Assembly: GCA_947494565.1 (NCBI GenBank)
Contig: CANLVG010000001.1
Coordinates: 682,001 to 746,000, forward strand
Length of the DNA stretch: 64,000 bases
Source of the DNA: an uncultured Flavobacteriaceae bacterium
GTDB taxonomy: Bacteria > Bacteroidota > Bacteroidia > Flavobacteriales > Flavobacteriaceae
Direction: 5' to 3'
Shown: one piece after another, positions 1-64,000 of the stretch
Numbering within the stretch: the stretch's first letter is position 1
Layout: each line of letters opens with the position of its first letter
Notes under the pieces: generated by a model
Database searches by the model: none
What the model saw: only the letters and a program-made list of their open reading frames with translations
What the model was told of the DNA's origin: nothing
Program-made: the position numbers and the translations under genes

Positions 1-207
1 GTTTCAGCTTAGACTAGAGAGGAAGCACTGTGTGTTGTAAAACCTCAGTAAACAAGCTAGTGGCAGGTCTGTCTGGCGACAAAGGCAGGATTAAGAGACA
101 TTCGAAGGAAATTCAATGGAACGAATCGATACGTGCGGTATACATCCTTGATTATCGCGCTATTTTATAAAGGAAAACAAATTTTAATTTAAGAAGACGC
201 TCTTTTG

Positions 208-918
208 ATGAAAAAAACGCTCGCTCTTTTAGCGCTACTCCATTCAATTACAAGTTTTGCTCAAGAAATCGGTGATGATAAATGGGGTTCTTGGCATATG
301 TATTTCGGCACCAATACGATTTCTGAAAAGCTGAGCATACACACCGAAGCGCAACTGCGTTATTATGAAAACGGTAAGAATTTCAATCAATTGCTACTTC
401 GAACGGGGTTGAACTATCATATCAATCGGAATGCCATGGTTACGGGAGGATATGCCTTTATCGACACCGACCCGACCTTTGAGGGAAATGAGAACCTGAT
501 CAATAACATCTCAGAGCATCGTGTTTTTCAACAGCTTATTTTGAAGAACACCGTAGGTCGAGTTCTTTTCGAACATCGCTATCGACTGGAACAACGATTC
601 ATTGAAGTGGAGAACCGCAATTCACCCTTTTACGAGAAAAGTACCCAGCATCGGGCACGGTATCGCTTACAGGTTACCGTACCTTTGAACAAGATATTTT
701 TCCTGAATTTCTATGATGAGATATTTCTGAATTTGCAGGATAATGTGTATGGTCAAAATCGTTTGTATGGAGCACTAGGTGCCCATGTCTTTAAGAATAC
801 TAGTGTTCAAGTGGGGTACCTAAAAAATCATTTTCCCAGGGCAAATTTCGATCGCTTGCAGATAGGTGTCTTTTACAATCCCGACTTAAGACGTAAATCT
901 AAAAAGAACGCACCATGA
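208..918 (+). CDS. DUF2490 family protein
   Basis: The 236-residue product has an N-terminal signal peptide (hydrophobic stretch ending S-F-A-Q near residue 19) followed by alternating aromatic and charged strands typical of DUF2490, a family predicted to form a small outer-membrane or periplasmic beta structure of unknown role. The ATG at 208 is preferred over a TTG three bases upstream because it directly precedes the Lys-rich n-region. The stop codon overlaps the ATG of the next gene (ATGA), so the two are probably translated together. Family assignment is by overall pattern (signal peptide, repeated Tyr-rich strands, YNPDLR-like end). The function is unknown. Confidence 0.7.
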   Translation: MKKTLALLALLHSITSFAQEIGDDKWGSWHMYFGTNTISEKLSIHTEAQLRYYENGKNFNQLLLRTGLNYHINRNAMVTGGYAFIDTDPTFEGNENLINNISEHRVFQQLILKNTVGRVLFEHRYRLEQRFIEVENRNSPFYEKSTQHRARYRLQVTVPLNKIFFLNFYDEIFLNLQDNVYGQNRLYGALGAHVFKNTSVQVGYLKNHFPRANFDRLQIGVFYNPDLRRKSKKNAP

Positions 919-2129
919 GTCTCCAAAAAATCACGTTTCAAAATAAAGAAGGGCAGACTCTTGTCGGCAGATTAGAACTACCCGCAGATCAACATCCGCA
1001 TAACTTTGCCATTTTCGCGCATTGTTTTACGTGTAACAAAAATCTCTCAGCGGTACGGAATATAAGTCAAGCCCTCACTTCAAAAGGTTTTGGGGTACTG
1101 CGTTTTGATTTTACAGGATTGGGTGAAAGCGATGGCGATTTTGAGGATACCAATTTCTCCGGTAATGTAGAGGATCTAGTTGCCGCCTCAGACTACCTAG
1201 AAACAAATTACAGCTCCCCCACCCTTCTTGTTGGGCATTCTTTAGGAGGTGCTGCGGTTATCTTTGCGGCGTCCAAGATCGCTTCGGTAAAGGCCGTAGC
1301 AACTATCGGAGCCCCATCAAATCCGAAACATGTACAGCATCTGTTCAAAAGTCGATTGGATGAAATTGAAGCATCCGGTAAGGCCGTAGTGAATTTGAGC
1401 GGTCGGGACTTTACGATCAAAAAGCAATTCTTGACCGATTTAGAATCGAAATCCCTTCCGGAAACCGCTCAAGGTTTGCGAAAGGCCTTGTTGATCATGC
1501 ATTCTCCACAAGATGACACTGTGGGCATTAAAAATGCCGAGGAAATCTATGTGGCCGCACGTCATCCGAAAAGTTTCGTTTCCATTGATGGTGCGGATCA
1601 TTTGCTAATGAACAAAAGTGACTCGGTCTATGTCGGTCGGGTTATCGCCGGATGGGCGCAACGTTATGTTGAAGTTCCTGAGGGATCATCATTGAAATCA
1701 CAACATCAGGTAGTGGCAAGTTTAGATGCCGAAGATGGCTTCACTACAACCATGAAGGTGGGCAATCACTATATGGTCGCAGATGAACCGACTTCCTTTG
1801 GAGGAAACGATTTTGGACCTTCACCCTATGAATTGGTTTCGGCAGGTTTGTCGGCTTGTACGGCAATGACCGTGCAGATGTATGTGCGGCGAAAGAAATG
1901 GCCCTTGGAAACCATTGAAGTGCACACGTCATACGGAAAATCACATGCTGAGGATTGTGAGGACTGCGAATCGGATAAAGCGAAAATCGATACCTTCCAT
2001 CGGGAAATCAAACTGACCGGAAATCTAGACGAAAAACAAATTGCCCGTATTTTAGAGATTGCCGATAAATGCCCTGTTCATAGAACATTACATAGCGAAA
2101 CACAGGTCATCACCAAACTCATACGTTAA
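915..2129 (+). CDS. alpha/beta hydrolase fused to OsmC-family domain
   Basis: A two-domain cytoplasmic protein of 404 residues. Residues 1-250 are an alpha/beta hydrolase with nucleophile elbow GHSLGG (Ser109), a likely acid at Asp200/201 and His229. Residues 265-404 are an OsmC/Ohr-type domain with the two redox cysteines expected of peroxiredoxin-like OsmC proteins, Cys315 (in SACTAM) and Cys386 (in CPVHR). OsmC proteins reduce organic hydroperoxides; the hydrolase half may act on an ester or lipid substrate, but no substrate can be deduced. This fusion is recurrent in Bacteroidota. It starts inside the stop codon of the upstream DUF2490 gene, which implies translational coupling. Confidence 0.88.
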   Translation: MSLQKITFQNKEGQTLVGRLELPADQHPHNFAIFAHCFTCNKNLSAVRNISQALTSKGFGVLRFDFTGLGESDGDFEDTNFSGNVEDLVAASDYLETNYSSPTLLVGHSLGGAAVIFAASKIASVKAVATIGAPSNPKHVQHLFKSRLDEIEASGKAVVNLSGRDFTIKKQFLTDLESKSLPETAQGLRKALLIMHSPQDDTVGIKNAEEIYVAARHPKSFVSIDGADHLLMNKSDSVYVGRVIAGWAQRYVEVPEGSSLKSQHQVVASLDAEDGFTTTMKVGNHYMVADEPTSFGGNDFGPSPYELVSAGLSACTAMTVQMYVRRKKWPLETIEVHTSYGKSHAEDCEDCESDKAKIDTFHREIKLTGNLDEKQIARILEIADKCPVHRTLHSETQVITKLIR

Positions 2130-2130
2130 C

Positions 2131-2270
2131 AATGAACAGTAAACAGTAAACAGTTGGCAATGAGCAATGAACAGTGAACAGTGAACAGTGAATAATAATC
2201 AATGACCAATGATCAGTTAGCAGGGAACGGTTTGCAATAAACAATGATCTCTTAACTGTGACCGCTGAAC
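2131..2270. repeat. array of 20 degenerate heptanucleotides
   Basis: Starting one base after the stop of the hydrolase-OsmC gene, the sequence divides into twenty consecutive 7-mers with no phase break. Examples are AATGAAC, AGTAAAC, AGTGAAC, AATGACC, AGTTAGC and GCTGAAC. By my reading position 3 is T in 19 of 20 units, position 7 is C in 19 of 20, and position 1 is A in 16 of 20, giving the consensus A-R-T-G-A-A-C. The array runs through the GTG start at 2258, so it overlaps the first codons of the next gene. It is not a CRISPR (no spacers) and not a perfect microsatellite. Confidence 0.85.
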
Positions 2271-2788
2271 AACGACTTATTAAATTTTACGATTTGTCCA
2301 AGTTAAAAACCGAACCTTTCGAGATTACCGTTACGGGAAGCTATTATTCCCTACTACTACCTGTAGCCATCATTCAACCTTTTCTCGAAAAGAACATCAA
2401 GCGGGTAAAGGCAAAGGCTTCGTTTGAGGGGAAAGTGTTGCATTTTCATGCCGCGATTCAGAAGCGAAACGGAAGCTATTACATGATGTTCGGCAAGCGT
2501 TACCAAAAAGAATTGGGGCTATTCCCCAACGACTATTTTCAATTACAATTCTTTGAAGACGATTCGAAATACGGTGTGGAAATGCCTGAAGAACTAGATG
2601 CTGTTCTGACCAGCGACTATGAAGCCTATCAAATTTTCGATTCCTTTACCGATGGAAAAAAGAGAGGTATTATTTATGCCGTGGCCAGATACAAAAATTC
2701 GCAGACTCGAATTGATAAATCTATCTTAATCTGTGAGAATTTGAAACGAGGAATACGTTACAATCCCGATTTGTTAAAATCATTTTGA
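2258..2788 (+). CDS. DUF1905/YdeI-like protein
   Basis: A soluble protein of 176 residues. The N-terminal half (about 20-95) resembles DUF1905, a small beta-barrel fold, and the C-terminal half resembles the YdeI/OmpD-associated domain (helices with a GKKRGIIY motif followed by a short tail). Proteins with this pairing are common in Bacteroidota, and their biochemical role is unknown. No in-frame ATG exists near the start: the frame opens after a TGA at 2210-2212 and the first usable codon is GTG at 2258, which lies inside the heptad array. Translation may therefore begin in repeat-derived sequence. The family call is moderate. Confidence 0.7.
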   Translation: MTAEQRLIKFYDLSKLKTEPFEITVTGSYYSLLLPVAIIQPFLEKNIKRVKAKASFEGKVLHFHAAIQKRNGSYYMMFGKRYQKELGLFPNDYFQLQFFEDDSKYGVEMPEELDAVLTSDYEAYQIFDSFTDGKKRGIIYAVARYKNSQTRIDKSILICENLKRGIRYNPDLLKSF

Positions 2789-2793
2789 TTGTG

Positions 2794-2825
2794 TTTGACA
2801 TGACCTCAATTATTGTGTAACTTCA
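2794..2825 (+). promoter_or_regulatory. candidate Bacteroidota-type promoter of the superoxide dismutase gene
   Basis: TTTG at 2794-2797 is followed after 20 nt by TAACTTCA at 2818-2825. The latter is a one-mismatch form of the TAnnTTTG -7 element used by the Bacteroidota housekeeping sigma factor. It lies about 33 nt upstream of the ATG at 2858, a plausible leader length. Confidence 0.4.
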
Positions 2826-2857
2826 ACATCGAAAAAAATTCACTAAAAAACCGAAAA

Positions 2858-3445
2858 ATGAAAACACTACAAATAGCCGCACTAGGCCTATTGGTCTTCG
2901 CTTCCTATAATTGTAAGGAGGCAAAAAAGGAAGCCGAAAAAGCGGTGGACACCGTGGAAGAAGCTGCTGAAGAAATCGAGGAAGAGATTATGGCAAAGGA
3001 AATCAAGTTCAAAATGGAACCAAAAAGTGACAGTGAGGTTACCGGCGATGTCACTTTTACCGAAGAAAACGGAACGGTCAAAATGATGGCAGTTCTTACT
3101 GGATTAACTCCGGGAGAACATGCGATTCATATTCATGATAAGGCCGATTGCTCCTCTGCGGATGGAAAGTCTACAGGTGGACATTGGAACCCTACAAATA
3201 CCCCTCATGGTAAATGGGGTGCCGAAGAAGGCTATCACAAAGGCGATATTGGTAACTTCCCCGCAGATGCCGAAGGCAATGCTACGGTCGAGTTTGCTAC
3301 CAGTGAGTGGTGTATTGGATGTGACGATGCTACTAAGAATATTGTGGGCAAAGGTGTCATTGTACATCAAGGTGTCGATGACTTCACTTCGCAACCAAGT
3401 GGCGCTGCCGGAGCACGAGTAAGCTGTACGGGAATCATTCAATAG
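2858..3445 (+). CDS. Cu/Zn superoxide dismutase lipoprotein
   Basis: Periplasmic lipoprotein of 195 residues that dismutes superoxide. A lipoprotein signal ends at Cys19 (ASYNC), followed by an acidic/Lys-rich helical linker (20-50) and the Cu/Zn-SOD domain. The metal ligands are all present: His91 and His93 in HIHD, His109 in GGHWNP, His117 in PHG, His127 and Asp130 in YHKGD, and His170 in IVHQG. The disulphide pair is probably Cys98 and Cys190. ATG 2858 is chosen over an upstream in-frame start because it directly precedes the signal peptide. An intrinsic terminator follows. Confidence 0.93.
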   Translation: MKTLQIAALGLLVFASYNCKEAKKEAEKAVDTVEEAAEEIEEEIMAKEIKFKMEPKSDSEVTGDVTFTEENGTVKMMAVLTGLTPGEHAIHIHDKADCSSADGKSTGGHWNPTNTPHGKWGAEEGYHKGDIGNFPADAEGNATVEFATSEWCIGCDDATKNIVGKGVIVHQGVDDFTSQPSGAAGARVSCTGIIQ

Positions 3446-3465
3446 ATTTAAGTATAAGAATCGAT

Positions 3466-3493
3466 AAAAATTGCCCTTAAAGGGCAATTTTTT
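3466..3493 (+). terminator. intrinsic terminator after Cu/Zn SOD gene
   Basis: An 11-bp inverted repeat (AAAAATTGCCC / GGGCAATTTTT) with a 5-nt loop sits about 20 nt after the stop codon. The A/T flanks make it able to work in both directions. Confidence 0.85.
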
Positions 3494-3576
3494 ATGGAAT
3501 ATCATTTACTTCAGTACACTAAGGGAACCCGAGCAGCTAGCAATCGTGAAGTACCGAAAATGAGAGCACTACTACT

Positions 3577-4446
3577 ATGAGCCATGCTGAGACACATCGG
3601 GTCCCAAATCAAAGAGTGCCTGTTCGACTTCAAGAATATGGTGTAGGGGTCTTTAAAGCGATCATGACCAAATCGGCGCTAAAAAAGGCCTTGAAGAAAG
3701 CGTATATTACAGTTGATAACGTGACCGCTACCACCGCTACCTTTATCTCAGGGGGAGAGGAAATCACTTTGACCCTACCTGATAAAAAAACGTCAGGAAA
3801 AAAATTCCACTATTCATGTCACATCCTATTTGAAGATGCTTATTTGGCCGTCATACGAAAGCCTCCGGGCATTCGGGTCAGTGGCAACCACTTCAAAACA
3901 ATTGCCAATGCGCTTCCGCAATGTATTCAGGCCAGTGAAGTAGACGATGCTATCAAACCTCAACCTGTTCATCGCTTAGATTATGCAACAACGGGCGTAT
4001 TGCTCATTGGAAAAACCAACAGCAGTATCCGTAAGCTGAATGCCCTATTTCAAAATAGGGTCGTGACGAAAACCTACTATGCGATTACCATTGGCAAAAT
4101 GGAAGATTCGGGTGAAATTAAATCCGATATCGAGGGAAAAGTGTCGCTTTCGCGATACACGCTGCTCCAATCAGCACCCTCAAAAAGGTTCGGGCAGCTC
4201 AACCTAGTTCAACTCTATCCGGAAACCGGAAGAAGGCACCAGCTTCGCATCCACATGTCAGAAATGGGAAATCCTATTTTGGGTGACCCGACTTACGGTA
4301 CGGAAGGATTGGTATTAAAGGGCAAAGGACTATACTTACATGCCCACTCGTTGAAATTCACCCATCCGTTTACCGAAGAATACCTGTGTATAACGGATAC
4401 GCTTCCCCAGAAGTTCAAAAAGATATTTCCGGAAATAGCGGTATAA
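3577..4446 (+). CDS. RluA-family RNA pseudouridine synthase
   Basis: Isomerises specific uridines of rRNA or tRNA to pseudouridine. The 289-residue product has an N-terminal S4-like segment (about 10-75) and the RluA catalytic core, with the signature HRLDYATTG around Asp135 (the catalytic aspartate) and the late core motif RRHQLRIHM near residue 223. The length is close to that of RluA-type enzymes. ATG 3577 is the first start and no competing start is near. Which RNA position is modified cannot be told from sequence. Confidence 0.88.
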   Translation: MSHAETHRVPNQRVPVRLQEYGVGVFKAIMTKSALKKALKKAYITVDNVTATTATFISGGEEITLTLPDKKTSGKKFHYSCHILFEDAYLAVIRKPPGIRVSGNHFKTIANALPQCIQASEVDDAIKPQPVHRLDYATTGVLLIGKTNSSIRKLNALFQNRVVTKTYYAITIGKMEDSGEIKSDIEGKVSLSRYTLLQSAPSKRFGQLNLVQLYPETGRRHQLRIHMSEMGNPILGDPTYGTEGLVLKGKGLYLHAHSLKFTHPFTEEYLCITDTLPQKFKKIFPEIAV

Positions 4447-4527
4447 GACCAGCCCAAAGAGCCACATCATCGAGCATCCCGTAAATTGCTATCTTTAGTA
4501 CTGTAGAAATTCAGTAAAAAGAAACAT

Positions 4528-4899
4528 ATGAAATTAGGTGCCTTTTCCATTAGTTTAGCGGTTAAAGATCTTCAAATCTCTAAGCAATTTTATGAACATC
4601 TAGGCTTTGCCCTTTTTGCAGGGGAAGTCGAAAAAAACTACGTAATCATGAAGAACGGAGATGCGATTGTTGGACTTTTTCAAGGAATGTTCGAGAACAA
4701 TATCATCACTTTCAATCCTGGATGGGATCAGAACGTGGGGCCCGTGGAAGGTTATGATGATATCCGAGACCTACAGTCGGAATTCAAATCAAAAGGTATC
4801 GCGTTTCAATCAGAAGTAGCGGAAGACACCCAAGGACCAGCAAATTTTGTCATCAACGACCCCGATGGAAATACCCTTTTGTTCGATCAGCACATTTAA
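4528..4899 (+). CDS. VOC (glyoxalase-fold) family protein
   Basis: A single vicinal-oxygen-chelate domain of 123 residues, with the typical opening (GAFSISLAVKDL) and closing (INDPDGNTLLFDQH) strands. Such proteins are usually metal-dependent lyases, dioxygenases or antibiotic-binding proteins, and no specific activity can be assigned. A TATCTTTA box at 4490-4497 resembles a -7 element. It converges with the two-domain VOC gene on the opposite strand, leaving only 8 bp between the stops. Confidence 0.8.
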   Translation: MKLGAFSISLAVKDLQISKQFYEHLGFALFAGEVEKNYVIMKNGDAIVGLFQGMFENNIITFNPGWDQNVGPVEGYDDIRDLQSEFKSKGIAFQSEVAEDTQGPANFVINDPDGNTLLFDQHI

Positions 4900-4907
4900 A
4901 CGGAGCC

Positions 4908-5969
4908 TTATCGATCTTTCCGGACCCGATGCCAGCGCATAGCCTTGACCAACCATCTCGGTAGGGGCTTCTTCGGGTCTCGATTCCTCAGGTCAATAAA
5001 CCAACCCAAACGTTTTAAAAGCGGTACTTTGTGGGTCTGTACAAATTCAATGAGTGTGCCATCGGGGTCTTCGGCGTAGCTAAAACGGCCCGCTGCCTTT
5101 CCCATATCAAAACTATCGGCACTGTCTACCGTAAAACAGTAATCCAGACTTTTGGCTCTTTGTAAAAGAGCGTCCATATCCTGTACATCAAAACAGACAT
5201 GTATATATCCGAGATCGCCCCAAAGTCGGTTTTCAAATATTTTTTGTGGAGGCCTATCCAGGATTTGTATCAACTCTATCTCGGTCGGACCTAAAAGCGC
5301 TCCGAACCCACCTACCTTTTGTGAAGACTGTTTTAAAACGACCCTCCGAATAGTACCTTTTCCAGTGGCGGTCATAAATGGCTTAAAACTACCGGTCCGA
5401 TCACTTAATACCTGGTCATAGCCTAAAAGCTTTTTATAGAAATGAAGGCTTTTTTCCATATGCGATACCCCGATTATCGCGCCTAGAACCCCACCAAAAC
5501 GTGACTTAGTCTCGCAGAACACATAGCCATCCGATAGGACCTCCACTCGATTTCCCCAAGGGTCTCGAAACAAGAAATGTTGTCGAGATTCAGGAGTTTG
5601 CATGAGTTCGGTCAAGAAAGGAAGTTGAAGTTTTTTAAGTGTGGTATGGGCTTTTTGAATGTCATTAGTCCGAATTTTCATGGCATTGACACCCAAATCG
5701 CCCCATTCGATTTCAATAGCGGGTTCTTGGGGTTTTCTATTTTTGAACTGCCATATTTCCAAACCACCACCACCTCTCATGTTCATGGAGAGCAAGGCAC
5801 GACGATGCTCGACCGTACCCCCTGTATACCGGGTCATTAGAGTCGCCGGCGACTCATCTTCAAAAACCAGGATATCGAAGCCCAGATTCTTTCGATACCA
5901 ATTGAAAACTACCTGGGTATCGGCAACGCCAAGACCTATCTGTTGTATACCATTTAATCCACTATCCAT
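4908..5969 (-). CDS. tandem VOC domain protein
   Basis: A 353-residue soluble protein with two glyoxalase-fold modules (about 5-125 and 145-305) and a basic C-terminal tail. Each module ends with the RDPWGNRVEV or EDPDGTLIEF type strand that carries the metal-binding Glu. Substrate unknown. Its ATG overlaps the stop codon of the upstream glycosyltransferase by one base (TAATG), so the two form a coupled pair; this suggests, without proving, action in one pathway. Confidence 0.82.
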   Translation of the reverse strand: MDSGLNGIQQIGLGVADTQVVFNWYRKNLGFDILVFEDESPATLMTRYTGGTVEHRRALLSMNMRGGGGLEIWQFKNRKPQEPAIEIEWGDLGVNAMKIRTNDIQKAHTTLKKLQLPFLTELMQTPESRQHFLFRDPWGNRVEVLSDGYVFCETKSRFGGVLGAIIGVSHMEKSLHFYKKLLGYDQVLSDRTGSFKPFMTATGKGTIRRVVLKQSSQKVGGFGALLGPTEIELIQILDRPPQKIFENRLWGDLGYIHVCFDVQDMDALLQRAKSLDYCFTVDSADSFDMGKAAGRFSYAEDPDGTLIEFVQTHKVPLLKRLGWFIDLRNRDPKKPLPRWLVKAMRWHRVRKDR

Positions 5970-6679
5970 TAAGTATTTGTTTTATAGGAGACACGCAACA
6001 ATTTGTCATGCAATGCCTTAAGCCTTTGAGAAGAGTATCCGAATTTAAATAACAATACGAGCAGCATGTTGGCAAGATTGACACGTAAATAGGAGTTAAC
6101 ACTATATTTTCTAGCAGAAACAATCAAGTCGTTCTTGATGATCGTGTAGTTGATATCTTGTCTTTTCATCCGTTGGAAGAACTCGAAATCCTCCATCAAT
6201 ACCTGTTCTTCATCGAATCTTCCGAGCTCCATAAAAACAGGCTTTTTGATAAAAAGGCATTGATCGCCTCCTCCGGTGAAAAATCCATCCTTAGCGGTAA
6301 AGCTCGCATTGATTTTTAACAAAATACTGTCTTTGTCGAACTTATAAGAAAAGAAGCCTGCTACATAACCTTCATCTAGGGCCTGAACGATATCTTGAAA
6401 AAAAGAGCAGGGAGGTACCACATCAGCATGCAAAAAAACCAAAATATCACCTTTCGCCCTTTCTACAGCGGCATTCATTTGCACGGCCCTACCCCTACCC
6501 GGACATTTTAAAAGTTGAACACTATTGGAATCCAAAAAATCATAGGGACCATCGTGGTTTTCACAGGAAAGCGCGACAATTACTTCAACCGGTATGGCCG
6601 AACTCAACTGCAGTAGATAGGGCAATAAATGCGTCAGGTTTTGCCTTTCGTTATGCGCCGGTATTATAATCGATATCAT
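5969..6679 (-). CDS. family 2 glycosyltransferase (TIGR04283-like)
   Basis: A cytoplasmic or membrane-associated GT-A fold enzyme of 236 residues. Visible motifs are the nucleotide-binding start (MISIIIPAHNE), the GRGRAVQMNA segment at 61-70 and a DxD-like FLHADVVPP around 82-90. It ends with a hydrophobic and basic region without a long membrane domain. The pattern fits the TIGR04283 subfamily, some members of which have been linked to arsenosugar biosynthesis; no arsenic genes are visible here, so I keep the general call. First gene of a two-gene unit with the tandem VOC protein. Confidence 0.8.
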   Translation of the reverse strand: MISIIIPAHNERQNLTHLLPYLLQLSSAIPVEVIVALSCENHDGPYDFLDSNSVQLLKCPGRGRAVQMNAAVERAKGDILVFLHADVVPPCSFFQDIVQALDEGYVAGFFSYKFDKDSILLKINASFTAKDGFFTGGGDQCLFIKKPVFMELGRFDEEQVLMEDFEFFQRMKRQDINYTIIKNDLIVSARKYSVNSYLRVNLANMLLVLLFKFGYSSQRLKALHDKLLRVSYKTNT

Positions 6680-6832
6680 ATAAATTCAACCAAAGATTCC
6701 ATTACCATTAGGTCGGGCTGCTACCCTTTCTTTATACCTACGTATTTTTGTTGGAAAGGTTTTTTTTTATTTACGACAAACCTTTTGCAAAAATCTTCGT
6801 ACATCGTATAGCACGAAGCTACATTTAATTTT

Positions 6833-7618
6833 ATGATATCACATCCTATAAAATCATTACTCTTGGTCTTTTTTATCGCACTTAGCTGTACGAGTCATAA
6901 TGCACAAAAAGCAAGTTCGGATATTTCGGATTTCAATCAATTGTCGGAACAGTTCCTAAGCGATGTCAAGGCCGGGAAAGACACAAAATCCTATGAGGAC
7001 AAACTTGCAAGGACCTCGGTCAATGCATTGGCGGACGGACTGCAGACCGATGAACAAAAGTTAGCCTTCTGGATAAACATCTACAACGCCTACATTCAGG
7101 TGCTTTTATCAAAAAATCCGGAACTGTATGAAGATCGGCAGGCCTTCTTCAACGAAGAACGCATACTGATCGCCGGGGAGAAAAGGTCATTCTCAAAAAT
7201 TGAGCACGGTATCATACGGAAGTCACAGTGGTCACTCGGTTTAGGGAAAATCCGCAAATGGTTTCCCGATGCGTTTGAGCGGAAGCTACGTGTCGACAAA
7301 CGTGATTACCGCATTCATTTCGCCCTCAATTGTGGTGCGAAAGACTGCCCCCCTGTCGCCATTTATGAAGCAAAGCGCGTAAATGAACAATTGAACAAAG
7401 GCACAGAACAGTATCTTAAGAGTACTACCGCTTATGATGCAGCGTCAAAAACCGTTAAGGTCACGTCATTATTCAGCTGGTTTAGGGGTGACTTTGGAAG
7501 CGGTCGAGGCACAAAGAAGATTCTTAAGGAACAGGGGTTGATACCCTCAACGGATGTCGATTTGGAGTTCAAGAATTATGACTGGACGTTGGACCTGGAC
7601 AATTGGATCGCCCTGTAG
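6833..7618 (+). CDS. DUF547 lipoprotein
   Basis: A 261-residue protein with a lipoprotein signal (lipobox IALSC, Cys19) and a DUF547 domain from about residue 60. Features of the family are the AFWINIYNA segment and the NCGAKDCPP motif, which suggests a cysteine-based or metal-binding site. The role is unknown; many Bacteroidota carry several copies. A TATTTTTG box at 6743-6750 could be its -7 element but lies some 80 nt upstream. Convergent with the Omp85-type gene, with a 7-bp gap. Confidence 0.82.
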   Translation: MISHPIKSLLLVFFIALSCTSHNAQKASSDISDFNQLSEQFLSDVKAGKDTKSYEDKLARTSVNALADGLQTDEQKLAFWINIYNAYIQVLLSKNPELYEDRQAFFNEERILIAGEKRSFSKIEHGIIRKSQWSLGLGKIRKWFPDAFERKLRVDKRDYRIHFALNCGAKDCPPVAIYEAKRVNEQLNKGTEQYLKSTTAYDAASKTVKVTSLFSWFRGDFGSGRGTKKILKEQGLIPSTDVDLEFKNYDWTLDLDNWIAL

Positions 7619-7625
7619 TTTCCAT

Positions 7626-8723
7626 TTAAAACGCCTCGTTGATGGTGAAATAAAAGTTACCCCCTTCTCCGCTTATACCATAGTCCATCCGTATACGGGT
7701 TCCTTCTTTTTTATTCAGGGTATATCGGAGACCGATACCCGCGGCATTTTTGAAAGCAGAGGAAAAAAGTGAACCAAAATCTTTTGAAACCGTAGCCGTG
7801 GAACCGAAAGCGACCCCTTCAATGCGCCGGTACAACGGAAACCGATACTCGAGGGCCATACTCCATTCCGCATTATCTTGAAATCGTCGGTTGTCAAAAC
7901 CCCTTGTTCTTCTAGAACCCAATGAGTTTAGGTCTAGGAAAGGGGCACCTTCTCCATTATTGGCAAAATAGAGGTTTGTAGCCAATACATGTCTTCCCTT
8001 GATTTTCTGGTAATATCGTGAATCGAGAATCCATTTGTTATAGGAGAAGTCGGAACCTACGGCTTTAAAAGAGGCCAACAAATTACCTTGTATAAAAAGT
8101 CCTTTGGTCGGAAAGAAGATATTATCCCGTGAGTCATACACGGTAGAAATTCCCAAATTGGAGATGATTCCCCCCTCTTTACCAAGAAAGTCTCCTGCAT
8201 CGATCAAGCCATCCTCTTTTAATGTCGGGGTGCCGTACTTATCGAATTCATACGCCAACCCCACGGAAAATTTGGGGACAATTTCCCGAAGCACGGTCAG
8301 CCTAGCCCTGGAAAAAGTAACATCATAGGTTTCAAGATCCTCTTCCCTAGAATCGATTCCGATACCAAAAAAATTATAGAAATATTTATAGAACCCCACC
8401 TCGCCTACAAAGCGCCATTTCTCTTCATCGGCATATATTTCAAAAGGTGCGAAGAGTAAAATCTGTTTTTTACTGGTCAAAGTAGCTGCCGCCTGAATGG
8501 TTGAAGGACGTGAATCAGCAGATTCATTTTTAAAGCGAAACGTTCCGATACTTATTCCTCCGTAACCCAAGCCTGTTTCCGGTAAAAAAAAGAGCACGGG
8601 TAGTACCCTTATTTTCAGGTTTTTTGTAGAATCGTTAACCTTAGGAGTCGGTTCTTGGCCACATACCGATTTTGAAATTGCACAAAGCGCGAGCAAAAAG
8701 AAAACTACAATCCGAAAATTCAT
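7626..8723 (-). CDS. BamA/TamA-family outer membrane beta-barrel protein
   Basis: A 365-residue outer membrane protein with a signal peptide ending near residue 22 and an Omp85-type 16-strand barrel domain. No POTRA domains fit in the roughly 50 residues before the barrel, so it is a short POTRA-less member. The SRRTRGFDN segment matches the conserved (V)RGF/Y loop-6 motif of the superfamily, and the chain ends in an aromatic residue (NEAF), as barrel substrates do. The role may be lipid handling or a specific export task. It is transcribed divergently from the MMPL exporter. Confidence 0.82.
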   Translation of the reverse strand: MNFRIVVFFLLALCAISKSVCGQEPTPKVNDSTKNLKIRVLPVLFFLPETGLGYGGISIGTFRFKNESADSRPSTIQAAATLTSKKQILLFAPFEIYADEEKWRFVGEVGFYKYFYNFFGIGIDSREEDLETYDVTFSRARLTVLREIVPKFSVGLAYEFDKYGTPTLKEDGLIDAGDFLGKEGGIISNLGISTVYDSRDNIFFPTKGLFIQGNLLASFKAVGSDFSYNKWILDSRYYQKIKGRHVLATNLYFANNGEGAPFLDLNSLGSRRTRGFDNRRFQDNAEWSMALEYRFPLYRRIEGVAFGSTATVSKDFGSLFSSAFKNAAGIGLRYTLNKKEGTRIRMDYGISGEGGNFYFTINEAF

Positions 8724-8787
8724 CGCCGTAATTTAAACAACTATTTATTGTTCATCCATATTTCTGAAGAAAACTATCAGGTTTTCC

Positions 8788-8795
8788 TAAATTTG
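8788..8795 (+). promoter_or_regulatory. TAnnTTTG -7 element upstream of MMPL gene
   Basis: TAAATTTG matches the Bacteroidota -7 consensus exactly and lies 42 nt before the ATG at 8838, inside the divergent intergenic region 8724-8837. No good TTTG -33 box was seen at the expected distance. Confidence 0.45.
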
Positions 8796-8837
8796 TAGTT
8801 CCAGCAAAAGGATAAATACGATTCCCTAAGTCCCTCA

Positions 8838-11078
8838 ATGCAAAAAATACTTGCTTTTAAGAAATCAATACTCGGTCTTTTCATTTTTTTGGGAATTGTA
8901 GCTACCCTGCTACTTTTTCAGTTAAAGTTCTCATTTGACTTCAGTCAGTTTTTTCCTGAAGGCGACGAAGACCTTGTCTTTTATCAGGAGTTTATTCAAG
9001 AATTCGGAGTAGACGATAGCTTTCTACTTATCGCCATTGAAAAGGAACCCACTGTGTTCGAAACGGATTTCCTAGAGCGTTTCGATGCCTTCTCAAAAAC
9101 ATCAAAAGACATCCCGTACGTTATTGAAAACCAATCTTTAACCACCCTCTTTTATCCTTTAAAAACTTCTTTCGGATACAGCCGGCTTCCGATCATACAT
9201 ATTGGGGATTCGTTGAAGTACGACAAGGACTGGCAGAAAATAAAAAAGGATAGTTTGTTTACTGGGCTTCTCGTCGACGAAAAAGCCACTTCTATGGTAG
9301 TTTCCCTAGAAACTGAGGATACACTCGATTACGAGCAATGTATCGCACTACTTACGGCTTTAAGAAATTCATTGGAAAAGCACGGTTTCAATGACTACCA
9401 CCTTCTCGGGCGTGCTTTTTTCTATGAGGCACTTGTCAATATGCAAAAAGAAGAACTGATCAAAACCACGATTTTCGCCACCCTACTTGTCGTACTAGTG
9501 CTCTTTTTGGTGTATCGAAGAATAACCGTAGTGGCTATCGCCCTCTCTTCCATAATTTTGGCACTACTCATTTTTTTGGGAGTGTTATCACTTCTTGGCA
9601 AAGAGCTGAATACGTTATCCTCCTTTTACCCCATTTTGTTATTGATTGTCGGCACTTCCGATGTCATCCATATCATGGATGACTATTTGGCAAAACTACG
9701 TAGCGGACTGCAAAGACAGATCGCAATGGCAAATACACTTAAGGAAGTAGGCATTTCGACCCTACTCACTTCAGTGACCACGGCTATCGGCTTTGCCTCC
9801 TTGGTCACCTCCAAATCAAGCGTGGTAAGTGGTTTCGGAATCAATTCGGCCCTTGGGGTGCTGATCGCCTTTGTGACCATCGTAGGATTTGCCTGCTCCC
9901 TCTTACTGCTGATCGATACGAAATACGTACTGCCCAAAAAGAACAGTTCTTCGAAATGGACTGCTGGCCTCACTCGCGTAAATCAGTTTACCCAACATTT
10001 TCCTAGGGGTATCCTAGTGGCAAGCCTCCTCTTTATGGGAATTTGCATTTGGGGGCTTTCAAGAATCAATACGAACTATCAGATCAAAGAGAGTCTTCCC
10101 TCGGGAAGTGCAATTGCCGCTGATTTTGAGTTTTTTCAAAAAAACTATGGCGGATTTCGACCTCTTGAAGTAGCGGTGTCAGCTCAAGGGGAGTATAAGG
10201 TTACCGACTTTTTCGTGGCTCAGGAAGTTGAAAGAGTAGTACAGCGCCTAAAGCAATTCAGTGCTGTGCGTAACGTGCAATCGGCCAATGCTTTTTACAA
10301 AGGATTGCACAAGGCCAATAATCTTAACCAATCCGATTACTTCATACTACCAAAAGAAAGGGAAACCTTTGAAAAATATAAAAGGGAAGTGCAGAAAATA
10401 GCGCGCAAGCCCTTGGGTAAGTTCGTTAATACCGAAGAGACCAAAGCGAGAATAACGGCCAAGGTACTCGATATAGGGCTAGACACCCTTAATACGGTAT
10501 ATGAAGAATTCAATTCATTTGTGACCACGGAAATAGATTCGAATCTAGTGAAGTTCAGACTGACCGGCACAGGTATCTTATTGGATAAAAACGCCTACTA
10601 CATCAAGGACAGTCTGTTGCAAGGTTTGCTTATGGGACTATTGCTTGTTGCGCTCGTTATGGCTTTTTTATTCAAGAACTTGAAGCTAGTGTTGGTCTCC
10701 TTACTACCAAACTTTTTACCCTTGTTATTCGCGGCGGCACTTTTAGGCTTTTTAGGTATACCCCTTGAGGCTACTATTTCAGTAGTATTCGCTATTGTAT
10801 TCGGTATAGCCGTCGACGATACCATACATTTTCTAGGTCGTTATAAGATAGGGCTTTCTAAAGGCTTGAATAAGGAAGAAGCCTTGCAAGTTACCTTTGC
10901 AGAAACAGGCCGGGCACTTATTATCACCACTTTGATACTGTTCTTCGGCTTTCTGGTGTTGTTATTTTCAGTGCATACACCAAGTACGACCATTGGAATG
11001 CTCGTCAGCGTGACGCTTTTAACGGCATTGATTTTAGACCTACTACTACTTCCGGTGTTGATCCGAAAGTTGCTTTAG
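8838..11078 (+). CDS. MMPL/RND-superfamily transporter
   Basis: A 746-residue inner membrane protein with the duplicated architecture of MMPL/HpnN-like exporters. Transmembrane helix 1 (about 12-30) is followed by a large periplasmic loop and a helix bundle at about 205-360, then helix 7 (about 395-412), a second loop, and a bundle at about 605-742. Each bundle contains the conserved acidic segment, TSDVIHIMDDY in the first and AVDDTIHFLGRY in the second, expected to carry protons for antiport. The cargo is unknown; lipids or hydrophobic compounds are typical for this class. It is divergent from the Omp85-type barrel, a pairing that could be functional but is inference only. Confidence 0.88.
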   Translation: MQKILAFKKSILGLFIFLGIVATLLLFQLKFSFDFSQFFPEGDEDLVFYQEFIQEFGVDDSFLLIAIEKEPTVFETDFLERFDAFSKTSKDIPYVIENQSLTTLFYPLKTSFGYSRLPIIHIGDSLKYDKDWQKIKKDSLFTGLLVDEKATSMVVSLETEDTLDYEQCIALLTALRNSLEKHGFNDYHLLGRAFFYEALVNMQKEELIKTTIFATLLVVLVLFLVYRRITVVAIALSSIILALLIFLGVLSLLGKELNTLSSFYPILLLIVGTSDVIHIMDDYLAKLRSGLQRQIAMANTLKEVGISTLLTSVTTAIGFASLVTSKSSVVSGFGINSALGVLIAFVTIVGFACSLLLLIDTKYVLPKKNSSSKWTAGLTRVNQFTQHFPRGILVASLLFMGICIWGLSRINTNYQIKESLPSGSAIAADFEFFQKNYGGFRPLEVAVSAQGEYKVTDFFVAQEVERVVQRLKQFSAVRNVQSANAFYKGLHKANNLNQSDYFILPKERETFEKYKREVQKIARKPLGKFVNTEETKARITAKVLDIGLDTLNTVYEEFNSFVTTEIDSNLVKFRLTGTGILLDKNAYYIKDSLLQGLLMGLLLVALVMAFLFKNLKLVLVSLLPNFLPLLFAAALLGFLGIPLEATISVVFAIVFGIAVDDTIHFLGRYKIGLSKGLNKEEALQVTFAETGRALIITTLILFFGFLVLLFSVHTPSTTIGMLVSVTLLTALILDLLLLPVLIRKLL

Positions 11079-11106
11079 TAAAAGGTGCGCAATAAAAAGA
11101 ACCGTC

Positions 11107-11226
11107 TTACTTTAAACGGTATTTGCGACCTCGAAGAGTTTTACGTAATTGTTTGCGCGCATTTAAAACAAAATACACCAACACTGACATGATAGAAATC
11201 CAAATAAAAAATAGGAAGTATTCCAT
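11107..11226 (-). CDS. small membrane protein (39 residues)
   Basis: A short open frame read on the minus strand from ATG 11226 to TAA 11107. The peptide opens with acidic and aromatic residues, has one hydrophobic helix (about 3-24, rich in Phe, Ile, Val and Leu), and a strongly basic tail with several Lys/Arg pairs. The layout (short N-terminus, one helix, basic cytoplasmic tail) is that of genuine single-pass small proteins and is unlikely by chance. It sits in the otherwise empty 390-bp gap after the MMPL gene. I recognise no family. Confidence 0.45.
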   Translation of the reverse strand: MEYFLFFIWISIMSVLVYFVLNARKQLRKTLRGRKYRLK

Positions 11227-11467
11227 AACACTCTAGTTTTTAGGGGAACTGTTTTCGGTTAAATTCTATTGTTGCTTCTGTAACACTTGGGGCATTTCAT
11301 AAGCTTTTAAAATAATTGGGAAGATAAAAATATAGAAAAGTACGCTATATTCCTACAAAAAATATCTAAAATCGACCAAATGACATCTAAGCTTCCGACA
11401 TCGAATCGTTCATAACCACCTAAAAGTCCCTATTTTCCATTAATTTAGCGACCTAAATCATCGATCA

Positions 11468-12664
11468 ATGAACCCATCGGCATCGGGCTGGATTAATAAA
11501 TTCGGGCAGATAGTTAACACGAGCCATGAAAGCTATGCCAACTTTGCTGAACTATACAATGCACTTAGAAAGACCGGCTTCGTATATGGCATCAATACCC
11601 AAGTTCCGCCGTTTATTGCCACTCAGCACACCCTATCGGAAGATGAAAAAGCCAAAATCAATCTAGTAGTAGGTCTGTACTCCGTTTTCAATCTAGAAAA
11701 CCCAAAAACACCTTTTGATGCTTTCTTAGAAGCTATTTTCGCTTTTTACCAAGATTTGGGGATTCAACAGATTTCCTTTTTGCATAAAATTCTGACCGGT
11801 AAGAAAACGTCCGATCAGCTGGAAAAACTGATCGATTCGCGGGTTTATCTCGAAGATAATTTAATCAGTAAGACCTTTAATAGTATTATCACCAACTCGT
11901 TGCTCTTCATAGATGTATTGGTCTTCAAGAAATACCTGCAACAGAAAACGGAAATACGTGCATATGCTCAAAATTTGGAATACAAGACCATACATATTAC
12001 CTATCACGCCTTGAATTCAAAGGAAAAGGAGCGTAATGATGAGCGGTTGGCGCAGCTCTTTGGGGCTTCACTGACATTCATAGACACGACCTCGCAGCGT
12101 TTTGACGGGTCATACCGCGAAAAGCTGATGCACAACCACTCTGTATGGGAAAACCATTATTTCTTGGACATTGCCTGCTTAAGTGTTTGGGAAGACAATT
12201 CGTTGGACTACCGAGAATCGGAGTTTATCTTCGGAATAGGCAAAGACCTGGGATTCGAAAAAAAACAGATTTCCGAATCTTTGGAAGAAGTGACCGCCTT
12301 TTTCGATATGAACGCGGAAAATATCCCTTTCTTAAAGGACAATAATATGGCCATGCAATTTTACGAAAGCATGTCAAAAGTGGTCAATCGACTCATTCTA
12401 AGAAACAGTAAGCGATTGCAAAAAGAGCTTTCCGAAAGCGCCGAACTCGTAGCCTTACTATCAAAATCAACGGTTCGTGATTTGAATTCCGAGGAAAAGA
12501 AAAAAATACAAAATCAGCTTATCGATATTTTCAAGAGCATTCCTTCCCTTGCTATTTTTATTTTACCAGGTGGTGCGGTTTTGCTTCCGATTTTCATTAA
12601 ATTGATTCCGAAACTACTTCCCTCGTCATTCGATGAAAATCGCATTGAAAAAACAGACAATTAG
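11468..12664 (+). CDS. LETM1-like/TerB-like protein
   Basis: A 398-residue protein. The N-terminal two thirds are helical and contain a TerB-like acidic helical segment (around 240-300). The C-terminal part (about 335-385) has the LETM1-like pattern of a charged helix followed by a hydrophobic Pro/Gly-containing segment (SIPSLAIFILPGG and a following hydrophobic stretch) and a polar tail. Related Bacteroidota proteins are annotated as LETM1-related, sometimes as biofilm-associated. It may bind the membrane through the C-terminal hydrophobic segment. Function unknown. Confidence 0.65.
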   Translation: MNPSASGWINKFGQIVNTSHESYANFAELYNALRKTGFVYGINTQVPPFIATQHTLSEDEKAKINLVVGLYSVFNLENPKTPFDAFLEAIFAFYQDLGIQQISFLHKILTGKKTSDQLEKLIDSRVYLEDNLISKTFNSIITNSLLFIDVLVFKKYLQQKTEIRAYAQNLEYKTIHITYHALNSKEKERNDERLAQLFGASLTFIDTTSQRFDGSYREKLMHNHSVWENHYFLDIACLSVWEDNSLDYRESEFIFGIGKDLGFEKKQISESLEEVTAFFDMNAENIPFLKDNNMAMQFYESMSKVVNRLILRNSKRLQKELSESAELVALLSKSTVRDLNSEEKKKIQNQLIDIFKSIPSLAIFILPGGAVLLPIFIKLIPKLLPSSFDENRIEKTDN

Positions 12665-12735
12665 CGCTAAAAACATGATATAATAAAAATCTATGACTAT
12701 ATTCAATAACCACAAAATCAATTAATTAAATCACA

Positions 12736-13491
12736 TTACTCTAACCACAACTTAAAGTCTCGAACTCTTTCTCTACTTACGATAATTTCTTGCTCGGAAA
12801 AGTTGTTCAACTTGATTTGAAGCCTTGAATTCGTATAAGAAATGATGTCTTTAATATGGGTGATACTAACATAGAATTTTCTACTCACCCGAAAGAAAAT
12901 CTTGGGATCTAGTTCTGTCTCCAAATTTTCCAGCGTCGTATCCAATAGGTAATTTCTTCCGTCCGAGGTAGCTGCATAGGTGCCTTTATTCTCACTATAA
13001 AAACACTCCACCTCATCAGCGTTGATAATCTTCAGGTGCTGCCCTACCTTGACAGTGAATCTTTTCTTGTGTTCTCGCTCCAACGGATTTATCAATAGCT
13101 TTTTAATATCTTCAAAATCGAGTGCCAATTTTTGTGCTTGCGGTTTCAGCGCACGGTATTTCTTTACAGCTTGCTCCAATTCCTCATCGTCTATCGGTTT
13201 CAACAGATAGTCGATACTATTCAGCTTGAACGCTTGCAGTGCATACTCGTCATAGGCTGTTGTAAAAATGATGGCACTCTTGACTTCCACCTCGTCGAAT
13301 ATCTCAAAAGAGAGTCCATCAGAAAGCTGAATGTCCAAGAATATCAAATCAGGATGTGGGTTGTTATTAAACCAATTAATGGCCTCTTCTACCGAATGGA
13401 GCATCACGGATACCTCAACATCCAACTCTGCCAATAAACGGCCCAAACGCCTTGCGGCGGGCTTCTCGTCTTCAATAATGATTACGTTCAT
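12736..13491 (-). CDS. LytTR response regulator (LytR/AgrA type)
   Basis: A 251-residue transcription factor with a receiver domain (1-120; acidic pocket Glu7/Asp8, phosphoacceptor Asp53 in IFLDIQ, Lys in LLKPI) and a LytTR DNA-binding domain (about 150-250) opening near KKRFTVKVG and ending in RVRDFKLW. It is the likely partner of the LytS-type kinase at 15943-17280, which is transcribed in the same direction further upstream with six 2TM genes between them. This organisation suggests one regulatory unit in which the 2TM proteins are components or targets. Confidence 0.9.
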   Translation of the reverse strand: MNVIIIEDEKPAARRLGRLLAELDVEVSVMLHSVEEAINWFNNNPHPDLIFLDIQLSDGLSFEIFDEVEVKSAIIFTTAYDEYALQAFKLNSIDYLLKPIDDEELEQAVKKYRALKPQAQKLALDFEDIKKLLINPLEREHKKRFTVKVGQHLKIINADEVECFYSENKGTYAATSDGRNYLLDTTLENLETELDPKIFFRVSRKFYVSITHIKDIISYTNSRLQIKLNNFSEQEIIVSRERVRDFKLWLE

Positions 13492-13567
13492 GTATTACCT
13501 ATTTTTTAGTTGAAAGTCCGTTGTCTTTTGATATGACTTTTCATCTGACCCGAACCTCATTTTTTAC

Positions 13568-13912
13568 CTATTCGGATTTTTCTTTATTCCGCTCTTCGTT
13601 CATAAATCGCTCCATTTGGCGTTCTTCCCATTTTCGTCCAAAAATAGAGAATCCTCCGAATACTTTAACCCCATGTACCGCGAGGATGATTCCCCAAATG
13701 ATAGGGGTTCCATATACATTCCAATCGATCCACTCTAAAAACTCAGGATTGCCCAAGGCCCTTTTACTCAAAAGAGTTACGGTCATCCGCTCTTTAAAAA
13801 GCAATAAAACCGCATTGACTACTAGGTATACACCCAAATGATTATAGAAGCCCCTGATTTCGGCTACCCTGCGTTGCGCGCGTTCGTACTTGGTCAATTC
13901 TTTATTTTCCAT
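13568..13912 (-). CDS. 2TM domain protein (copy 1)
   Basis: A 114-residue membrane protein of the 2TM family (PF13239): a charged helix (YERAQRRVAEIRGFY), two transmembrane helices, and the C-terminal signature FGRKWEERQMERFM. ATG 13912 is chosen over a TTG 24 nt upstream. Last 2TM gene before the LytTR regulator (76-bp gap). Function unknown for the family; the same domain is fused to the kinase in this cluster. Confidence 0.85.
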   Translation of the reverse strand: MENKELTKYERAQRRVAEIRGFYNHLGVYLVVNAVLLLFKERMTVTLLSKRALGNPEFLEWIDWNVYGTPIIWGIILAVHGVKVFGGFSIFGRKWEERQMERFMNEERNKEKSE

Positions 13913-13932
13913 GGTCTGTTTGGTTATTGTTC

Positions 13933-14241
13933 TCAATTTTCATTTTTGCTGTCGTCCATAAACTTTTCGATTTGGCGTTCTTCCCATTTCCTTATCAACA
14001 AAGGAATCTTACCAAATACCAATAGCGCATGTATGGCAAGGATAATACACCAGATATAAAAATTCCAAACAACCCAGTCCATCGCCTTTGTATGATATCC
14101 TATAGTATCACCAAGCTTACCCTTCATGAGGATCAACGGGACATTGATTAAGATAAAAATAGCGACATGCCGGTAGAACCCTTTGATTTGGGCTATCCTA
14201 TCCCGAGCTCTTTCGAATTTATCGAACCTATTGCTTTTCAT
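13933..14241 (-). CDS. 2TM domain protein (copy 2)
   Basis: A 102-residue 2TM protein with the family hallmarks: an N-terminal charged helix ending IKGFYRH, two hydrophobic helices (about 27-42 and 58-78) and the end motif RKWEERQIEKFM. It overlaps the preceding 2TM gene by 14 bp, so the genes are translationally coupled. The second helix contains Ile-His-Ala where paralogues have Phe-His-Gly or similar. Confidence 0.85.
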   Translation of the reverse strand: MKSNRFDKFERARDRIAQIKGFYRHVAIFILINVPLILMKGKLGDTIGYHTKAMDWVVWNFYIWCIILAIHALLVFGKIPLLIRKWEERQIEKFMDDSKNEN

Positions 14242-14584
14242 TGTCTATCGACTTATATTTTTCAACTTCCTTTCGGTCTTCCTCTAAGAACTTTTGCATT
14301 TGGCGCTCTTCCCATTGCTTACCTAAAAACGGATTTAATCCAGAGACTTTAAGCCCGTGAAAGGCAAGGCCTATTCCCCAAAATAATGGAGTAGCAAATG
14401 TGCTAAAGTGCCATATTGGCCCCATAAAGGACTCTCCATTATACATCGTGCCCACAATTTTAACCACAATAAGCATGGTATTGATAAAAACAAATACCAT
14501 CAGGTGTGTGAAAAAGCCCTTCAGCTCCTCTACTCGCTTTTTTGCCCTCGCTTTCTTGTCTTCCCTATCGGTTTCCATACCCAT
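14228..14584 (-). CDS. 2TM domain protein (copy 3)
   Basis: A 118-residue 2TM protein whose C-terminus continues past the WEERQMQKFL signature into an acidic/Lys tail (EEDRKEVEKYK). The tail is nearly the same in copy 4, so copies 3 and 4 look like a recent duplication. An alternative ATG lies two codons downstream. It overlaps copy 4 by 20 bp and copy 2 by 14 bp. Confidence 0.85.
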   Translation of the reverse strand: MGMETDREDKKARAKKRVEELKGFFTHLMVFVFINTMLIVVKIVGTMYNGESFMGPIWHFSTFATPLFWGIGLAFHGLKVSGLNPFLGKQWEERQMQKFLEEDRKEVEKYKSIDNEKQ

Positions 14585-14921
14585 CGCCTAGTTGCTTGTA
14601 CTTCTCCACTTCTTTGCGGTCCGCATCCATATACTTTTGAATCTGCCGCTCCTCCCAATTCTTACCGAAAATGAAGTTAAAGCCCAATACTTTGGAAGCG
14701 TGCCCCGCAAGTCCTATTCCCCAAAAAAACGGCGTCGCAAAAGTGCCAAAACTGAAAAATGCGCTTACAAAACTGTCACCTTCGTTCATTCGGGCGTAAA
14801 TTGAAACCCCCATAATGAAAAGGTTTACCAGCACGTATACCATGAGGTGTATGTAAAACCCTTTCAGTTCTTCGACCCGTTCTCGAGCCCTTTTTTTCTT
14901 CTCTCTTCGATTTGTTTCCAT
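14565..14921 (-). CDS. 2TM domain protein (copy 4)
   Basis: A 118-residue 2TM protein with a very basic start (RREKKKRARERVEELKGFY), two transmembrane helices, and the signature FGKNWEERQIQKYM followed by DADRKEVEKYK. Closest to copy 3 in sequence and length (same Thr-Phe-Ala-Thr-Pro segment before helix 2). Confidence 0.85.
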   Translation of the reverse strand: METNRREKKKRARERVEELKGFYIHLMVYVLVNLFIMGVSIYARMNEGDSFVSAFFSFGTFATPFFWGIGLAGHASKVLGFNFIFGKNWEERQIQKYMDADRKEVEKYKQLGDGYGNR

Positions 14922-15040
14922 TGGTCTTATTTTTTTGTTCCTTCTCCTGTCTGATCACAGGTTTATAAGGATCGTTTCACATGAATTGCTATTTTATTCG
15001 ATACGGGAACCTTCAATGAGGCCCAAATGCACGGTGTTGA

Positions 15041-15340
15041 TCACTTCCACCTTTCCTTGCCCTCATCTTGCTGCATAAACTCCTGTATCTTTCGTTTCTC
15101 CCAGTCCTTTCCAAAAAAGGGATTGAGGTCGAATGCCTTGATCGCCTGAAAGACCAGTCCTATACCCCAGCCAAAAGCCGCCCATAAAAACCAAGCATTG
15201 CTCCATTCGTTCAGATAGTAGTTGATTCCTCCCAACAGGGCGATTACAAACAAATACTTTGTCAGGCTTGAGTAGAACTTCCGCATACAGGCAATTTTAT
15301 TCTTTGCCCTAATATATTTCTCGTCCTCTATTTTGTACAT
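15041..15340 (-). CDS. 2TM domain protein (copy 5)
   Basis: A 99-residue 2TM protein with an N-terminal helix (KYIRAKNKIACMRKFYSSL), two hydrophobic helices, then NPFFGKDWEKRKIQEFM. It belongs to the more divergent right-hand subgroup with copy 6 and the kinase-fused domain, which share a G-W-G-x-G segment at the start of helix 2. It is 119 bp from copy 4. Confidence 0.84.
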   Translation of the reverse strand: MYKIEDEKYIRAKNKIACMRKFYSSLTKYLFVIALLGGINYYLNEWSNAWFLWAAFGWGIGLVFQAIKAFDLNPFFGKDWEKRKIQEFMQQDEGKERWK

Positions 15341-15393
15341 AATGTATGATTTTTACAAGATTTTTTTATTGGCGTATTAAAGATACGGAATAC

Positions 15394-15672
15394 CTAAAAT
15401 TCAGTATCGTTCATAAATTCCCTTATCTTTCGTTCTTCCCAGTTCTTCCCAAAAATCAGGGCACTCCCAAAAACACTGACCCAGTGTCCGAAAAGACCTA
15501 AGCCCCAACCGACGGCCGGAAACAGCACCCAGGGAAAATGGGTCGTATTATAATTGAGCCAAGCCAATAACGGGATGATGATCAAATAAGCTACAAGGTT
15601 CGAATAAAAAGATTTAACCTTCGCTATGTGTTCTTTCGCTTTTTCGTATTTGTAGTCGTATGAGTTCTCCAT
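15394..15672 (-). CDS. 2TM domain protein (copy 6)
   Basis: A 92-residue 2TM protein. It shares with the kinase C-terminus the segments YNTTHFPW (YNTTSFPW in the kinase), a G-W-G-x-G stretch and GKNWEERKIREFM (GKRWEEKKMRELM in the kinase). This makes it the closest stand-alone relative of the fused domain, and suggests that this copy arose from the kinase tail or the reverse. Confidence 0.86.
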   Translation of the reverse strand: MENSYDYKYEKAKEHIAKVKSFYSNLVAYLIIIPLLAWLNYNTTHFPWVLFPAVGWGLGLFGHWVSVFGSALIFGKNWEERKIREFMNDTEF

Positions 15673-15942
15673 GATAGTTCTATTTGTATGTTCTATTAAT
15701 ATTTACAAGTCAAATATCGTGGGAATCAAAAAGGTTTGAAAAACTTGCTTTCCGAGTTGTCGCTTTTTGGGGATGAATTGGGAAATCGGTCTCTTTCCGT
15801 TATAAGGACCACTAGTTGTTCTGTAGAAAAGGTGCTACCCGGAGCGCTCGGAGCACACTCACAAAGCTTCGGAAGGGAAACGCATGAAGGAAATTGGATC
15901 TAGCTGCCCAAAGACGGTCAGGTTTACATATGGCGTATCGAA

Positions 15943-17280
15943 TCAAAAGTCTTCATCTTCCATCAACTCGCGCATTTTCTTTTCTTCCCAACGCTTTCCC
16001 CAGAGCGGATTGTACCCATAGGCCTCCATTCCATGGGCAACAACCCCGAAGCCCCAGCCTAAGGTCGGAAATATGGCCCAAGGAAAACTAGTCGTATTGT
16101 AATTCAGAATCCATAAAAAGGGGATGACTATGAAATACGCCAAAAGGTTTCCATAGAACCCTTTGATCGCTTCAACACGTTCTTTCGCTTTCTCATAGAG
16201 TTTGTCTTCGATATACTCTTTCTGGGTCTCCATGACCGAGACCTGTTTGGTCAACATGGGTAACTTTACACTAAAATCGGAAACCGATTTTTCGATTTCC
16301 ACCTGTTTGTCCGTTAGAATGCCATACCGTTGTCGAATGTTCTGTAAACCGACGCCGCTACTTTTTTTGACCACTTGTTTCTCTTGAAGATTGTTACTGA
16401 CCTTAAGCATTCCATCTTTCTCGGTCACCTTGATATGTAACGGTTTTTCAGCGGTTACCACATTGTGCTTTACTGCGTTTTCAAGCAGAAGCTGAAGCGA
16501 TAAAGGAATTATTTTTGCGTCCGGATCCAAACTGCGTTCCGGGATGTCGAAAACGATACTATCTTCAAAACGCATCTTCAAAAGACGTACGTAGGTCTTG
16601 GCAAACCGAAGCTCTTCATCAACAGTGACCAGATCTTTGTTTTTCTGTTCAAGCACGTAGCGATAGACTTTCGAAAGTGATGTGGTGAACTTTTGGGCCT
16701 GATACGGATCCTCTTCGATCAAACTGGTCAAAACGTTCAAACTATTGAATAGAAAATGTGGGTCAAGCTGATTTTTAAGGGCATCGAATTTGGCGGAAGC
16801 GGTACCCGCGATTATTTTTTGCTCCTTTACTTTGATTTCCTGACGATGCCGATAGTAAGAAACTATGTAAAAGGTCAAGGCGACCACTACTCCAATAAGC
16901 ATTGAAGGCCAATACGCCATTAGGGTTTCATTCTCCCAAAATTCGTCCAAGGTATAATTGTAGATACCAACTAACAAAATGATACGGGAAATAGCCGTAC
17001 CTATCAATGTAAAAAGCGCATGCCCTGCCACTGCAATTGCCATCTTGTTTGTAGTAAACAGTCCCTGACGGTGCTTTTCGGTATAATAGCCGTACCAAAC
17101 CGAGTTTGTGGCGTACAGGATAATCGAAAAGAGCATATTATTACGAACCTCCCTCCAAACATCATTTGCAGTAAGGCCTTCCTCATAAGTGCCGTTGAAA
17201 TAAACTATGGCAAGCAATATCAATGAGATAAGAATCCCAATTAAAAGTGCATTGCCAATGTGTTTTAAAAATCTTTGCAT
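15943..17280 (-). CDS. LytS-type sensor histidine kinase with C-terminal 2TM domain
   Basis: A 445-residue inner membrane kinase. Four hydrophobic helices occupy residues 12-145. The His_kinase (PF06580) domain has phosphoacceptor His175 in LDPHFLFNS, and the ATPase part has Asn267 in LLLENAVKHN and the G-box GVGLQNI at 309-315. Residues about 360-445 form a complete 2TM domain (YEKAKERVEAIKGFY ... GKRWEEKKMRELM), unusual behind a catalytic domain. Its likely partner is the LytTR regulator at 12736-13491. A secreted TPR protein gene lies 5 bp upstream in the same direction. Confidence 0.9.
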   Translation of the reverse strand: MQRFLKHIGNALLIGILISLILLAIVYFNGTYEEGLTANDVWREVRNNMLFSIILYATNSVWYGYYTEKHRQGLFTTNKMAIAVAGHALFTLIGTAISRIILLVGIYNYTLDEFWENETLMAYWPSMLIGVVVALTFYIVSYYRHRQEIKVKEQKIIAGTASAKFDALKNQLDPHFLFNSLNVLTSLIEEDPYQAQKFTTSLSKVYRYVLEQKNKDLVTVDEELRFAKTYVRLLKMRFEDSIVFDIPERSLDPDAKIIPLSLQLLLENAVKHNVVTAEKPLHIKVTEKDGMLKVSNNLQEKQVVKKSSGVGLQNIRQRYGILTDKQVEIEKSVSDFSVKLPMLTKQVSVMETQKEYIEDKLYEKAKERVEAIKGFYGNLLAYFIVIPFLWILNYNTTSFPWAIFPTLGWGFGVVAHGMEAYGYNPLWGKRWEEKKMRELMEDEDF

Positions 17281-17285
17281 TCATT

Positions 17286-17915
17286 CTATTCTTTACCGCA
17301 CAAGGTAGATAAAACCGATGCAGCCCTATCCTTGCCCCAATTTGGATGAAAATCCGATTCTGCTTTAAAGGTATCAAAAAGTTCCAAGGAACGCGATACG
17401 TCTTTACAGTATGGCGTAGTATCCTGCCCAAAATACCTGGCCGAGCCCATATCCCATTCGGCTTTAGAAAATACGACTCTCGGATTTTCAGGTGCGATTT
17501 CCAAGGCCTTCGCGTAGAGTGCAGCCACCTTACCGGAAAGTGTCATTCCATAAGTTGCCCCGTCAAAGGCGATCCAGGCTGTATGCGTCATCGCCTGCTG
17601 CACGAGAATCTCGGGATTATCAGGAGAAATATTTTTCGCCAAATCGATGTATTCCTGTGCTTTTTCGAGCTGCTGTGTCAATTTCTCTTTGTCCTTTTCC
17701 CCAAAAGAGATGATTGTATTGATCTGCGCTACATAGTAATACGGCAACCAATTATCCATCTCTGCATTTGCAATGCGTTCAAACATATTCGAAGCATCTG
17801 CGGTCTTTCCTTCTCCCCAAAGTTGAAGGGCCTTTTGCATTCCTTTTTCATAGGGTCCTTGGGCGAATGCTATGGATGAAACTAAAAATAAGGCGATTGC
17901 GATTGTGTTTTTCAT
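17286..17915 (-). CDS. secreted TPR-like protein
   Basis: A 209-residue protein with a signal peptide (cleavage after AFAQ, residue 19) and helical repeats resembling tetratricopeptide units (around 25-60, 75-110 and 125-160, with A-x-x-x-P-E-N-P turns). It is probably periplasmic. It directly precedes the LytS-2TM kinase gene with a 5-bp gap, so it could act as the extracytoplasmic partner or target of that system; this is inference from position. The Cys residues near the end (Cys169, Cys206) might form a disulphide. Confidence 0.75.
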   Translation of the reverse strand: MKNTIAIALFLVSSIAFAQGPYEKGMQKALQLWGEGKTADASNMFERIANAEMDNWLPYYYVAQINTIISFGEKDKEKLTQQLEKAQEYIDLAKNISPDNPEILVQQAMTHTAWIAFDGATYGMTLSGKVAALYAKALEIAPENPRVVFSKAEWDMGSARYFGQDTTPYCKDVSRSLELFDTFKAESDFHPNWGKDRAASVLSTLCGKE

Positions 17916-17970
17916 GATATACGAATTATGATGTTATGAGTGAGGTTCCCAAAGGGGAACAGTAATGAGT

Positions 17971-18387
17971 TTACAAATTGATGATCTGGGTGATGGTGCC
18001 ACCTGATACTTCAAATTTAGCATCCTTCCAAGTCGGGGGACCGAACCTAGCGGGTGCATCATTTGAACTTCCGGTGGCTTCTGTAGGTATGCCCAAAAAG
18101 GAATCTAGTTTACCGTCGTTGTCCTCATCGTGAAAGACCGATATCGCATAGGTTCCATTGGGAATATCGAGAAACCTGACAATACTTTGCCCATTTTCGA
18201 TTTTTCCGACCATGCCTTTCACTGGTTTTTGTAACCAGTTATCGCTACTGTCATATAATCCGATGAGCATCTGTCCTTCCTCGGAAGAAATATTTTCTAT
18301 TTCCAAGACAATGGTAGTGCCCTCTTCTTGCGCTTTGACAACTACGGTGAATAAAAGAAAGATAATTACACGGGTTAAGGTATACAT
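17971..18387 (-). CDS. DUF2141 family secreted protein
   Basis: A 138-residue exported protein with a signal peptide ending VVVKAQ and a DUF2141 domain: two beta-rich parts including GTYAISVFHDEDNDGKLD, an acidic loop that looks metal-binding, then FGPPTW and the end strand. ATG 18387 replaces an upstream TTG because it directly begins the signal peptide. It lies 55 bp upstream of the TPR protein gene in the same orientation, probably in the same unit. A paralogue is at 63371-63790. Confidence 0.85.
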   Translation of the reverse strand: MYTLTRVIIFLLFTVVVKAQEEGTTIVLEIENISSEEGQMLIGLYDSSDNWLQKPVKGMVGKIENGQSIVRFLDIPNGTYAISVFHDEDNDGKLDSFLGIPTEATGSSNDAPARFGPPTWKDAKFEVSGGTITQIINL

Positions 18388-18523
18388 GGTATTGTATTTT
18401 ATTTGATTACTGTGCAAATCTGGAGAGATCGGGACTTGAAAAGAAAAAAGAAAGACTGAATTGTAGAATTTATGGGATGGACTGTAAAACGTAGTTTTAC
18501 CTTAGGGACAACCAACGATGTAA

Positions 18524-19258
18524 TCAAATCATATGAATACGACGCAATAGCTGCTCTTTATACGATTTTCCGATAGGTATGGGCTTTCTCCCGATTTCAA
18601 TATGGCCCTCGGCAACCGCATCAAGTTTTGAAATATTCACTATAAAGGAACGGTGTACCCTTAAAAAGTCGATTCCCGGAAGCTTTTCCTCCATGGCCTT
18701 TAATGTAGAGGTCAATACAAATTGACGGGCAACGGACACCACCGTGCAATAGTTGCGATCGGCCTCAATATATAAGATATCAGCAAATAGCAGCTTCTCC
18801 ATTTTACCCTTATGACGAACGAAAATACGATCCGCTAATACTTCAAAGTCGTTTCTTTGTCTATTCGTACCGTGCTCCGTATTGGAAAGCTGTTCGACGA
18901 CAAGGGCAATGCTACGCCCCAAACTCACTTTGTTAAAAGGCTTTGTGACAAATGCCCTAGGACGGGTCTTTTTAGCTTTCTCGAATGTGACTTCATCACT
19001 ATTTGCGGTCAGATAAATAATAGGGATATCTGCTGATGTTTGTATCGATTTAGCGGTTTCTATACCGTCTAAATCTCCTTTAAGATTGATATCCAATAAA
19101 ATTATATCAGGTGTATTGCCCTTGGCGTGTATGATAGCTTCTTCCCCTCGTGATACGATTCCGGTTACCTCATACCCTAAATCGGTCAGTTGTAAAGAGA
19201 TATTTGCCGCAATGATCATATCATCTTCAACTATCAAAATTCGGGGCGTATACTTCAT
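18524..19258 (-). CDS. REC-LytTR response regulator
   Basis: A 244-residue regulator with a receiver domain (1-125; acidic pair Glu11/Asp12, phosphoacceptor Asp56 in IILLDINLKG, Lys in VTKPF) and a LytTR DNA-binding domain (about 145-244; FADILYIEADRNYC, LRVHRSFIVN). It starts 2 bp after the stop of the TPR-HisKA_2 kinase, so it is the cognate regulator. Pairing a HisKA_2 kinase with a LytTR output is frequent in Bacteroidota. Confidence 0.92.
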   Translation of the reverse strand: MKYTPRILIVEDDMIIAANISLQLTDLGYEVTGIVSRGEEAIIHAKGNTPDIILLDINLKGDLDGIETAKSIQTSADIPIIYLTANSDEVTFEKAKKTRPRAFVTKPFNKVSLGRSIALVVEQLSNTEHGTNRQRNDFEVLADRIFVRHKGKMEKLLFADILYIEADRNYCTVVSVARQFVLTSTLKAMEEKLPGIDFLRVHRSFIVNISKLDAVAEGHIEIGRKPIPIGKSYKEQLLRRIHMI

Positions 19259-19260
19259 TA

Positions 19261-21222
19261 TTAAGCCGCTTTTGAGTGATTGAATTGTATGGAGACGGAT
19301 GTACCATCAGTCGTTTCCAGTACCATTTGGCCATCGAGCTGTTTGGTCAACAAGGCAATCAATTGAGTACCGAATCCTGTACCGATGACATGCCCCTCAC
19401 TGCCAGTCCCGATACCATTATCGGTAACTTTCAAATGCAGTAGACCCTCTGATTGTACCAAACGGATTACAATTTTTCCCTCTCGCATATCAGGAAAGGC
19501 ATATTTAAAGCTATTTGTCAGTAATTCATTGACAATCAAACCTATAGGGATAGCCACATCAACATCAAGCGAGATCTCGTCCATCATCACTTCAACCTGT
19601 ACCTGATCCCGCATGCCAAAGGAATCTTGGATATAGGCCGTCAAATTGATGAAATAATCCTTCATCTCCACCGCGGCCATATCTTCGCCCATGTATAGTT
19701 TTTGATGAATCATACCCATACTTTGCACCCGGTGCTTACTCTCGGTCATCACATTCGATAGATCAGGGTCCTCAATTTGCGCAGATTGTAGGGATAACAA
19801 ACTTGAAATAATCTCGAGATTGTTCTTGACCCGATGATGTATTTCCTTCAACAAGAACTCCTTTTCCGCATTTTGTTTACGAAGCAGTTGGTTCACTTTG
19901 AACTTGTTGCGAATCGTTTTATAAGACAACAACAATAAGAGCAATAAGAGCGCCGTAATGATACTGATCAACAACTGTCCGTTGCGTTGTTTTTGAATCT
20001 GGGCCTCCTGAATCAAGATAGTACTTTCTTTATTGGCGACATCAAACTCGGTTCGTAGTAAGGAAATTCGATGATCGGCTTCGGCCGTAAATATCTTACT
20101 TTTTAAGCTATCGTGTTGCGCATATGCCCCATAGGCCTTTTCATAATTATTGTTGCCGGCATACGCACTGCTCAACGCCTCGTAAGCTTGACTGAGTTGA
20201 AAAGTGTCTCCAAAATCTTCGGTAGCTATCGCAATACATTTATGAAGACTTTCAATAGCCGAAGTGAAATGACCTTGTAGATTTTGAAGTTTTCCCAAAG
20301 TAAGCCAACAGCGCATGACCATAAAATTGTTGTGTAGTAATTCTGCATACTTTAAGGCATTTTCCCCAGCTTCCTCTGCTTTTTTTGGTTCGTCACGGTC
20401 AATATAAAAATCAACCATCGATATATAGATGTCACTTAGATTATTATAAAAACCATAGCGCTCTCCAACGGCTATGGAGTGTCTAAAGTGACTTAATGCT
20501 TCGTCATGCTCCTTTAGCGCCAGATAATTATTGGCCACTACGAACAAAGTAAAGCTATAATCAAGACCATTGATGTTTCCCGCTTCGAAAGCTTTCAAGG
20601 ATTTTATTCCATATTCAAGCCCTGCTTCAAACTTGCTCTGTTTCCAGAACAAATTGCTTAAATCACTGTAAGCCATGGCCATGGCCCACTTATCGTTTAA
20701 CTTCTTGCCTAAATTGAGCGTCTCAAGGGCAAAATCGGCAGCCTTATCCAATTGCCCTCTTCGTTCATAGACATATCCTAACTGGGTATTGAGTAAGGGC
20801 AAGTCTATTTCAAGCACCTTGCCTCGAGCACAAATGAGCACCTGTTCCGCTTCCTCTAACTTTTCCATCCGCAAGAGAATGGCTCCTTCGGTAATCTGAA
20901 ACCGTCCATTCCACAGGGTGTCTTCTTTAGATCGGGTAAGGGCTAATCCCTGTTTTGTGAAATCCAATGCCTTGACCAAATCACGGGTATGCCAATAGTA
21001 GGCCAAGTCATTGAGTATTGAAAATCTTATGGAATCTATCTTAACCTTTGGAAGCGCCTGTTCGAGTGTATCCAAATAAGAGGTTGAAAAGTCATCAGTC
21101 TCCACAAACACCTTTCTGTAAGGGTTTTCGCGATTGAAGTCGATAATTTGGGCAAAAGTAGTACTGGTAGCTAAAACGGTAAGAAGACAGAAACAAATGA
21201 TTCTCAACAGAATCTCTTTCAT
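19261..21222 (-). CDS. TPR-containing HisKA_2 sensor histidine kinase
   Basis: A 653-residue membrane kinase. Signal peptide to residue 25 (FAQ), periplasmic TPR-like repeats (about 60-375), a coiled segment, a single transmembrane helix (about 417-434), then a HisKA_2 dimerisation domain with the EIHHRVKNNLE box (His462 or 463) and an ATPase domain with ELLTNSFKYAF (N-box) and DNGIGTG (G1). The architecture implies sensing through periplasmic TPR-mediated protein contact. It forms a two-gene unit with the downstream LytTR regulator. Confidence 0.92.
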   Translation of the reverse strand: MKEILLRIICFCLLTVLATSTTFAQIIDFNRENPYRKVFVETDDFSTSYLDTLEQALPKVKIDSIRFSILNDLAYYWHTRDLVKALDFTKQGLALTRSKEDTLWNGRFQITEGAILLRMEKLEEAEQVLICARGKVLEIDLPLLNTQLGYVYERRGQLDKAADFALETLNLGKKLNDKWAMAMAYSDLSNLFWKQSKFEAGLEYGIKSLKAFEAGNINGLDYSFTLFVVANNYLALKEHDEALSHFRHSIAVGERYGFYNNLSDIYISMVDFYIDRDEPKKAEEAGENALKYAELLHNNFMVMRCWLTLGKLQNLQGHFTSAIESLHKCIAIATEDFGDTFQLSQAYEALSSAYAGNNNYEKAYGAYAQHDSLKSKIFTAEADHRISLLRTEFDVANKESTILIQEAQIQKQRNGQLLISIITALLLLLLLLSYKTIRNKFKVNQLLRKQNAEKEFLLKEIHHRVKNNLEIISSLLSLQSAQIEDPDLSNVMTESKHRVQSMGMIHQKLYMGEDMAAVEMKDYFINLTAYIQDSFGMRDQVQVEVMMDEISLDVDVAIPIGLIVNELLTNSFKYAFPDMREGKIVIRLVQSEGLLHLKVTDNGIGTGSEGHVIGTGFGTQLIALLTKQLDGQMVLETTDGTSVSIQFNHSKAA

Positions 21223-21788
21223 CCTTGGTTTGGTTATTCTCGGAGGGAACGACTCTAAATATACAATTTAATGATTATATGCTATTCGGTAAAAAAAAAT
21301 GAAGGTTCGGACAGCGAAAGTATACGTTCGTCCCTGCCAGGGACCTTTTTTAAATACCAAACATTTTCTTTTGATATAGTAAGGCGAATTTGGTATTGGT
21401 ACCCGTGACTCCTATTAAATGGTGTCCATTGCCGCGAAGGACGGAGTCGATTACGCCAAAATTGCATTGAACAAGGCACTTTAGAACAAACAAAGGGCCA
21501 AAACCTGTGTCGACTTTCGAGTCAGTTTGTTGGAATATGAAACTGTAGAAGGTCATACGGGCCTTGATATGTACTATGATCGAAAAATTAAATTCAGTAG
21601 GTATTAGCATAGGCAATCTCCCGGCCAGTTAAAATACTAAGTCGAACCTAGCGGGGCCAACCACCTATATTCGGGGGAACTACGGGTGAACCCTGTTAGG
21701 TTTAATATCGGATCGATGATACCGATCGACCCAAAAAATCAATACGTAACCACATCTGCTACGAAGCAGATCCTAAATAGCGAAACCA
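21223..21788. other. long non-coding gap with a possible gene relic
   Basis: No intact gene is visible in these 566 bases. On the plus strand, a frame from ATG 21419 to TAG 21605 reads protein-like sequence (MVSIAAKDGVDYAKIALNKAL, a TAG at 21482-21484, then a stretch containing VSLLEYETVEGH and GLDMYYDRK). This may be the decayed end of a former gene. The right part (about 21650-21788) forms the leader of the next gene. Confidence 0.3.
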
Positions 21789-22565
21789 ATGAAAAAAGTA
21801 GTTCTAAGTATTGTATTGTGTTTGCCGTTTGCGCTTCTAGCGCAAGCAACCCCTGAAATGATTTTCAGTCAAGTGATGCTGACACCCAAACCGGATAAAA
21901 TCACGGAATTCGAAGCGGGCATCAGTGCGCACAACAAAAAGTTCCATAGTGAAGGTCTACAAGGCGCCACGGTATATTGGATTGCCAACGGCAAAAACTC
22001 GGGAAAATATATTTGGAATACCGGGCCTATGCCTTGGGCAGCCTTGGATGCTGGACACCCTGATAAAGCAAATCATGAGGGTGATTGGAACAAAAACGTA
22101 GCTCCATTTACCACCGGTAACGATGAAGCTTTTTTCTTTACTGCCGATTTTGCCAACTCGAACTTTTCAAAAGACTTTACGCAAAAGAATCTATCCGTTT
22201 TTATGCTCGATATCAAGAGATTCAAGAACATGGAGTTCATGGAACTTATGAAAAAGGTGAAGAAGGTATATGCTGAAAAAATGCCCGAACGGATTTACGG
22301 TGTTTATCACAATGCCATGCCTTCCAATGACGACCGTACGTTTGAACGTGATATGGGTTGGGTCGAATTCTTCGATAGTATGGGCATTTTCGGAGAGGAT
22401 GATAAATTTCCCCAATATTATGAAGAAGTGCACGGAGCGAATACCTTCCTCGATTTTGTCAAGGCGTTTGAGAATGTCACCAATGGCGATATGATGGAGC
22501 TCTGGAACTTCAGGGCAGATCTCAGTGGTACGGATGGCAAAGTAGAAGCGATAGCCCGACAATAA
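21789..22565 (+). CDS. secreted protein of unknown function
   Basis: A 258-residue protein with a signal peptide (cleaved after LLAQ, about residue 19). The mature part contains two related alpha/beta halves starting near FSQVMLTPKPDKITEFEAG and MLDIKRFKNMEFMELMKK, a pattern resembling duplicated dimeric alpha-beta barrel (ABM-like) domains. No catalytic motif was recognised. A strong stem-loop follows the stop, so it appears to be monocistronic. Confidence 0.6.
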   Translation: MKKVVLSIVLCLPFALLAQATPEMIFSQVMLTPKPDKITEFEAGISAHNKKFHSEGLQGATVYWIANGKNSGKYIWNTGPMPWAALDAGHPDKANHEGDWNKNVAPFTTGNDEAFFFTADFANSNFSKDFTQKNLSVFMLDIKRFKNMEFMELMKKVKKVYAEKMPERIYGVYHNAMPSNDDRTFERDMGWVEFFDSMGIFGEDDKFPQYYEEVHGANTFLDFVKAFENVTNGDMMELWNFRADLSGTDGKVEAIARQ

Positions 22566-22580
22566 ATAGGTGTAGCAAAA

Positions 22581-22645
22581 AACCAATAACAAACGACACG
22601 GGTAACACCTCATGAAAACAGACGCTACCCGTGTCTTGGTTTTGG
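22581..22645 (+). terminator. long stem-loop terminator
   Basis: GACACGGGTA (22595-22604) pairs perfectly with TACCCGTGTC (22626-22635), flanked by further complementarity (AACCAA versus TTGGTT) and T-rich sequence. It lies about 30 nt downstream of the secreted protein gene. Confidence 0.65.
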
Positions 22646-22664
22646 CGGGCCGAATATCCATCTA

Positions 22665-22829
22665 ATGGAAAACAACTTGAAAAAAGACGATCATCGACCG
22701 CTCACGAATGCTTTTTTAGGCAAAACGGTTCTCATCGTGGCTGTTCTCGCCGTTATCATATGGTGGAAGAGTGACACACTGATACATATGATCACAGTGT
22801 GGTGCAAAACAGGGCAATGGCCCCTTTAG
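22665..22829 (+). CDS. small membrane protein (54 residues)
   Basis: An open frame from ATG 22665 to TAG 22827-22829. A polar N-terminus (MENNLKKDDHRPLTN) is followed by one clear transmembrane helix (about 20-33) ending in Trp-Trp-Lys, and a short amphipathic tail with one Cys. The charge distribution and helix are typical of a real single-span protein. It precedes the multi-span membrane protein gene at 22902 by 72 bp in the same orientation and could be a partner. No family recognised. Confidence 0.5.
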   Translation: MENNLKKDDHRPLTNAFLGKTVLIVAVLAVIIWWKSDTLIHMITVWCKTGQWPL

Positions 22830-22901
22830 GCCTTAAATTCTTTGACCTACCCATCTTCAAATCGCCCTTTTTCTATATATTATTAAAAAACTGTAGGCAA
22901 C

Positions 22902-23621
22902 ATGAAACCGACCAAACGCGCATTGCCCTTTGAAAATTCGGGTCTTTACTTTATCGTACTTTTCACCTTGGCCCTAATCGGTTTTTGGCCATCTTATTTC
23001 TCGAAATTCTTTGACGGTACGGGCGATTTTAGCTTCTATTTTCATTTTCACGCCATTTTTGCGGTACTGTGGATCTTTATGCTAATCGTACAACCCATTT
23101 TAATCCGCAAGAAAAAGTTTGCACTGCATCAAAAAATAGGCAAGCTCTCCTATATTCTAGTACCATTTGTATTCATCTCGATTATCCTCTTGGCACATAG
23201 CACGCTTAAAGGCCCAAAGGAAAATTTGGGGCTTGAGCTGTGGATTCCGGCCAAAGATCTTTTCATTTTTGCGATAGGCTATGGTATTGCCATCAAATAC
23301 CGGAGTCAAATGGCCATTCATGCAAGAGGGATGATTGTCGCCGGAATCGTATTGATCGAACCGGCCTTGGTACGCTTGATTCTATTTTCGTTTTTCCCAG
23401 ATGAGGGTTTTGCCCCTGCAGGATATTTAATCACCATAGGTCTCGTCTACCTCCTCTTGATCGGACTGATCATTGCAGAACGCAAACAAAAAACAGGGCG
23501 CTGGGTCTTTCCACTGGCTCTGGCACTCTATGTTTTTGTCCATTCCGTATTGGTTTTTCAGATTCGCATACCGCCGTGGCAGGCATTTGCCGAATGGTTT
23601 GCCATCTTGCCATTGACTTAA
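22902..23621 (+). CDS. DUF2306-like integral membrane protein
   Basis: A 239-residue protein with about seven transmembrane helices (starting near residues 15, 48, 82, 120, 142, 172 and 200). His residues sit at helix ends (FHFHAIFAVLW, HQKIGKLSY, HARGMI), a pattern shared with DUF2306 and cytochrome-b561-like proteins and suggestive of haem or metal binding. Function unknown. Confidence 0.65.
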   Translation: MKPTKRALPFENSGLYFIVLFTLALIGFWPSYFSKFFDGTGDFSFYFHFHAIFAVLWIFMLIVQPILIRKKKFALHQKIGKLSYILVPFVFISIILLAHSTLKGPKENLGLELWIPAKDLFIFAIGYGIAIKYRSQMAIHARGMIVAGIVLIEPALVRLILFSFFPDEGFAPAGYLITIGLVYLLLIGLIIAERKQKTGRWVFPLALALYVFVHSVLVFQIRIPPWQAFAEWFAILPLT

Positions 23622-23765
23622 GACCTCGTCGCGTAAAGCCGCTTACTTCATAAAAGAATCTTCCAATACGGGGGAATGTCTGTCTTTTTGTTTCTAACCT
23701 GGTAGCCGTGCCACATCATCGCCTTGTTCCACAAAAATCCACCGCGGTCATTCTATAATTTGCGC

Positions 23766-23773
23766 TAGCTTTG
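23766..23773 (+). promoter_or_regulatory. TAnnTTTG -7 element close to the FAD-dehydrogenase start
   Basis: TAGCTTTG fits the Bacteroidota -7 consensus and ends only 4 nt before ATG 23778. If used, the transcript would be leaderless or nearly so. No -33 TTTG box was found at about 20 nt upstream, so use is uncertain. Confidence 0.3.
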
Positions 23774-23777
23774 CCAC

Positions 23778-25328
23778 ATGGTCAGAAACATCCAAATACG
23801 GGTCAGCTTAAAGGAAGAAGATAAAATCGGATTACAGGCCAAAACGGCCAATTATCTAGGAGTTTCAGAAAAGGAAATCGAAATTAAGGTGCTTCGTAAA
23901 TCCATCGATGCCCGGAAACCTACCATCTACTTCAATTATAAACTAGAAGTCTATATCAACGAACCTATGCCTGCCACCCAGGCCTATATTTTTGACTACA
24001 AGGATGTCTCCAAGGCCAGACCGGTTCATATCATCGGCTTCGGGCCCGCAGGAATGTGGGCAGCCCTACGATGCTTGGAACTTGGCTATAAACCAATTGT
24101 TTTGGAACGCGGTAAAGATGTTCAGCAACGCAGGCGGGATCTGAAAGCCATTAACCAAGACCATATCGTGAACGAAGACTCCAATTATTGTTTTGGAGAA
24201 GGCGGTGCGGGCACCTATTCCGATGGAAAACTGTACACCCGAAGTCTAAAACGAGGTGATGTGCGGCGTATTTTCGAGAGCTTGGTATATCACGGGGCTA
24301 CAGAACGAATATTGGTCGATGCCCATCCGCATATTGGCACCAATAAGTTGCCGAAAATCGTACAGAACATCCGTGAAACGATTATCAAATGTGGTGGAGA
24401 GGTGCACTTCAATACTAAAGTAACGGATTTTGTTATTGCGTCTAATGAACTGAAATCCATAGTCATAAATGATTTGGAGGAGGTCACTACACAACGTGTT
24501 ATTCTTGCCACAGGACATTCGGCCCGTGATATCTTTTATTTACTACATAAAAAGGAAATCGCCCTGAAGGCAAAGTCGTTCGCCATGGGGGTCCGTGTGG
24601 AGCATCCGCAACACCTCATCGACTCGATTCAATACCATTGCAGTGGCGAACGTCATGAATTGCTTCCTGCGGCGGCCTATAGTTTGGTACATCAATCGAA
24701 AGGTCGTGGCGTATATTCTTTTTGCATGTGTCCGGGAGGATTCATCGTACCTGCCGCAACAGGACCGAAAGAAGTGGTGGTCAACGGTATGTCTCCTTCC
24801 AAAAGGAACAATGACTATGCTAATTCTGGAATCGTCGTGGAAATCGATGTTTCTAAAGATATTCCCAACTATGAAAAATTCGGAGACTTGAAAGGTCTTG
24901 AATTTCAGAAGCATTTGGAATATTTAGCGTTTACTTCAGGTGGACGCACACAAGTTGCTCCTGCACAACGTCTTACCGATTTTGTCGAAGGAACTTTATC
25001 GTCTGATTTGAATCCGACCTCTTATCAACCGGGGCTAAAATCCGCACCCCTGCATTCTTTGTTGCCCAAACTCATCGGGAGTCGGTTGCGGGCAGGTTTT
25101 TCGGAATTCGGTAAGAAAATGAAAGGGTATTATACCGCAGAGGCCAATATCGTTGGTGTGGAATCACGCACCTCATCACCTGTTACCATTCCTCGGGGTG
25201 AAACGTTGGAACATCCAGAAATCAAGGGGTTGTTTCCCTGTGGTGAAGGTGGCGGCTACGCCGGTGGAATCGTATCGGCTGCCATGGACGGAGAACGTTG
25301 TGCCGAAGCTGCGGTAAATGGCTTATAG
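23778..25328 (+). CDS. FAD-dependent dehydrogenase (COG2509 type)
   Basis: A 516-residue cytoplasmic flavoprotein. An N-terminal alpha/beta domain (1-75) precedes the dinucleotide-binding fold with GFGPAG at 87-92 and the FAD-contacting LERGKDVQQRRRD. Later motifs are FGEGGAGTYSDGKL, ATGHSARD and the C-terminal FAD signature FPCGEGGGYAGGIVSAAMDG. The family is widespread and its physiological substrate is unknown. Convergent with the lectin-like gene, with a 9-bp gap. Confidence 0.88.
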   Translation: MVRNIQIRVSLKEEDKIGLQAKTANYLGVSEKEIEIKVLRKSIDARKPTIYFNYKLEVYINEPMPATQAYIFDYKDVSKARPVHIIGFGPAGMWAALRCLELGYKPIVLERGKDVQQRRRDLKAINQDHIVNEDSNYCFGEGGAGTYSDGKLYTRSLKRGDVRRIFESLVYHGATERILVDAHPHIGTNKLPKIVQNIRETIIKCGGEVHFNTKVTDFVIASNELKSIVINDLEEVTTQRVILATGHSARDIFYLLHKKEIALKAKSFAMGVRVEHPQHLIDSIQYHCSGERHELLPAAAYSLVHQSKGRGVYSFCMCPGGFIVPAATGPKEVVVNGMSPSKRNNDYANSGIVVEIDVSKDIPNYEKFGDLKGLEFQKHLEYLAFTSGGRTQVAPAQRLTDFVEGTLSSDLNPTSYQPGLKSAPLHSLLPKLIGSRLRAGFSEFGKKMKGYYTAEANIVGVESRTSSPVTIPRGETLEHPEIKGLFPCGEGGGYAGGIVSAAMDGERCAEAAVNGL

Positions 25329-25337
25329 GTATTCTAT

Positions 25338-26756
25338 TCAATTTCCGCTTACCCTATAGGTAATTCGCCTATTGGTAATGACCCGACAGTCGCTGATATT
25401 CAACGTTGTAGTTGCCGTGATATTCAATGGGGGGTCACCGACCATGCCCCCATACTCGACCACATACCCTTGGGAAGCGTAGGCTCCTCCTCCACCTCCA
25501 TTGGGCAAATCGTTCCAAGCGCCAACGGGTGCACCACCTCTAATAACAGAAGCGTCAGCAATATGCGCATAATCTTCCCCACCACAGCAATTGTTGGGTT
25601 CTCCTCCATTCCAATTGGCATAGGTCAATTCCGTGCCTCCCACACTCCCGCTCCAAAATTGGGTGCCCGCTTCAGGGCCCGTAACCCATCTCCATTCGCC
25701 TTCCACAGCGACATCATTAGCGCCGATCCAACCGAATCCACTCGCTTGTTGTCCTGAAAAATCAGCTTCTTCCTGCGAGGTGAGGGTCACCAAATACCCT
25801 TGCCAACCGAAATAGGTGCGGTTACCGGCCGCTATTTCCGCGTCGGTCCAACTTATGCCGGGGTCCGATACAAATTCGTAGTAATGCCCCGTATTGGGTA
25901 AAAAGTTGGCTTCCCCGACCGTAATGGAAAACTGCCGACTGCCGCTCGGGTTAGGTGAACTTGAAGAAAACTCAGTAGCTAGAACCGCAGCTTCGAATTC
26001 AGAATAGGTCGCAGGGCCTTGAAGAGTCAGTTCGCCCTGAACCACATCCCAGCTAGAGGTGATGTTCGGGTGACTGCCTGTCAAAGTGAGCAGATCTTCC
26101 CCGTTCACATAGCCACCGGATATTTGAATATAGACCGCTGTTGTGGTCGTATCATCGGGGTCAGTAATCGTAATACTCTGTGCTACGGGTAGCGAGCCAC
26201 CAGGGCAATAGATTTGATTCCCCGAGCCCACCACCAACGGAGGTTGGTCCGGCACCTGGGCGGTAAACAATACATTATCGATAAAAACGGTTTCAGAATT
26301 ACCCCAATTTCCACTTGCCGTTGCAAATCGTATTCCCGAATTAGCACTTATTTCACTGATGTCCAAATCATAACTCAGACTACCTGAACCTGACAAAACC
26401 GCTACACTGGAGTAACTTGAACCATTGAATAGTTGTACGTCAATATTTTCATCCCCATTCGTTCTGTTGTAATCCAGTGTCAAGGTCACATCAGTGTATG
26501 CCGATAGATCTAGGTTTCTTGTAATATAGCGTGAATCAATGTTGACAAAACGAAGCTGGTTGCTCGTCACCCGAATTCGACCTCCACTGGCGCTGGTACT
26601 CTCTCCAGTCTCGACCCAGTTACCTAAAAACAACTCCGAACCATCACTATTCGCATAGCTTACACTTTGAAAATTATCGGCAAACGTATCTTGCGCCTGT
26701 ATCAGGTGAAAACCTAAAAAAGCGCATAGGCAAATGAGTGTTTGTAGAATCCTCAT
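25338..26756 (-). CDS. secreted C-type lectin-like protein
   Basis: A 472-residue exported protein. Signal peptide ending LIQAQ (residue 22), a beta-sandwich, carbohydrate-binding-like region (about 25-165), a linker with cadherin-like features (about 170-280) and a C-type lectin-like domain (about 285-445) with the hallmark motifs WTDAEIAA, GFGWIGAND, WNGGEPNN and EDYAHI. The EPN motif is the classic sugar/calcium selectivity triad for mannose-type binding. It ends with a short conserved tail (VITNRRITYRV) and has no obvious type IX sorting domain. Probably cell-surface adhesion or glycan binding. Confidence 0.82.
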   Translation of the reverse strand: MRILQTLICLCAFLGFHLIQAQDTFADNFQSVSYANSDGSELFLGNWVETGESTSASGGRIRVTSNQLRFVNIDSRYITRNLDLSAYTDVTLTLDYNRTNGDENIDVQLFNGSSYSSVAVLSGSGSLSYDLDISEISANSGIRFATASGNWGNSETVFIDNVLFTAQVPDQPPLVVGSGNQIYCPGGSLPVAQSITITDPDDTTTTAVYIQISGGYVNGEDLLTLTGSHPNITSSWDVVQGELTLQGPATYSEFEAAVLATEFSSSSPNPSGSRQFSITVGEANFLPNTGHYYEFVSDPGISWTDAEIAAGNRTYFGWQGYLVTLTSQEEADFSGQQASGFGWIGANDVAVEGEWRWVTGPEAGTQFWSGSVGGTELTYANWNGGEPNNCCGGEDYAHIADASVIRGGAPVGAWNDLPNGGGGGAYASQGYVVEYGGMVGDPPLNITATTTLNISDCRVITNRRITYRVSGN

Positions 26757-26972
26757 AAGGATTTGGGACTAAAATGGTTAATTGGGGGAATATAAAGTTA
26801 TATCAGGGAACCGATTTCGCAAGACTAATGTTGTACAAACGGGCCAAACAGGGGCGAAACCCCCAAATACTGTGGTAATTGGTTCCATAAAAAAGCGATT
26901 TTCAAGTAAATGAATGCTTTTTCGGGACTGTTATCCATGGTTTAAACGTACCTTCGCGGCTAACCAAACACT

Positions 26973-28274
26973 ATGACTTTTAAAGAACTGGGGCTCGCCG
27001 AGCCCATTTTAAAGGCCCTCGAAAACGAGGGTTATAAATCTCCGACGCCCATTCAAGAACAAGCAATTCCCATCTTGCTCCGGGGCAAAGATCTTCTCGG
27101 GGTCGCCCAAACCGGTACGGGAAAAACCGCCGCTTTCGGTATTCCTATTCTACATCATCTCTATGAAGGTATTAGCCTTCGTCAAAACAAACGCATAGTA
27201 CAAGCGCTAGTGGTCACTCCTACACGTGAGTTGGCCATACAGATCGGAGAAAGCCTAACGGCCTATGGCAGACATACCGGTTTACGAAATACCGTAATAT
27301 TCGGAGGTGTGAAACAGGCCCAGCAGGTAAGGGCTCTTCAAAAAGGTGTCGATATCTTGGTGGCCACTCCAGGTCGGCTACTTGATCTTATGGACCAAGG
27401 CTACATCTCTTTTCATCACTTGAAGTTCGTGGTACTTGACGAGGCGGATCAGATGCTTGATATGGGATTCATACACGACATCAAAAAAATCATCGCGAAG
27501 CTTCCTCCTAAAAGGCAATCGTTATTCTTTTCGGCTACTATGCCGAAAACCATTGTGGAACTTTCCCGCAAAATGCTCGGCGATTTTGAACGGATTACCA
27601 TCAAACCTGAACAGGCTACCGCCGAAAGAGTCGAACAGGGTGTTTATTTCGTCAGTAAAAAAAACAAGCCTAAATTATTGGCACACCTCATTAACGAGCG
27701 ACCCAAGGATTCGGTTTTGGTATTTTCACGTACCAAGCATGGTGCCAATAAAATAGTAAAGAAATTGGGACAGGCGGACATTCGAGCTGCCGCCATTCAT
27801 GGCAACAAGAGTCAAGCCGCGCGCCAAAAGGCCCTAGGAAGTTTTAAAGCAGGTGCCCTAAAGGTACTGGTGGCTACCGATATCGCCGCTCGGGGAATCG
27901 ATGTGGACGAGCTATCCCTCGTCATTAACTATGACTTACCGAATATATCCGAAACCTATGTGCACCGTATCGGGAGAACCGGACGCGCTAGCGCAAGTGG
28001 AATTGCCCTTTCATTCTGCGATAAGGAAGAACGACCCTACCTCAGGGATATCGAGAAGCTGATCAAACAAGAGGTGCCACGGATGCCCGAACACCAGTTT
28101 GTAGACGAAGAGGATACGAAAGAAGCGCCTCAACAAAAACAAAGACCTTCTGAAAATAAGCCCTCATCGAGTTCCGATCATCGCAATCGAAATAGAAATC
28201 GAAATAGGAACAGAAATCGCAATAGAAATCGAAGGCGAAACAACAACCAAAGTAATCAGGGCAACAACGACTAG
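26973..28274 (+). CDS. DEAD-box RNA helicase (RhlE-like)
   Basis: A 433-residue ATP-dependent RNA helicase. The Q-motif region [10 protein letters not shown], Walker A AQTGTGKT (45-52), PTRELA, TPGR, DEAD (156-159), SAT (187-189), RGIDV and HRIGRTGR are all present and in order. The C-terminus after about residue 390 is a low-complexity Asn/Arg tract encoded by a run of near-identical AAT-CGA/AGA codons. Such tails bind RNA non-specifically and probably assist in ribosome assembly or mRNA turnover. Convergent with the permease gene, with a 14-bp gap. Confidence 0.93.
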
Positions 28275-28288
28275 TTTTTTGAAAGCGC

Positions 28289-30127
28289 CTAAAATGGCCA
28301 AATAAGTGGTACAACCAATAAAGTACACAAGAAAAACAAGAATAACAACGGACCGCCTACCCTGACATAGTCCATAAACCGATAACTACCGGCCCCCATT
28401 ACCATGGCATTTGTCGTAGTGCCGACAGGAGTTAAAAAAGCGGTCGACGCGCTTATCGCCACTGCAATCAGAAATGGTTTGGGTGAAACGCCTAACGATG
28501 AGGCGGCCATCAGGGCTATAGGAGCCATCAAAACAGCTGTTGCGGAATTATTGATCGTTTGGCTGAATGCAGCCGTCAATAGAAATATCCCCGCCAAGAG
28601 TGCCACCGGGTGAATGGCACCCAAACTCGCCACTAAGGCACTGCTGGTCGACTGGGCGATTCCGGTCTTTTGTAATGCAATACCCATCGGAATCATTGCG
28701 GCGATCATAATCACACTGGTCCAGCTGATTCCTTTATAGGCCTTAGTGATGGGTACACAGCCCGATAACATCAATATTCCTGCACAGATCAAGGCCGCCA
28801 TTGCACCTGGTATCACCTTAAAGACTAGCAGAATGACCATCAAGAGCAGCGTACCCAGCGCTATAAATGATTTGGGAGTAAGCACATCGACATTTTTCGA
28901 TAAGGCTTCGGGACTTCCTGAAATAACCACATGCTCATACGCTTTTTGAAGATTTTCAATCGCCTCCCAAGACCCTCTGATGATAAAGGCATCCCCGGGC
29001 CGAACCGTAATATGGGTGTCTTTTAAAGGCGTATTGTTTCGTGAAACACCAACAAGCTGGATTCCTGCCTGTTTTAGGTACATTCCCAAAGGGATGGTCT
29101 TCCCGACAAAGGCTGAATTCGGTGTGATGATCATTTGGGAAAGGCCCACCTCTTGGTTGATCAACTCCTCTTTTAAATTGGCACTGGTATATTCAAAGGG
29201 AATGACCCCCAGTTTGTATTTGAGCATCATAGCATCCACCTCTTTGGAGTCACCTTTTACCGTGATAATATCATGGTAGCGCATCTCTGTATCCGGTGTT
29301 GGGAATTCCACAAAGGGCGGAATGCCCTTTAAAGGTCGTGGAAACCGTCTGCGCAGGCGCATGATATTCACCTTATGCTCTTTTTCAAAGTCCCAATCCC
29401 CTATTTTAGAGTTGATCAAGGGCGACATTGAACGAATTCGAAACCGGTACAACTTATCGCCAATACTATAGTTTTCTATCCATTGATGTACTTCCGTATC
29501 CAAGTTTACGGGACGATCCGAACCCTCGTTGCTGGGCAACAGTCGAAATCCCAAATACTTAAAATAGCCCAAAGTGATGACCAATAAAGGCATTCCGATG
29601 AGTGCGAATTCAAAGAAGGAGAATCCCTCTAGACCAGCTTCCAAAAGCGCATTGCTCGCGATAATATTGGGGGGTGTACCGGTCAAGGTCAATAGGCCAC
29701 CTGTATTAGAGCCGAAGGCAATGGGCATCAAAAGTTTTGAAGGTAAGGTGCCTGCATTCCAAGCGGCCGATACCGTTACCGGAAGTAATGCCGCTACAGT
29801 GCCGGTATTACTGACAAAACCCGAGAGAAGGCCAGAGCCCAAAGTAACGATAACCAATAATCTTGACGTACTGTTTTTTGCCCATGAAACGAACTTACGC
29901 CCGGCCAGGGCCGTCCATCCGGTTCTTGAAAGCCCTTCGCCAATGATGAACAAGGCGGCAATCATAATTACGGTCGGATTACTAAAACCACTCAAGGTCT
30001 CCTGCAAATCAAGGATTCCAAAAAGGAAGAGCGCGATCATCGACAATAAGGCCACCACATCAGGTGGGAACTTACCCCAAATAAAAAAGAAAATAGTAAT
30101 TCCTAGAATTACCAGAACTGAAACCAT
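28289..30127 (-). CDS. SLC13/DASS-family permease with TrkA-C domains
   Basis: A 612-residue inner membrane transporter. N-terminal helices (to about 185) and C-terminal helices (from about 400) flank a cytoplasmic region with two TrkA-C (RCK_C) domains (about 205-385). Conserved SNTGTVA and NNSATAV segments match the two Ser-Asn-Thr/Asn signature motifs of the ion transporter superfamily. Substrate is probably an anion such as sulfate or a dicarboxylate. ATG 30127 is chosen because longer frames would run into the Usp gene. It starts 13 bp after the Usp stop, so the two form an operon. Confidence 0.88.
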   Translation of the reverse strand: MVSVLVILGITIFFFIWGKFPPDVVALLSMIALFLFGILDLQETLSGFSNPTVIMIAALFIIGEGLSRTGWTALAGRKFVSWAKNSTSRLLVIVTLGSGLLSGFVSNTGTVAALLPVTVSAAWNAGTLPSKLLMPIAFGSNTGGLLTLTGTPPNIIASNALLEAGLEGFSFFEFALIGMPLLVITLGYFKYLGFRLLPSNEGSDRPVNLDTEVHQWIENYSIGDKLYRFRIRSMSPLINSKIGDWDFEKEHKVNIMRLRRRFPRPLKGIPPFVEFPTPDTEMRYHDIITVKGDSKEVDAMMLKYKLGVIPFEYTSANLKEELINQEVGLSQMIITPNSAFVGKTIPLGMYLKQAGIQLVGVSRNNTPLKDTHITVRPGDAFIIRGSWEAIENLQKAYEHVVISGSPEALSKNVDVLTPKSFIALGTLLLMVILLVFKVIPGAMAALICAGILMLSGCVPITKAYKGISWTSVIMIAAMIPMGIALQKTGIAQSTSSALVASLGAIHPVALLAGIFLLTAAFSQTINNSATAVLMAPIALMAASSLGVSPKPFLIAVAISASTAFLTPVGTTTNAMVMGAGSYRFMDYVRVGGPLLFLFFLCTLLVVPLIWPF

Positions 30128-30140
30128 AGGTTTACAAAAG

Positions 30141-30920
30141 TTAGTCGATCGTGAGTACGGGAACTTTAGAGGCAAAGGTAAGCTCTTTAGTCAACAATCC
30201 TTCCGAACGCACAGCGCCTTTCGCGTGATTACGCGGTAGTATGGCAATCATATCAATGGTGTGCTGTTCTACATAATCCATGACGCCCTTTACAATATCT
30301 GGATTCTCTATAAAGGAATGGTGCGAATAAAAGTCTTCCAAATAGTACTCCAATAAGTTTTCATTACTCTCATCGTTTTCCGAGTACCCATAAATACCTT
30401 CCTCGTTTTGAATGGTCAATACGACGACCTTCGCATTGAACCTACGGGTAATCCGCAATAGGGTTTCCAGCACGGTTCGGTCTTGAATTTTATCCTTCCC
30501 CAAAATGAGGGCAATCTTTTTTATACCGAATTCAGTTTCCGTATCCGGAATAGCAATGACAGGGCAATCATCAATTTCCAAAGCCAAATCGACAGTATTA
30601 TTGACATCAGAACTAGCATCACCGGATGTTCCCATGACCACCAAATCAATAGGCTCTTCTTTTTGTATTTCGAGGAGCGCTTCGGTCAGGCTTCCTTTAC
30701 GTATGACTGATTTGATCGTACCGCGAAATGTATTTTCAACATCGTTCTTAATGACAGTGAAAGCTTTTCCGATCGTAGTTACATTCTCTTCATCAGTGAT
30801 ATGGGCCAAAAGAACAGTGCTATCCTTGTCGAGCCCAACGAACTCCAAGGTATAGTCCAGGGCTTTTTTTGAAATTGATGTAAAATTATAAGGTACCAGT
30901 ATCGTATTGATTTTTTTCAT
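30141..30920 (-). CDS. tandem universal stress protein
   Basis: A 259-residue protein of two UspA domains (1-140 and 148-259). The first opens with NTILVPYNFTSISKKALDYT and has VMGTSGDASSD, which partly matches the ATP-binding G-x2-G-x9-G loop. The second is more degenerate. Such proteins sense nucleotides and often modulate membrane transporters; the adjacent SLC13 permease with TrkA-C domains is a plausible partner (inference from position). Confidence 0.87.
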   Translation of the reverse strand: MKKINTILVPYNFTSISKKALDYTLEFVGLDKDSTVLLAHITDEENVTTIGKAFTVIKNDVENTFRGTIKSVIRKGSLTEALLEIQKEEPIDLVVMGTSGDASSDVNNTVDLALEIDDCPVIAIPDTETEFGIKKIALILGKDKIQDRTVLETLLRITRRFNAKVVVLTIQNEEGIYGYSENDESNENLLEYYLEDFYSHHSFIENPDIVKGVMDYVEQHTIDMIAILPRNHAKGAVRSEGLLTKELTFASKVPVLTID

Positions 30921-31038
30921 AGTGCGATAGACTTAAATTCATTTGACGCTGTAAATCTAAGCAAGCTCCACTTTCAAAAACATGACCCCTGTCATGTTTT
31001 GGGAAAAGGAACAAAACTTCCTTGTGATGAAGAGGTAT

Positions 31039-31425
31039 TTACGAGGTAAGATCCCTGTAAAAGGTGAGTCCATTCCCGAAGGGATCATAGAACGCAAATT
31101 CTTTGGTGCCCCATGCAGTTTCCCTTAATAGTGTATGCGGGTGGAATACATCTTTTTGGGCATACTCCTCATAAAGAGCGTTGATGTTTTGCGTCACGAT
31201 CCGTAACATCGGCCGATCTAATTTACCTTCCCAAGCCTTGGCATCATGCCATTGCAAATGGATCTCAATGCCGTCGCGCAGAATTCCCGCATAGGTCGGA
31301 TTCTTCGAGTCATCGGCAAAACCGATTCTAAAGCCCAACCGATTGACATAAAAATCCAATGCGGCTACAACATCCCACACGGGCAGGACGGGATGAATTT
31401 GATGGAGATATCCTTTCGTAGTCAT
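31039..31425 (-). CDS. VOC family (bleomycin-resistance-like) protein
   Basis: A 128-residue single VOC domain protein starting HQIHPVLPVWDVVAALDFYV and ending in FYDPFGNGLTFY, the strand that carries a metal-ligand position. This Gly/Asn-rich type is frequent among bleomycin-resistance-like or dioxygenase-related proteins. Substrate unknown. Likely monocistronic, divergent from the next gene. Confidence 0.78.
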   Translation of the reverse strand: MTTKGYLHQIHPVLPVWDVVAALDFYVNRLGFRIGFADDSKNPTYAGILRDGIEIHLQWHDAKAWEGKLDRPMLRIVTQNINALYEEYAQKDVFHPHTLLRETAWGTKEFAFYDPFGNGLTFYRDLTS

Positions 31426-31485
31426 ATCATAAATTTAAAGTATTCTGATTAACTTGTTCTCACATTACTAACGCCTTTCTTCACA

Positions 31486-32322
31486 ATGAAACGATTAAAT
31501 AGTATCACCATCTTACTTTTTCTGCTACCAGTTCTTGGATTTACACAAGACCTGAAAGTAATGAGTTACAATATCAAATATGATAATGTCAATGACACGG
31601 TGAACAATTGGAATGACCGCAAGATGCCTATGGTAGAGGTGTTAAAAAAACGGCATCCAGAGTTCATAGGGATGCAAGAAGTATTGTACCGGCAACTTGA
31701 CTATTTGAATAGTGCGCTTGAAGATTATGATTACATTGGGGTCGGCAGGGATGATGGGAAGCAAAAAGGAGAGTTCTCCCCCATCTTCTACGACACCGAA
31801 AGATTTAAGTTATTGGAGTCGAATACCTTTTGGCTCTCAAAGACCCCCACGCTCATATCGGTAGGTTGGGATGCCGCCATGGAACGCATCTGCACCTACG
31901 GCCTCTTTGAAGACAAGTCCACAGGCAAAAAAATGTATGTGTTCAATACCCATTTCGACCATATCGGAACCAAGGCCAGAAAAAACGCTGCAAAATTGAT
32001 CCTAAGGCAGATCGCAAAACGCAACAAGCAAAAACTTCCGGTTATTCTTATGGGGGATTTCAATTTAAGACCGACAGAAAAACCCATTCTTTTCATCAAA
32101 AAACGAATGGAAGACGGACACGCCATTTCAAAAAATGCCGTTCAAGGTCCGAAAGGGACGTATAATGGGTTCGACCGCAATGCTCCCATCAACCGACGTA
32201 TCGATTACATCTTTTTGCAGGGGTGGACGGTCAGCCAATATGAACACCTTGACGCACGCCTGAAAAACGGAAAGCACGTTTCCGATCATCTACCGGTTCT
32301 AGCAACGATAGCAATACCTTAA
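31486..32322 (+). CDS. secreted endonuclease/exonuclease/phosphatase family protein
   Basis: A 278-residue exported metallo-phosphoesterase. Signal peptide to about residue 20 (GFTQ), then the EEP fold with Asn29 in SYNIKYDN, Glu65 in GMQEVL, the DFN motif (GDFNLRP) and the terminal SDHLP histidine. Family members cleave phosphodiesters in nucleic acids or sphingolipids; the short form with these motifs is typical of Bacteroidota. Followed after 3 bp by the PaiB-like gene, so the two probably share a transcript. Confidence 0.88.
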   Translation: MKRLNSITILLFLLPVLGFTQDLKVMSYNIKYDNVNDTVNNWNDRKMPMVEVLKKRHPEFIGMQEVLYRQLDYLNSALEDYDYIGVGRDDGKQKGEFSPIFYDTERFKLLESNTFWLSKTPTLISVGWDAAMERICTYGLFEDKSTGKKMYVFNTHFDHIGTKARKNAAKLILRQIAKRNKQKLPVILMGDFNLRPTEKPILFIKKRMEDGHAISKNAVQGPKGTYNGFDRNAPINRRIDYIFLQGWTVSQYEHLDARLKNGKHVSDHLPVLATIAIP

Positions 32323-32325
32323 GTC

Positions 32326-32931
32326 ATGTATACTCCCGATCACTATAAAAATGAAGACATTGACCAAATCAAGGTATTCTTAAGACAACATAGTTTCGGC
32401 ATATTGGTGACCACGGCGGACAAAAAACCGTGGGCTACCCATATTCCCTTGGAATTGGATACCGACACCGAGGGTCATGATATCCTTGTAGGACATATCG
32501 CCAAAGCGAATCCGCAATGGCAACATTTTAAGGAAAATGAACAGGTACTTTGTATTTTCAACGGACCTCACAGTTACATCTCTTCCTCATGGTATGCAGC
32601 GGAAGAAGTTCCTACCTGGAACTACATTGCCGTTCATGTTTACGGAACCCTAACCCTATTGGATGAAAAAGCTGTTTTGGCCTCTCTTCATAAACTGGTG
32701 GACAACTATGAGAAAGCTTCGAAAAACCCGATTTCATTGCACGACATATCACCGAAAACCATGCGTCAAATCAAAGGCATTGTTGGTTTTCAAATTAAAG
32801 TAACGGACATTCAGGCCACGTACAAACTTTCACAAGGGAGAGAACACGACCACCCTAAAATCATTTCGGAACTCGAAGAAAGGGATGGTGCCGGAAGCAA
32901 AGCTATTGCACAGTGCATGCGAAAAGACTAA
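32326..32931 (+). CDS. PaiB-like FMN-binding negative transcriptional regulator
   Basis: A 201-residue protein of the PaiB family: N-terminal FMN-binding split barrel (about 15-150; GHIAKANPQW and WNYIAVHVYG are characteristic) followed by a helical tail with KGIVGFQIKVTDIQATYKLSQ. PaiB in Bacillus represses sporulation and degradative enzyme genes; here it may equally be an FMN-dependent oxidase-like protein. Confidence 0.87.
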   Translation: MYTPDHYKNEDIDQIKVFLRQHSFGILVTTADKKPWATHIPLELDTDTEGHDILVGHIAKANPQWQHFKENEQVLCIFNGPHSYISSSWYAAEEVPTWNYIAVHVYGTLTLLDEKAVLASLHKLVDNYEKASKNPISLHDISPKTMRQIKGIVGFQIKVTDIQATYKLSQGREHDHPKIISELEERDGAGSKAIAQCMRKD

Positions 32932-32957
32932 ATTAGAAAACAAACACAGAAACGCCC

Positions 32958-33896
32958 ATGTCGAACAGAAGAGACTTTCTTAAAAAATCGGTCCTCGCCG
33001 CAACGGCCATTTCCATAGCCCCGTTACACCGTTGTTCCACCAAACCAAAAAACACCATGCCCAAAATATCACTTGCCCAATGGTCATTGAATCGCGCTTT
33101 TTTTGCCAAAACCCTTGACCCCATTGACTTTGCGCACATTGCTAAGGAGTATGATATTTCGGCTATTGAGTACGTGAACCAATTCTATACGGACAATGCC
33201 GCTAATGAGTCCTTCTGGAAAGAGATGGCCACTAGGGCCGACGACGCCGGTGTGCAAAGTTTGATTATGATGGTCGATGAGGAGGAGAAACTGGGTGATC
33301 TCCGTGATGCGCAGCGACTAAAAGCCGTTGAAGATCATTACAAATGGGTGAATGCTGCAAAAATATTAGGATGTCACTCCATTCGCGTAAATGCGTTCGG
33401 GGAAGGTACTAAAGAAGAACTAAAAACATCCTTGACTGACGGACTCGGTCGATTGACCGAATATGCAGCCAAAGAAAAGATTCATGTGATTATCGAAAAC
33501 CATGGGCTACACACCTCAGATGCCCGCTATATCGTTGACCTTATCAAATCGGTGGACAACCCATTTCTAGGTACCCTACCCGATTTCGGAAATTGGTGTA
33601 CCACCGCAGAATGGGGAGGCACAAAAACCAGTCAACAATGCGAAGAAAGCTATGACCCTGCCGAAGGCATCGCAGAATTTCTGCCCTTTGCCAAAGGGGT
33701 GAGTGCAAAGTCATACGAATTCGATGCTGAAGGCTATGATACGGTCATTGACTACCCCAAGTTGCTACAACTTGTGAAGGAGTCCGATTTTGATGGGCAT
33801 ATCGGAATTGAATTCGAAGGGGAAGCCAATAGTGAGCCGGAAGGAATACGCATGACCAAAGAACTCATTGAAAAGGTTTGGGCAGACTTAAAATAA
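32958..33896 (+). CDS. Tat-exported sugar phosphate isomerase/epimerase family protein
   Basis: A 312-residue TIM-barrel protein with a twin-arginine signal (NRRDFLKKS) and a following hydrophobic segment ending HRC, so it could also be a lipoprotein. The barrel carries Glu and His residues in segments such as VIIENHG, LPDFGNW and IGIEFEGE that are metal ligands in xylose-isomerase-like enzymes. The substrate is unknown; periplasmic sugar acid or cyclitol metabolism is typical of this group. It follows the PaiB-like gene by 26 bp. Confidence 0.85.
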   Translation: MSNRRDFLKKSVLAATAISIAPLHRCSTKPKNTMPKISLAQWSLNRAFFAKTLDPIDFAHIAKEYDISAIEYVNQFYTDNAANESFWKEMATRADDAGVQSLIMMVDEEEKLGDLRDAQRLKAVEDHYKWVNAAKILGCHSIRVNAFGEGTKEELKTSLTDGLGRLTEYAAKEKIHVIIENHGLHTSDARYIVDLIKSVDNPFLGTLPDFGNWCTTAEWGGTKTSQQCEESYDPAEGIAEFLPFAKGVSAKSYEFDAEGYDTVIDYPKLLQLVKESDFDGHIGIEFEGEANSEPEGIRMTKELIEKVWADLK

Positions 33897-33967
33897 AAAA
33901 GTCGGAGGGCCGTCCTATTTCAAAAAACTTGTTCGTCCTATTCATATAAACTTAAAATTTAAAAATT

Positions 33968-34315
33968 ATGACGGAATTCATGATGATTTTCAGAACAGAA
34001 AAAATGGACAATTCAGGACAGACTCCTGAGGAAATGCAAGCAATCATGCAGATATGGCAAGATTGGATCGGTGGAATCGCCGCCCAAGGCAAGTTTGTTA
34101 GTACCAATGCCCTTAATTCCAACGGCAAGACCGTAACCAGTGAAGGCGTGGTCACGAACGGACCCTATGCCGAACTAAAGGAAATAGTAGGTGGGTATAT
34201 CATCGTCAAAGCAGAAAGCCTTGACGATGCCGTTACCCTTTCTGAGGGATGCCCCATATTGGCTATCCCTACCGGAAAGGTAGAAGTCAGGGGTGTTCAA
34301 GTTTTTGATAGTTAA
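33968..34315 (+). CDS. YCII/DGPF-domain protein
   Basis: A 115-residue protein of the YCII-related family. The signature DGPF is present here as NGPYAE, followed by KEIVGGYIIVKAESLDDA. Its gene sits directly upstream of an ECF42-type sigma factor gene, the context in which DGPF proteins are typically found, and it may be part of the regulatory pair. A terminator hairpin separates the two genes. Confidence 0.88.
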   Translation: MTEFMMIFRTEKMDNSGQTPEEMQAIMQIWQDWIGGIAAQGKFVSTNALNSNGKTVTSEGVVTNGPYAELKEIVGGYIIVKAESLDDAVTLSEGCPILAIPTGKVEVRGVQVFDS

Positions 34316-34331
34316 AAATGTAAAAACCTAG

Positions 34332-34360
34332 AGGTGGACTGTACAGGTCCACCTTTTTTA
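34332..34360 (+). terminator. terminator or attenuator between DGPF and ECF42 genes
   Basis: AGGTGGAC (34332-34339) pairs perfectly with GTCCACCT (34347-34354) across a 7-nt loop and is followed by a T-run ending 3 bases before the ATG of the sigma factor gene. It could end the DGPF transcript or hold back sigma factor expression. Confidence 0.7.
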
Positions 34361-34362
34361 GT

Positions 34363-35604
34363 ATGGAAGATCGTGGTTTGATTCCCGAATTGTTCCGAAC
34401 GGAATTCAGCAAGATCGTTGCTGTTCTGTGTAAGACCTTTGGGCTTTCGCATATAGAGCTGGCAGAAGACTTGGTGAGCGATACGTTTCTAAAAGCTGCC
34501 GAAACCTGGGGTCTCAAAGGGGTGCCCGACAACCCGAAAGCATGGCTCTATACCGTCGCGAAAAACAAGGCAAAGGATACCTTTCGCAGGCAGAAAGTAT
34601 TTCAAGAAAAAATTCAACCGGAATTAATGCATGCCGGCACAAGCGCGGAAGCCGTTGATATCGACCTCTCGGAACACAATATTAAAGACAGCCAACTACA
34701 GATGCTTTTCGCCGTATGCAATCCCCTAGTTTCGGCAGAAGCCCAAATTTCGTTGGCACTTCGCATTCTATGTGGTTTTAGTATTCCCGAAATCGCCACT
34801 GCTTTTTTAAGCACTGACCAGACCATTAACAAAAGGCTATATCGAGCCAAGGAAAAGCTACGAAAGAACCAGGTAGAGCTCTCTATGCCCAGCGCCAAGG
34901 ACTTAGATCAGCGCTTGCAAAACGTACTTCTGGTCTTGTACTTACTGTTCAGCGAGGGCTACTATTCCTCCATTTCAGAAAAGCACATTCGCAAAGACCT
35001 ATGCATAGAAGCGATGCGGCTTACATATCTGTTGTTGAATTCAGAGTCGACCAACCTTCCTAAAGTAAACGCCCTGATGGCCCTTTTCTGCTTTCACGCC
35101 TCTCGTTTTGATGCGCGTACGGACGCCGATGGAGGCCAAATCATTTATGACCAACAAAATGAGGCGGATTGGGACCTTGAACTTATTGAAAAGGGAAATG
35201 TATTCTTAAATCGTTCAGGGAAAGGAGATGAGATTTCAAAATATCACCTCGAAGCCATCATTGCCTATTGGCATACGCAAACAGCGCTCGAACCGTTACA
35301 GAAGTGGGAACATATCCTACAATCGTATAACCGTTTGCTACAATTGGAATATTCCCCGATGGCGGCTTTGAATCGCACCTATGCCCTCGCCAGGGCCCGC
35401 GGTAAAAAGGAAGCCCTTCAAGAAGCGCTAAAAATCGACCTCAAACAAAACCACCTGTACCATTTGCTCTTGGCGGAACTCTATGAGGACCACGATTCTT
35501 CAAAATATCAAGAACATTTGGAAATTGCGGCCGCCTTGGCAAAAACGGAAAATGAACGGAACTGGATTCTGGATAAACTGGCTCGAACAACTAAAAAGAA
35601 CTAA
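34363..35604 (+). CDS. ECF42-type RNA polymerase sigma factor
   Basis: A 413-residue sigma-70-family protein. Region 2 (PELFRTEFSKIVAVLCKTFGL, then AEDLVSDTFLKAAETW) and region 4 (FSIPEIATAFLSTDQTINKRLYRAKEKLR) span the first 180 residues. The remaining 230 residues form the helical, TPR-like C-terminal extension characteristic of ECF42 sigma factors (DUF6596 region; LYLLFSEGYY, ALNRTYALARARG). No anti-sigma factor is present, as expected for ECF42, where the extension takes over control. The ATG lies only 3 nt after the hairpin T-run. Confidence 0.92.
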   Translation: MEDRGLIPELFRTEFSKIVAVLCKTFGLSHIELAEDLVSDTFLKAAETWGLKGVPDNPKAWLYTVAKNKAKDTFRRQKVFQEKIQPELMHAGTSAEAVDIDLSEHNIKDSQLQMLFAVCNPLVSAEAQISLALRILCGFSIPEIATAFLSTDQTINKRLYRAKEKLRKNQVELSMPSAKDLDQRLQNVLLVLYLLFSEGYYSSISEKHIRKDLCIEAMRLTYLLLNSESTNLPKVNALMALFCFHASRFDARTDADGGQIIYDQQNEADWDLELIEKGNVFLNRSGKGDEISKYHLEAIIAYWHTQTALEPLQKWEHILQSYNRLLQLEYSPMAALNRTYALARARGKKEALQEALKIDLKQNHLYHLLLAELYEDHDSSKYQEHLEIAAALAKTENERNWILDKLARTTKKN

Positions 35605-35630
35605 ATTGATATTCCACTTAAGACGAAATT

Positions 35631-35999
35631 ATGGCATATGATGAGTTTTTGGCCGATAGGGCGCGGCAGCTGCTCACTGAAAAATCGGTTTCCTTCACGG
35701 AAAAGAGGATGATGGGCGGACTCTGTTTTATGGTCGATGATAAAATGTGTTTTGGTATGCACATCGATAAAAACACGAACACATCGCTATTGATGGCACG
35801 CATCGGTCAAGACAATTATGAGGAGGCCTTAAAAAAGGAGCACTGTTCTGAAATGAATTTTACGGGCCGGGCCATGAAGGGATATGTATTTGTCTCGGAA
35901 GAAGGGATCGATCTAGACGAAGATCTAACGTATTGGATAGAGCGCTGCTTGGAATTCAATCCGATAGCACAAAGTAGCAAGAAGAAGAAGAAGAAGTGA
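35631..35999 (+). CDS. TfoX/Sxy N-terminal domain protein
   Basis: A 122-residue protein consisting of a TfoX_N domain (KRMMGGLCFMVDDKMCFGM is typical) and a Lys-rich tail encoded by an AAG run. The helical TfoX C-terminal domain is absent, so it is not a full competence regulator. Such stand-alone domains are common next to ECF42/DGPF units and have unknown function. Confidence 0.85.
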   Translation: MAYDEFLADRARQLLTEKSVSFTEKRMMGGLCFMVDDKMCFGMHIDKNTNTSLLMARIGQDNYEEALKKEHCSEMNFTGRAMKGYVFVSEEGIDLDEDLTYWIERCLEFNPIAQSSKKKKKK

Positions 36000-36162
36000 T
36001 TACAATCATAAAAACCCCTTCCCCGGAAAAGGTAAAATGTGAAATAGAATCGCAAAATGACGGTCGGTTTCTAAACGGAAATACCATCGCTATTCCCCTA
36101 CCCTAATTCATACCGCCAGTACCAGAGCACGCTAAAAAAGAAATTGTTGTATCTTCTCAAGA

Positions 36163-36693
36163 ATGCAATTCATTCTCCAAATCAGTGGTATCTTTCTTGT
36201 CATGAATATGATCATATTTGATTTCAATACCGACACCGCTATTGACGATTGGCGAGTGGTGAATGACGGGGTCATGGGGGGACGCTCCCAAAGTCGGTTT
36301 TCAATCAACGAAGCCGGGCACGGATTCTTCCAAGGAACCGTTTCCCTTGCCAATAATGGCGGATTTGCATCAGTCCGTTACCGTTTTCAAACTATTGATG
36401 CGACCCCCTATTCTAAAGTCAGCATCCGGTTAAGAGGTGATGGAAACACCTATCAATTTCGGGTGAAGGCAACGACCGAACAACGGTATTCGCATATTGC
36501 CAATTTCACTACCTCCGGAGAGTGGCAAACGGTCACCATCGATTTTTCGGATATGTATCCGGCCTTCCGAGGACGATTGTTGGAGTTACCCAACTATTCG
36601 GGATCGACCCTCTCTGAAATCGCCTTTCTCATCGGGAACAAGAAAGAAGAATCCTTTGCTTTGGAAATCGATAACATCATGATCTATAACTAA
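36163..36693 (+). CDS. CIA30-family protein
   Basis: A 176-residue jelly-roll protein related to complex I intermediate-associated protein 30. Diagnostic stretches are WRVVNDGVMGGRSQSR and GNTYQFRVKA. In bacteria these are often called NADH:ubiquinone oxidoreductase intermediate-associated or carbohydrate-binding-like proteins, and their role is unknown. An alternative start lies 13 codons downstream; the N-terminus is hydrophobic but lacks a clear cleavage site. The stop is 6 bp before the dehalogenase gene. Confidence 0.82.
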   Translation: MQFILQISGIFLVMNMIIFDFNTDTAIDDWRVVNDGVMGGRSQSRFSINEAGHGFFQGTVSLANNGGFASVRYRFQTIDATPYSKVSIRLRGDGNTYQFRVKATTEQRYSHIANFTTSGEWQTVTIDFSDMYPAFRGRLLELPNYSGSTLSEIAFLIGNKKEESFALEIDNIMIYN

Positions 36694-36699
36694 AACAAG

Positions 36700-37365
36700 A
36701 TGAAATCAACCCTTGCCTTTGATGTCTACGGCACGCTTATCGATACCTCTGGTGTATTTGAAACGCTACAGGAATATATGGGGAATGAAGCTCCGGCCTT
36801 TATGGAAAAGTGGCGTACTACACAACTCGAATATTCGTTTCGACGGGGATTAATGAACGCCTATGTCGACTTTTCGGTGGTCACGCAGGAAGCCTTGGAT
36901 TATTGTTGTTCGCTATTCAACAAGAACATGGCTACTGCGGAAATTCAACGCTTGATGGACGCCTACAAAGTGCTTCCGGCCTTTGCCGATGTAGCAACCG
37001 CCTTAACAGACCTATCCGAGACGGGATACCGAAAATATGCCTTCTCTAACGGGAGCGCAAAAGCGGTGACCACACTACTACAAAACGCTGATATCCGTAC
37101 GATGTTCGACGGTATCGTCAGTGTAGAACGGACCAAAATGTTCAAACCTAGTCCGGTTGTTTACCGTCATTTCATCGAAAGCACCCAAGCCAAAACAGCG
37201 GATACCTTTTTGATTTCAGGCAACCCCTTTGATGTCATCGGCGCACTAAATTATGGCATGAAAGGCATTTGGGTCAAACGTTCGGAAAAGGCCGTTTTTG
37301 ATCCTTGGGGAGTTCAACCGACCGCGGTGGTACGAGATCTAACCGAACTGAAGTCAATTTTGTGA
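36700..37365 (+). CDS. haloacid dehalogenase type II family hydrolase
   Basis: A 221-residue HAD hydrolase. Motif I is FDVYGTLID with nucleophile Asp8 (Tyr after the Asp-Val pair, as in 2-haloacid dehalogenases). Motif II is the SNGS segment, motif III a Lys in KMFKPSP, and motif IV follows in FLISGNPFDVIGA, where Asn-Pro replaces the usual acidic pair, again as in dehalogenases. It probably hydrolyses an L-2-haloacid or a phosphate ester. Confidence 0.88.
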   Translation: MKSTLAFDVYGTLIDTSGVFETLQEYMGNEAPAFMEKWRTTQLEYSFRRGLMNAYVDFSVVTQEALDYCCSLFNKNMATAEIQRLMDAYKVLPAFADVATALTDLSETGYRKYAFSNGSAKAVTTLLQNADIRTMFDGIVSVERTKMFKPSPVVYRHFIESTQAKTADTFLISGNPFDVIGALNYGMKGIWVKRSEKAVFDPWGVQPTAVVRDLTELKSIL

Positions 37366-37393
37366 TTCCCCGTGTACTACACTTAGCTTTTTA

Positions 37394-37690
37394 CTACCCG
37401 ATCTGGGTCATTTCGTAAAGTGAAAAATCTTCTACGGCACCTTCTGTCGCTTTTTTGTATTCGGCGAGGTGGGAAGCGTTCATATGCTGTTGCCAGAGTT
37501 CCCTACTTTCCCAATTTTCATAGAACAGGAACAGGTTACTATTGTCGTTGTCCTGATGCAAGTCATAATCGATACATCCGTTCTCGGCGCGTGTCGTCGT
37601 TATTATTTTAAGCAATTCGTTTTTTACCAATTCCCGCTTTTCGGGTTTGGCCAGAATCTTCGCTACAATCGTTAATTTTTGATCTGCCAT
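37394..37690 (-). CDS. antibiotic biosynthesis monooxygenase domain protein
   Basis: A 98-residue ABM-fold protein (KLTIVAKILAKPEKRELVKNE ... WESRELWQQHM). These small dimeric alpha-beta barrels are quinol or polyphenol monooxygenase-like. It follows the nitroreductase gene (8-bp gap) and probably belongs to the HxlR-controlled redox-response module. Confidence 0.87.
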   Translation of the reverse strand: MADQKLTIVAKILAKPEKRELVKNELLKIITTTRAENGCIDYDLHQDNDNSNLFLFYENWESRELWQQHMNASHLAEYKKATEGAVEDFSLYEMTQIG

Positions 37691-37698
37691 ATTTTCAT

Positions 37699-38298
37699 TT
37701 AAATTGTTTCTACTATCCTGTCCAAATCCATTCTTGATTTGGGTTTTAGGTGCGGTTGGTTAAAATCATCCTCAGTGCGATGCCCAATAGCAACGGCCAC
37801 AATAGCGGCATAATCCTTATAATCTAGGATTTCATCGTACTTCTCCGGTTCTATCCCTTCCATCGGAGTGGCGTCAATACCCATATTAGCACAAGCACTG
37901 AGCAGCACGCCCAAAGATAAATAGACCTGACGATCAAACCATGATTTGATTCGGGATTCCGGCCAGGGTTTGATGAATTCCTTGTAATAGTCAACGGCAC
38001 CTTTGGGGAGTTCCCGTTCGATTTGTTCTTCGAATCGAGATATACTGTCGATTCTGCTAAAGACCACTACGGTATCACAGTTCAGAATACGATCGGTGTT
38101 CAGCCATGAGACCATAGAGAGTCGTTCTTTGGTTTCCTTATCCGAAACAAAGGTGAATCGCCATGGTTGACTGTTGATGGAGGAAGGGCTCAAACGTACG
38201 ACCTCCTTCAATTCCTCTATTTTCTTGGGGGTTATTTTTTTGCTGGCGTCATAGTTCTTGGTGGTATAACGCTGCTGCATTGCTTTTACAAAACTCAT
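37699..38298 (-). CDS. nitroreductase family protein (NfsB-like)
   Basis: A 199-residue FMN-dependent NAD(P)H reductase fold. The start matches the NfsB/DrgA group (QRYTTKNYDASKKITP, LSPSSINSQPWRF). Likely reduces quinones, flavins or nitro compounds. Divergent from the HxlR regulator, with promoter and operator-like sequence in the shared 111-bp gap. Confidence 0.9.
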   Translation of the reverse strand: MSFVKAMQQRYTTKNYDASKKITPKKIEELKEVVRLSPSSINSQPWRFTFVSDKETKERLSMVSWLNTDRILNCDTVVVFSRIDSISRFEEQIERELPKGAVDYYKEFIKPWPESRIKSWFDRQVYLSLGVLLSACANMGIDATPMEGIEPEKYDEILDYKDYAAIVAVAIGHRTEDDFNQPHLKPKSRMDLDRIVETI

Positions 38299-38310
38299 AT
38301 TTTCATTTAT

Positions 38311-38383
38311 ACTATAATTTTTATAGTTGCAAAACTAAGTATAGCATTTTATCTTTGCAATAACGGTCAAAAAGTATAGTTGC
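38311..38383. promoter_or_regulatory. HxlR/nitroreductase intergenic promoter and operator
   Basis: The plus-strand promoter TTG (38327-38329) - 20 nt - TATCTTTG (38350-38357) is a perfect Bacteroidota match for the HxlR gene. The palindrome ACTATAATTTTTATAGT (38311-38327; 7-bp arms, 3-bp spacer) overlaps the -33 box, and TATAGTTGC occurs both at 38322-38330 and 38375-38383, flanking the promoter. This layout suits autorepression and control of the divergent nitroreductase gene by the HxlR protein. Confidence 0.65.
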
Positions 38384-38409
38384 TTTAGTTTGGCCAAATC
38401 AGTGATGGT

Positions 38410-38769
38410 ATGTATGTAGTGAATGGAAAAACCTATCCCTGTTGCACCAGTGTTACCATGGGTATCATAGGCGGCAAATGGAAAACGGTAATTTTATACC
38501 ATTTAATGGAAGGACCGCTGCGTTATAATGAATTACGGAAGAAAATGAAATCCGTTACGGAACGTGCGCTGAGTCTACAACTGAAGAAATTGGAGGAAGA
38601 TGGGGTAATCAAAAGAAAAGTGTATACCTCCAAACCTCCCTTAAGGGTGGAGTATTCCTTGTCGGCAATGGGCAAAACCTTAGTACCGCTGTTGCAGGCA
38701 ATTGCCGAATGGGGCGATACCGTCATCGCCAAGGAGCATCAATACAGTCTTGATTTTTCAGCAAATTAA
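38410..38769 (+). CDS. HxlR-type transcriptional regulator
   Basis: A 119-residue winged-helix protein. The CCTSVTMGIIGGKWKTVILYHL start with paired cysteines and the HTH region (RYNELRKKMKSVTERALSLQL) are family hallmarks. The N-terminal Cys may sense electrophiles or quinones, in keeping with the divergently transcribed nitroreductase and ABM genes. ATG 38410 is the only start in frame, since the ATG at 38405 is out of frame and meets a stop quickly. Confidence 0.92.
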   Translation: MYVVNGKTYPCCTSVTMGIIGGKWKTVILYHLMEGPLRYNELRKKMKSVTERALSLQLKKLEEDGVIKRKVYTSKPPLRVEYSLSAMGKTLVPLLQAIAEWGDTVIAKEHQYSLDFSAN

Positions 38770-38804
38770 AAAAGCGATTGGGCAGTTACTCCAAATCGCT
38801 TTTT
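38770..38804. terminator. bidirectional terminator between HxlR and ABM-like genes
   Basis: AAAAGCGATT (38770-38779) pairs with AATCGCTTTT (38794-38803), with A-rich and T-rich flanks. It serves the convergent HxlR gene and the small secreted ABM-like protein. Confidence 0.75.
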
Positions 38805-38839
38805 AAATCGGTGCATATGTGGTAACCTCCTTACCCTAT

Positions 38840-39205
38840 CTACCGAACGTCATAACGACTCATTTTCATCGTACTCCCTTCAATCATCATGACATAGTTG
38901 CTTACCGTGGTGTCTTCCATGAATTTTTGCATTGAGGCATCCGCAGCTTCGGTCGTTTTCCATCGTACTACGACCACTACTTCATTCGTTTCTTTCGAAT
39001 AACCACTTTCACGACTTATGAATCCGGGTTGTTTGCTTGTATAGTTGGCTTCAACTTTGGCATCCTCCGACCAAAATAGTTCGGCATCGACCTTCGCCTT
39101 GTAGCTGAACGTCGTCACTTCAAGTACATAGGGCTCCCTATCTTCCGATTTTGTTTGATCGGTGAAAATGAGCGTGCTGAGTATAAGGGGTATCAGTAGT
39201 TTCAT
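38840..39205 (-). CDS. secreted ABM-like protein
   Basis: A 121-residue exported protein with a short signal sequence (hydrophobic to about residue 14) and a mature domain resembling the dimeric alpha-beta barrel (VLEVTTFSYKA ... VVVRWKTTEAADASMQKFM). It may bind or modify a small molecule. It follows the SnoaL-like lipoprotein gene by 5 bp in the same direction, so the two are probably co-transcribed. Confidence 0.65.
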   Translation of the reverse strand: MKLLIPLILSTLIFTDQTKSEDREPYVLEVTTFSYKAKVDAELFWSEDAKVEANYTSKQPGFISRESGYSKETNEVVVVVRWKTTEAADASMQKFMEDTTVSNYVMMIEGSTMKMSRYDVR

Positions 39206-39210
39206 GATTT

Positions 39211-40083
39211 CTAAAAATTGAATTTCCCATTGCTATTCTTCCATTCGGCTTCGGGCATAATGGTTTCGATCACATCCCAATGCTCCACGATTTTTCCATC
39301 CGCCACACGAAACAGGTCATAGTACGCTGTTGGCGTTCCGCCAAGGGTTCCCTCACTGATCGTCAGCACAAAATCCCCTTCGCCCAATACTTTATGGGTC
39401 GTCGTATAGACCATTGTGACACCTTGCTTGGCCATCCCTTCCAAGGCTTTCCCTAGACCTGACAGACCATCGGCTACTGCTGGGTTATGCTGTAGATAGG
39501 CCTCATCCGCTCCATCAATAAAATTTCCCACCTTGTCCATTTCACCCTTCATTAGAATGGTGGATACAAAATCACTTACCAACTGTTTATTGGCCTCGGT
39601 CTTATCCAAATCCGTTGCCTCGGTTCTTCCATCGGTTTGGGTTCTCCCACTAGGATTGGCCGGTGCTATAGGAATCAGGTTGTCCCAGTGCTCAACGATT
39701 TTACCCTCCTCGAATCGAAAGACATCAAAACCGATTTTAGGGCCAAAAAAGTCATAAATGGTATGGGTAAAGACATAATCACCATCTTCAAAGGCACGTA
39801 CGACATTGGCCTTAAACCCGCCTTCAGGGGCATGTTGCATAACGGCACCGAATCCTTCCAGTCCGTCGGCGACCGCTAAATTATGCTGTATGTACTTCTC
39901 CGGATTGATATATCCTATGGCGCTTTGGTCTCCGGTTTCCAAGCTGCTTAAAACCGCTACTGCTTTTTCTTTATTCGATACTTCCATTTGTTCTTCTTTT
40001 TGAGGTTCAAGATTCTTTTCTTCTTTCTTTTGTGTTTTACATGCCATGAAGATTAGGGTCATGGCTACGAGTGTGTATTTCAT
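39211..40083 (-). CDS. lipoprotein with tandem SnoaL-like domains
   Basis: A 290-residue lipoprotein (signal ending FMACK, Cys16) with two NTF2/SnoaL-like domains (about 45-155 and 170-285). The same sequence blocks occur in both halves, YIQHNLAVADGLEGFG/YLQHNPAVADGLSGLG and KIVEHWD, so the gene arose by internal duplication. ATG 40083 begins the lipoprotein signal and is preferred to an upstream in-frame start. Such secreted SnoaL proteins may be polyketide-cyclase-like or simple binding proteins. Confidence 0.85.
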   Translation of the reverse strand: MKYTLVAMTLIFMACKTQKKEEKNLEPQKEEQMEVSNKEKAVAVLSSLETGDQSAIGYINPEKYIQHNLAVADGLEGFGAVMQHAPEGGFKANVVRAFEDGDYVFTHTIYDFFGPKIGFDVFRFEEGKIVEHWDNLIPIAPANPSGRTQTDGRTEATDLDKTEANKQLVSDFVSTILMKGEMDKVGNFIDGADEAYLQHNPAVADGLSGLGKALEGMAKQGVTMVYTTTHKVLGEGDFVLTISEGTLGGTPTAYYDLFRVADGKIVEHWDVIETIMPEAEWKNSNGKFNF

Positions 40084-40178
40084 AATGCCGGTGTTTTGTT
40101 GGGACAAATGTACCGGAGGAATACGCTGAAAGAAAGGTGAAAGTGATTTTAAAAATGGTAAATATCGAACCTAAAAGA

Positions 40179-41057
40179 CTAAGTGTATGTCTTTTTAAAC
40201 TTATTTGGGGTTAATCCTGTCTTGTTTTTAAAGTACTTGACAAAGTTGGTGGCTTCCTCAAAACCTAGGGCGTAGGCCAATTCGGTGCTCTTTATCGATG
40301 AATTAATCAGTTGCCTTTTGGCCTCAAGTACCACGAACTCATCAATGAATTGCTTTGCCGTACGGTCGATGATGGCTTTACAGATACTATTCAAATGTTT
40401 GTAGCTTATATGTAGTTTATCCGCGTAGAAATCCGCATTCCTACTATGGGTATACTCTTTTTCTACGAGGGCCTTGAACTGTAAGAATCGCTGTAGTTTA
40501 TCCGATTCCTTGATATGAAACGTCTGGAACTTCTTGAGTTGTTCCAATTTTGAAAAAAGTACGGTAAACAGTGCATTGATGGTGTTGGCCTTATTGAAGG
40601 TCTCTTTCCCATCATAAAACTCATCGAACAAAAGGGTGATATACTGATGAACATTTGAATTCTGAGGAATCTGCAACCGGGGCGAGAACAGATGTGAATT
40701 AAACAGCCGTAACACTTCGGTATCGGGCATTTTATTCAGTTGCCGTCTAAAATAAGCCTCCGTGAAAAGAATCAGATAGCCCGATACGCCTTCCTTGAAA
40801 CTAAAGGCGTTGATCTGCCCTTTGGTCAAGTAAATAAGGGTATGGGGCGAGACCTCATGCCAAACAAAATCCACTAAATGTTCGGTTTCCCCACTAGTAT
40901 AGAATACAAGGGCATAAAATTCGATTTGATGTGCCTTTTCTGGATAGTGATCCAGGTCGGTACGTCGCTGCATCAAACTCTGTAAGGTAATAATCTCAAT
41001 ACCCTCTACTTGAAAGTTGCCTGACTGAAACGGTATCTGTGGTAGTTCTTTTTGCAT
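40179..41057 (-). CDS. AraC-family transcriptional regulator
   Basis: A 292-residue protein with an N-terminal cupin-like ligand domain (about 20-150) and a C-terminal double HTH AraC domain (about 195-290; DKLHISYKHLNSICKAI, YALGFEEATNFVKYFKNKTGLTPNKFKK). ATG 41057 is preferred to a TTG 24 nt upstream. It probably responds to a small molecule. Downstream of the aspartoacylase-like gene on the same strand. Confidence 0.9.
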   Translation of the reverse strand: MQKELPQIPFQSGNFQVEGIEIITLQSLMQRRTDLDHYPEKAHQIEFYALVFYTSGETEHLVDFVWHEVSPHTLIYLTKGQINAFSFKEGVSGYLILFTEAYFRRQLNKMPDTEVLRLFNSHLFSPRLQIPQNSNVHQYITLLFDEFYDGKETFNKANTINALFTVLFSKLEQLKKFQTFHIKESDKLQRFLQFKALVEKEYTHSRNADFYADKLHISYKHLNSICKAIIDRTAKQFIDEFVVLEAKRQLINSSIKSTELAYALGFEEATNFVKYFKNKTGLTPNKFKKTYT

Positions 41058-41097
41058 AGGTCTTGCCCCATTCAGACCCAAGGTAACGGATTAAATC

Positions 41098-42153
41098 TTA
41101 TTCGTAATAGCTAATGCACATAATGGTATCGTCTACACTCACGGGAGGCGTACCGATCTTGTATAAAATGACACCCGATTTCGGTGCCTTGATTTCGGAA
41201 AGTTCAGCGCCGAATTCATCGGTCACCTTACCTACAACCGCACCTTCTTGTACGGTATCGCCCGCTTTGTAATCACTGTAAAAAATACCCTCGTGAGAGG
41301 AACTGATATAGGTTTGTCGGTTCAGTTGTACGGGATTGTCTTTGGCCTCCGTCGCCTTGGCGTACATGCCCATCTTGTGCAACATATTGTACACTCCGTT
41401 CTTAACGAGGTCAACTGCTTCTTGCTGAACATTGCCTAACTTACCTGATTCAATGCTTAGCGCCGTTTTACCATCTTGTGTGGCCTGCTTAAAGACGTAT
41501 TTTGCTGGATCGCTATCTTTAAGGGTATAGGCGTAAGACACGATGTATTCGAAACCACTGACCTCTGAAAGCTCCTTTGCCAACTGGGTCTGCTCCGGTT
41601 TTTGTTCATTATTGTAGTAACAGATAAAGGGCAAGAGGTCTTCATTGGCATCACCCCCGTGAATATCTAGAAAGACATCGCTTACCGGAATGATTTCCGT
41701 TCGTATCATATGCGCGATCTTTTGGGTGACCGAGCCTTTGGCGTCGCCCGGAAAGGCATTGTTCAAATTGACACCATCATTTGAATTCTTGAAGGGGGTA
41801 CGTGTATAAAAGGAATTTGTACTCGCGACGGGAAGCACCACTATGGTGCCCGTAAGTGCATTGGGATCAATTTCCTGAAGCAAGGCCTGCGTAGCGACGA
41901 TGGGGGGATACTCAAATCCGTGAACACCCGCTACCACGGTAAATACCGGCCCCTCTTTAAGGCCCTTAATGATGACCACGGGCAAGTGGCTCCGATTGCC
42001 TTGATTGTCACCAAATTCCAACCGCAGTCGTTCTACAGCAGGTCGGACGTTTTTTTTGAATGCCTCTTGGAAGGGGCGCTGTGCCCCCATCGACAAGGTC
42101 GTCAAAACAGTGATCAGTACTACAAGTACTCGGTGTAGTGTTGGTGTCTTCAT
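41098..42153 (-). CDS. secreted succinylglutamate desuccinylase/aspartoacylase family protein
   Basis: A 351-residue exported zinc carboxypeptidase-like protein. Signal peptide ending MGAQ (about residue 25), then the M14/AstE fold with zinc ligands His78 and Glu81 (GVHGFEYPP) and His165 (FLDIHGGD). The C-terminal 80 residues form a barrel-sandwich (biotinyl/lipoyl-like) domain (AVVGKVTDEFGAELSEIKAP), as in the M14 aspartoacylase-like group. It may hydrolyse an acyl amino acid or peptide outside the cytoplasm. Confidence 0.87.
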   Translation of the reverse strand: MKTPTLHRVLVVLITVLTTLSMGAQRPFQEAFKKNVRPAVERLRLEFGDNQGNRSHLPVVIIKGLKEGPVFTVVAGVHGFEYPPIVATQALLQEIDPNALTGTIVVLPVASTNSFYTRTPFKNSNDGVNLNNAFPGDAKGSVTQKIAHMIRTEIIPVSDVFLDIHGGDANEDLLPFICYYNNEQKPEQTQLAKELSEVSGFEYIVSYAYTLKDSDPAKYVFKQATQDGKTALSIESGKLGNVQQEAVDLVKNGVYNMLHKMGMYAKATEAKDNPVQLNRQTYISSSHEGIFYSDYKAGDTVQEGAVVGKVTDEFGAELSEIKAPKSGVILYKIGTPPVSVDDTIMCISYYE

Positions 42154-42255
42154 CCCTCAAAAATTAATATCGGTTTCGAGCTGCCGTTTTCCGACAAGGT
42201 TTCGTCACTACAAATATGGGAGTTTCCTCCCTACTACACCAATTAAATCATCGTT

Positions 42256-43971
42256 TTAGGGTACCAAGGCAGGAAGAATGTAATCGCGTAAGACCTCCCG
42301 GGATTGATTTCCCTTGCGATTCCTGAAATTACCGGCGGTAATGACAACAACCGATTCCAATTCGGGGAGGATGAATATAAATTGCCCGCCGGCCCCTCTG
42401 GCTTCTATCGAACGGAATTCCTTCCCTTTGACCTCATAGGAGTCATGCCACCATAAGTACCCATAGGCATTCTTATCCTGCACATCTTGCAGGCGAAGAT
42501 GTTTTTGAAACGAGGCCTCCACCCATTGTTCCGAAATGACCTGCTTGCCCTGCCATTGTCCCTTGTTCAGATACAATTGCCCGAATTTGAGTAAATCACG
42601 CGGGGTGAGCAACATGCCACCCCCAAAATAAGGGACGTCATAGGTATCATCGGTCTGATTGATGTAATTCGTGATGCCCAGGGGAGCGAAGAGTTTTTCG
42701 TCCATATAATCTTCCAATGGAACATCTAAAACCTCATTCAGGCAGACCCCCAATAAAAAGGGATTGGCGGAACCGTAATCGGCATACGTACCCGGTTCTT
42801 TGACCATGGGTGCCTCTAAAACCGTTTGTAACCAAGGGGTCGTGGTCGTACTTTGGTAATTGTCTTCCGAGGCTTTACCATTCACCTCAAGACCAGAACT
42901 CATGGTCAACAGGTGCTTCAAACGGATCTTGGACTTTAACTCGTCTTTGGTAGCTTGATAGCTTTCCGGCAAAAAATCATAGAGTTTTTGGTCCACACTT
43001 TCGAGAATTCCATCATCCATGGCGATACCGATTATTGCCGACGAGATACTTTTAGAGGCAGAACGCAAATCGTGTGGAATATGGGCATTAAAGCCTTCGA
43101 AATAATTTTCGTAGACCAATTTCCCTTCCTTGGCGATCAAGACACTATGGGTATTAACCAAGGTATTGGCATGGATATCGGTTACTAAACGGGCCAATTC
43201 ACTTGTGTCGATTCCGTAATCATCGCTATTGGCTGTGGCCCAACCATCGTTCGTTTGAGGAGGGGTGGCATTGTTTTGGGATTGATCTACCGCATCCCTA
43301 TTGTAATCCCAGCCCTCAGTGGTATGGGTGAGGTTTGTTTTGGTGAGCAACACATCGGTCAAGAATACCTTTAGTTCAATGGTATCGGGCAAGAACAGCG
43401 CCTGAAAATTTAATCCCGTCATTCCGTCACGAAAAAACAAGGTTTCTCCTTTCTTTTCAAAATCGCCGGGCCACATGCCCCGAAAACGCTGGTCTCCCCA
43501 AAACGGATAGGCCGCAAGGGTACTATCCTCCATATGTTCCACATAGAGCATGATGTCGTCCGATTGCAGGCCGTTGTCCACCATGAACGGATTCCAAGGA
43601 CCGCCAAAGGTATTTTTCGCTATTTTGGGAAAGCGAACGCGGTAATAGAACTTACCGGTCTTGATGAATCCACTGAGTGCAGTACCTTCCGAATTCTTTT
43701 CCAAATTGAAAAACAATTGTTCGTCTTTATTGAATCGGATATGATCTGCACTGGACGACTCAAAGGTCTCATCGATGAGTTTGGTATCATTGACAAGGGT
43801 CAGTTGGTATTTGGCTCCATCTAGGTGTTCTAAGGTGACCTGAAAGTTGAAACTCTTTTTATTGGGCAGGAAACCGATCCACTCCCCATCAACGACCGGC
43901 TGCTGTTGCGGCGTACAGCTGAGTACGATTAAAAAGAACGGGAGGACTACAAATGAAATACGTTTATACAT
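42256..43971 (-). CDS. serine hydrolase (class C beta-lactamase-related) lipoprotein
   Basis: A 571-residue lipoprotein (lipobox LSC, Cys19). Residues 20-240 are a beta-rich N-terminal domain, possibly a lipocalin-like or substrate-recruiting module. Residues 255-571 are the beta-lactamase/penicillin-binding-like domain with SASK (Ser304, Lys307) and the Tyr motif YGS (399-401), and a late GAGGQFIF segment in place of KTG. It probably cleaves peptides or esters in the periplasm rather than beta-lactams. Confidence 0.87.
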   Translation of the reverse strand: MYKRISFVVLPFFLIVLSCTPQQQPVVDGEWIGFLPNKKSFNFQVTLEHLDGAKYQLTLVNDTKLIDETFESSSADHIRFNKDEQLFFNLEKNSEGTALSGFIKTGKFYYRVRFPKIAKNTFGGPWNPFMVDNGLQSDDIMLYVEHMEDSTLAAYPFWGDQRFRGMWPGDFEKKGETLFFRDGMTGLNFQALFLPDTIELKVFLTDVLLTKTNLTHTTEGWDYNRDAVDQSQNNATPPQTNDGWATANSDDYGIDTSELARLVTDIHANTLVNTHSVLIAKEGKLVYENYFEGFNAHIPHDLRSASKSISSAIIGIAMDDGILESVDQKLYDFLPESYQATKDELKSKIRLKHLLTMSSGLEVNGKASEDNYQSTTTTPWLQTVLEAPMVKEPGTYADYGSANPFLLGVCLNEVLDVPLEDYMDEKLFAPLGITNYINQTDDTYDVPYFGGGMLLTPRDLLKFGQLYLNKGQWQGKQVISEQWVEASFQKHLRLQDVQDKNAYGYLWWHDSYEVKGKEFRSIEARGAGGQFIFILPELESVVVITAGNFRNRKGNQSREVLRDYILPALVP

Positions 43972-44097
43972 GATTGATGAATTTTAGGACAAAAGTAAGG
44001 CAGTGAGGTATCCCAAAATTGTATGAAATTAACATTGGGTGCCTATTTCCCTTTTTTTGAACCACTCACCTGCAAAACGATTTACAAACGGTCGACC

Positions 44098-44607
44098 TTA
44101 CTCCACCTTACTAGCACCGTAGATGGTGGTCTGCATACCTGCGATTTTCCATTGGCCCTCCACTTTTTCCATCAACCGGGTTTCACGTTTGAGACCGCGT
44201 AGGGAATCTTGTTGTTCATACACCACCCAGGCCCCAGTGCCATAGAGCCGTACATCGATATCATCGATCAATTCAGGTACCGGCTCGGGTTCGGGATGGG
44301 CCACAAAATAGTCCTTGACGAATTGGTCGACCTCGGCCCAACCTACGGACTCCGAGAAGGTACTATCCGAAAAATTGAGATAGATCTTGGTCATGGTAGG
44401 GTCATGTACCCATTTATCTTGCCAGGCTTCATAGTCACGGCTAAAGGCAGCTTCGGTCTCGCTGTTCAAGGTATGTAGAATTGCGGCTTTTTCCTGTTCG
44501 ACGGTTGGAGTTTCGGTAGTCGTTGTCGCTTGTTTTTCTGGAGTTTGTTCCTTACAAGCTGCAACGCACCATACTAGACATAGTGCCAAGGCAAATTTCT
44601 TTTTCAT
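44098..44607 (-). CDS. SnoaL-like lipoprotein
   Basis: A 169-residue lipoprotein (signal ending VAAC, Cys18), a Thr/Glu-rich linker, and an NTF2/SnoaL-like (DUF4440-type) domain from about 40 on (EAWQDKWVHDP, GAWVVYEQQDS, RLMEKVEGQWKIAGMQ). Function unknown. It lies 30 bp from the cupin gene in the same orientation. Confidence 0.8.
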   Translation of the reverse strand: MKKKFALALCLVWCVAACKEQTPEKQATTTTETPTVEQEKAAILHTLNSETEAAFSRDYEAWQDKWVHDPTMTKIYLNFSDSTFSESVGWAEVDQFVKDYFVAHPEPEPVPELIDDIDVRLYGTGAWVVYEQQDSLRGLKRETRLMEKVEGQWKIAGMQTTIYGASKVE

Positions 44608-44637
44608 CTGTTGTATTTAAGTTTACTGAATAGCCCA

Positions 44638-45084
44638 TTATGGCTTCTCTTCTTCGTAGATGTCAAATTTAGCCGAAAAGGAGGTCATGAATTCTGCATT
44701 TGAAAACTGTGTTTCTGTCATGGTCGACAGTTCTTCCAAAAAGATATCGAAGCGTCCATTCTTGAAAATAGTCAACATTTTTCCGCCCGCTTGACATTTG
44801 GCCTCATGCCATACCTTCGGCGGAACCGTAATCGTATCCCCTGGTTGGAGCAGGATAGTCTCCTCATCAAAAACGAGTTCCATTTCTCCCTCCAACATAT
44901 AAAAAATCTCGGTCATGATCTTATGATGATGGCGCTTTAAATGGAATCCGGGTTTTAAGGTATCTTCAATGAGGCATAATTCACCGTTAGTATCTCTAGA
45001 GGACAGTTTTACAAAGCAGTGATCTTGCGCATAGTCGTAGTTCGCTCCCTGGCCTTTTTTGACGTAGTTCTTGGCATTCATCAT
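44638..45084 (-). CDS. cupin domain protein
   Basis: A 148-residue cupin with the metal-binding motif (HHHKIMTEIFYMLEGEME) and the second motif (PPKVWHEA). It ends with an acidic tail containing NAEFMTSFSAKFD, which has a decayed second copy at 48877-48948. Function unknown, sugar or small-molecule binding likely. Followed by the SnoaL-like lipoprotein gene in the same direction. Confidence 0.85.
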   Translation of the reverse strand: MMNAKNYVKKGQGANYDYAQDHCFVKLSSRDTNGELCLIEDTLKPGFHLKRHHHKIMTEIFYMLEGEMELVFDEETILLQPGDTITVPPKVWHEAKCQAGGKMLTIFKNGRFDIFLEELSTMTETQFSNAEFMTSFSAKFDIYEEEKP

Positions 45085-45353
45085 TTACTGTTTTTATTGA
45101 TTCATTATCCGAAGTCGCACTTCTACCCTAAATAGATCAAAATCCTCTTCTGATTCAAAACCCTAATTGTCATTAAAGTTACTACTTTATATGGATCGTA
45201 AAATACCGCTAAGTCCTTGATCACTATGGTGGGTGATGAATAGTCAATCCTATTCCCTAGGTTAAATTCTTGAATAGCGTACACGCTTTTAGTACTCTTG
45301 ATATTTAAAAAAGGGCAGAACGATTTTTTTATTTTCAGTGTTACTATGCTTTT

Positions 45354-46007
45354 TTATGTTGGCTTGGTCACCGAACCTTTCTTTTGCAATTTGTAGAACC
45401 AATAGGCCAAATAGACATTTCCAAAAATAGATGGGGTAAACCACGCCCAAACCCCAGGAATCCATTCATTGACCACTACAAAAGCGGTCACGGCCGCTAC
45501 ATAACCACTTATCATTTTTGATAAATGTATCTTAAGCCAGTTCTTCTTTAGCTTTTTAAGGTTTTTTAAAAGAATTAAATCTATCGCTCCAAAAATCAAG
45601 GCAATTAGTCCAAAAACAAACAAGACAATGTCTATCTTCTTATCAAGCAACACGGGATATATCATCATTGCCGCCCCGGTAACGATTATGAGATAGGCTA
45701 AAAACTTATCCGCACGAACCGAATGATTTCTTTTTCGGTAGTTCAAACTTCTAAAACCACCAATGATAAAATAACTGCTGAATATTCCAATACAGAACAA
45801 AAACGAACTTTTGTGATTTGGCATATTGGCAATGGCCAGGGATAATATGGTGGAAGTGAGCATCGTATAGAAAAACAATTTTCCTGACTTTTTATGTAGA
45901 ACCGTTCCTTTTTTTGCCAATAGGGAGATGGCCCCGGATATCAAGGCGATCCCTCCAAATCCGGCATGCGTAAGAATCAGTATTTTTGCTAGTTGTGCTA
46001 TGGTCAT
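45354..46007 (-). CDS. multi-span membrane protein (DUF2306-like)
   Basis: A 217-residue protein with about seven transmembrane helices and basic loops. An N-terminal THAGFGGIALISGAISLL followed by VLHKKSGKLFFY recalls DUF2306 proteins (compare HQKIGKLSY in the membrane protein at 22902). Function unknown. Lies 1 bp downstream of the interrupted hydrolase gene in the same orientation. Confidence 0.7.
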   Translation of the reverse strand: MTIAQLAKILILTHAGFGGIALISGAISLLAKKGTVLHKKSGKLFFYTMLTSTILSLAIANMPNHKSSFLFCIGIFSSYFIIGGFRSLNYRKRNHSVRADKFLAYLIIVTGAAMMIYPVLLDKKIDIVLFVFGLIALIFGAIDLILLKNLKKLKKNWLKIHLSKMISGYVAAVTAFVVVNEWIPGVWAWFTPSIFGNVYLAYWFYKLQKKGSVTKPT

Positions 46008-46008
46008 G

Positions 46009-46905
46009 TTATTTTGAATTTAAGAGTTGATGGATTTTTTCCGCAATTTCTTCGGCGTAATATTGAAGCCCCAAAATATGCGACTGTTCTATTTCATAAA
46101 ATTGCTTGGGATGATTGGCGTTTTCAAAAATTATTTTCCCGAATTCTATAGGTACTTTTTTGTCCTCCTTGCTATGGATCACTAAAACGGGTTTCCAATT
46201 CTTCTTGATCTCGACATCCGCTTTTTCTTCATTTTTAACCAAACTCCCCCAAAAAGGAACTGTGTATCTCGCCTCGTCCCTGTGACTTGCAAAAGCGCCT
46301 TCGACCACTATCGCGTCTATTTCATTTTGGCGGTTTGAGCCGATTACCGAGGCCAAATACCCCCCATACGACTACCCATATAGTATGATCTCTCCATGAC
46401 GTAACTCGTCTTTCCCTTTGACATAGTCAAGAATAGAATATGCGTCTTTTAGCGCATTCTTGCGAGTAGCCTTTCCCGACGAAAAACCATAACCACTGTA
46501 ATCAAAGGTCAGAACCCTGTAGCCATAGTTAAGAAGTGGACTTATGGCTTTATACTGGGTAAACAAGTTACCAGCAGATCCGTGAAAATGAACCACCGTA
46601 GCCTTTGGATTTATTGTGGTAGGCGTCATTAACCAAGCGTTCAATACGTTTCCGCTTTTGCTTTTTATGGTGTCGACTCGTATCATAAAATCCTTATCGA
46701 TGGGCTCACCGTCTTTTCTTGAGAAGTGTATGGTCTTATCTTGGGGATTTAAATTGAAAAGTACAGTGTCCTTTCCAAAATCAAATGATTTTAGTGATTC
46801 TATTGAAACAGGGATTTTACTTGGATAATGAAATCTGCTATTAAAGGCACATGAAGCGGTAAGGGCGACCACTAGGGCCAAATGTAAAAAGGTACGATAA
46901 CACAT
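46009..46905 (-). pseudogene. alpha/beta hydrolase lipoprotein with in-frame stop in the nucleophile motif
   Basis: A frame of 299 codons from ATG 46905 is continuous except for one TAG at 46372-46374. The N-terminal part has a lipoprotein signal (LTASC), the HFHGSAGN oxyanion region and DYSGYGFSSG. Just before the stop comes ILYG, and just after it, in the same frame, SYGGYLASVIG. The expected motif is G-x-S-Y-G-G, so the stop occupies the x position of the nucleophile elbow (CAG to TAG would explain it). The rest is intact, including the acid and His (VLVIHSKEDKKVP, EIEQSHILG). It is either a very young pseudogene or a sequencing error. Confidence 0.85.
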
Positions 46906-46972
46906 TTGTCTTCGATTGAAATTCAATCGTAAATATGTCGCATTTACCAAAAGTTATCCTGACACATTTGTG

Positions 46973-47572
46973 TCAAAAATGATTTTCTACCATTTTTTTT
47001 CGAATTCTTGTCAAGGATTGTCTCTCAATACCAAGGTAGGATGATAGGTCTGAAATACTAATACGCGTGATGATGTTTTGATTTTTTTGGATAAAGTCGG
47101 TATATCGTTTTTCGGCATTTTCGAATAAAAAGCTCTCTATACGGGCCTGTTTTTTTAATAATATCTGTTCCGCAATCAATCGCCCGTATTTTTCAAAATT
47201 CTTGTATTCGCTATAGGCGCCTTGAATTGCAACGTAGGGTAAATTCACCATTGTAGTGGGTTCAATTGCCTCAATATAGTACTTAGATGGTTTCTGCTGA
47301 ATAAATGAAGGGTAGTCAGCCGCATATGAATTTTCGTGAATAAAGGAAATGGTCACCTTTTTGCCTGATTCATCAATATAATAACTACGCAATAATCCTT
47401 GATGAACAAATCCCATGTTATTTTGAATTTGCTCACTTTTTAGGTAGAATTCCTTTTTCCTTAAACTGGTCAGGGTAAGATTCCTTCTGATGTATTCGAG
47501 TTCCTCTTTTTCAAGTTCCGGACAAATTTCCAAATAGGAATTTAGATAATTTTGAAAAGCTTCTTGTTCCAT
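46973..47572 (-). CDS. Crp/Fnr-family regulator
   Basis: A 199-residue protein with an N-terminal cyclic-nucleotide-binding-like domain (about 5-115) and a short C-terminal HTH (ISDLSSYLGIERQSLTRIRKKM). It fits the Bacteroidota subgroup of Crp/Fnr proteins lacking canonical cAMP-binding residues. The start is ATG 47572, since the longer frame depends on a TTG. It is oriented towards the hydrolase pseudogene, which starts 67 bp downstream and may be its former target. Confidence 0.87.
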   Translation of the reverse strand: MEQEAFQNYLNSYLEICPELEKEELEYIRRNLTLTSLRKKEFYLKSEQIQNNMGFVHQGLLRSYYIDESGKKVTISFIHENSYAADYPSFIQQKPSKYYIEAIEPTTMVNLPYVAIQGAYSEYKNFEKYGRLIAEQILLKKQARIESFLFENAEKRYTDFIQKNQNIITRISISDLSSYLGIERQSLTRIRKKMVENHF

Positions 47573-47594
47573 ATTCACTGCTGACAATTGGTTT

Positions 47595-47683
47595 TTCTGC
47601 TGTAAAATACAGTTTTATACGCCCAAATCAGTACAAAATCGGTACATCTTAAACGAACGCTGTTTACATGGGGGAAGGTAATT
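47595..47683. repeat. dispersed upstream element, copy 1
   Basis: Read on the minus strand, it contains AAGATGTACCGATTT, then a GTACTGATTTGG-like stretch, then ATAAA and TGTATTTTA. The same series, with scattered mismatches, occurs at about 52000-52060 upstream of the mobile mystery pair. Copy 1 lies directly upstream of the Crp/Fnr gene. Confidence 0.45.
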
Positions 47684-47722
47684 TTTTTTGCAGTTGGGCA
47701 GCGTGTTGAGATGTGCTCCCTC

Positions 47723-47917
47723 CTATTCGGAAGGGTTATCCAGTGCGTTGACCAACGCGGTAAAGTAGCGATCGGCGATAAACTCGGCGCCAGCTTGATT
47801 GTAATGGACCTCATCGGCCAAGAAATCATCGGTAAACCCGGTAAACATAGCTACGGGAAGGACGTCGTAATCTGTGCCGTAGCAGTAGTAGCGATGACCT
47901 GTTGCGTTTTTGTACAA
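47723..47917 (-). pseudogene. C-terminal fragment of an SGNH/GDSL hydrolase
   Basis: A 64-residue frame encodes the end of an SGNH hydrolase or sialate O-acetylesterase-like protein. It contains VLPVAMFTGFTDDF and then DEVHYNQAGAEFIADRYFTALV, in which Asp and His (D-x-x-H) are the last two catalytic residues. The catalytic Ser, Gly and Asn blocks are missing and the frame is closed just upstream by TAG, so it is a remnant. Confidence 0.7.
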
Positions 47918-47972
47918 GCTCTAAAGAATGAAGGTTTAGCTAGCTAAACTGATATTCGGCTTTTAGCTATTT

Positions 47973-48824
47973 TCACAAATCAATGTCTCCGTCAAAACCG
48001 GTATCCCAATTTCCTTCACTATCAAAACTGAAGTAGTCGTCAAAACCCTCATAGAATTCAATAACTTCATTGAACATATCGGAAATGTTAACGTCCGGGT
48101 CGTATAGCATCTCGATCCAAAACCAATCACCATTCTCGTCATCACTCTTGGTTCTAGTTTTCCACATGGGCTTCAGACGTTCAATTAAGTCAAATTTTAA
48201 ATTTTTCAACAAAAAAATATTCCCTTGAAGAAATAAAATAAGCTCCAACGCTTTTTTGGGTTCATCGGTTATCAACTGGCCGATGTCTTGGTCTACTTCA
48301 TTTAAGTAGTGTTTTAGTGCCGTCTTTAATTCCTTTCCTTTTCGGTTGGTTCTCAGCATTGAAAAAACGCTTTGCAAGAGACTGTCATTGAATAGATGGC
48401 GGATGCTCAGACTCTCAATGATTTCGATTTTGTGCTTATAGGCTGAAGGTATTTCTTTATAAATACGTTTCAGATATAGCCTTAACTGAAGGTGGCCATT
48501 CTCACCCAGCTGAGCAACAAAGTAGTTTTCAAACCGACTAGGCCGATATTTCTTAAAATTTTTGCCGGTTTCAACGATCACATATTCCCTTAAATGCGGG
48601 TCTCTTTGGTGGGACCTCCGTAGGATTTTCTTGATCATAAGCACCTGTTTCAAGGCTAAATCAAAGAGTGTCAATTTGATGAGTTCGACCAAGTCCGTTT
48701 TTGGTTCCAAAATCAATCGCGTGCCTGCTGGTTTGAGTACCGACAAATGATGAATAGTCGCATCGTCGAACTTCGACTGCGGGTTAAAGGGTATGATTGT
48801 TTTTGAATTCTTCAATATTGACAC
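47973..48824 (-). CDS. hypothetical protein
   Basis: A 283-residue cytoplasmic, mostly helical protein with no recognised motif. The N-terminal region is basic (KKILRRSHQRD) and contains LREYVIVETGKNF; the C-terminus is very acidic and aromatic (IEFYEGFDDYFSFDSEGN). The start is taken as GTG 48824. It may be a DUF of this phylum, but I cannot name it. Confidence 0.6.
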   Translation of the reverse strand: MSILKNSKTIIPFNPQSKFDDATIHHLSVLKPAGTRLILEPKTDLVELIKLTLFDLALKQVLMIKKILRRSHQRDPHLREYVIVETGKNFKKYRPSRFENYFVAQLGENGHLQLRLYLKRIYKEIPSAYKHKIEIIESLSIRHLFNDSLLQSVFSMLRTNRKGKELKTALKHYLNEVDQDIGQLITDEPKKALELILFLQGNIFLLKNLKFDLIERLKPMWKTRTKSDDENGDWFWIEMLYDPDVNISDMFNEVIEFYEGFDDYFSFDSEGNWDTGFDGDIDL

Positions 48825-48876
48825 ACTGTATTAATCGACCTTGACGTCACTCTTCACAAACAAGCGCTAGTGGAGG

Positions 48877-48948
48877 TTATCCTTCTTCCTTGTTATCAAA
48901 TTTGGCCAAGAACTCGGCCATGAATTCCACCTGGGCGAAATCCGTTTT
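48877..48948 (-). pseudogene. C-terminal relic of a cupin gene
   Basis: A 23-codon frame ends at TAA 48877-48879 and reads KTDFAQVEFMAEFLAKFDN, aligning with the end of the intact cupin at 44638 (ETQFSNAEFMTSFSAKFDI). It abuts the stop of the DinB gene. It appears to be all that remains of a second cupin copy. Confidence 0.55.
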
Positions 48949-49471
48949 AATTTTGTAATATGCCCAAATACGCCTGCCATACACCTACTTCCTCTTGGTA
49001 CTGTTTGGCCATTACTCGCGTAATTTGGGATAGATGTCCCAGATCGTGCACCACCCAAGTCGAAAGAAGTTCCTTTACGCTAGCCTCTCCCAATTCAGGA
49101 TGTATCCCTTTCTTTTTAAGCATCGTATCGTCAATTTTTAAGGCTTGTAAGGCTGTTATGTTTTCTGATCGTAACTTCCGGAATTCCACCAATAGCTCCG
49201 AAATCGGCCTTGTTTGATCGGCTTTATTTTGCGCAAATCGGTCAAAAGGGACAAAGGTTTTATTCGTCGAATCGGAGAGCATCACTTGGGCCCTTGGGAT
49301 CCAATCCGTCTTTTCTCCATGTATCAAGTGACCTACAATTTCGTAAGGACTCCAGGTATCTTCCCCTTCATTGTTCCTGATCCATTCATCAGAAATCCCA
49401 TGCAGTAGGGCCTCCAAGGTTTTTGGGGTCCGCTTTAAAATTTCGATCGCTTTGTTGAGTTCAAATGTCAT
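48947..49471 (-). CDS. DinB-family protein
   Basis: A 174-residue four-helix-bundle protein with the DinB metal-binding histidines in VGHLIHGEK and HDLGHLSQI. Such proteins bind a divalent metal (bacillithiol or mycothiol transferase-like members exist); the substrate is unknown. ATG 49471 begins at a typical N-terminal helix. Confidence 0.88.
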   Translation of the reverse strand: MTFELNKAIEILKRTPKTLEALLHGISDEWIRNNEGEDTWSPYEIVGHLIHGEKTDWIPRAQVMLSDSTNKTFVPFDRFAQNKADQTRPISELLVEFRKLRSENITALQALKIDDTMLKKKGIHPELGEASVKELLSTWVVHDLGHLSQITRVMAKQYQEEVGVWQAYLGILQN

Positions 49472-49707
49472 ACCGTGCTTTTTAAGACCAATGGCTCGAA
49501 GTTATCCCTTTTTACTTCCTCAACCTATTGGCAAAATCATCATTCCAAGTTTCATGAATAAGCAGTAGCCCCTTCAACTGAAAAGCCCGCCGGTTTTACC
49601 TTATCCTTGGTTTACCCCACAATTTTCATTGTATCACGTAATCCTACCCCCTACCTTTAAGGAACTGGATTAGGGCTTTTCATAGGAGTCATCGTTGTAG
49701 CCCGTTT
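49472..49707. other. intergenic region with possible relic
   Basis: A minus-strand stretch at 49512-49595 reads protein-like (RRAFQLKGLLLIHETWNDDF) to a stop and may be another gene end; it is too short to identify. At 49695-49702 the sequence TTGTAGCC forms one end of an inverted repeat around the next gene. Confidence 0.25.
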
Positions 49708-50643
49708 TTATATCCATTCGGCTTTAATTCCAATACTATTCATTTCGTCAACTATAGTATCTTTTGCATAGCATACTATGGCTTTCTTTAAGTTTGGAAA
49801 GTGTTTTACATCTTCAATAGACTCGATGTCCCAATACTCTTCCCACCCTTCCCCAAACCTTAAAAGTTGCATATAAATGTCATTTCCGCCATCTTGATAG
49901 ATTTCAGTGATTTCAGATGCATATTTCTTAGGAATCGGTAAATCCTTAAAATATTGGGTTACTTCCGGTATGGGTTCATATCCTTCTTTTTCAATATCTA
50001 TTTTCCTTTTGTCGTACCACTCTACAAATTCAAATAAGTCAAACTTAGGCGCCAAGAGCTCTTTGTTATACATTAACTCTTGAATAACCGATAACTTAAA
50101 GCCGAAATCTCTAAATTCGATTTGCTCTTCGTCTAATTTCTTGATGGTATACTTATCTTTTGTCAGTTTAGGCTTTACAAAATCTTTATCAAAAATTCTA
50201 TTATAGGAAATACTAATCAAGCAAGGACTTTTTTTACCAGTATATGTGAAGTGCTTAATCTCATATTTTCGCATCGTAACATTGTTAAAATGTTTTTTAT
50301 TGATTTCAGAACCATCGACAATTATTTTTCCTTGGAAGTACGGCTTTTGTTCAGTTTTAGATTTAGCTTCCATAGGATTATAGTCTGTATGTAAGGTCAA
50401 ATGATTTGTTCGACCATTCCCGTGTGGGTTCGTACTTATACCTAACTCTTTCCAGTAAATCTCATTTCCAGTAGTTTCAGATGGTTTCCCAAAACATTCT
50501 GTTAAGCCATCGCTACTTATGGGTAACTCAATGATTTTTTCGTTGATAAAAAGTTTGTCATTATCGATTCGTATTGTGACATCGGAAGATTTATTTTTTT
50601 GATTAAAAATGTTTATCATATTCTCATCTCAAATTGGCTACAA
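49695..50643. repeat. 8-bp inverted repeat bracketing the DUF6892 gene
   Basis: TTGTAGCC at 49695-49702 and GGCTACAA at 50636-50643 are perfect inverted copies. They lie 5 nt beyond the stop and 16 nt before the start of the gene between them. The arrangement suggests that the gene and its ends moved as a unit. Confidence 0.45.
49708..50619 (-). CDS. DUF6892-domain protein
   Basis: A 303-residue soluble protein. The second half (about 170-303) fits DUF6892: GGNDIYMQLLRFGEGWEEYW, SIEDVKHFPNLKKAIV and a Trp-Ile end. The first half is beta-rich with a KPYFQGKIIVDG segment (DUF7738-like). Codon use is clearly more AT-rich than in surrounding metabolic genes, and the gene sits between inverted repeats, so it is probably acquired. 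DUF6892 proteins are often in polymorphic-toxin or defence-type accessory neighbourhoods; no function assigned. Confidence 0.7.
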   Translation of the reverse strand: MINIFNQKNKSSDVTIRIDNDKLFINEKIIELPISSDGLTECFGKPSETTGNEIYWKELGISTNPHGNGRTNHLTLHTDYNPMEAKSKTEQKPYFQGKIIVDGSEINKKHFNNVTMRKYEIKHFTYTGKKSPCLISISYNRIFDKDFVKPKLTKDKYTIKKLDEEQIEFRDFGFKLSVIQELMYNKELLAPKFDLFEFVEWYDKRKIDIEKEGYEPIPEVTQYFKDLPIPKKYASEITEIYQDGGNDIYMQLLRFGEGWEEYWDIESIEDVKHFPNLKKAIVCYAKDTIVDEMNSIGIKAEWI

Positions 50644-50774
50644 AGGTATCGGTTATGAGTAGTTGCGTGGGTTAGCACTTAACCTTGCAAGCCTCCAGGC
50701 AGGCAGGTACACACCAAGTTGGAAATTGCTGCGGAATTTCCAAAGTAGGCGAGAACATGCAATTACGTATAGCC
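50636..50774. repeat. imperfect palindrome, possible attC-like recombination site
   Basis: A 139-bp region between the DUF6892 gene and the Fic gene has nested inverted repeats: outer GGCTA/TAGCC, inner GTAGTTGCGTG (50659-50669) versus CATGCAATTAC (50756-50766; 9 of 11 paired), and a perfect central hairpin TTGGAAATT (50719-50727)/AATTTCCAA (50735-50743). It resembles cassette recombination sites, but no integrase is in the window. Confidence 0.4.
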
Positions 50775-50789
50775 ATTCCATTATTAGCT

Positions 50790-51386
50790 TTAGTTTTTTG
50801 CAAATTTTAGTAATGGTGAAATGTTCCCATTGTCAGCCTTTTTTAATGCGTCAATATATTGTTTCCTTATTTCATCAGCTCTGACCATATTCGATTGGTT
50901 CCAATTAAAAACCTCTTTCTCAAATATTGATTCCATTATTATATCTGCCATTATTCTTGAATGTCTTCCATTTCCATTTGGAAAACAATGAATAGAAACT
51001 ATTCGATGTTTGAATCTTATTGCAATTTCATCAGGTGAATGCGTTTTATTCTCAATCCAATATTTGGTGTCGTCCAATAGATTCTTTAACTCGACTCCAA
51101 TTTGGACCCATGGAATACCGATGTTTTTTTCAGTTCTTCTAAATTCACCTGCCCATTTCCACACATCTCCATACATTCGTTTATGCAAATCCTTGATAAA
51201 TTTTTCGGTAAGTACTTTTTCGGGCTTCAAATTTGTGTGAATAGTCCATTCAACCGCATTTTCAATGTTCAGTTGCTCAAATTCATCTAGTTCTCCTTGA
51301 GTGGTAATTGACTTTATTTTTAGACCTTCCTTTTCATCTTCGTCCAATGGTGTTTGTCCATCTTTGTAATCGAATTCTAATCCCAT
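50790..51386 (-). CDS. Fic-domain protein (mobile mystery protein B)
   Basis: A 198-residue Fic protein matching the TIGR02613 mobile mystery B type. The Fic motif reads HCFPNGNGRHSR (His133), with Asn137 where active AMP-transferases carry Asp or Glu. This is typical for this subfamily and may mean a different chemistry. The XRE-type partner is upstream and overlaps by 10 bp. The pair is known from mobile and accessory DNA. Confidence 0.88.
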   Translation of the reverse strand: MGLEFDYKDGQTPLDEDEKEGLKIKSITTQGELDEFEQLNIENAVEWTIHTNLKPEKVLTEKFIKDLHKRMYGDVWKWAGEFRRTEKNIGIPWVQIGVELKNLLDDTKYWIENKTHSPDEIAIRFKHRIVSIHCFPNGNGRHSRIMADIIMESIFEKEVFNWNQSNMVRADEIRKQYIDALKKADNGNISPLLKFAKN

Positions 51387-51838
51387 AATGACTTCCTCAT
51401 CTCTCGTTTTATTTCATTAGCAAGTTCCTTTATAGTTATGGCTATCTTTTCATCCCCAATTCCTTGGTTCTCTAATTTCATATTTTGATTGGTCCGCAAT
51501 ACTATTTTTTGGGCCAACTTTTCTGCTTTTAGTTGTATTAAATCGTTGATGGTCCCATTTTTTGGGACCAGTGCATATACCAATTTTAAATCCATTGCCT
51601 TGGCTACATCCTTTAAGGAATTTAGCGTTATCGAGCCATTAGCCTCACTCTCCTCAATTCTTTTTACACCTTGTCTTGTTATATTTAGGTTGGTACCAAG
51701 TTGGGCCATTGTCATATTGAGTGTAGTCCGGATTGTATTTGTCCATCCACGTTCTGGAACCAGGGTTTTTCTACTTTCATAGAACGGCTGTAACTTTTGG
51801 TCCAATTGCTCAATTAAAAGTTTTCGTTTATTTCTCAT
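51377..51838 (-). CDS. XRE-family regulator (mobile mystery protein A)
   Basis: A 153-residue DNA-binding protein (TIGR02612 type) with an XRE helix-turn-helix at about 32-90 (TLNMTMAQLGTNLNITRQGVKRIEESE) and a helical C-terminus. ATG 51838 begins a basic start (MRNKRKLLIEQ) and is preferred over a longer frame. It overlaps the Fic gene by 10 bp and probably represses the pair through TGTAAA-type operators upstream. Confidence 0.88.
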   Translation of the reverse strand: MRNKRKLLIEQLDQKLQPFYESRKTLVPERGWTNTIRTTLNMTMAQLGTNLNITRQGVKRIEESEANGSITLNSLKDVAKAMDLKLVYALVPKNGTINDLIQLKAEKLAQKIVLRTNQNMKLENQGIGDEKIAITIKELANEIKREMRKSLWD

Positions 51839-51842
51839 ACAT

Positions 51843-51959
51843 TGTAAATATTCACGTTTACAAAACAAAAAAAATGTAAACGTATTCATTTACAAATATA
51901 CTAAAAAGTCAATACATATGTTTACAAAAAAATAAAAAAGTAAACTTACATGTTTACTT
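51843..51959. promoter_or_regulatory. operator cluster upstream of mobile mystery pair
   Basis: Two operators have identical layout: TGTAAA-N8-TTTACA at 51843-51862 and at 51875-51894. A perfect AAGTAAAC/GTTTACTT palindrome lies at 51938-51959, and there is a single TGTTTACA at 51919-51926. All are built from the same half-site and lie just before the XRE regulator gene, so they are probably its binding sites. Confidence 0.7.
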
Positions 51960-51999
51960 TGTGTTGTTGTTTAAATTGAAGTCAACTTGTTTATATAGA

Positions 52000-52060
52000 T
52001 TTAAAATACATCTTTATCGCTCCAAATTAGAACGAAATCGGTACATCTTGTACGGATTTT
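52000..52060. repeat. dispersed upstream element, copy 2
   Basis: Second copy of the element seen at 47595-47683, read on the minus strand (AAGATGTACCGATTT, TTCTAATTTGG, then ATAAAGATGTATTTTA). It lies upstream of the mobile mystery pair. The similarity is clear by eye but not perfect. Confidence 0.45.
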
Positions 52061-52145
52061 ATTCACATAAGAGAAGGCCGAAGTGTATTGTAGTTTAGGG
52101 TTGGTTGCACTCTACCGTTTTATCGCTATTTTAATTATAAACAAA

Positions 52146-52171
52146 ACACCCCGATGCGAACATCGGGGTGT
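52146..52171 (-). terminator. terminator after molybdenum hydroxylase cluster
   Basis: A perfect 11-bp stem (ACACCCCGATG/CATCGGGGTGT) with a 4-base loop reading TTCG on the minus strand, followed on that strand by TTTTG. It closes the operon of the hydroxylase genes 40 nt after the medium subunit stop. Confidence 0.9.
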
Positions 52172-52210
52172 ATTAATTCCATAGAGCATACTTCGTGCGG
52201 CTTGCTTTTT

Positions 52211-53017
52211 TTAAAGCGCGTCCAATGCTTTTTTGACCATCACCTTGGCCAAATGGGCGCGATAGGTCTCATCGGCGAAATGGTCGCTCATCAGATCTTC
52301 CAACCCATCAACCGCATGTTCTGCGGCGTCGGCACTTCCAGAATAGGCGTCCTCTACCGCGGTGGCGCGATAGGGAGTGCCTGCTACTCCTGTAATCCCC
52401 ACTTTCACACCATCGCCGTCCTGTACCGCAGCCACGCCCACCACCGCAAAGCGGGAAGCGGACTGAAAAAACTTCTGGTACGTGCCATTGGCCACTTTCG
52501 GAAAGCGGATGGCCGTAATGATCTCCTCTTCGGCCAAGGCCGTCCAAAAGAGTCCCAAGAAAAATTCTGTTGCGGGAATACTGCGTTTCCCTTCTTTCCC
52601 TTCGACCTCAATCGTCGCATCGCAGGCCAAAACGACCGCCGGATAGTCCGATGAGGGATCGGCATGGGCCAAACTTCCGCCTATGGTGCCCCGATTCCGT
52701 ATTTGTACATCCCCGATCTTACTGACCGCTTGGTATACGATATTCAGGTGGTTTTGTACGACTTCGGAGCGCATCACTTGGCTATGGGTACAATTGGCGC
52801 CGATAACGATCTCATCGCCTTCTTCGGTAATGGTATCCAAACCGGGAATGCGTTTGATATCGATCAATACCTCAGGGCGACTCATCCGCAGTTTCATAGC
52901 GGGCACCAAACTATGTCCCCCAGAAACCACTTTCGCCTCCGAACCATGTTCGCCAAGTAGGCTTATCGCCTCACTTACCGATGATGCTCTCTTATAATCA
53001 AATTTTGCTGGTATCAT
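52211..53017 (-). CDS. FAD-binding (medium) subunit of a xanthine dehydrogenase/CO dehydrogenase-type molybdenum hydroxylase
   Basis: A 268-residue flavoprotein subunit. The N-terminal PCMH-type FAD-binding domain contains VVSGGHSLVPAMKLRMSRPE and GANCTHSQVMRS; TIGGSLAHADPSSDYP matches the FAD-binding signature of the medium chain. It is the last gene of the operon, after the large subunit (134-bp gap). The order small-large-medium differs from the classical coxMSL. Confidence 0.92.
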   Translation of the reverse strand: MIPAKFDYKRASSVSEAISLLGEHGSEAKVVSGGHSLVPAMKLRMSRPEVLIDIKRIPGLDTITEEGDEIVIGANCTHSQVMRSEVVQNHLNIVYQAVSKIGDVQIRNRGTIGGSLAHADPSSDYPAVVLACDATIEVEGKEGKRSIPATEFFLGLFWTALAEEEIITAIRFPKVANGTYQKFFQSASRFAVVGVAAVQDGDGVKVGITGVAGTPYRATAVEDAYSGSADAAEHAVDGLEDLMSDHFADETYRAHLAKVMVKKALDAL

Positions 53018-53085
53018 TGTGTTCTATTTTTTATTGTGGTTCCCGCTTAGGCAGGAATCGTTGTTTTAATAGGTTACTTACGGTA

Positions 53086-53108
53086 CGGTATTCGCTGTTC
53101 GCCCATCG
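53086..53108. repeat. short CGC heptad tract in the operon
   Basis: CG dinucleotides recur every 7 bases at 53086, 53093, 53100 and 53107 (CGGTATT, CGCTGTT, CGCCCAT). It uses the same word family as the long array at 60546-60977 and lies in the 134-bp gap between large and medium subunit genes. Confidence 0.5.
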
Positions 53109-53151
53109 TTTTTCGTCGTTTTTAAGGCGTGTGGCGAAAACGTTTCGCGTC

Positions 53152-55512
53152 TCAGTTTTGCATCGCCCTCCAAACCCGTTGTGGGGTGACCGGCATTTGA
53201 ATATCGGTGACACCGAGATGCGATAGGGCATCGACTACAGCGTTTACGACCGCTGGGGTGGAACCAATGGTGCCGGCCTCCCCTGCTCCTTTGACACCCA
53301 AGGGATTATGGGGACAAGGGGTAGTCGTGCGGTCGGTTTCAATCATCGGCACGTCATCAGCGCGTGGCATCGCATAATCCATATACGAACCGGTGGTCAT
53401 TTGACCTTCGCCGTCATAGACCACTTCCTCAAGCAATGCCTGTCCGACACCTTGTACAACCCCTCCATGGATCTGTCCGTCTACGATCATCGGGTTCATT
53501 ACGTTGCCGACATCATCACAGGCCACAAAACGCTGCAAATTCACTTTTCCCGTATCCGAGTCAACCTCCACCACAGCAATATGCGCCCCAAAGGGATAGG
53601 TGAAATTCGTCGGGTCATAAAAACTGGAGAAATCAAGTCCGGGTTCCAGTCCTTCCGGATAGTCATGTGGCACATAAGCCGTCAGGGAGACATCCCCGAA
53701 CGAAATGGATTTATCGGTTCCTTTTACGGTCCATTTGCCTTCGGCATAGTCCAAATCTTCCTCGGCAGCTTCCAATTTATGTGCTGCTATTTTCGCTCCT
53801 TTTTCCAAAATCTTATCGATACTCTTGATGATCGCACTTCCTCCAACGGAAAGACTTCGTGAGCCATAGGTACCCATTCCAAAGGCGACCTGGTCGGTAT
53901 CTCCATGAACGATGTCCACATCATCCATGGCAATGCCCAATTTATCGGCTACAAACTGGGCGAATACGGTCTCATGTCCTTGTCCGTGGGAATGTGCTCC
54001 GGTAAATACCGAAACCTTTCCGGTCGGCTGTACGCGCACATGGCCTACTTCATAGAGTCCGGCTCGGGCTCCTAAAGCCCCAACTACCGCCGAAGGGGCG
54101 ATACCGCAGCCCTCGATATAGGTAGAAATCCCTACCCCCAAGAGCTTTCCATTCTTTCGGGCTTCGGCCTGTTCTTTTCTAAAGTCTTCATATCCCAACA
54201 TTTCGAGTCCGCGTTTCAGTACCGCTTCATAATTACCGCTATCGTACTGAAGGGCGACCTGCGTTTGGTAACCCGGTTCGTTTACCCCATCGAAAGGAGG
54301 AATGAAATTCTTGAAACGGAGTTCCGCCGGGTCCATGTCCATCTCCTTGGCCGCTTTTGAAATGATACGCTCCAAGAGATACGTCGCTTCTGGTCTTCCG
54401 GCCCCGCGGTAGGCATCTACTGCCACCGTATGGGTAAACGGCGCGACCACATTCAAATGAATCAGCGGTGTGGTATAGACCCCTTGAAATAGGGTTCCAT
54501 GCAAATAAGTCGGTACGGCAGGTGCGAAAGTGGATAGGTAAGCCCCCATCGCACAGTACTCGTCGGTAAGATGCGCCACGATTTTTCCATCTTGATCAAA
54601 GCCCATTTTGGAGTGAACGATATGATCACGTCCGTGGGCATCGGTCAAAAAGGCCTCTGTTCTATCGGAGGTCCATTTGACAGGCCGTCCAATTTCCTTC
54701 GAAACCCAGGTCAGTAAGGCTTCTTCCGTATAATGGTAGATCTTACTTCCAAAACCGCCCCCTACATCATAGGATACTACACGTACTTTATGCTCGGGAA
54801 TACCGAGGGCAAAAGCGCATAGTAACAAGCGGATCAAATGTGGGTTCTGCGTACTGGTATAGAGGGTCCATTTATCCCCGTTCACATCATAGTCCGCAAT
54901 ATAACTTCGTGGTTCGATGGCATTCGGGGCCACACGATGGTTCTTATAGGTCATTTCGGTGACGTGGTGGGCCTGCTCCAGGGCGGCCTCCACTTCCGCC
55001 CTATCGTTTCCGATACACCAATCGAAAGAGGCGTTGTCTCCCCAATCGTCATGTACTTTGGGCGCACCAGGCTCCATAGCCTTTTTAGGGCAGGTTACCG
55101 CGGGCAAGCCTTCGTATTTGACTTCGACCAATTCCGCAGCATCGCGCGCCAGTTCTTGCGTCTCGGCGATGACAATGGCGACCGCCTCACCCACATGTTT
55201 GATTTTATCTTTGGCCAATAATGGGTGTTGGGGTTCGCGCATGGTCTCCCCGTTTTTGAAATCCACCTGCCATCCACAGGGCACCCCGTACGCGCCGCAG
55301 CCATCTTCGGCCGTGTAGATCGCGACCACCCCTTCGGCGGCCTTGGCCTGTGTCGTATCAATACTCAAAATCTTCGCATGGGCATATGGGCTACGAACAA
55401 AGGCAGAGTGCGTCATGCCCGGTAGTTTGATATCATCGGTATACTTTCCAGCTCCTTTCAAAAACCGATCGTCTTCTCTTCTTTTTACGGATTGTCCTAT
55501 ATATGTTTCCAT
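53152..55512 (-). CDS. molybdopterin-binding (large) subunit of a molybdenum hydroxylase, form II-like
   Basis: A 786-residue catalytic subunit. The active-site loop is AYRGAGR, the pattern of form II CoxL-like and other hydroxylases, not the AYRCSFR of true aerobic CO dehydrogenase. The C-terminal part carries the catalytic Glu in GVKGAGEAGTIGS. The fold starts with IGQSVKRREDDRFLKGAGKYTDDI. The substrate is probably not carbon monoxide but an aldehyde or N-heterocycle. It begins 2 bp after the small subunit stop. Confidence 0.93.
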   Translation of the reverse strand: METYIGQSVKRREDDRFLKGAGKYTDDIKLPGMTHSAFVRSPYAHAKILSIDTTQAKAAEGVVAIYTAEDGCGAYGVPCGWQVDFKNGETMREPQHPLLAKDKIKHVGEAVAIVIAETQELARDAAELVEVKYEGLPAVTCPKKAMEPGAPKVHDDWGDNASFDWCIGNDRAEVEAALEQAHHVTEMTYKNHRVAPNAIEPRSYIADYDVNGDKWTLYTSTQNPHLIRLLLCAFALGIPEHKVRVVSYDVGGGFGSKIYHYTEEALLTWVSKEIGRPVKWTSDRTEAFLTDAHGRDHIVHSKMGFDQDGKIVAHLTDEYCAMGAYLSTFAPAVPTYLHGTLFQGVYTTPLIHLNVVAPFTHTVAVDAYRGAGRPEATYLLERIISKAAKEMDMDPAELRFKNFIPPFDGVNEPGYQTQVALQYDSGNYEAVLKRGLEMLGYEDFRKEQAEARKNGKLLGVGISTYIEGCGIAPSAVVGALGARAGLYEVGHVRVQPTGKVSVFTGAHSHGQGHETVFAQFVADKLGIAMDDVDIVHGDTDQVAFGMGTYGSRSLSVGGSAIIKSIDKILEKGAKIAAHKLEAAEEDLDYAEGKWTVKGTDKSISFGDVSLTAYVPHDYPEGLEPGLDFSSFYDPTNFTYPFGAHIAVVEVDSDTGKVNLQRFVACDDVGNVMNPMIVDGQIHGGVVQGVGQALLEEVVYDGEGQMTTGSYMDYAMPRADDVPMIETDRTTTPCPHNPLGVKGAGEAGTIGSTPAVVNAVVDALSHLGVTDIQMPVTPQRVWRAMQN

Positions 55513-55514
55513 AA

Positions 55515-55979
55515 TTATGCGTTCATTTTTTCAGCAGCATGCTGTATCGATTTGACAATATTGTGATAGCCGGTACAACGGCAGAAGTTGCCTTCAAGTC
55601 CGTGGCGAATCTCTTCTTCGGAGGCATTGGGATTATTCTTCAGGATGTCGGCCGCCGTCATGACCATACCGGGCGTGCAGAAACCGCATTGCAATCCGTG
55701 GTTTTCCTTAAATGCGGCCTGAATCGGGTGCATTTCGTTTCCATTGGCCATGCCCTCAATAGTGGTTACCTCAGATCCATCGACCTGCACGGCCAACAAG
55801 GTGCAGGCCTTTGCCGCAGCACCATCAACGTGAACGGTACAGGATCCACAGCCACTGGTATCACAGCCAATATGCGTGCCGGTCAAGTTCAAGGTTTCTC
55901 GAAGATATTGGGCCAAGCTGATACGTGGCTCAACATCATGGGCATACGTCTTCCCATTAATTGTCATTGAAATTTGCAT
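55515..55979 (-). CDS. 2Fe-2S (small) subunit of a molybdenum hydroxylase
   Basis: A 154-residue iron-sulfur subunit. The plant-type [2Fe-2S] cluster has Cys39, Cys44, Cys47 and Cys59; the second cluster, near the molybdenum site, has Cys98 and Cys101 (CGFC) and Cys133 and Cys135 (CRC). All eight ligands are present. First gene of the structural operon, followed by the large subunit. The 298 bases before it contain no gene. Confidence 0.95.
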
Positions 55980-56277
55980 ATATCTTACGATTTTAAAGTG
56001 TTATTAGGATTTGATCTCGGAAAAAGCAATCTGTTTCTTGTACAACACTAGCCCATCGGACGGACTTCCTTCGGCAGTCGTGTTCCCCTATCGTTTCCCT
56101 GAGACTTCGTGATCGTTTTCGACTCCACTCAAACCGACCGTGTTCTTACAATCACCAATTTGACAATTAAGATAAAAAGAAGCGTTGGTTTTTCATAACT
56201 ATTTTGGGAAGTATTTTATGTATTCCATACTTATTAGCACAATTGTTCAAGAGTCTATCAAAATACGGTCGACAAAA
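55980..56277. other. upstream region of the hydroxylase structural genes
   Basis: About 298 bases without a gene. It contains a short TTTTCGACTCCACTCAAACC-like sequence near 56114-56135, a word class that recurs in intergenic DNA of this phylum, and AT-rich sequence near 56195-56277. The promoter could not be pinned down. Confidence 0.35.
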
Positions 56278-57441
56278 TTAGCGATTTGGTAATTTTCGTT
56301 TGCTGCGAAGTTGCTGCAAAACCGATTTTAGACTTTCCAGATTATGGGCGGACGCCAAGACATCGATATATGGAAGCGCCGTTTGCATCCCAATGGATTC
56401 TGGAGTAAAATCAGGATTCCCCGCGAGCGGATTTAACCAAATCACCCTTCTCGATTTTTTGTGAATGGTTTTCATAGCGTCTTTCATGATTTCAGGTTCA
56501 CCCGTATCCCATCCGTCGGATAAAATCAAGACAACCGTTTTCTTATCCAACATGCCATGGCCATGGTTTTGGGTGAAATCCTGAAGACAAGAACCAATGG
56601 TCGTTCCTCCGGACCAATGGGGTACGCGATCCGAAATCATGCGGAAGGCCGTATCGAATTCGTTGTTGTCCAATAGCGTACTGACCCGATGTAGGGCCGT
56701 GCTGAATACCAAGGTCTCTATTTTATCATAGGCGTTCTGAAACGCATACATCAGATGAATGAAAAAGCGACTGTACAGATCCATCGAACGGCTTACATCG
56801 CAGAGCAGTACCAGTTTTAGTTTACGGTTCTTTTTTTCGGAAAAGACCAGTTGTTGTATTTCCCCTCCCTTGCGCATATTCGTCCGTATGGTGCGTTTGA
56901 GATCCACATGTTGCTGTCGTTTGGACTTCTTCCGCAAACGACTTTTTTGATGTGCCATTTTTCGCGCTAGCTTTTGCAGTACCCGCATCATCAAGCGCAT
57001 CTCGTCTTCGCTTAAATCGAGGAAATCCTTTTTGGTCAGCACGTCTATCGGACTAGAAGCGGCGATTTCCTTCTCCTCCTCCGACGGACTCAGGTTCAAC
57101 CAGTCCTTCAAGGCTTCAAACTGGGCCGCTTTGGACTTTTTTTCCGGCTGCCTCTTTTCTTCAGGGACTTCTTTGACCTTGGAATCGGAAGCGTTCTCCA
57201 ACTGTTTTTTAAAATCGAGATAGTAGGCATCAAAATGCGACCGTTGGAATTCACTCTTGGAAAGAACGGCCTTCAATGCCTCTTGGAAGTAGTATTCAGA
57301 ATGTATGGGAAGCACTGCAATCGACCTAAGGGCATCGGCCTCCTCGGTAGCAGTGATGTTAAATCCCTTTCTTCTCAGAAAACGACATAGCAGCACAATA
57401 TTGGCCGAAAGTTCTGTTTGGTGTGTTGGGGTTGACTGCAT
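56278..57441 (-). CDS. CoxE-like VWA domain protein
   Basis: A 387-residue protein with a VWA domain in the C-terminal half; the MIDAS motif DVSRS is at 215-219, following KLVLLC. A basic segment (KKSKRQQHVDLKRTIRTNMRKGG) and an N-terminal helical region precede it. CoxE-type proteins work with the CoxD AAA ATPase in maturation of the molybdenum active site. ATG 57441 is preferred over a TTG 33 nt upstream. Confidence 0.9.
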   Translation of the reverse strand: MQSTPTHQTELSANIVLLCRFLRRKGFNITATEEADALRSIAVLPIHSEYYFQEALKAVLSKSEFQRSHFDAYYLDFKKQLENASDSKVKEVPEEKRQPEKKSKAAQFEALKDWLNLSPSEEEKEIAASSPIDVLTKKDFLDLSEDEMRLMMRVLQKLARKMAHQKSRLRKKSKRQQHVDLKRTIRTNMRKGGEIQQLVFSEKKNRKLKLVLLCDVSRSMDLYSRFFIHLMYAFQNAYDKIETLVFSTALHRVSTLLDNNEFDTAFRMISDRVPHWSGGTTIGSCLQDFTQNHGHGMLDKKTVVLILSDGWDTGEPEIMKDAMKTIHKKSRRVIWLNPLAGNPDFTPESIGMQTALPYIDVLASAHNLESLKSVLQQLRSKRKLPNR

Positions 57442-57539
57442 ATCACTACTTTGACTTAAACGCAAGGGACGCAAAGTTTACGCAACGAACGCTAAGTATC
57501 GGTTTCTAATGTCTATTTGATCCTTTTAAACTCTGCGAT

Positions 57540-57557
57540 ACTCACTGTACAGTGAGT
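57540..57557. repeat. 18-bp perfect palindrome
   Basis: ACTCACTGTACAGTGAGT is self-complementary. It lies just behind the GxxExxY pseudogene end and before the CoxE-like gene; it could be an operator, a terminator hairpin without a T-run, or a scar of insertion. Confidence 0.4.
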
Positions 57558-57561
57558 CTAC

Positions 57562-57938
57562 TTACATATTATTGGCTACTCTTCGAATTCCGTTCTTAAT
57601 TAAAGTCACATTGAAATTGATCAACATGCCCAATTTACAATTTGATAATTTTAAATAGGTTAATAGCTGAACTAGATGAACATCGTTTAAGGCCTCTACT
57701 GCTTTTACCGCAATGATAACTTTATTTTCTAAATAAGGTCTATCCGATAACCGACTTCTAATTTTACCTCTTCATATACTAAGGGTAGAGACTTTTGTTT
57801 TATCACGACCAACCCGGATTTCCTCAATTCGCAGTAAAGACATTCCTCATAGGCGCTTTCCAAAAGTCGGGGTCCCAAAGCTCTATGTACTTTCAGAGCA
57901 CAGTCGAATATCACCTTTGAAATTTCATTTTCAGTCAT
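57562..57938 (-). pseudogene. frameshifted GxxExxY protein (PD-(D/E)XK-like)
   Basis: Two frames encode one GxxExxY-family protein of about 125 residues. The first part (57938 down to about 57729) begins MTENEISKVIFDCALKVHR and contains GPRLLESAYEECL, the GxxExxY motif, ending GYRIDLI then a stop. The second part, in another frame, continues ENKVIIAVKAVEALNDVHL and ends NGIRRVANNM at TAA 57562. One base appears to be missing at the junction (5 bases where 6 are expected). The family is related to PD-(D/E)XK nucleases. Confidence 0.8.
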
Positions 57939-58044
57939 ATGCTGGGTTTAATCGCTAGGAGCACCAAGGTTTCTAAAGGTCACGAAGCATACATAGATGA
58001 AGTAATCGCTAGCCTTCCTTGCGCCTTCTTCGCGCGCCTTGCGT

Positions 58045-58944
58045 TTACGTCAACCGTGAGCTAACCCCAGTTCTTTCAAAGAGCTCCGAAAGGGAATCTC
58101 GGGTATGGCGCATATCTTGCCAATCTTTAAGAACCACACCAAGCGTATCTTCAACAATCTGTTTATCTAGGTGCGTTAAATGCATACTAGCCAATGCTTT
58201 GGCCCAATCGATAGTTTCCGAGATCCCGGGGGTCTTTTCGAGCTTCATCTCCCGCAATTCTTTCATAAAAGCACAGATCTGTATGCCGAGCTGTTGATCG
58301 ATTTCCGGGACTTTGGATTGCACAATAGCCAGTTCTTTTTCGAAGGTCGGATAGTCGATCCAGAGGTATAAACATCTTCTTCGCAAGGCTTCCGATAGCT
58401 CCCTAGTACGATTGCCCGTTAAAATAATTTGGGGTTTATGAGTGGCTTTGATCGTGCCTATCTCAGGAATGGTCACCTGCCAATCGGAAAGTACTTCCAA
58501 CAGAAAGCTTTCGAATTCCTCATCCGCACGATCTACCTCATCGATCAATAAAACGGCCTTTTCTTTATGTGTAATCGCATTTAACACCGGTCGTTTTAAA
58601 AGGAACTTATCCGAAAAAATGGTCTCTTCCAAATCTTGAATCCCTTTGCCTTGGTGTTCTTGCATTTTCAAATACAATAACTGGTATTGGTAGTTCCACT
58701 CATAGAGCGCATGCGTGCTATCCAAACCTTCATAGCATTGCAGCCGAATGAGTTCTGTTCCCATGGCTTGTGCCATTACCTTGGCGATCTCGGTTTTGCC
58801 CACCCCTGCAGGACCTTCTACCAATAATGGTTTTTCAAGTTTCATGGCCAAAAAGACGGACATGGCAATGGCGCCATCATCAATATAACCTTGCTCGTGG
58901 AGCATTTTCTTGATTTGGGGAAGTTCTTGCGATGTTGGATTCAT
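58045..58944 (-). CDS. CoxD-like MoxR-family AAA ATPase
   Basis: A 299-residue AAA+ protein. Walker A EGPAGVGKT at 43-51, Walker B VLLIDEVDRA at 131-140, then ILTGNRTRELSEALRRRC with the sensor and arginine residues. It matches CoxD of molybdenum hydroxylase clusters, a chaperone-like ATPase needed for the mature cofactor. First gene of the cluster (order D, E, S, L, M). ATG 58944 is preferred over a TTG upstream. Confidence 0.92.
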   Translation of the reverse strand: MNPTSQELPQIKKMLHEQGYIDDGAIAMSVFLAMKLEKPLLVEGPAGVGKTEIAKVMAQAMGTELIRLQCYEGLDSTHALYEWNYQYQLLYLKMQEHQGKGIQDLEETIFSDKFLLKRPVLNAITHKEKAVLLIDEVDRADEEFESFLLEVLSDWQVTIPEIGTIKATHKPQIILTGNRTRELSEALRRRCLYLWIDYPTFEKELAIVQSKVPEIDQQLGIQICAFMKELREMKLEKTPGISETIDWAKALASMHLTHLDKQIVEDTLGVVLKDWQDMRHTRDSLSELFERTGVSSRLT

Positions 58945-59097
58945 CAATAGGTGATTTTGAGAATAAGATACCAAATCTAAACTGAAGTTCAAATATGAAA
59001 AGGTGCGGCATCTATAGCCCTACGAAATGAGGAAGCAGAACGATCGGATCAAAAAAATCAGAACACTACGTTTTAGCGGAGGGATGGGAGACCGGTA

Positions 59098-59841
59098 CTA
59101 TTTCAAATACCAGTCCATCGCATTTTTATAAAATATATTTTCTTGTTCCGCCGCGGTGAAGTTTTCTTTGATCAGTTGAATGTCCCTTACAGAAAAAGGT
59201 ATTTTCGCCCTGGTAGATGGTAAATCCGTTCCGAACATTAAGGCAGTAGGGTCGATGCTATGGATTTTCCGCATAACGGGAATCGGGTCAAAATCAATTC
59301 TTCCAAAACCAGTGACTTTTATTTTCACTCCCTTTTCCGCCCAGTGATACAAACTAGGAATGCCATTTTTTGAGAGGCCTAGGTGGTCAATGGAAAACTT
59401 AGGGATTTGACCGAGTACAGGAGCTAGTTCGGGTAAGTCCTTACTGTCTACATACAACTCCGTATGCCAATTGTATTCCTCGTACAATCGATTGGAGAGA
59501 TTGACCATATGCTCAATACGCTCCGAGCCGCCCCGTTTCAGATTGAATCGCACGGCGACGATATTGGATTTATTAAGGTAATCGAGTTCTTCTTTGGTCA
59601 TTTCAACAGGAATATTGGCTACTCCAAAATAATTTTGCCCCAGCTCCTGTAACGAATCGATTAAGTACTCTTGATCGAATTTCTGAAAGGAACCGGAAAC
59701 GATCGCCCCTCCAACAATATCCAAGTTTTGAGTCGTTTCCCTATAATTTTCTAGTGTAAAATGTGAAGGCAAATACCCATTGTTTTCAAACAAAGGATAC
59801 TTCGGGTCAATGATATGAAAATGAGCATCGAATAGTGGCAT
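59098..59841 (-). CDS. amidohydrolase family metal-dependent hydrolase
   Basis: A 247-residue TIM-barrel protein of the amidohydrolase-2 type. The N-terminal metal motif is DAHFHI (His7 and His9), with a late Asp in MFGTDLPS. Substrate unknown; relatives include lactonases and decarboxylases. It is divergent from the AhpD-like gene. Confidence 0.87.
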   Translation of the reverse strand: MPLFDAHFHIIDPKYPLFENNGYLPSHFTLENYRETTQNLDIVGGAIVSGSFQKFDQEYLIDSLQELGQNYFGVANIPVEMTKEELDYLNKSNIVAVRFNLKRGGSERIEHMVNLSNRLYEEYNWHTELYVDSKDLPELAPVLGQIPKFSIDHLGLSKNGIPSLYHWAEKGVKIKVTGFGRIDFDPIPVMRKIHSIDPTALMFGTDLPSTRAKIPFSVRDIQLIKENFTAAEQENIFYKNAMDWYLK

Positions 59842-59939
59842 ACCTCATCAATTAAGAAATGATTTTTTCCAATGAATATAAGTCTTTCCAAATCATATTA
59901 AGTATATTCCAAGCAGGAATCTACTATTTAAAATTTGAT

Positions 59940-60545
59940 ATGAGCTGGATTACAACTATAGATTTCGAAAAGGCCCAAGGAAAATTAAAGCGCCTCTACA
60001 AAAGAGTCAAAGGCCCCAATAACAATGTGGACAATGTGTTGAAAATACACAGTCTACGGCCGCATACCCTGGAAGGACATATGGCGCTCTATAAGGCTGT
60101 GCTACATCATTCCGGAAATTCATTGCCCAAATGGTACTTGGAAGCTTTAGGCGTTTATGTCAGTCATCTGAACCACTGTGATTATTGTTTCGACCATCAT
60201 CTTGCAGGACTCCAGCGGTTATGGAACGATGATGAGAAATCAAAGCGCTATGCAAATGCCGTTACAAATGATGTGCTCGATACGTTCTTCGATGCGAAAC
60301 TTTCACTTGGAGCTAGCTATGCCAAAAAATTGACCTTAAGAGTTCAAGAAGTGGTCAAATCGGATTTCACAACACTCAAAGATGTGGGATTCTCCGAGGG
60401 TGAAGTATTGGAAATCAATCAAGTAGTGAGCTACTTCAATTATGTCAACCGAAGCGTCATCGGTTTGGGTGCGACCACGGCGGGGGATGTTCTAGGCCTC
60501 TCCCCCAACCAAAACGACGAGCCAGACAACTGGGGGCATTCCTGA
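59940..60545 (+). CDS. AhpD-like carboxymuconolactone decarboxylase family protein
   Basis: A 201-residue helical protein of the peroxidase-related CMD family. The redox motif CDYC (Cys80 and Cys83) and the following His86/His87 are as in AhpD-type alkylhydroperoxidases, preceded by the expected helix (YVSHLNH). ATG 59940 is chosen because the longer frame has no conserved N-terminus. Probably defends against peroxides. The long heptad array follows directly. Confidence 0.86.
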   Translation: MSWITTIDFEKAQGKLKRLYKRVKGPNNNVDNVLKIHSLRPHTLEGHMALYKAVLHHSGNSLPKWYLEALGVYVSHLNHCDYCFDHHLAGLQRLWNDDEKSKRYANAVTNDVLDTFFDAKLSLGASYAKKLTLRVQEVVKSDFTTLKDVGFSEGEVLEINQVVSYFNYVNRSVIGLGATTAGDVLGLSPNQNDEPDNWGHS

Positions 60546-60977
60546 ACGTTATGCGCTTTCGCTATGCGCGATACGCTGTTCGCTGTTCGCGATACGCCGT
60601 ACGCCATACGCTTTACGCACGACATCGCGCTTCAAGCTACTGAGAACATACTTCTGAATTCTCAATTCTGAATTCCTAACTGCTGGCTTTTGGCCCTTGG
60701 TTGCAGGCTTTTCGCTATTCGCCTTACGCTATACGCTTTACGCACGTCATCGAGCTTTGTGCTTCAAGCTACTGACAATATACTTCTGAACACTCAATTC
60801 TGAATTCCGAACTGCTGGCTTTTGGCCCTTGGTTGCTGGCTTTTCGCTATTCGCCTTACGCTATACGCTTTACGCACGTCATCGAGCTTCGAGCTACTGA
60901 CAACATACTTCTGAATTCTGAACTCATAACTCCAACTCCTAATTCCTAACTCCTAACTCCTAACTCCTAACTCCTAT
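60546..60977. repeat. long heptanucleotide lattice with drifting words and larger tandem copies
   Basis: About 430 bases read as 7-mers. CGC begins every 7 bases nine times in a row from 60560 to 60616 (CGCTATG, CGCGATA, CGCTGTT and so on). Later units drift through words such as CTTCTGA, ATTCTGA, GCTTTTG, GCTATTC and GCTTTAC, and end in TCCTAAC repeated at 60937-60970. A block containing TTTACGCACG, GCTACTGA and ACTTCTGA occurs three times with spacing of about 125 and 132 bases. No coding potential. Confidence 0.85.
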
Positions 60978-60980
60978 AAA

Positions 60981-63143
60981 CTATAAATTATCCAATTGAT
61001 TGCTGCTCTTATCGTCACTGATGGTCCAGAAGAAGCCGACGACAAAGAAGGCATCTGCAGTGGGTCGTATCGCACGTCGATCGAAAATACCATCCATATT
61101 AGGCGCATCGGCATATTGATAGCCATTTACGTTTTGGAATCCTGTAATATTGCTTACCGAGAAGAACAGTATTTTCTGTTGTGAAATCAAATAGGCCCAA
61201 TTCACGTTCAGGCTGTTGAACGGTCTGGTCTTTTCCGCTAAAAATTCCGGTGTATTCGGATTGTCATAGGGGCGACCTGATCCGTAGTTATAGGATACAC
61301 CGATCTGCGAACGCCAATCTTCGACCCAATACTTCGTCACCAATGAAAGGCTGTGTGTCGGTGCAAAGTTTGGAGTGGCCCGTTCGGAGAAGTCTCGATA
61401 ATCACGCTCTGTATTCAAATAGGAGTACGACGCCCAATAATCCAAGTTCTTGATACTCTTATTATCACGCCAGAAAAAATCGATACCTGTGGCATAACCA
61501 CCACCTAGATTACTGAATTGCGAATCGAATTGAGGCATTTCGGTATCGAATTTGACGAGTCCGTCATAGTCTTTGTAGTAGGCTTCGGCACGAAAGGTTT
61601 TGCCGTCGGATAAATACTGATAGTTCAGAATGTAATGCGACGTTTTCTCGAAATCCAAACTACGGTCGAACTGTAACGATTCCGCCAAAGGATTTTGGTA
61701 GAAATCCCCATACGCTAAAGAGAACTGTCCCTTTTCGCTGCTTTTGTATGCAAGAGAAAGACGCGGTGCGATATTTGAATCTTCCAAAAAGCTTGAATAT
61801 TCACCCCGTACACCAAGCTTCATGGCAAATTTGTTACTAAAGAAAATATCGGCCTCGGCAAAACCTGCACTGAGGTTATCGTTAAAGCCTGATTCAAATG
61901 TAAAACCATCGGGTGCAGTAAATATATTATCATAATTGGTCCTAAAGTGCTCCGCTCCGAAATTCAGTTGAAACCGACTATTAAACGTCTTCTTTAATTT
62001 CAATTTTAAATGTCCGGCTGTTTCGTTGGCTTCGATATCATTGACGTCAAACGCGATGTCATTCCGATCGGAAGAAACACTTACCCCTGCCGTCATCGTC
62101 CATTCCTTATCAAAAAAGTGCTTGTAGGAAGTATTTGCATAGAGATTGCTGTTTTTTAGGCCAAAGTTGACAAACTCGTCAAAATTGATATCCTCTTGGT
62201 CAAGATTCAGGTTCGCCTGATTGAAGCCTGTGTAGAATTTGAACATTCCCTTATCGGTCTTACTTCGAAACACGGCCTCTCCTGAAATAGACTCGTAGGG
62301 TTTATTCCAACGGGCACCCTGTTCATTGGGTATAATCCATTGATAGGGCGCTAAGTTGATGTATTGGGCATTGACACTCAGTGATTTATCACCCCAAATT
62401 TCGGTCTTCCCCAACCCTGCTCCTACCGAAAGTACGGAGATATCGGTTTTCTCTTGATCCGGTTCGTCTGTGGTGTTCAATAGCAATACACTGGAAAGTG
62501 CTTGCCCATATTCAGCGGAATAGCCTCCAGTACTAAAGGTGATTCCCTTGAATAAAAATGGAGAAAAGCGACCTCGGGTGGGAATATTATTCGCTGTAGC
62601 GTTAAAAGGTTGAAAGACACGAAGACCATCAATAAAGACCTGCGTTTCCCCTGCTTGTCCCCCTCGAACGAACAAACGCCCATCTTCACTAACCGTTGAC
62701 GTGCCGGGTAGGGTTTGTAAAGCGCCGACGAAATCACCTGCCGCCCCTGCCGTTGTAACGATATCCAAGGGTTTTAAGACCGATACTTTTGAATTGTCTC
62801 CAGCTTGAAAGCTCCCGGCCGTTAAAGTGACTCCCGTCAATTGATTGATCGCTTCGGCAAGTTCGATTTTCAAATCTTTGAGATACGAAATGTCACCTGC
62901 TTGCATATAGGTATCGAATCCGACCATCGAGACGATTAAATTTTGGGTTCCGGTTTCTGTGGTTTCAAAAGTGAATCCTCCCTTTGCGTCTGAGGAGGCC
63001 CCATCGTAGGTACCGTCCAAATAAATATTAGCCCCTTCGATCGGATTTCCTTTTACATCCGTCACTAGACCAGATATGGTCGTTTGCGAAAGGCTGATCA
63101 AGGTGTAAAAAAGACAGGTAATAAGTAGAATTTGATTTTTCAT
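60981..63143 (-). CDS. TonB-dependent receptor with carboxypeptidase-like N-domain
   Basis: A 720-residue outer membrane receptor. Signal peptide to about residue 20, a carboxypeptidase D regulatory-like domain (about 24-100: TISGLVTDVKGNPIEGANIYL), a TonB plug (about 120-225: PLDIVTTAGAAGDF, RLFVRGGQAGETQVFIDGLRV) and a barrel of about 480 residues. ATG 63143 begins the signal peptide. No SusD partner is beside it, so it is probably not a polysaccharide uptake system; iron or a small molecule is likelier. Divergent from the DUF2141 gene. Confidence 0.9.
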   Translation of the reverse strand: MKNQILLITCLFYTLISLSQTTISGLVTDVKGNPIEGANIYLDGTYDGASSDAKGGFTFETTETGTQNLIVSMVGFDTYMQAGDISYLKDLKIELAEAINQLTGVTLTAGSFQAGDNSKVSVLKPLDIVTTAGAAGDFVGALQTLPGTSTVSEDGRLFVRGGQAGETQVFIDGLRVFQPFNATANNIPTRGRFSPFLFKGITFSTGGYSAEYGQALSSVLLLNTTDEPDQEKTDISVLSVGAGLGKTEIWGDKSLSVNAQYINLAPYQWIIPNEQGARWNKPYESISGEAVFRSKTDKGMFKFYTGFNQANLNLDQEDINFDEFVNFGLKNSNLYANTSYKHFFDKEWTMTAGVSVSSDRNDIAFDVNDIEANETAGHLKLKLKKTFNSRFQLNFGAEHFRTNYDNIFTAPDGFTFESGFNDNLSAGFAEADIFFSNKFAMKLGVRGEYSSFLEDSNIAPRLSLAYKSSEKGQFSLAYGDFYQNPLAESLQFDRSLDFEKTSHYILNYQYLSDGKTFRAEAYYKDYDGLVKFDTEMPQFDSQFSNLGGGYATGIDFFWRDNKSIKNLDYWASYSYLNTERDYRDFSERATPNFAPTHSLSLVTKYWVEDWRSQIGVSYNYGSGRPYDNPNTPEFLAEKTRPFNSLNVNWAYLISQQKILFFSVSNITGFQNVNGYQYADAPNMDGIFDRRAIRPTADAFFVVGFFWTISDDKSSNQLDNL

Positions 63144-63370
63144 GATTGTTCGTTTCTGATGTTCTTTTTGTTTGATGAAGCAAAAATGCGAACAGAGAAG
63201 ACCGTAGGGAAAACCGTTTGACCGAACTGTAAATTTTAGGGGGTGAATTGAAGGAAAAAAATGAAGACACAATTCAGTAGCAAAAATCAACAATTCGGTT
63301 AGATGCATTTCAAAAGGCAGACATACCACCGCATCTTTGGGTCATAATTAATCACTAAAACAAAAACATC

Positions 63371-63790
63371 ATGAAAAAAGTAGCATTATTATTAGGATTC
63401 GCATTCATCACATTGACCATGAACGCACAAGAAACTTCAGGAGCAACCGTTACCGTAACCATTGAAAATGTGCTTTCTGACGGAGGTACGATACTTGCGG
63501 GGCTTCATACCGCAGATACCTTTATGAAAGGAATGGGAGTCGCCAATACGGCAGCACCGGCCGCCGAGGGCAAAGTAATTTTGACCTTTGAAAACGTTAC
63601 CCCCGGAACCTATGCTATTATGGTGATGCACGACAAGAACGATAACAAGCAAATGGATATGGATGCCAGTGGTATGCCTTTAGAGAGCTATGGTACTACC
63701 GGAGAAATGAACATGTACGGTCCACCAAGCTTCGACAGCTCAAAATTTGAATTCACCGGGGAAAATCAAGAATTCACCATTCGGTTCTAA
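63371..63790 (+). CDS. DUF2141 family secreted protein
   Basis: A 139-residue exported protein with a signal peptide ending NAQ (residue 21). The mature DUF2141 domain has YAIMVMHDKNDNKQMD with an acidic loop, and YGPPSFDSSKFEF. Paralogue of the protein at 17971-18387. Its gene is divergent from the TonB-dependent receptor gene; joint regulation is possible but not shown. Confidence 0.87.
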   Translation: MKKVALLLGFAFITLTMNAQETSGATVTVTIENVLSDGGTILAGLHTADTFMKGMGVANTAAPAAEGKVILTFENVTPGTYAIMVMHDKNDNKQMDMDASGMPLESYGTTGEMNMYGPPSFDSSKFEFTGENQEFTIRF

Positions 63791-63814
63791 AAACAAAATC
63801 ATCGATCAAAAACA

Positions 63815-63844
63815 AAAAAGCTCGCCTAAGGCGGGCTTTTTTTA
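63815..63844. terminator. terminator after DUF2141 gene
   Basis: AAAAAAGCTCGCC and GGCGGGCTTTTTT pair with one G-T wobble around a 3-base loop, followed by T-rich sequence. Confidence 0.85.
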
Positions 63845-64000
63845 TTCTAAAATTTTGAGGAAAAAAGTCTTTGGTTCACTATAGTCACCAACTACGTAAT
63901 CAAAAGCATGGTCAGAAATAGATTTGAATATCATTATTAAGTCCAAATGAGGTATCTTGATACTTCTTAGGTAGAAGCAATGAATAAAACCCTTCAAACA
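63842..64000 (-). CDS. possible C-terminal end of a partial gene
   Basis: A minus-strand frame open from the window edge to TAA 63842-63844 (53 codons). The last 30 residues (MIFKSISDHAFDYVVGDYSE onward) look protein-like. Its stop lies on the right edge of the terminator of the DUF2141 gene, as for a convergent neighbour. The rest lies outside the window. Confidence 0.3.
   Translation of the reverse strand, partial: CLKGFIHCFYLRSIKIPHLDLIMIFKSISDHAFDYVVGDYSEPKTFFLKILE

Follow-up and report, generated by a model that had tools for sequence, protein, structure and literature searches.

A compound lattice of drifting 7-nt words fills the gap between two convergent genes in a flavobacterial genome

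Heptamer repeats have been described, mostly in intergenic DNA, in Bacteroidetes, cyanobacteria, Beggiatoaceae, Xanthomonas and Geobacter. The cyanobacterial STRR, reportedly described by Mazel in 1990, presumably match the array considered here as well. The passages on repeats in MacGregor 2015 (PMC4679880) describe TAACTGA and other heptamer direct repeats in Beggiatoaceae, Cyanobacteria and Bacteroidetes, those of the BOGUAY genome being mostly short sets of one word placed just before start codons. The sections concerned in Rehm 2015 (PMC4692102) deal with the GGGNATC and GGGGAYT heptamers of Xanthomonas and Nostoc, which are G-rich and quadruplex-forming; most of them are flanked by the same genes in two Xanthomonas and vary in length and sequence. 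In Geobacter metallireducens, according to the part of PMC2700814 devoted to them, heptanucleotide elements include a class 3 with the consensus MTYCTGA; 15 of the 16 sites have five copies, and they are proposed to be sites for a global regulator. As for the unit itself, the LSSR of Mrazek 2007, as retold in PMC4679880 and PMC4692102, have 7 nt as the commonest long unit in most genomes, with polymerase slippage as the proposed cause, and an idea cited in Rehm 2015 is that 7 nt mirrors the polymerase contact length; nothing on period 7 was found in the relevant pages of Huang and Mrazek 2014 (PMC4060949).

The window analysed here, a stretch of 64,000 nt, corresponds to C1:682001-746000 of the 5.39-Mb genome of an uncultured Flavobacteriaceae bacterium (G000, 45 contigs). 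One array in it lies outside genes and occupies all of the DNA separating the stop codons of two convergent ORFs, and a second heptad lattice is present elsewhere in the window:

2128..2247, plus strand: second heptad lattice, with AACAGTG/CAATGAA words, between ORFs 915-2129 and 2258-2788
59859..60545, plus strand: flanking ORF with a weak likeness to carboxymuconolactone decarboxylase, below the Pfam cut-off
60546..60980, no strand assigned: compound heptad lattice with a lag-7 signal, the whole 435-nt gap between the two convergent stop codons
60553..60622, plus strand: CGC-type words (CGCTATG, CGCTGTT, CGCCATA, CGCTTTA), read from the sequence
60651..60678, plus strand: CTTCTGA/ATTCTGA words, read from the sequence
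60679..60712, plus strand: GCTTTTG-type words, read from the sequence
60713..60844, plus strand: block copy 2, 132 nt, one 7-nt unit longer than copies 1 and 3 in the block alignment
60845..60921, plus strand: block copy 3, partial, from the block alignment and the Tandem Repeats Finder period of 132
60922..60976, plus strand: run of ACTCCTA (TCCTAAC) including the 6-nt unit at 60929-60934, from the sequence and Tandem Repeats Finder
60981..63329, minus strand: convergent flanking ORF, TonB-receptor-like (CarboxypepD_reg, Plug)

Other tandem repeats in the window are an A-rich one of period 32 (about three copies, 51843-51957) and two short ones at 57460-57497 (period 20) and 28180-28233 (period 12).

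Within 60546-60977, identity at lag 7 was 0.593, against a mean of 0.263 (sd 0.022, maximum 0.339) in 500 dinucleotide shuffles, which bears out the heptad lattice of about 430 bases claimed in an earlier note on this DNA; identity decayed to 0.505, 0.477, 0.438 and 0.370 at lags 14, 21, 28 and 35. The autocorrelation check proposed there, at lag 7 and at lags 125-132, gave peaks at 7 and, for the blocks, at 132 (0.673), 257 (0.594) and 125 (0.560), and Tandem Repeats Finder returned a period of 132 with 2.6 copies (60582-60915) and a period of 7 with 8.1 copies (60921-60976), so that the repeated blocks of about 125-132 nt stand as well. The words follow in the order that had been given, from CGC to CTTCTGA/ATTCTGA and GCTTTTG, then the block again and finally TCCTAAC. 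That all units measure 7 nt was largely right, lag 7 scoring highest among lags 4-10 in every one of the 57 windows of 35 nt, and wrong for one 6-nt unit, ACTCCA, seen by eye at 60929-60934. Neighbouring 7-nt units are unlike at 169 of 417 positions; the TCCTAAC end is near-perfect (90% matches), and the rest of the array does not consist of near-perfect copies of one word. Neither block length, 132 or 125, is divisible by 7, yet the two are 7 apart. Aligned pairwise, block copies 1 and 2 show 12 substitutions over 125 positions plus a single 7-nt gap; for copies 2 and 3 the figures are 9 substitutions over 86 positions and again one 7-nt gap, and for copies 1 and 3, which align without a gap, 13 substitutions over 86 positions. 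Alignment rows that contained the partial copy k3 (gaps 49 and 42) were left out.

On the strength of the published heptamer repeats, mostly intergenic and spread over several bacterial groups, the array is classed with the known intergenic heptamer repeats of bacteria, of which it is a compound variant, and the opinion that no standard repeat class explains it was mistaken. With the repeats treated in the repeat-related parts of PMC4679880 it has in common the 7-nt unit, the intergenic position, the mixing of heptamers in larger assemblages seen in some Bacteroidetes, the shorter gaps without obvious repeats in close relatives and the contigs that end in repeats. In contrast to the BOGUAY sets, it holds several words in one lattice between two stops, together with 132-nt block copies, and where TAACTGA regulatory repeats have their word a few nt before a start, its words are others and lie between two stops. 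The Xanthomonas and Nostoc repeats, in the sections of PMC4692102 mentioned above, share the 7-nt unit and a mostly non-coding position, but the words of the window array lack regular G runs; inspection of both strands by eye found GGG only in the minus-strand AAGGGCC word, once per block. The Geobacter consensus MTYCTGA, as given in the part of PMC2700814 on these elements, covers both the CTTCTGA and the ATTCTGA words, but the window array is long and drifting.

The array is best explained, with a probability of about 65%, by slippage duplication of 7-nt units combined with point mutation and block duplication in an unconstrained intergenic gap. Single units would be gained or lost by slippage or local misalignment, point mutations between duplications would alter the word and so make it drift along an unbroken 7-nt lattice, and stretches of 125-132 nt would then be duplicated by unequal exchange, as the three copies suggest. 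Because a gap between convergent stops should tolerate any length, the array could grow there with the genes untouched. The repeated expansion and mutation of a heptad put forward in the earlier note fits, since units resemble each other most when adjacent and less the farther apart they lie, and since the block copies are told apart by substitutions and one 7-nt indel. We take the array to be unconstrained spacer DNA, presumably neutral, on which selection may still act; slippage as the event, like any reason for the number 7, is something we infer.

A constraint preserving length, also claimed earlier, is not required and in a strict form is rejected, given the 6-nt unit here and the non-7 units and gaps of sister arrays, whose lengths differ by 1, 3, 6, 12 and 16 nt besides 7 and which can take on an 8-nt period. 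For example, the sister array on C3 of the same genome contains two additional 8-nt units as well as gaps of 1, 6 and 7 nt, and that on C10 has gaps of 7, 12 and 3 nt (a terminal 48-nt gap excluded). A lag other than 7 scores best in 5 of 71 windows of the C3 array and 9 of 48 of the C10 array, compared with 0 of 13 in the second array of the window (2128), 0 of 28 in an array of G004, and 1 of 25 and 0 of 20 in two arrays of G005. At L037:1383-1434 (G000 C3), a heptad lattice turns to an 8-nt period (GAATTTCA) within a 163-nt block repeat. The window array's own evidence for in-register drift is its unbroken lag-7 signal across several words. In-register word change is nevertheless a wider property than this array alone: in 16 pairs of successive runs of clearly different words, at most 45 nt apart, drawn from the loci sampled and the window, the observed phase ranked 1.31 (chance 3; Wilcoxon p = 0.003), with an in-phase distance of 3.88 of 7 and an off-phase distance of 5.17, the pairs coming from at least six genomes, not all of them independent, and none out of the window array. 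A limited literature search found no account of such in-register drift over several words.

The gaps at the same junctions were compared in relatives, all of them other species. The ORF at 59859-60545 was matched in 20 of 59 genomes, G000 included and some matches weak, and the convergent gene pair is kept in five congeners; beyond these, no other of the 12 congeners with a strong ORF match keeps the pair, and they were excluded, as was G007, where the receptor gene lies on the opposite side. The stop-to-stop distance is only 7 nt in G011 and 8 nt in G008, G001 and G010 have lattice-free gaps of 66 and 85 nt, and the 201-nt gap of G004 is a lattice of other words, ACTTCGT/ACTTTGT. At the second junction (2128-2247) the arrangement recurs in three congeners, of which G008 and G006 are without a lattice and G013 carries related words, GTTGTTC, on the strand that carries GAACAGT words in G000, and so in the opposite orientation; not counted were G002, G007 and G010, where the two genes are arranged differently, and G004, G005 and G011, where the neighbour is missing. 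For a third junction, on C3, the gene was present in one other genome of 14, G013, and the gap there holds no lattice. Over the three junctions, two of nine same-arrangement congener gaps thus hold lattices, with other words, and seven hold none. Lattice gaps made up 15 of 1383 in the samples, and the binomial chance of two in nine works out at 0.0076 if the rate is taken as 1.5%, or 0.013 if it is taken as 2%. This recurrence counts somewhat against the preferred account but is only suggestive, because the three junctions are not random draws and G013 and G008 are each counted twice. It points to hot spots or to old arrays whose words have turned over, two readings that look alike in these data.

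Heptad arrays of this kind occur at many loci of G000. In 1.65 Mb sampled, comprising the window, 800 kb more of G000 and 786 kb from eight other genomes, most of them chosen because they carry heptads or are relatives, there were 25 lag-7 regions (four of them in the window, itself selected for its array) versus 2, 3, 6, 1, 1, 3, 3 and 0 at lags 4, 5, 8, 10, 11, 13, 16 and 17; lag 14, a harmonic of 7, gave 21. At a stricter threshold, lags in multiples of three, counted in the G000 set only, gave 3, 7, 3, 4, 3 and 5 regions at lags 3, 6, 9, 12, 15 and 18 versus 13 at lag 7. Among 656 kb from 80 named loci, mostly of Proteobacteria and scored at lags 5, 7, 8, 10, 11 and 13, lag 7 had no region, and lags 8 and 11 had one each. 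This dominance of 7 is left unexplained by slippage alone.

Heptad arrays are also a likely source of some assembly breaks in G000, where several contigs have a start or end at or close to a perfect heptad array, as expected of long variable repeats. Five of the 22 contig starts checked (C1-C22) lie inside a lattice, namely C3, C4, C12, C13 and C15; none of the four contig ends fetched (C1, C2, C3 and C6) does, and pattern matches show that C8, C10, C14 and C16 end inside perfect heptad arrays or no more than 33 nt from one. Some contig ends carry the same word and may be neighbours in the genome.

The words of different arrays were compared on one random window per array, after removal of the 10 of 42 candidate arrays that lay inside long ORFs; at seeded loci, only arrays separate from the seed were added (13). 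The resulting 45 intergenic arrays fit the pattern RYTNYWN (pyrimidine strand, letters read off printed frequency tables) better than dinucleotide-weighted column permutations (0 of 100 as good). The corresponding figures were 0 of 100 for the 22 arrays of G000, which may be mutual copies and so inflate the test, and 3 of 100 for the 23 arrays of other genomes. Before the extra arrays were added, the counts were 0 of 100 for all 32 arrays together, 1 of 100 for the 17 from G000 and 26 of 100 for the remaining 15. Training and testing across genomes gave mean z values of 1.56 and 2.56 with mean p of 0.128 and 0.048 (0.095 and 0.029 with unweighted permutations). Within G000, then, words are related among arrays beyond composition and dinucleotides, a likeness that slippage alone leaves unexplained, and there is weak evidence for a word pattern common to different genomes. 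Support for a universal heptad vocabulary across the phylum is weak. As an exact triple, GCTWTAC occurred in 3 of 395 genomes, G000 included, with 2 of 395 for the reversed control, and the triple TTCTGAA in 6 of 395, G000 included, with 1 of 395 for its control, the G000 copy being a word run within a long ORF (L210, G000 C2:150847-150867). Five successive GCTNNNN units matched in 8 of 12 chosen genomes, exceeding the reversed control in seven and equalling it in G007 (5 and 5), while G408, outside the eight, had 0 matches against 14 for the control; five ACTNNNN units matched in 11 of 14 genomes of the genus, G000 included (above control in eight, below in two, equal in one), matches inside one array not being independent in either count.

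The relatedness of words across G000 arrays also fits another reading, unlikely on balance, in which whole compound arrays spread by copying from one gap to another, through ectopic conversion or a mobile-like process, and only then are homogenised and mutated locally. That arrays can also be copied whole is indicated by two alike compound arrays in adjacent gaps of G005 (L275:90-293 and 1728-1898, about 1.6 kb apart), a point against the preferred account: they align over 109 and 104 nt (overlapping alignments) with 82.6% and 82.7% identity and have the same word order, one being AAGAGCC-rich and the other AAAAGCC-rich, and each stops at the start of a long ORF. Against this reading, a second full copy of the window array was sought in G000 and rejected, the 26 other matches spanning at most 57 nt, and no terminal motif or flanking duplication was noticed in the sequences read by eye.

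By analogy with what has been proposed for TAACTGA, the heptads could instead serve as arrayed sites for a protein of the S1, Csp or Csr type that binds RNA or DNA, with the lattice maintained by selection. The weak shared RYTNYWN pattern and its cross-genome z values would agree with this, as would the survival of the lattice phase through word changes, but the seven lattice-free gaps, the variation of words and strand orientation between species and the position of the window array between two stops, not ahead of a start, make it quite unlikely. More of a long shot is a dedicated error-prone copying activity that lays 7-nt steps in intergenic gaps, keeping the step and not the word. If it existed, the lattice would be the footprint of an enzyme, words would drift because each unit is imperfectly copied from the preceding one, and heptad-rich genomes should have the responsible polymerase or repair factor in common.

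The location between convergent stops might point to a terminator acting in both directions, or to a structured RNA where the two genes end, but this is highly improbable. The only structural hint at the window array was the minus-strand fold (z -1.81; 3 of 100 shuffles equally good). The plus-strand fold stayed within the shuffles (z -0.83; 26 of 100), no inverted repeat of at least 10 and no terminator-like site (0.7 expected) were found in the array, and a terminator or hairpin was rejected on these grounds; an RNA family was rejected too, as the window gave no Rfam match at gathering scores. One promoter-like site was found, with 1.3 expected. By eye, the G230 arrays L285, L300 and L323, unlike the window array, have inverted halves that could pair into long hairpins, which would favour a structural role for some arrays. 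An assembly artefact is scarcely credible, for although the assembly does break in other heptad arrays, this locus has intact neighbours and lies within a contig of 820 kb, and arrays of like kind occur in separate genomes, one of them in the same gap; the copy number of the 132-nt block in the assembly could be wrong.

Slippage, mutation and block duplication in a tolerant gap remain our preferred account of this compound variant of a known repeat class, to whose study the phase test, and one gap seen both filled and nearly empty within a genus, are new additions. A single genus shows one gap filled in one genome and nearly empty in others, one gap with differing words, and arrays that record in-register change. 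With such filled and nearly empty gaps and compound arrays in one genus, comparison and passage could serve to measure how heptad arrays arise and turn over, and the few related genomes compared here suggest that heptad repeats appear and change fast.
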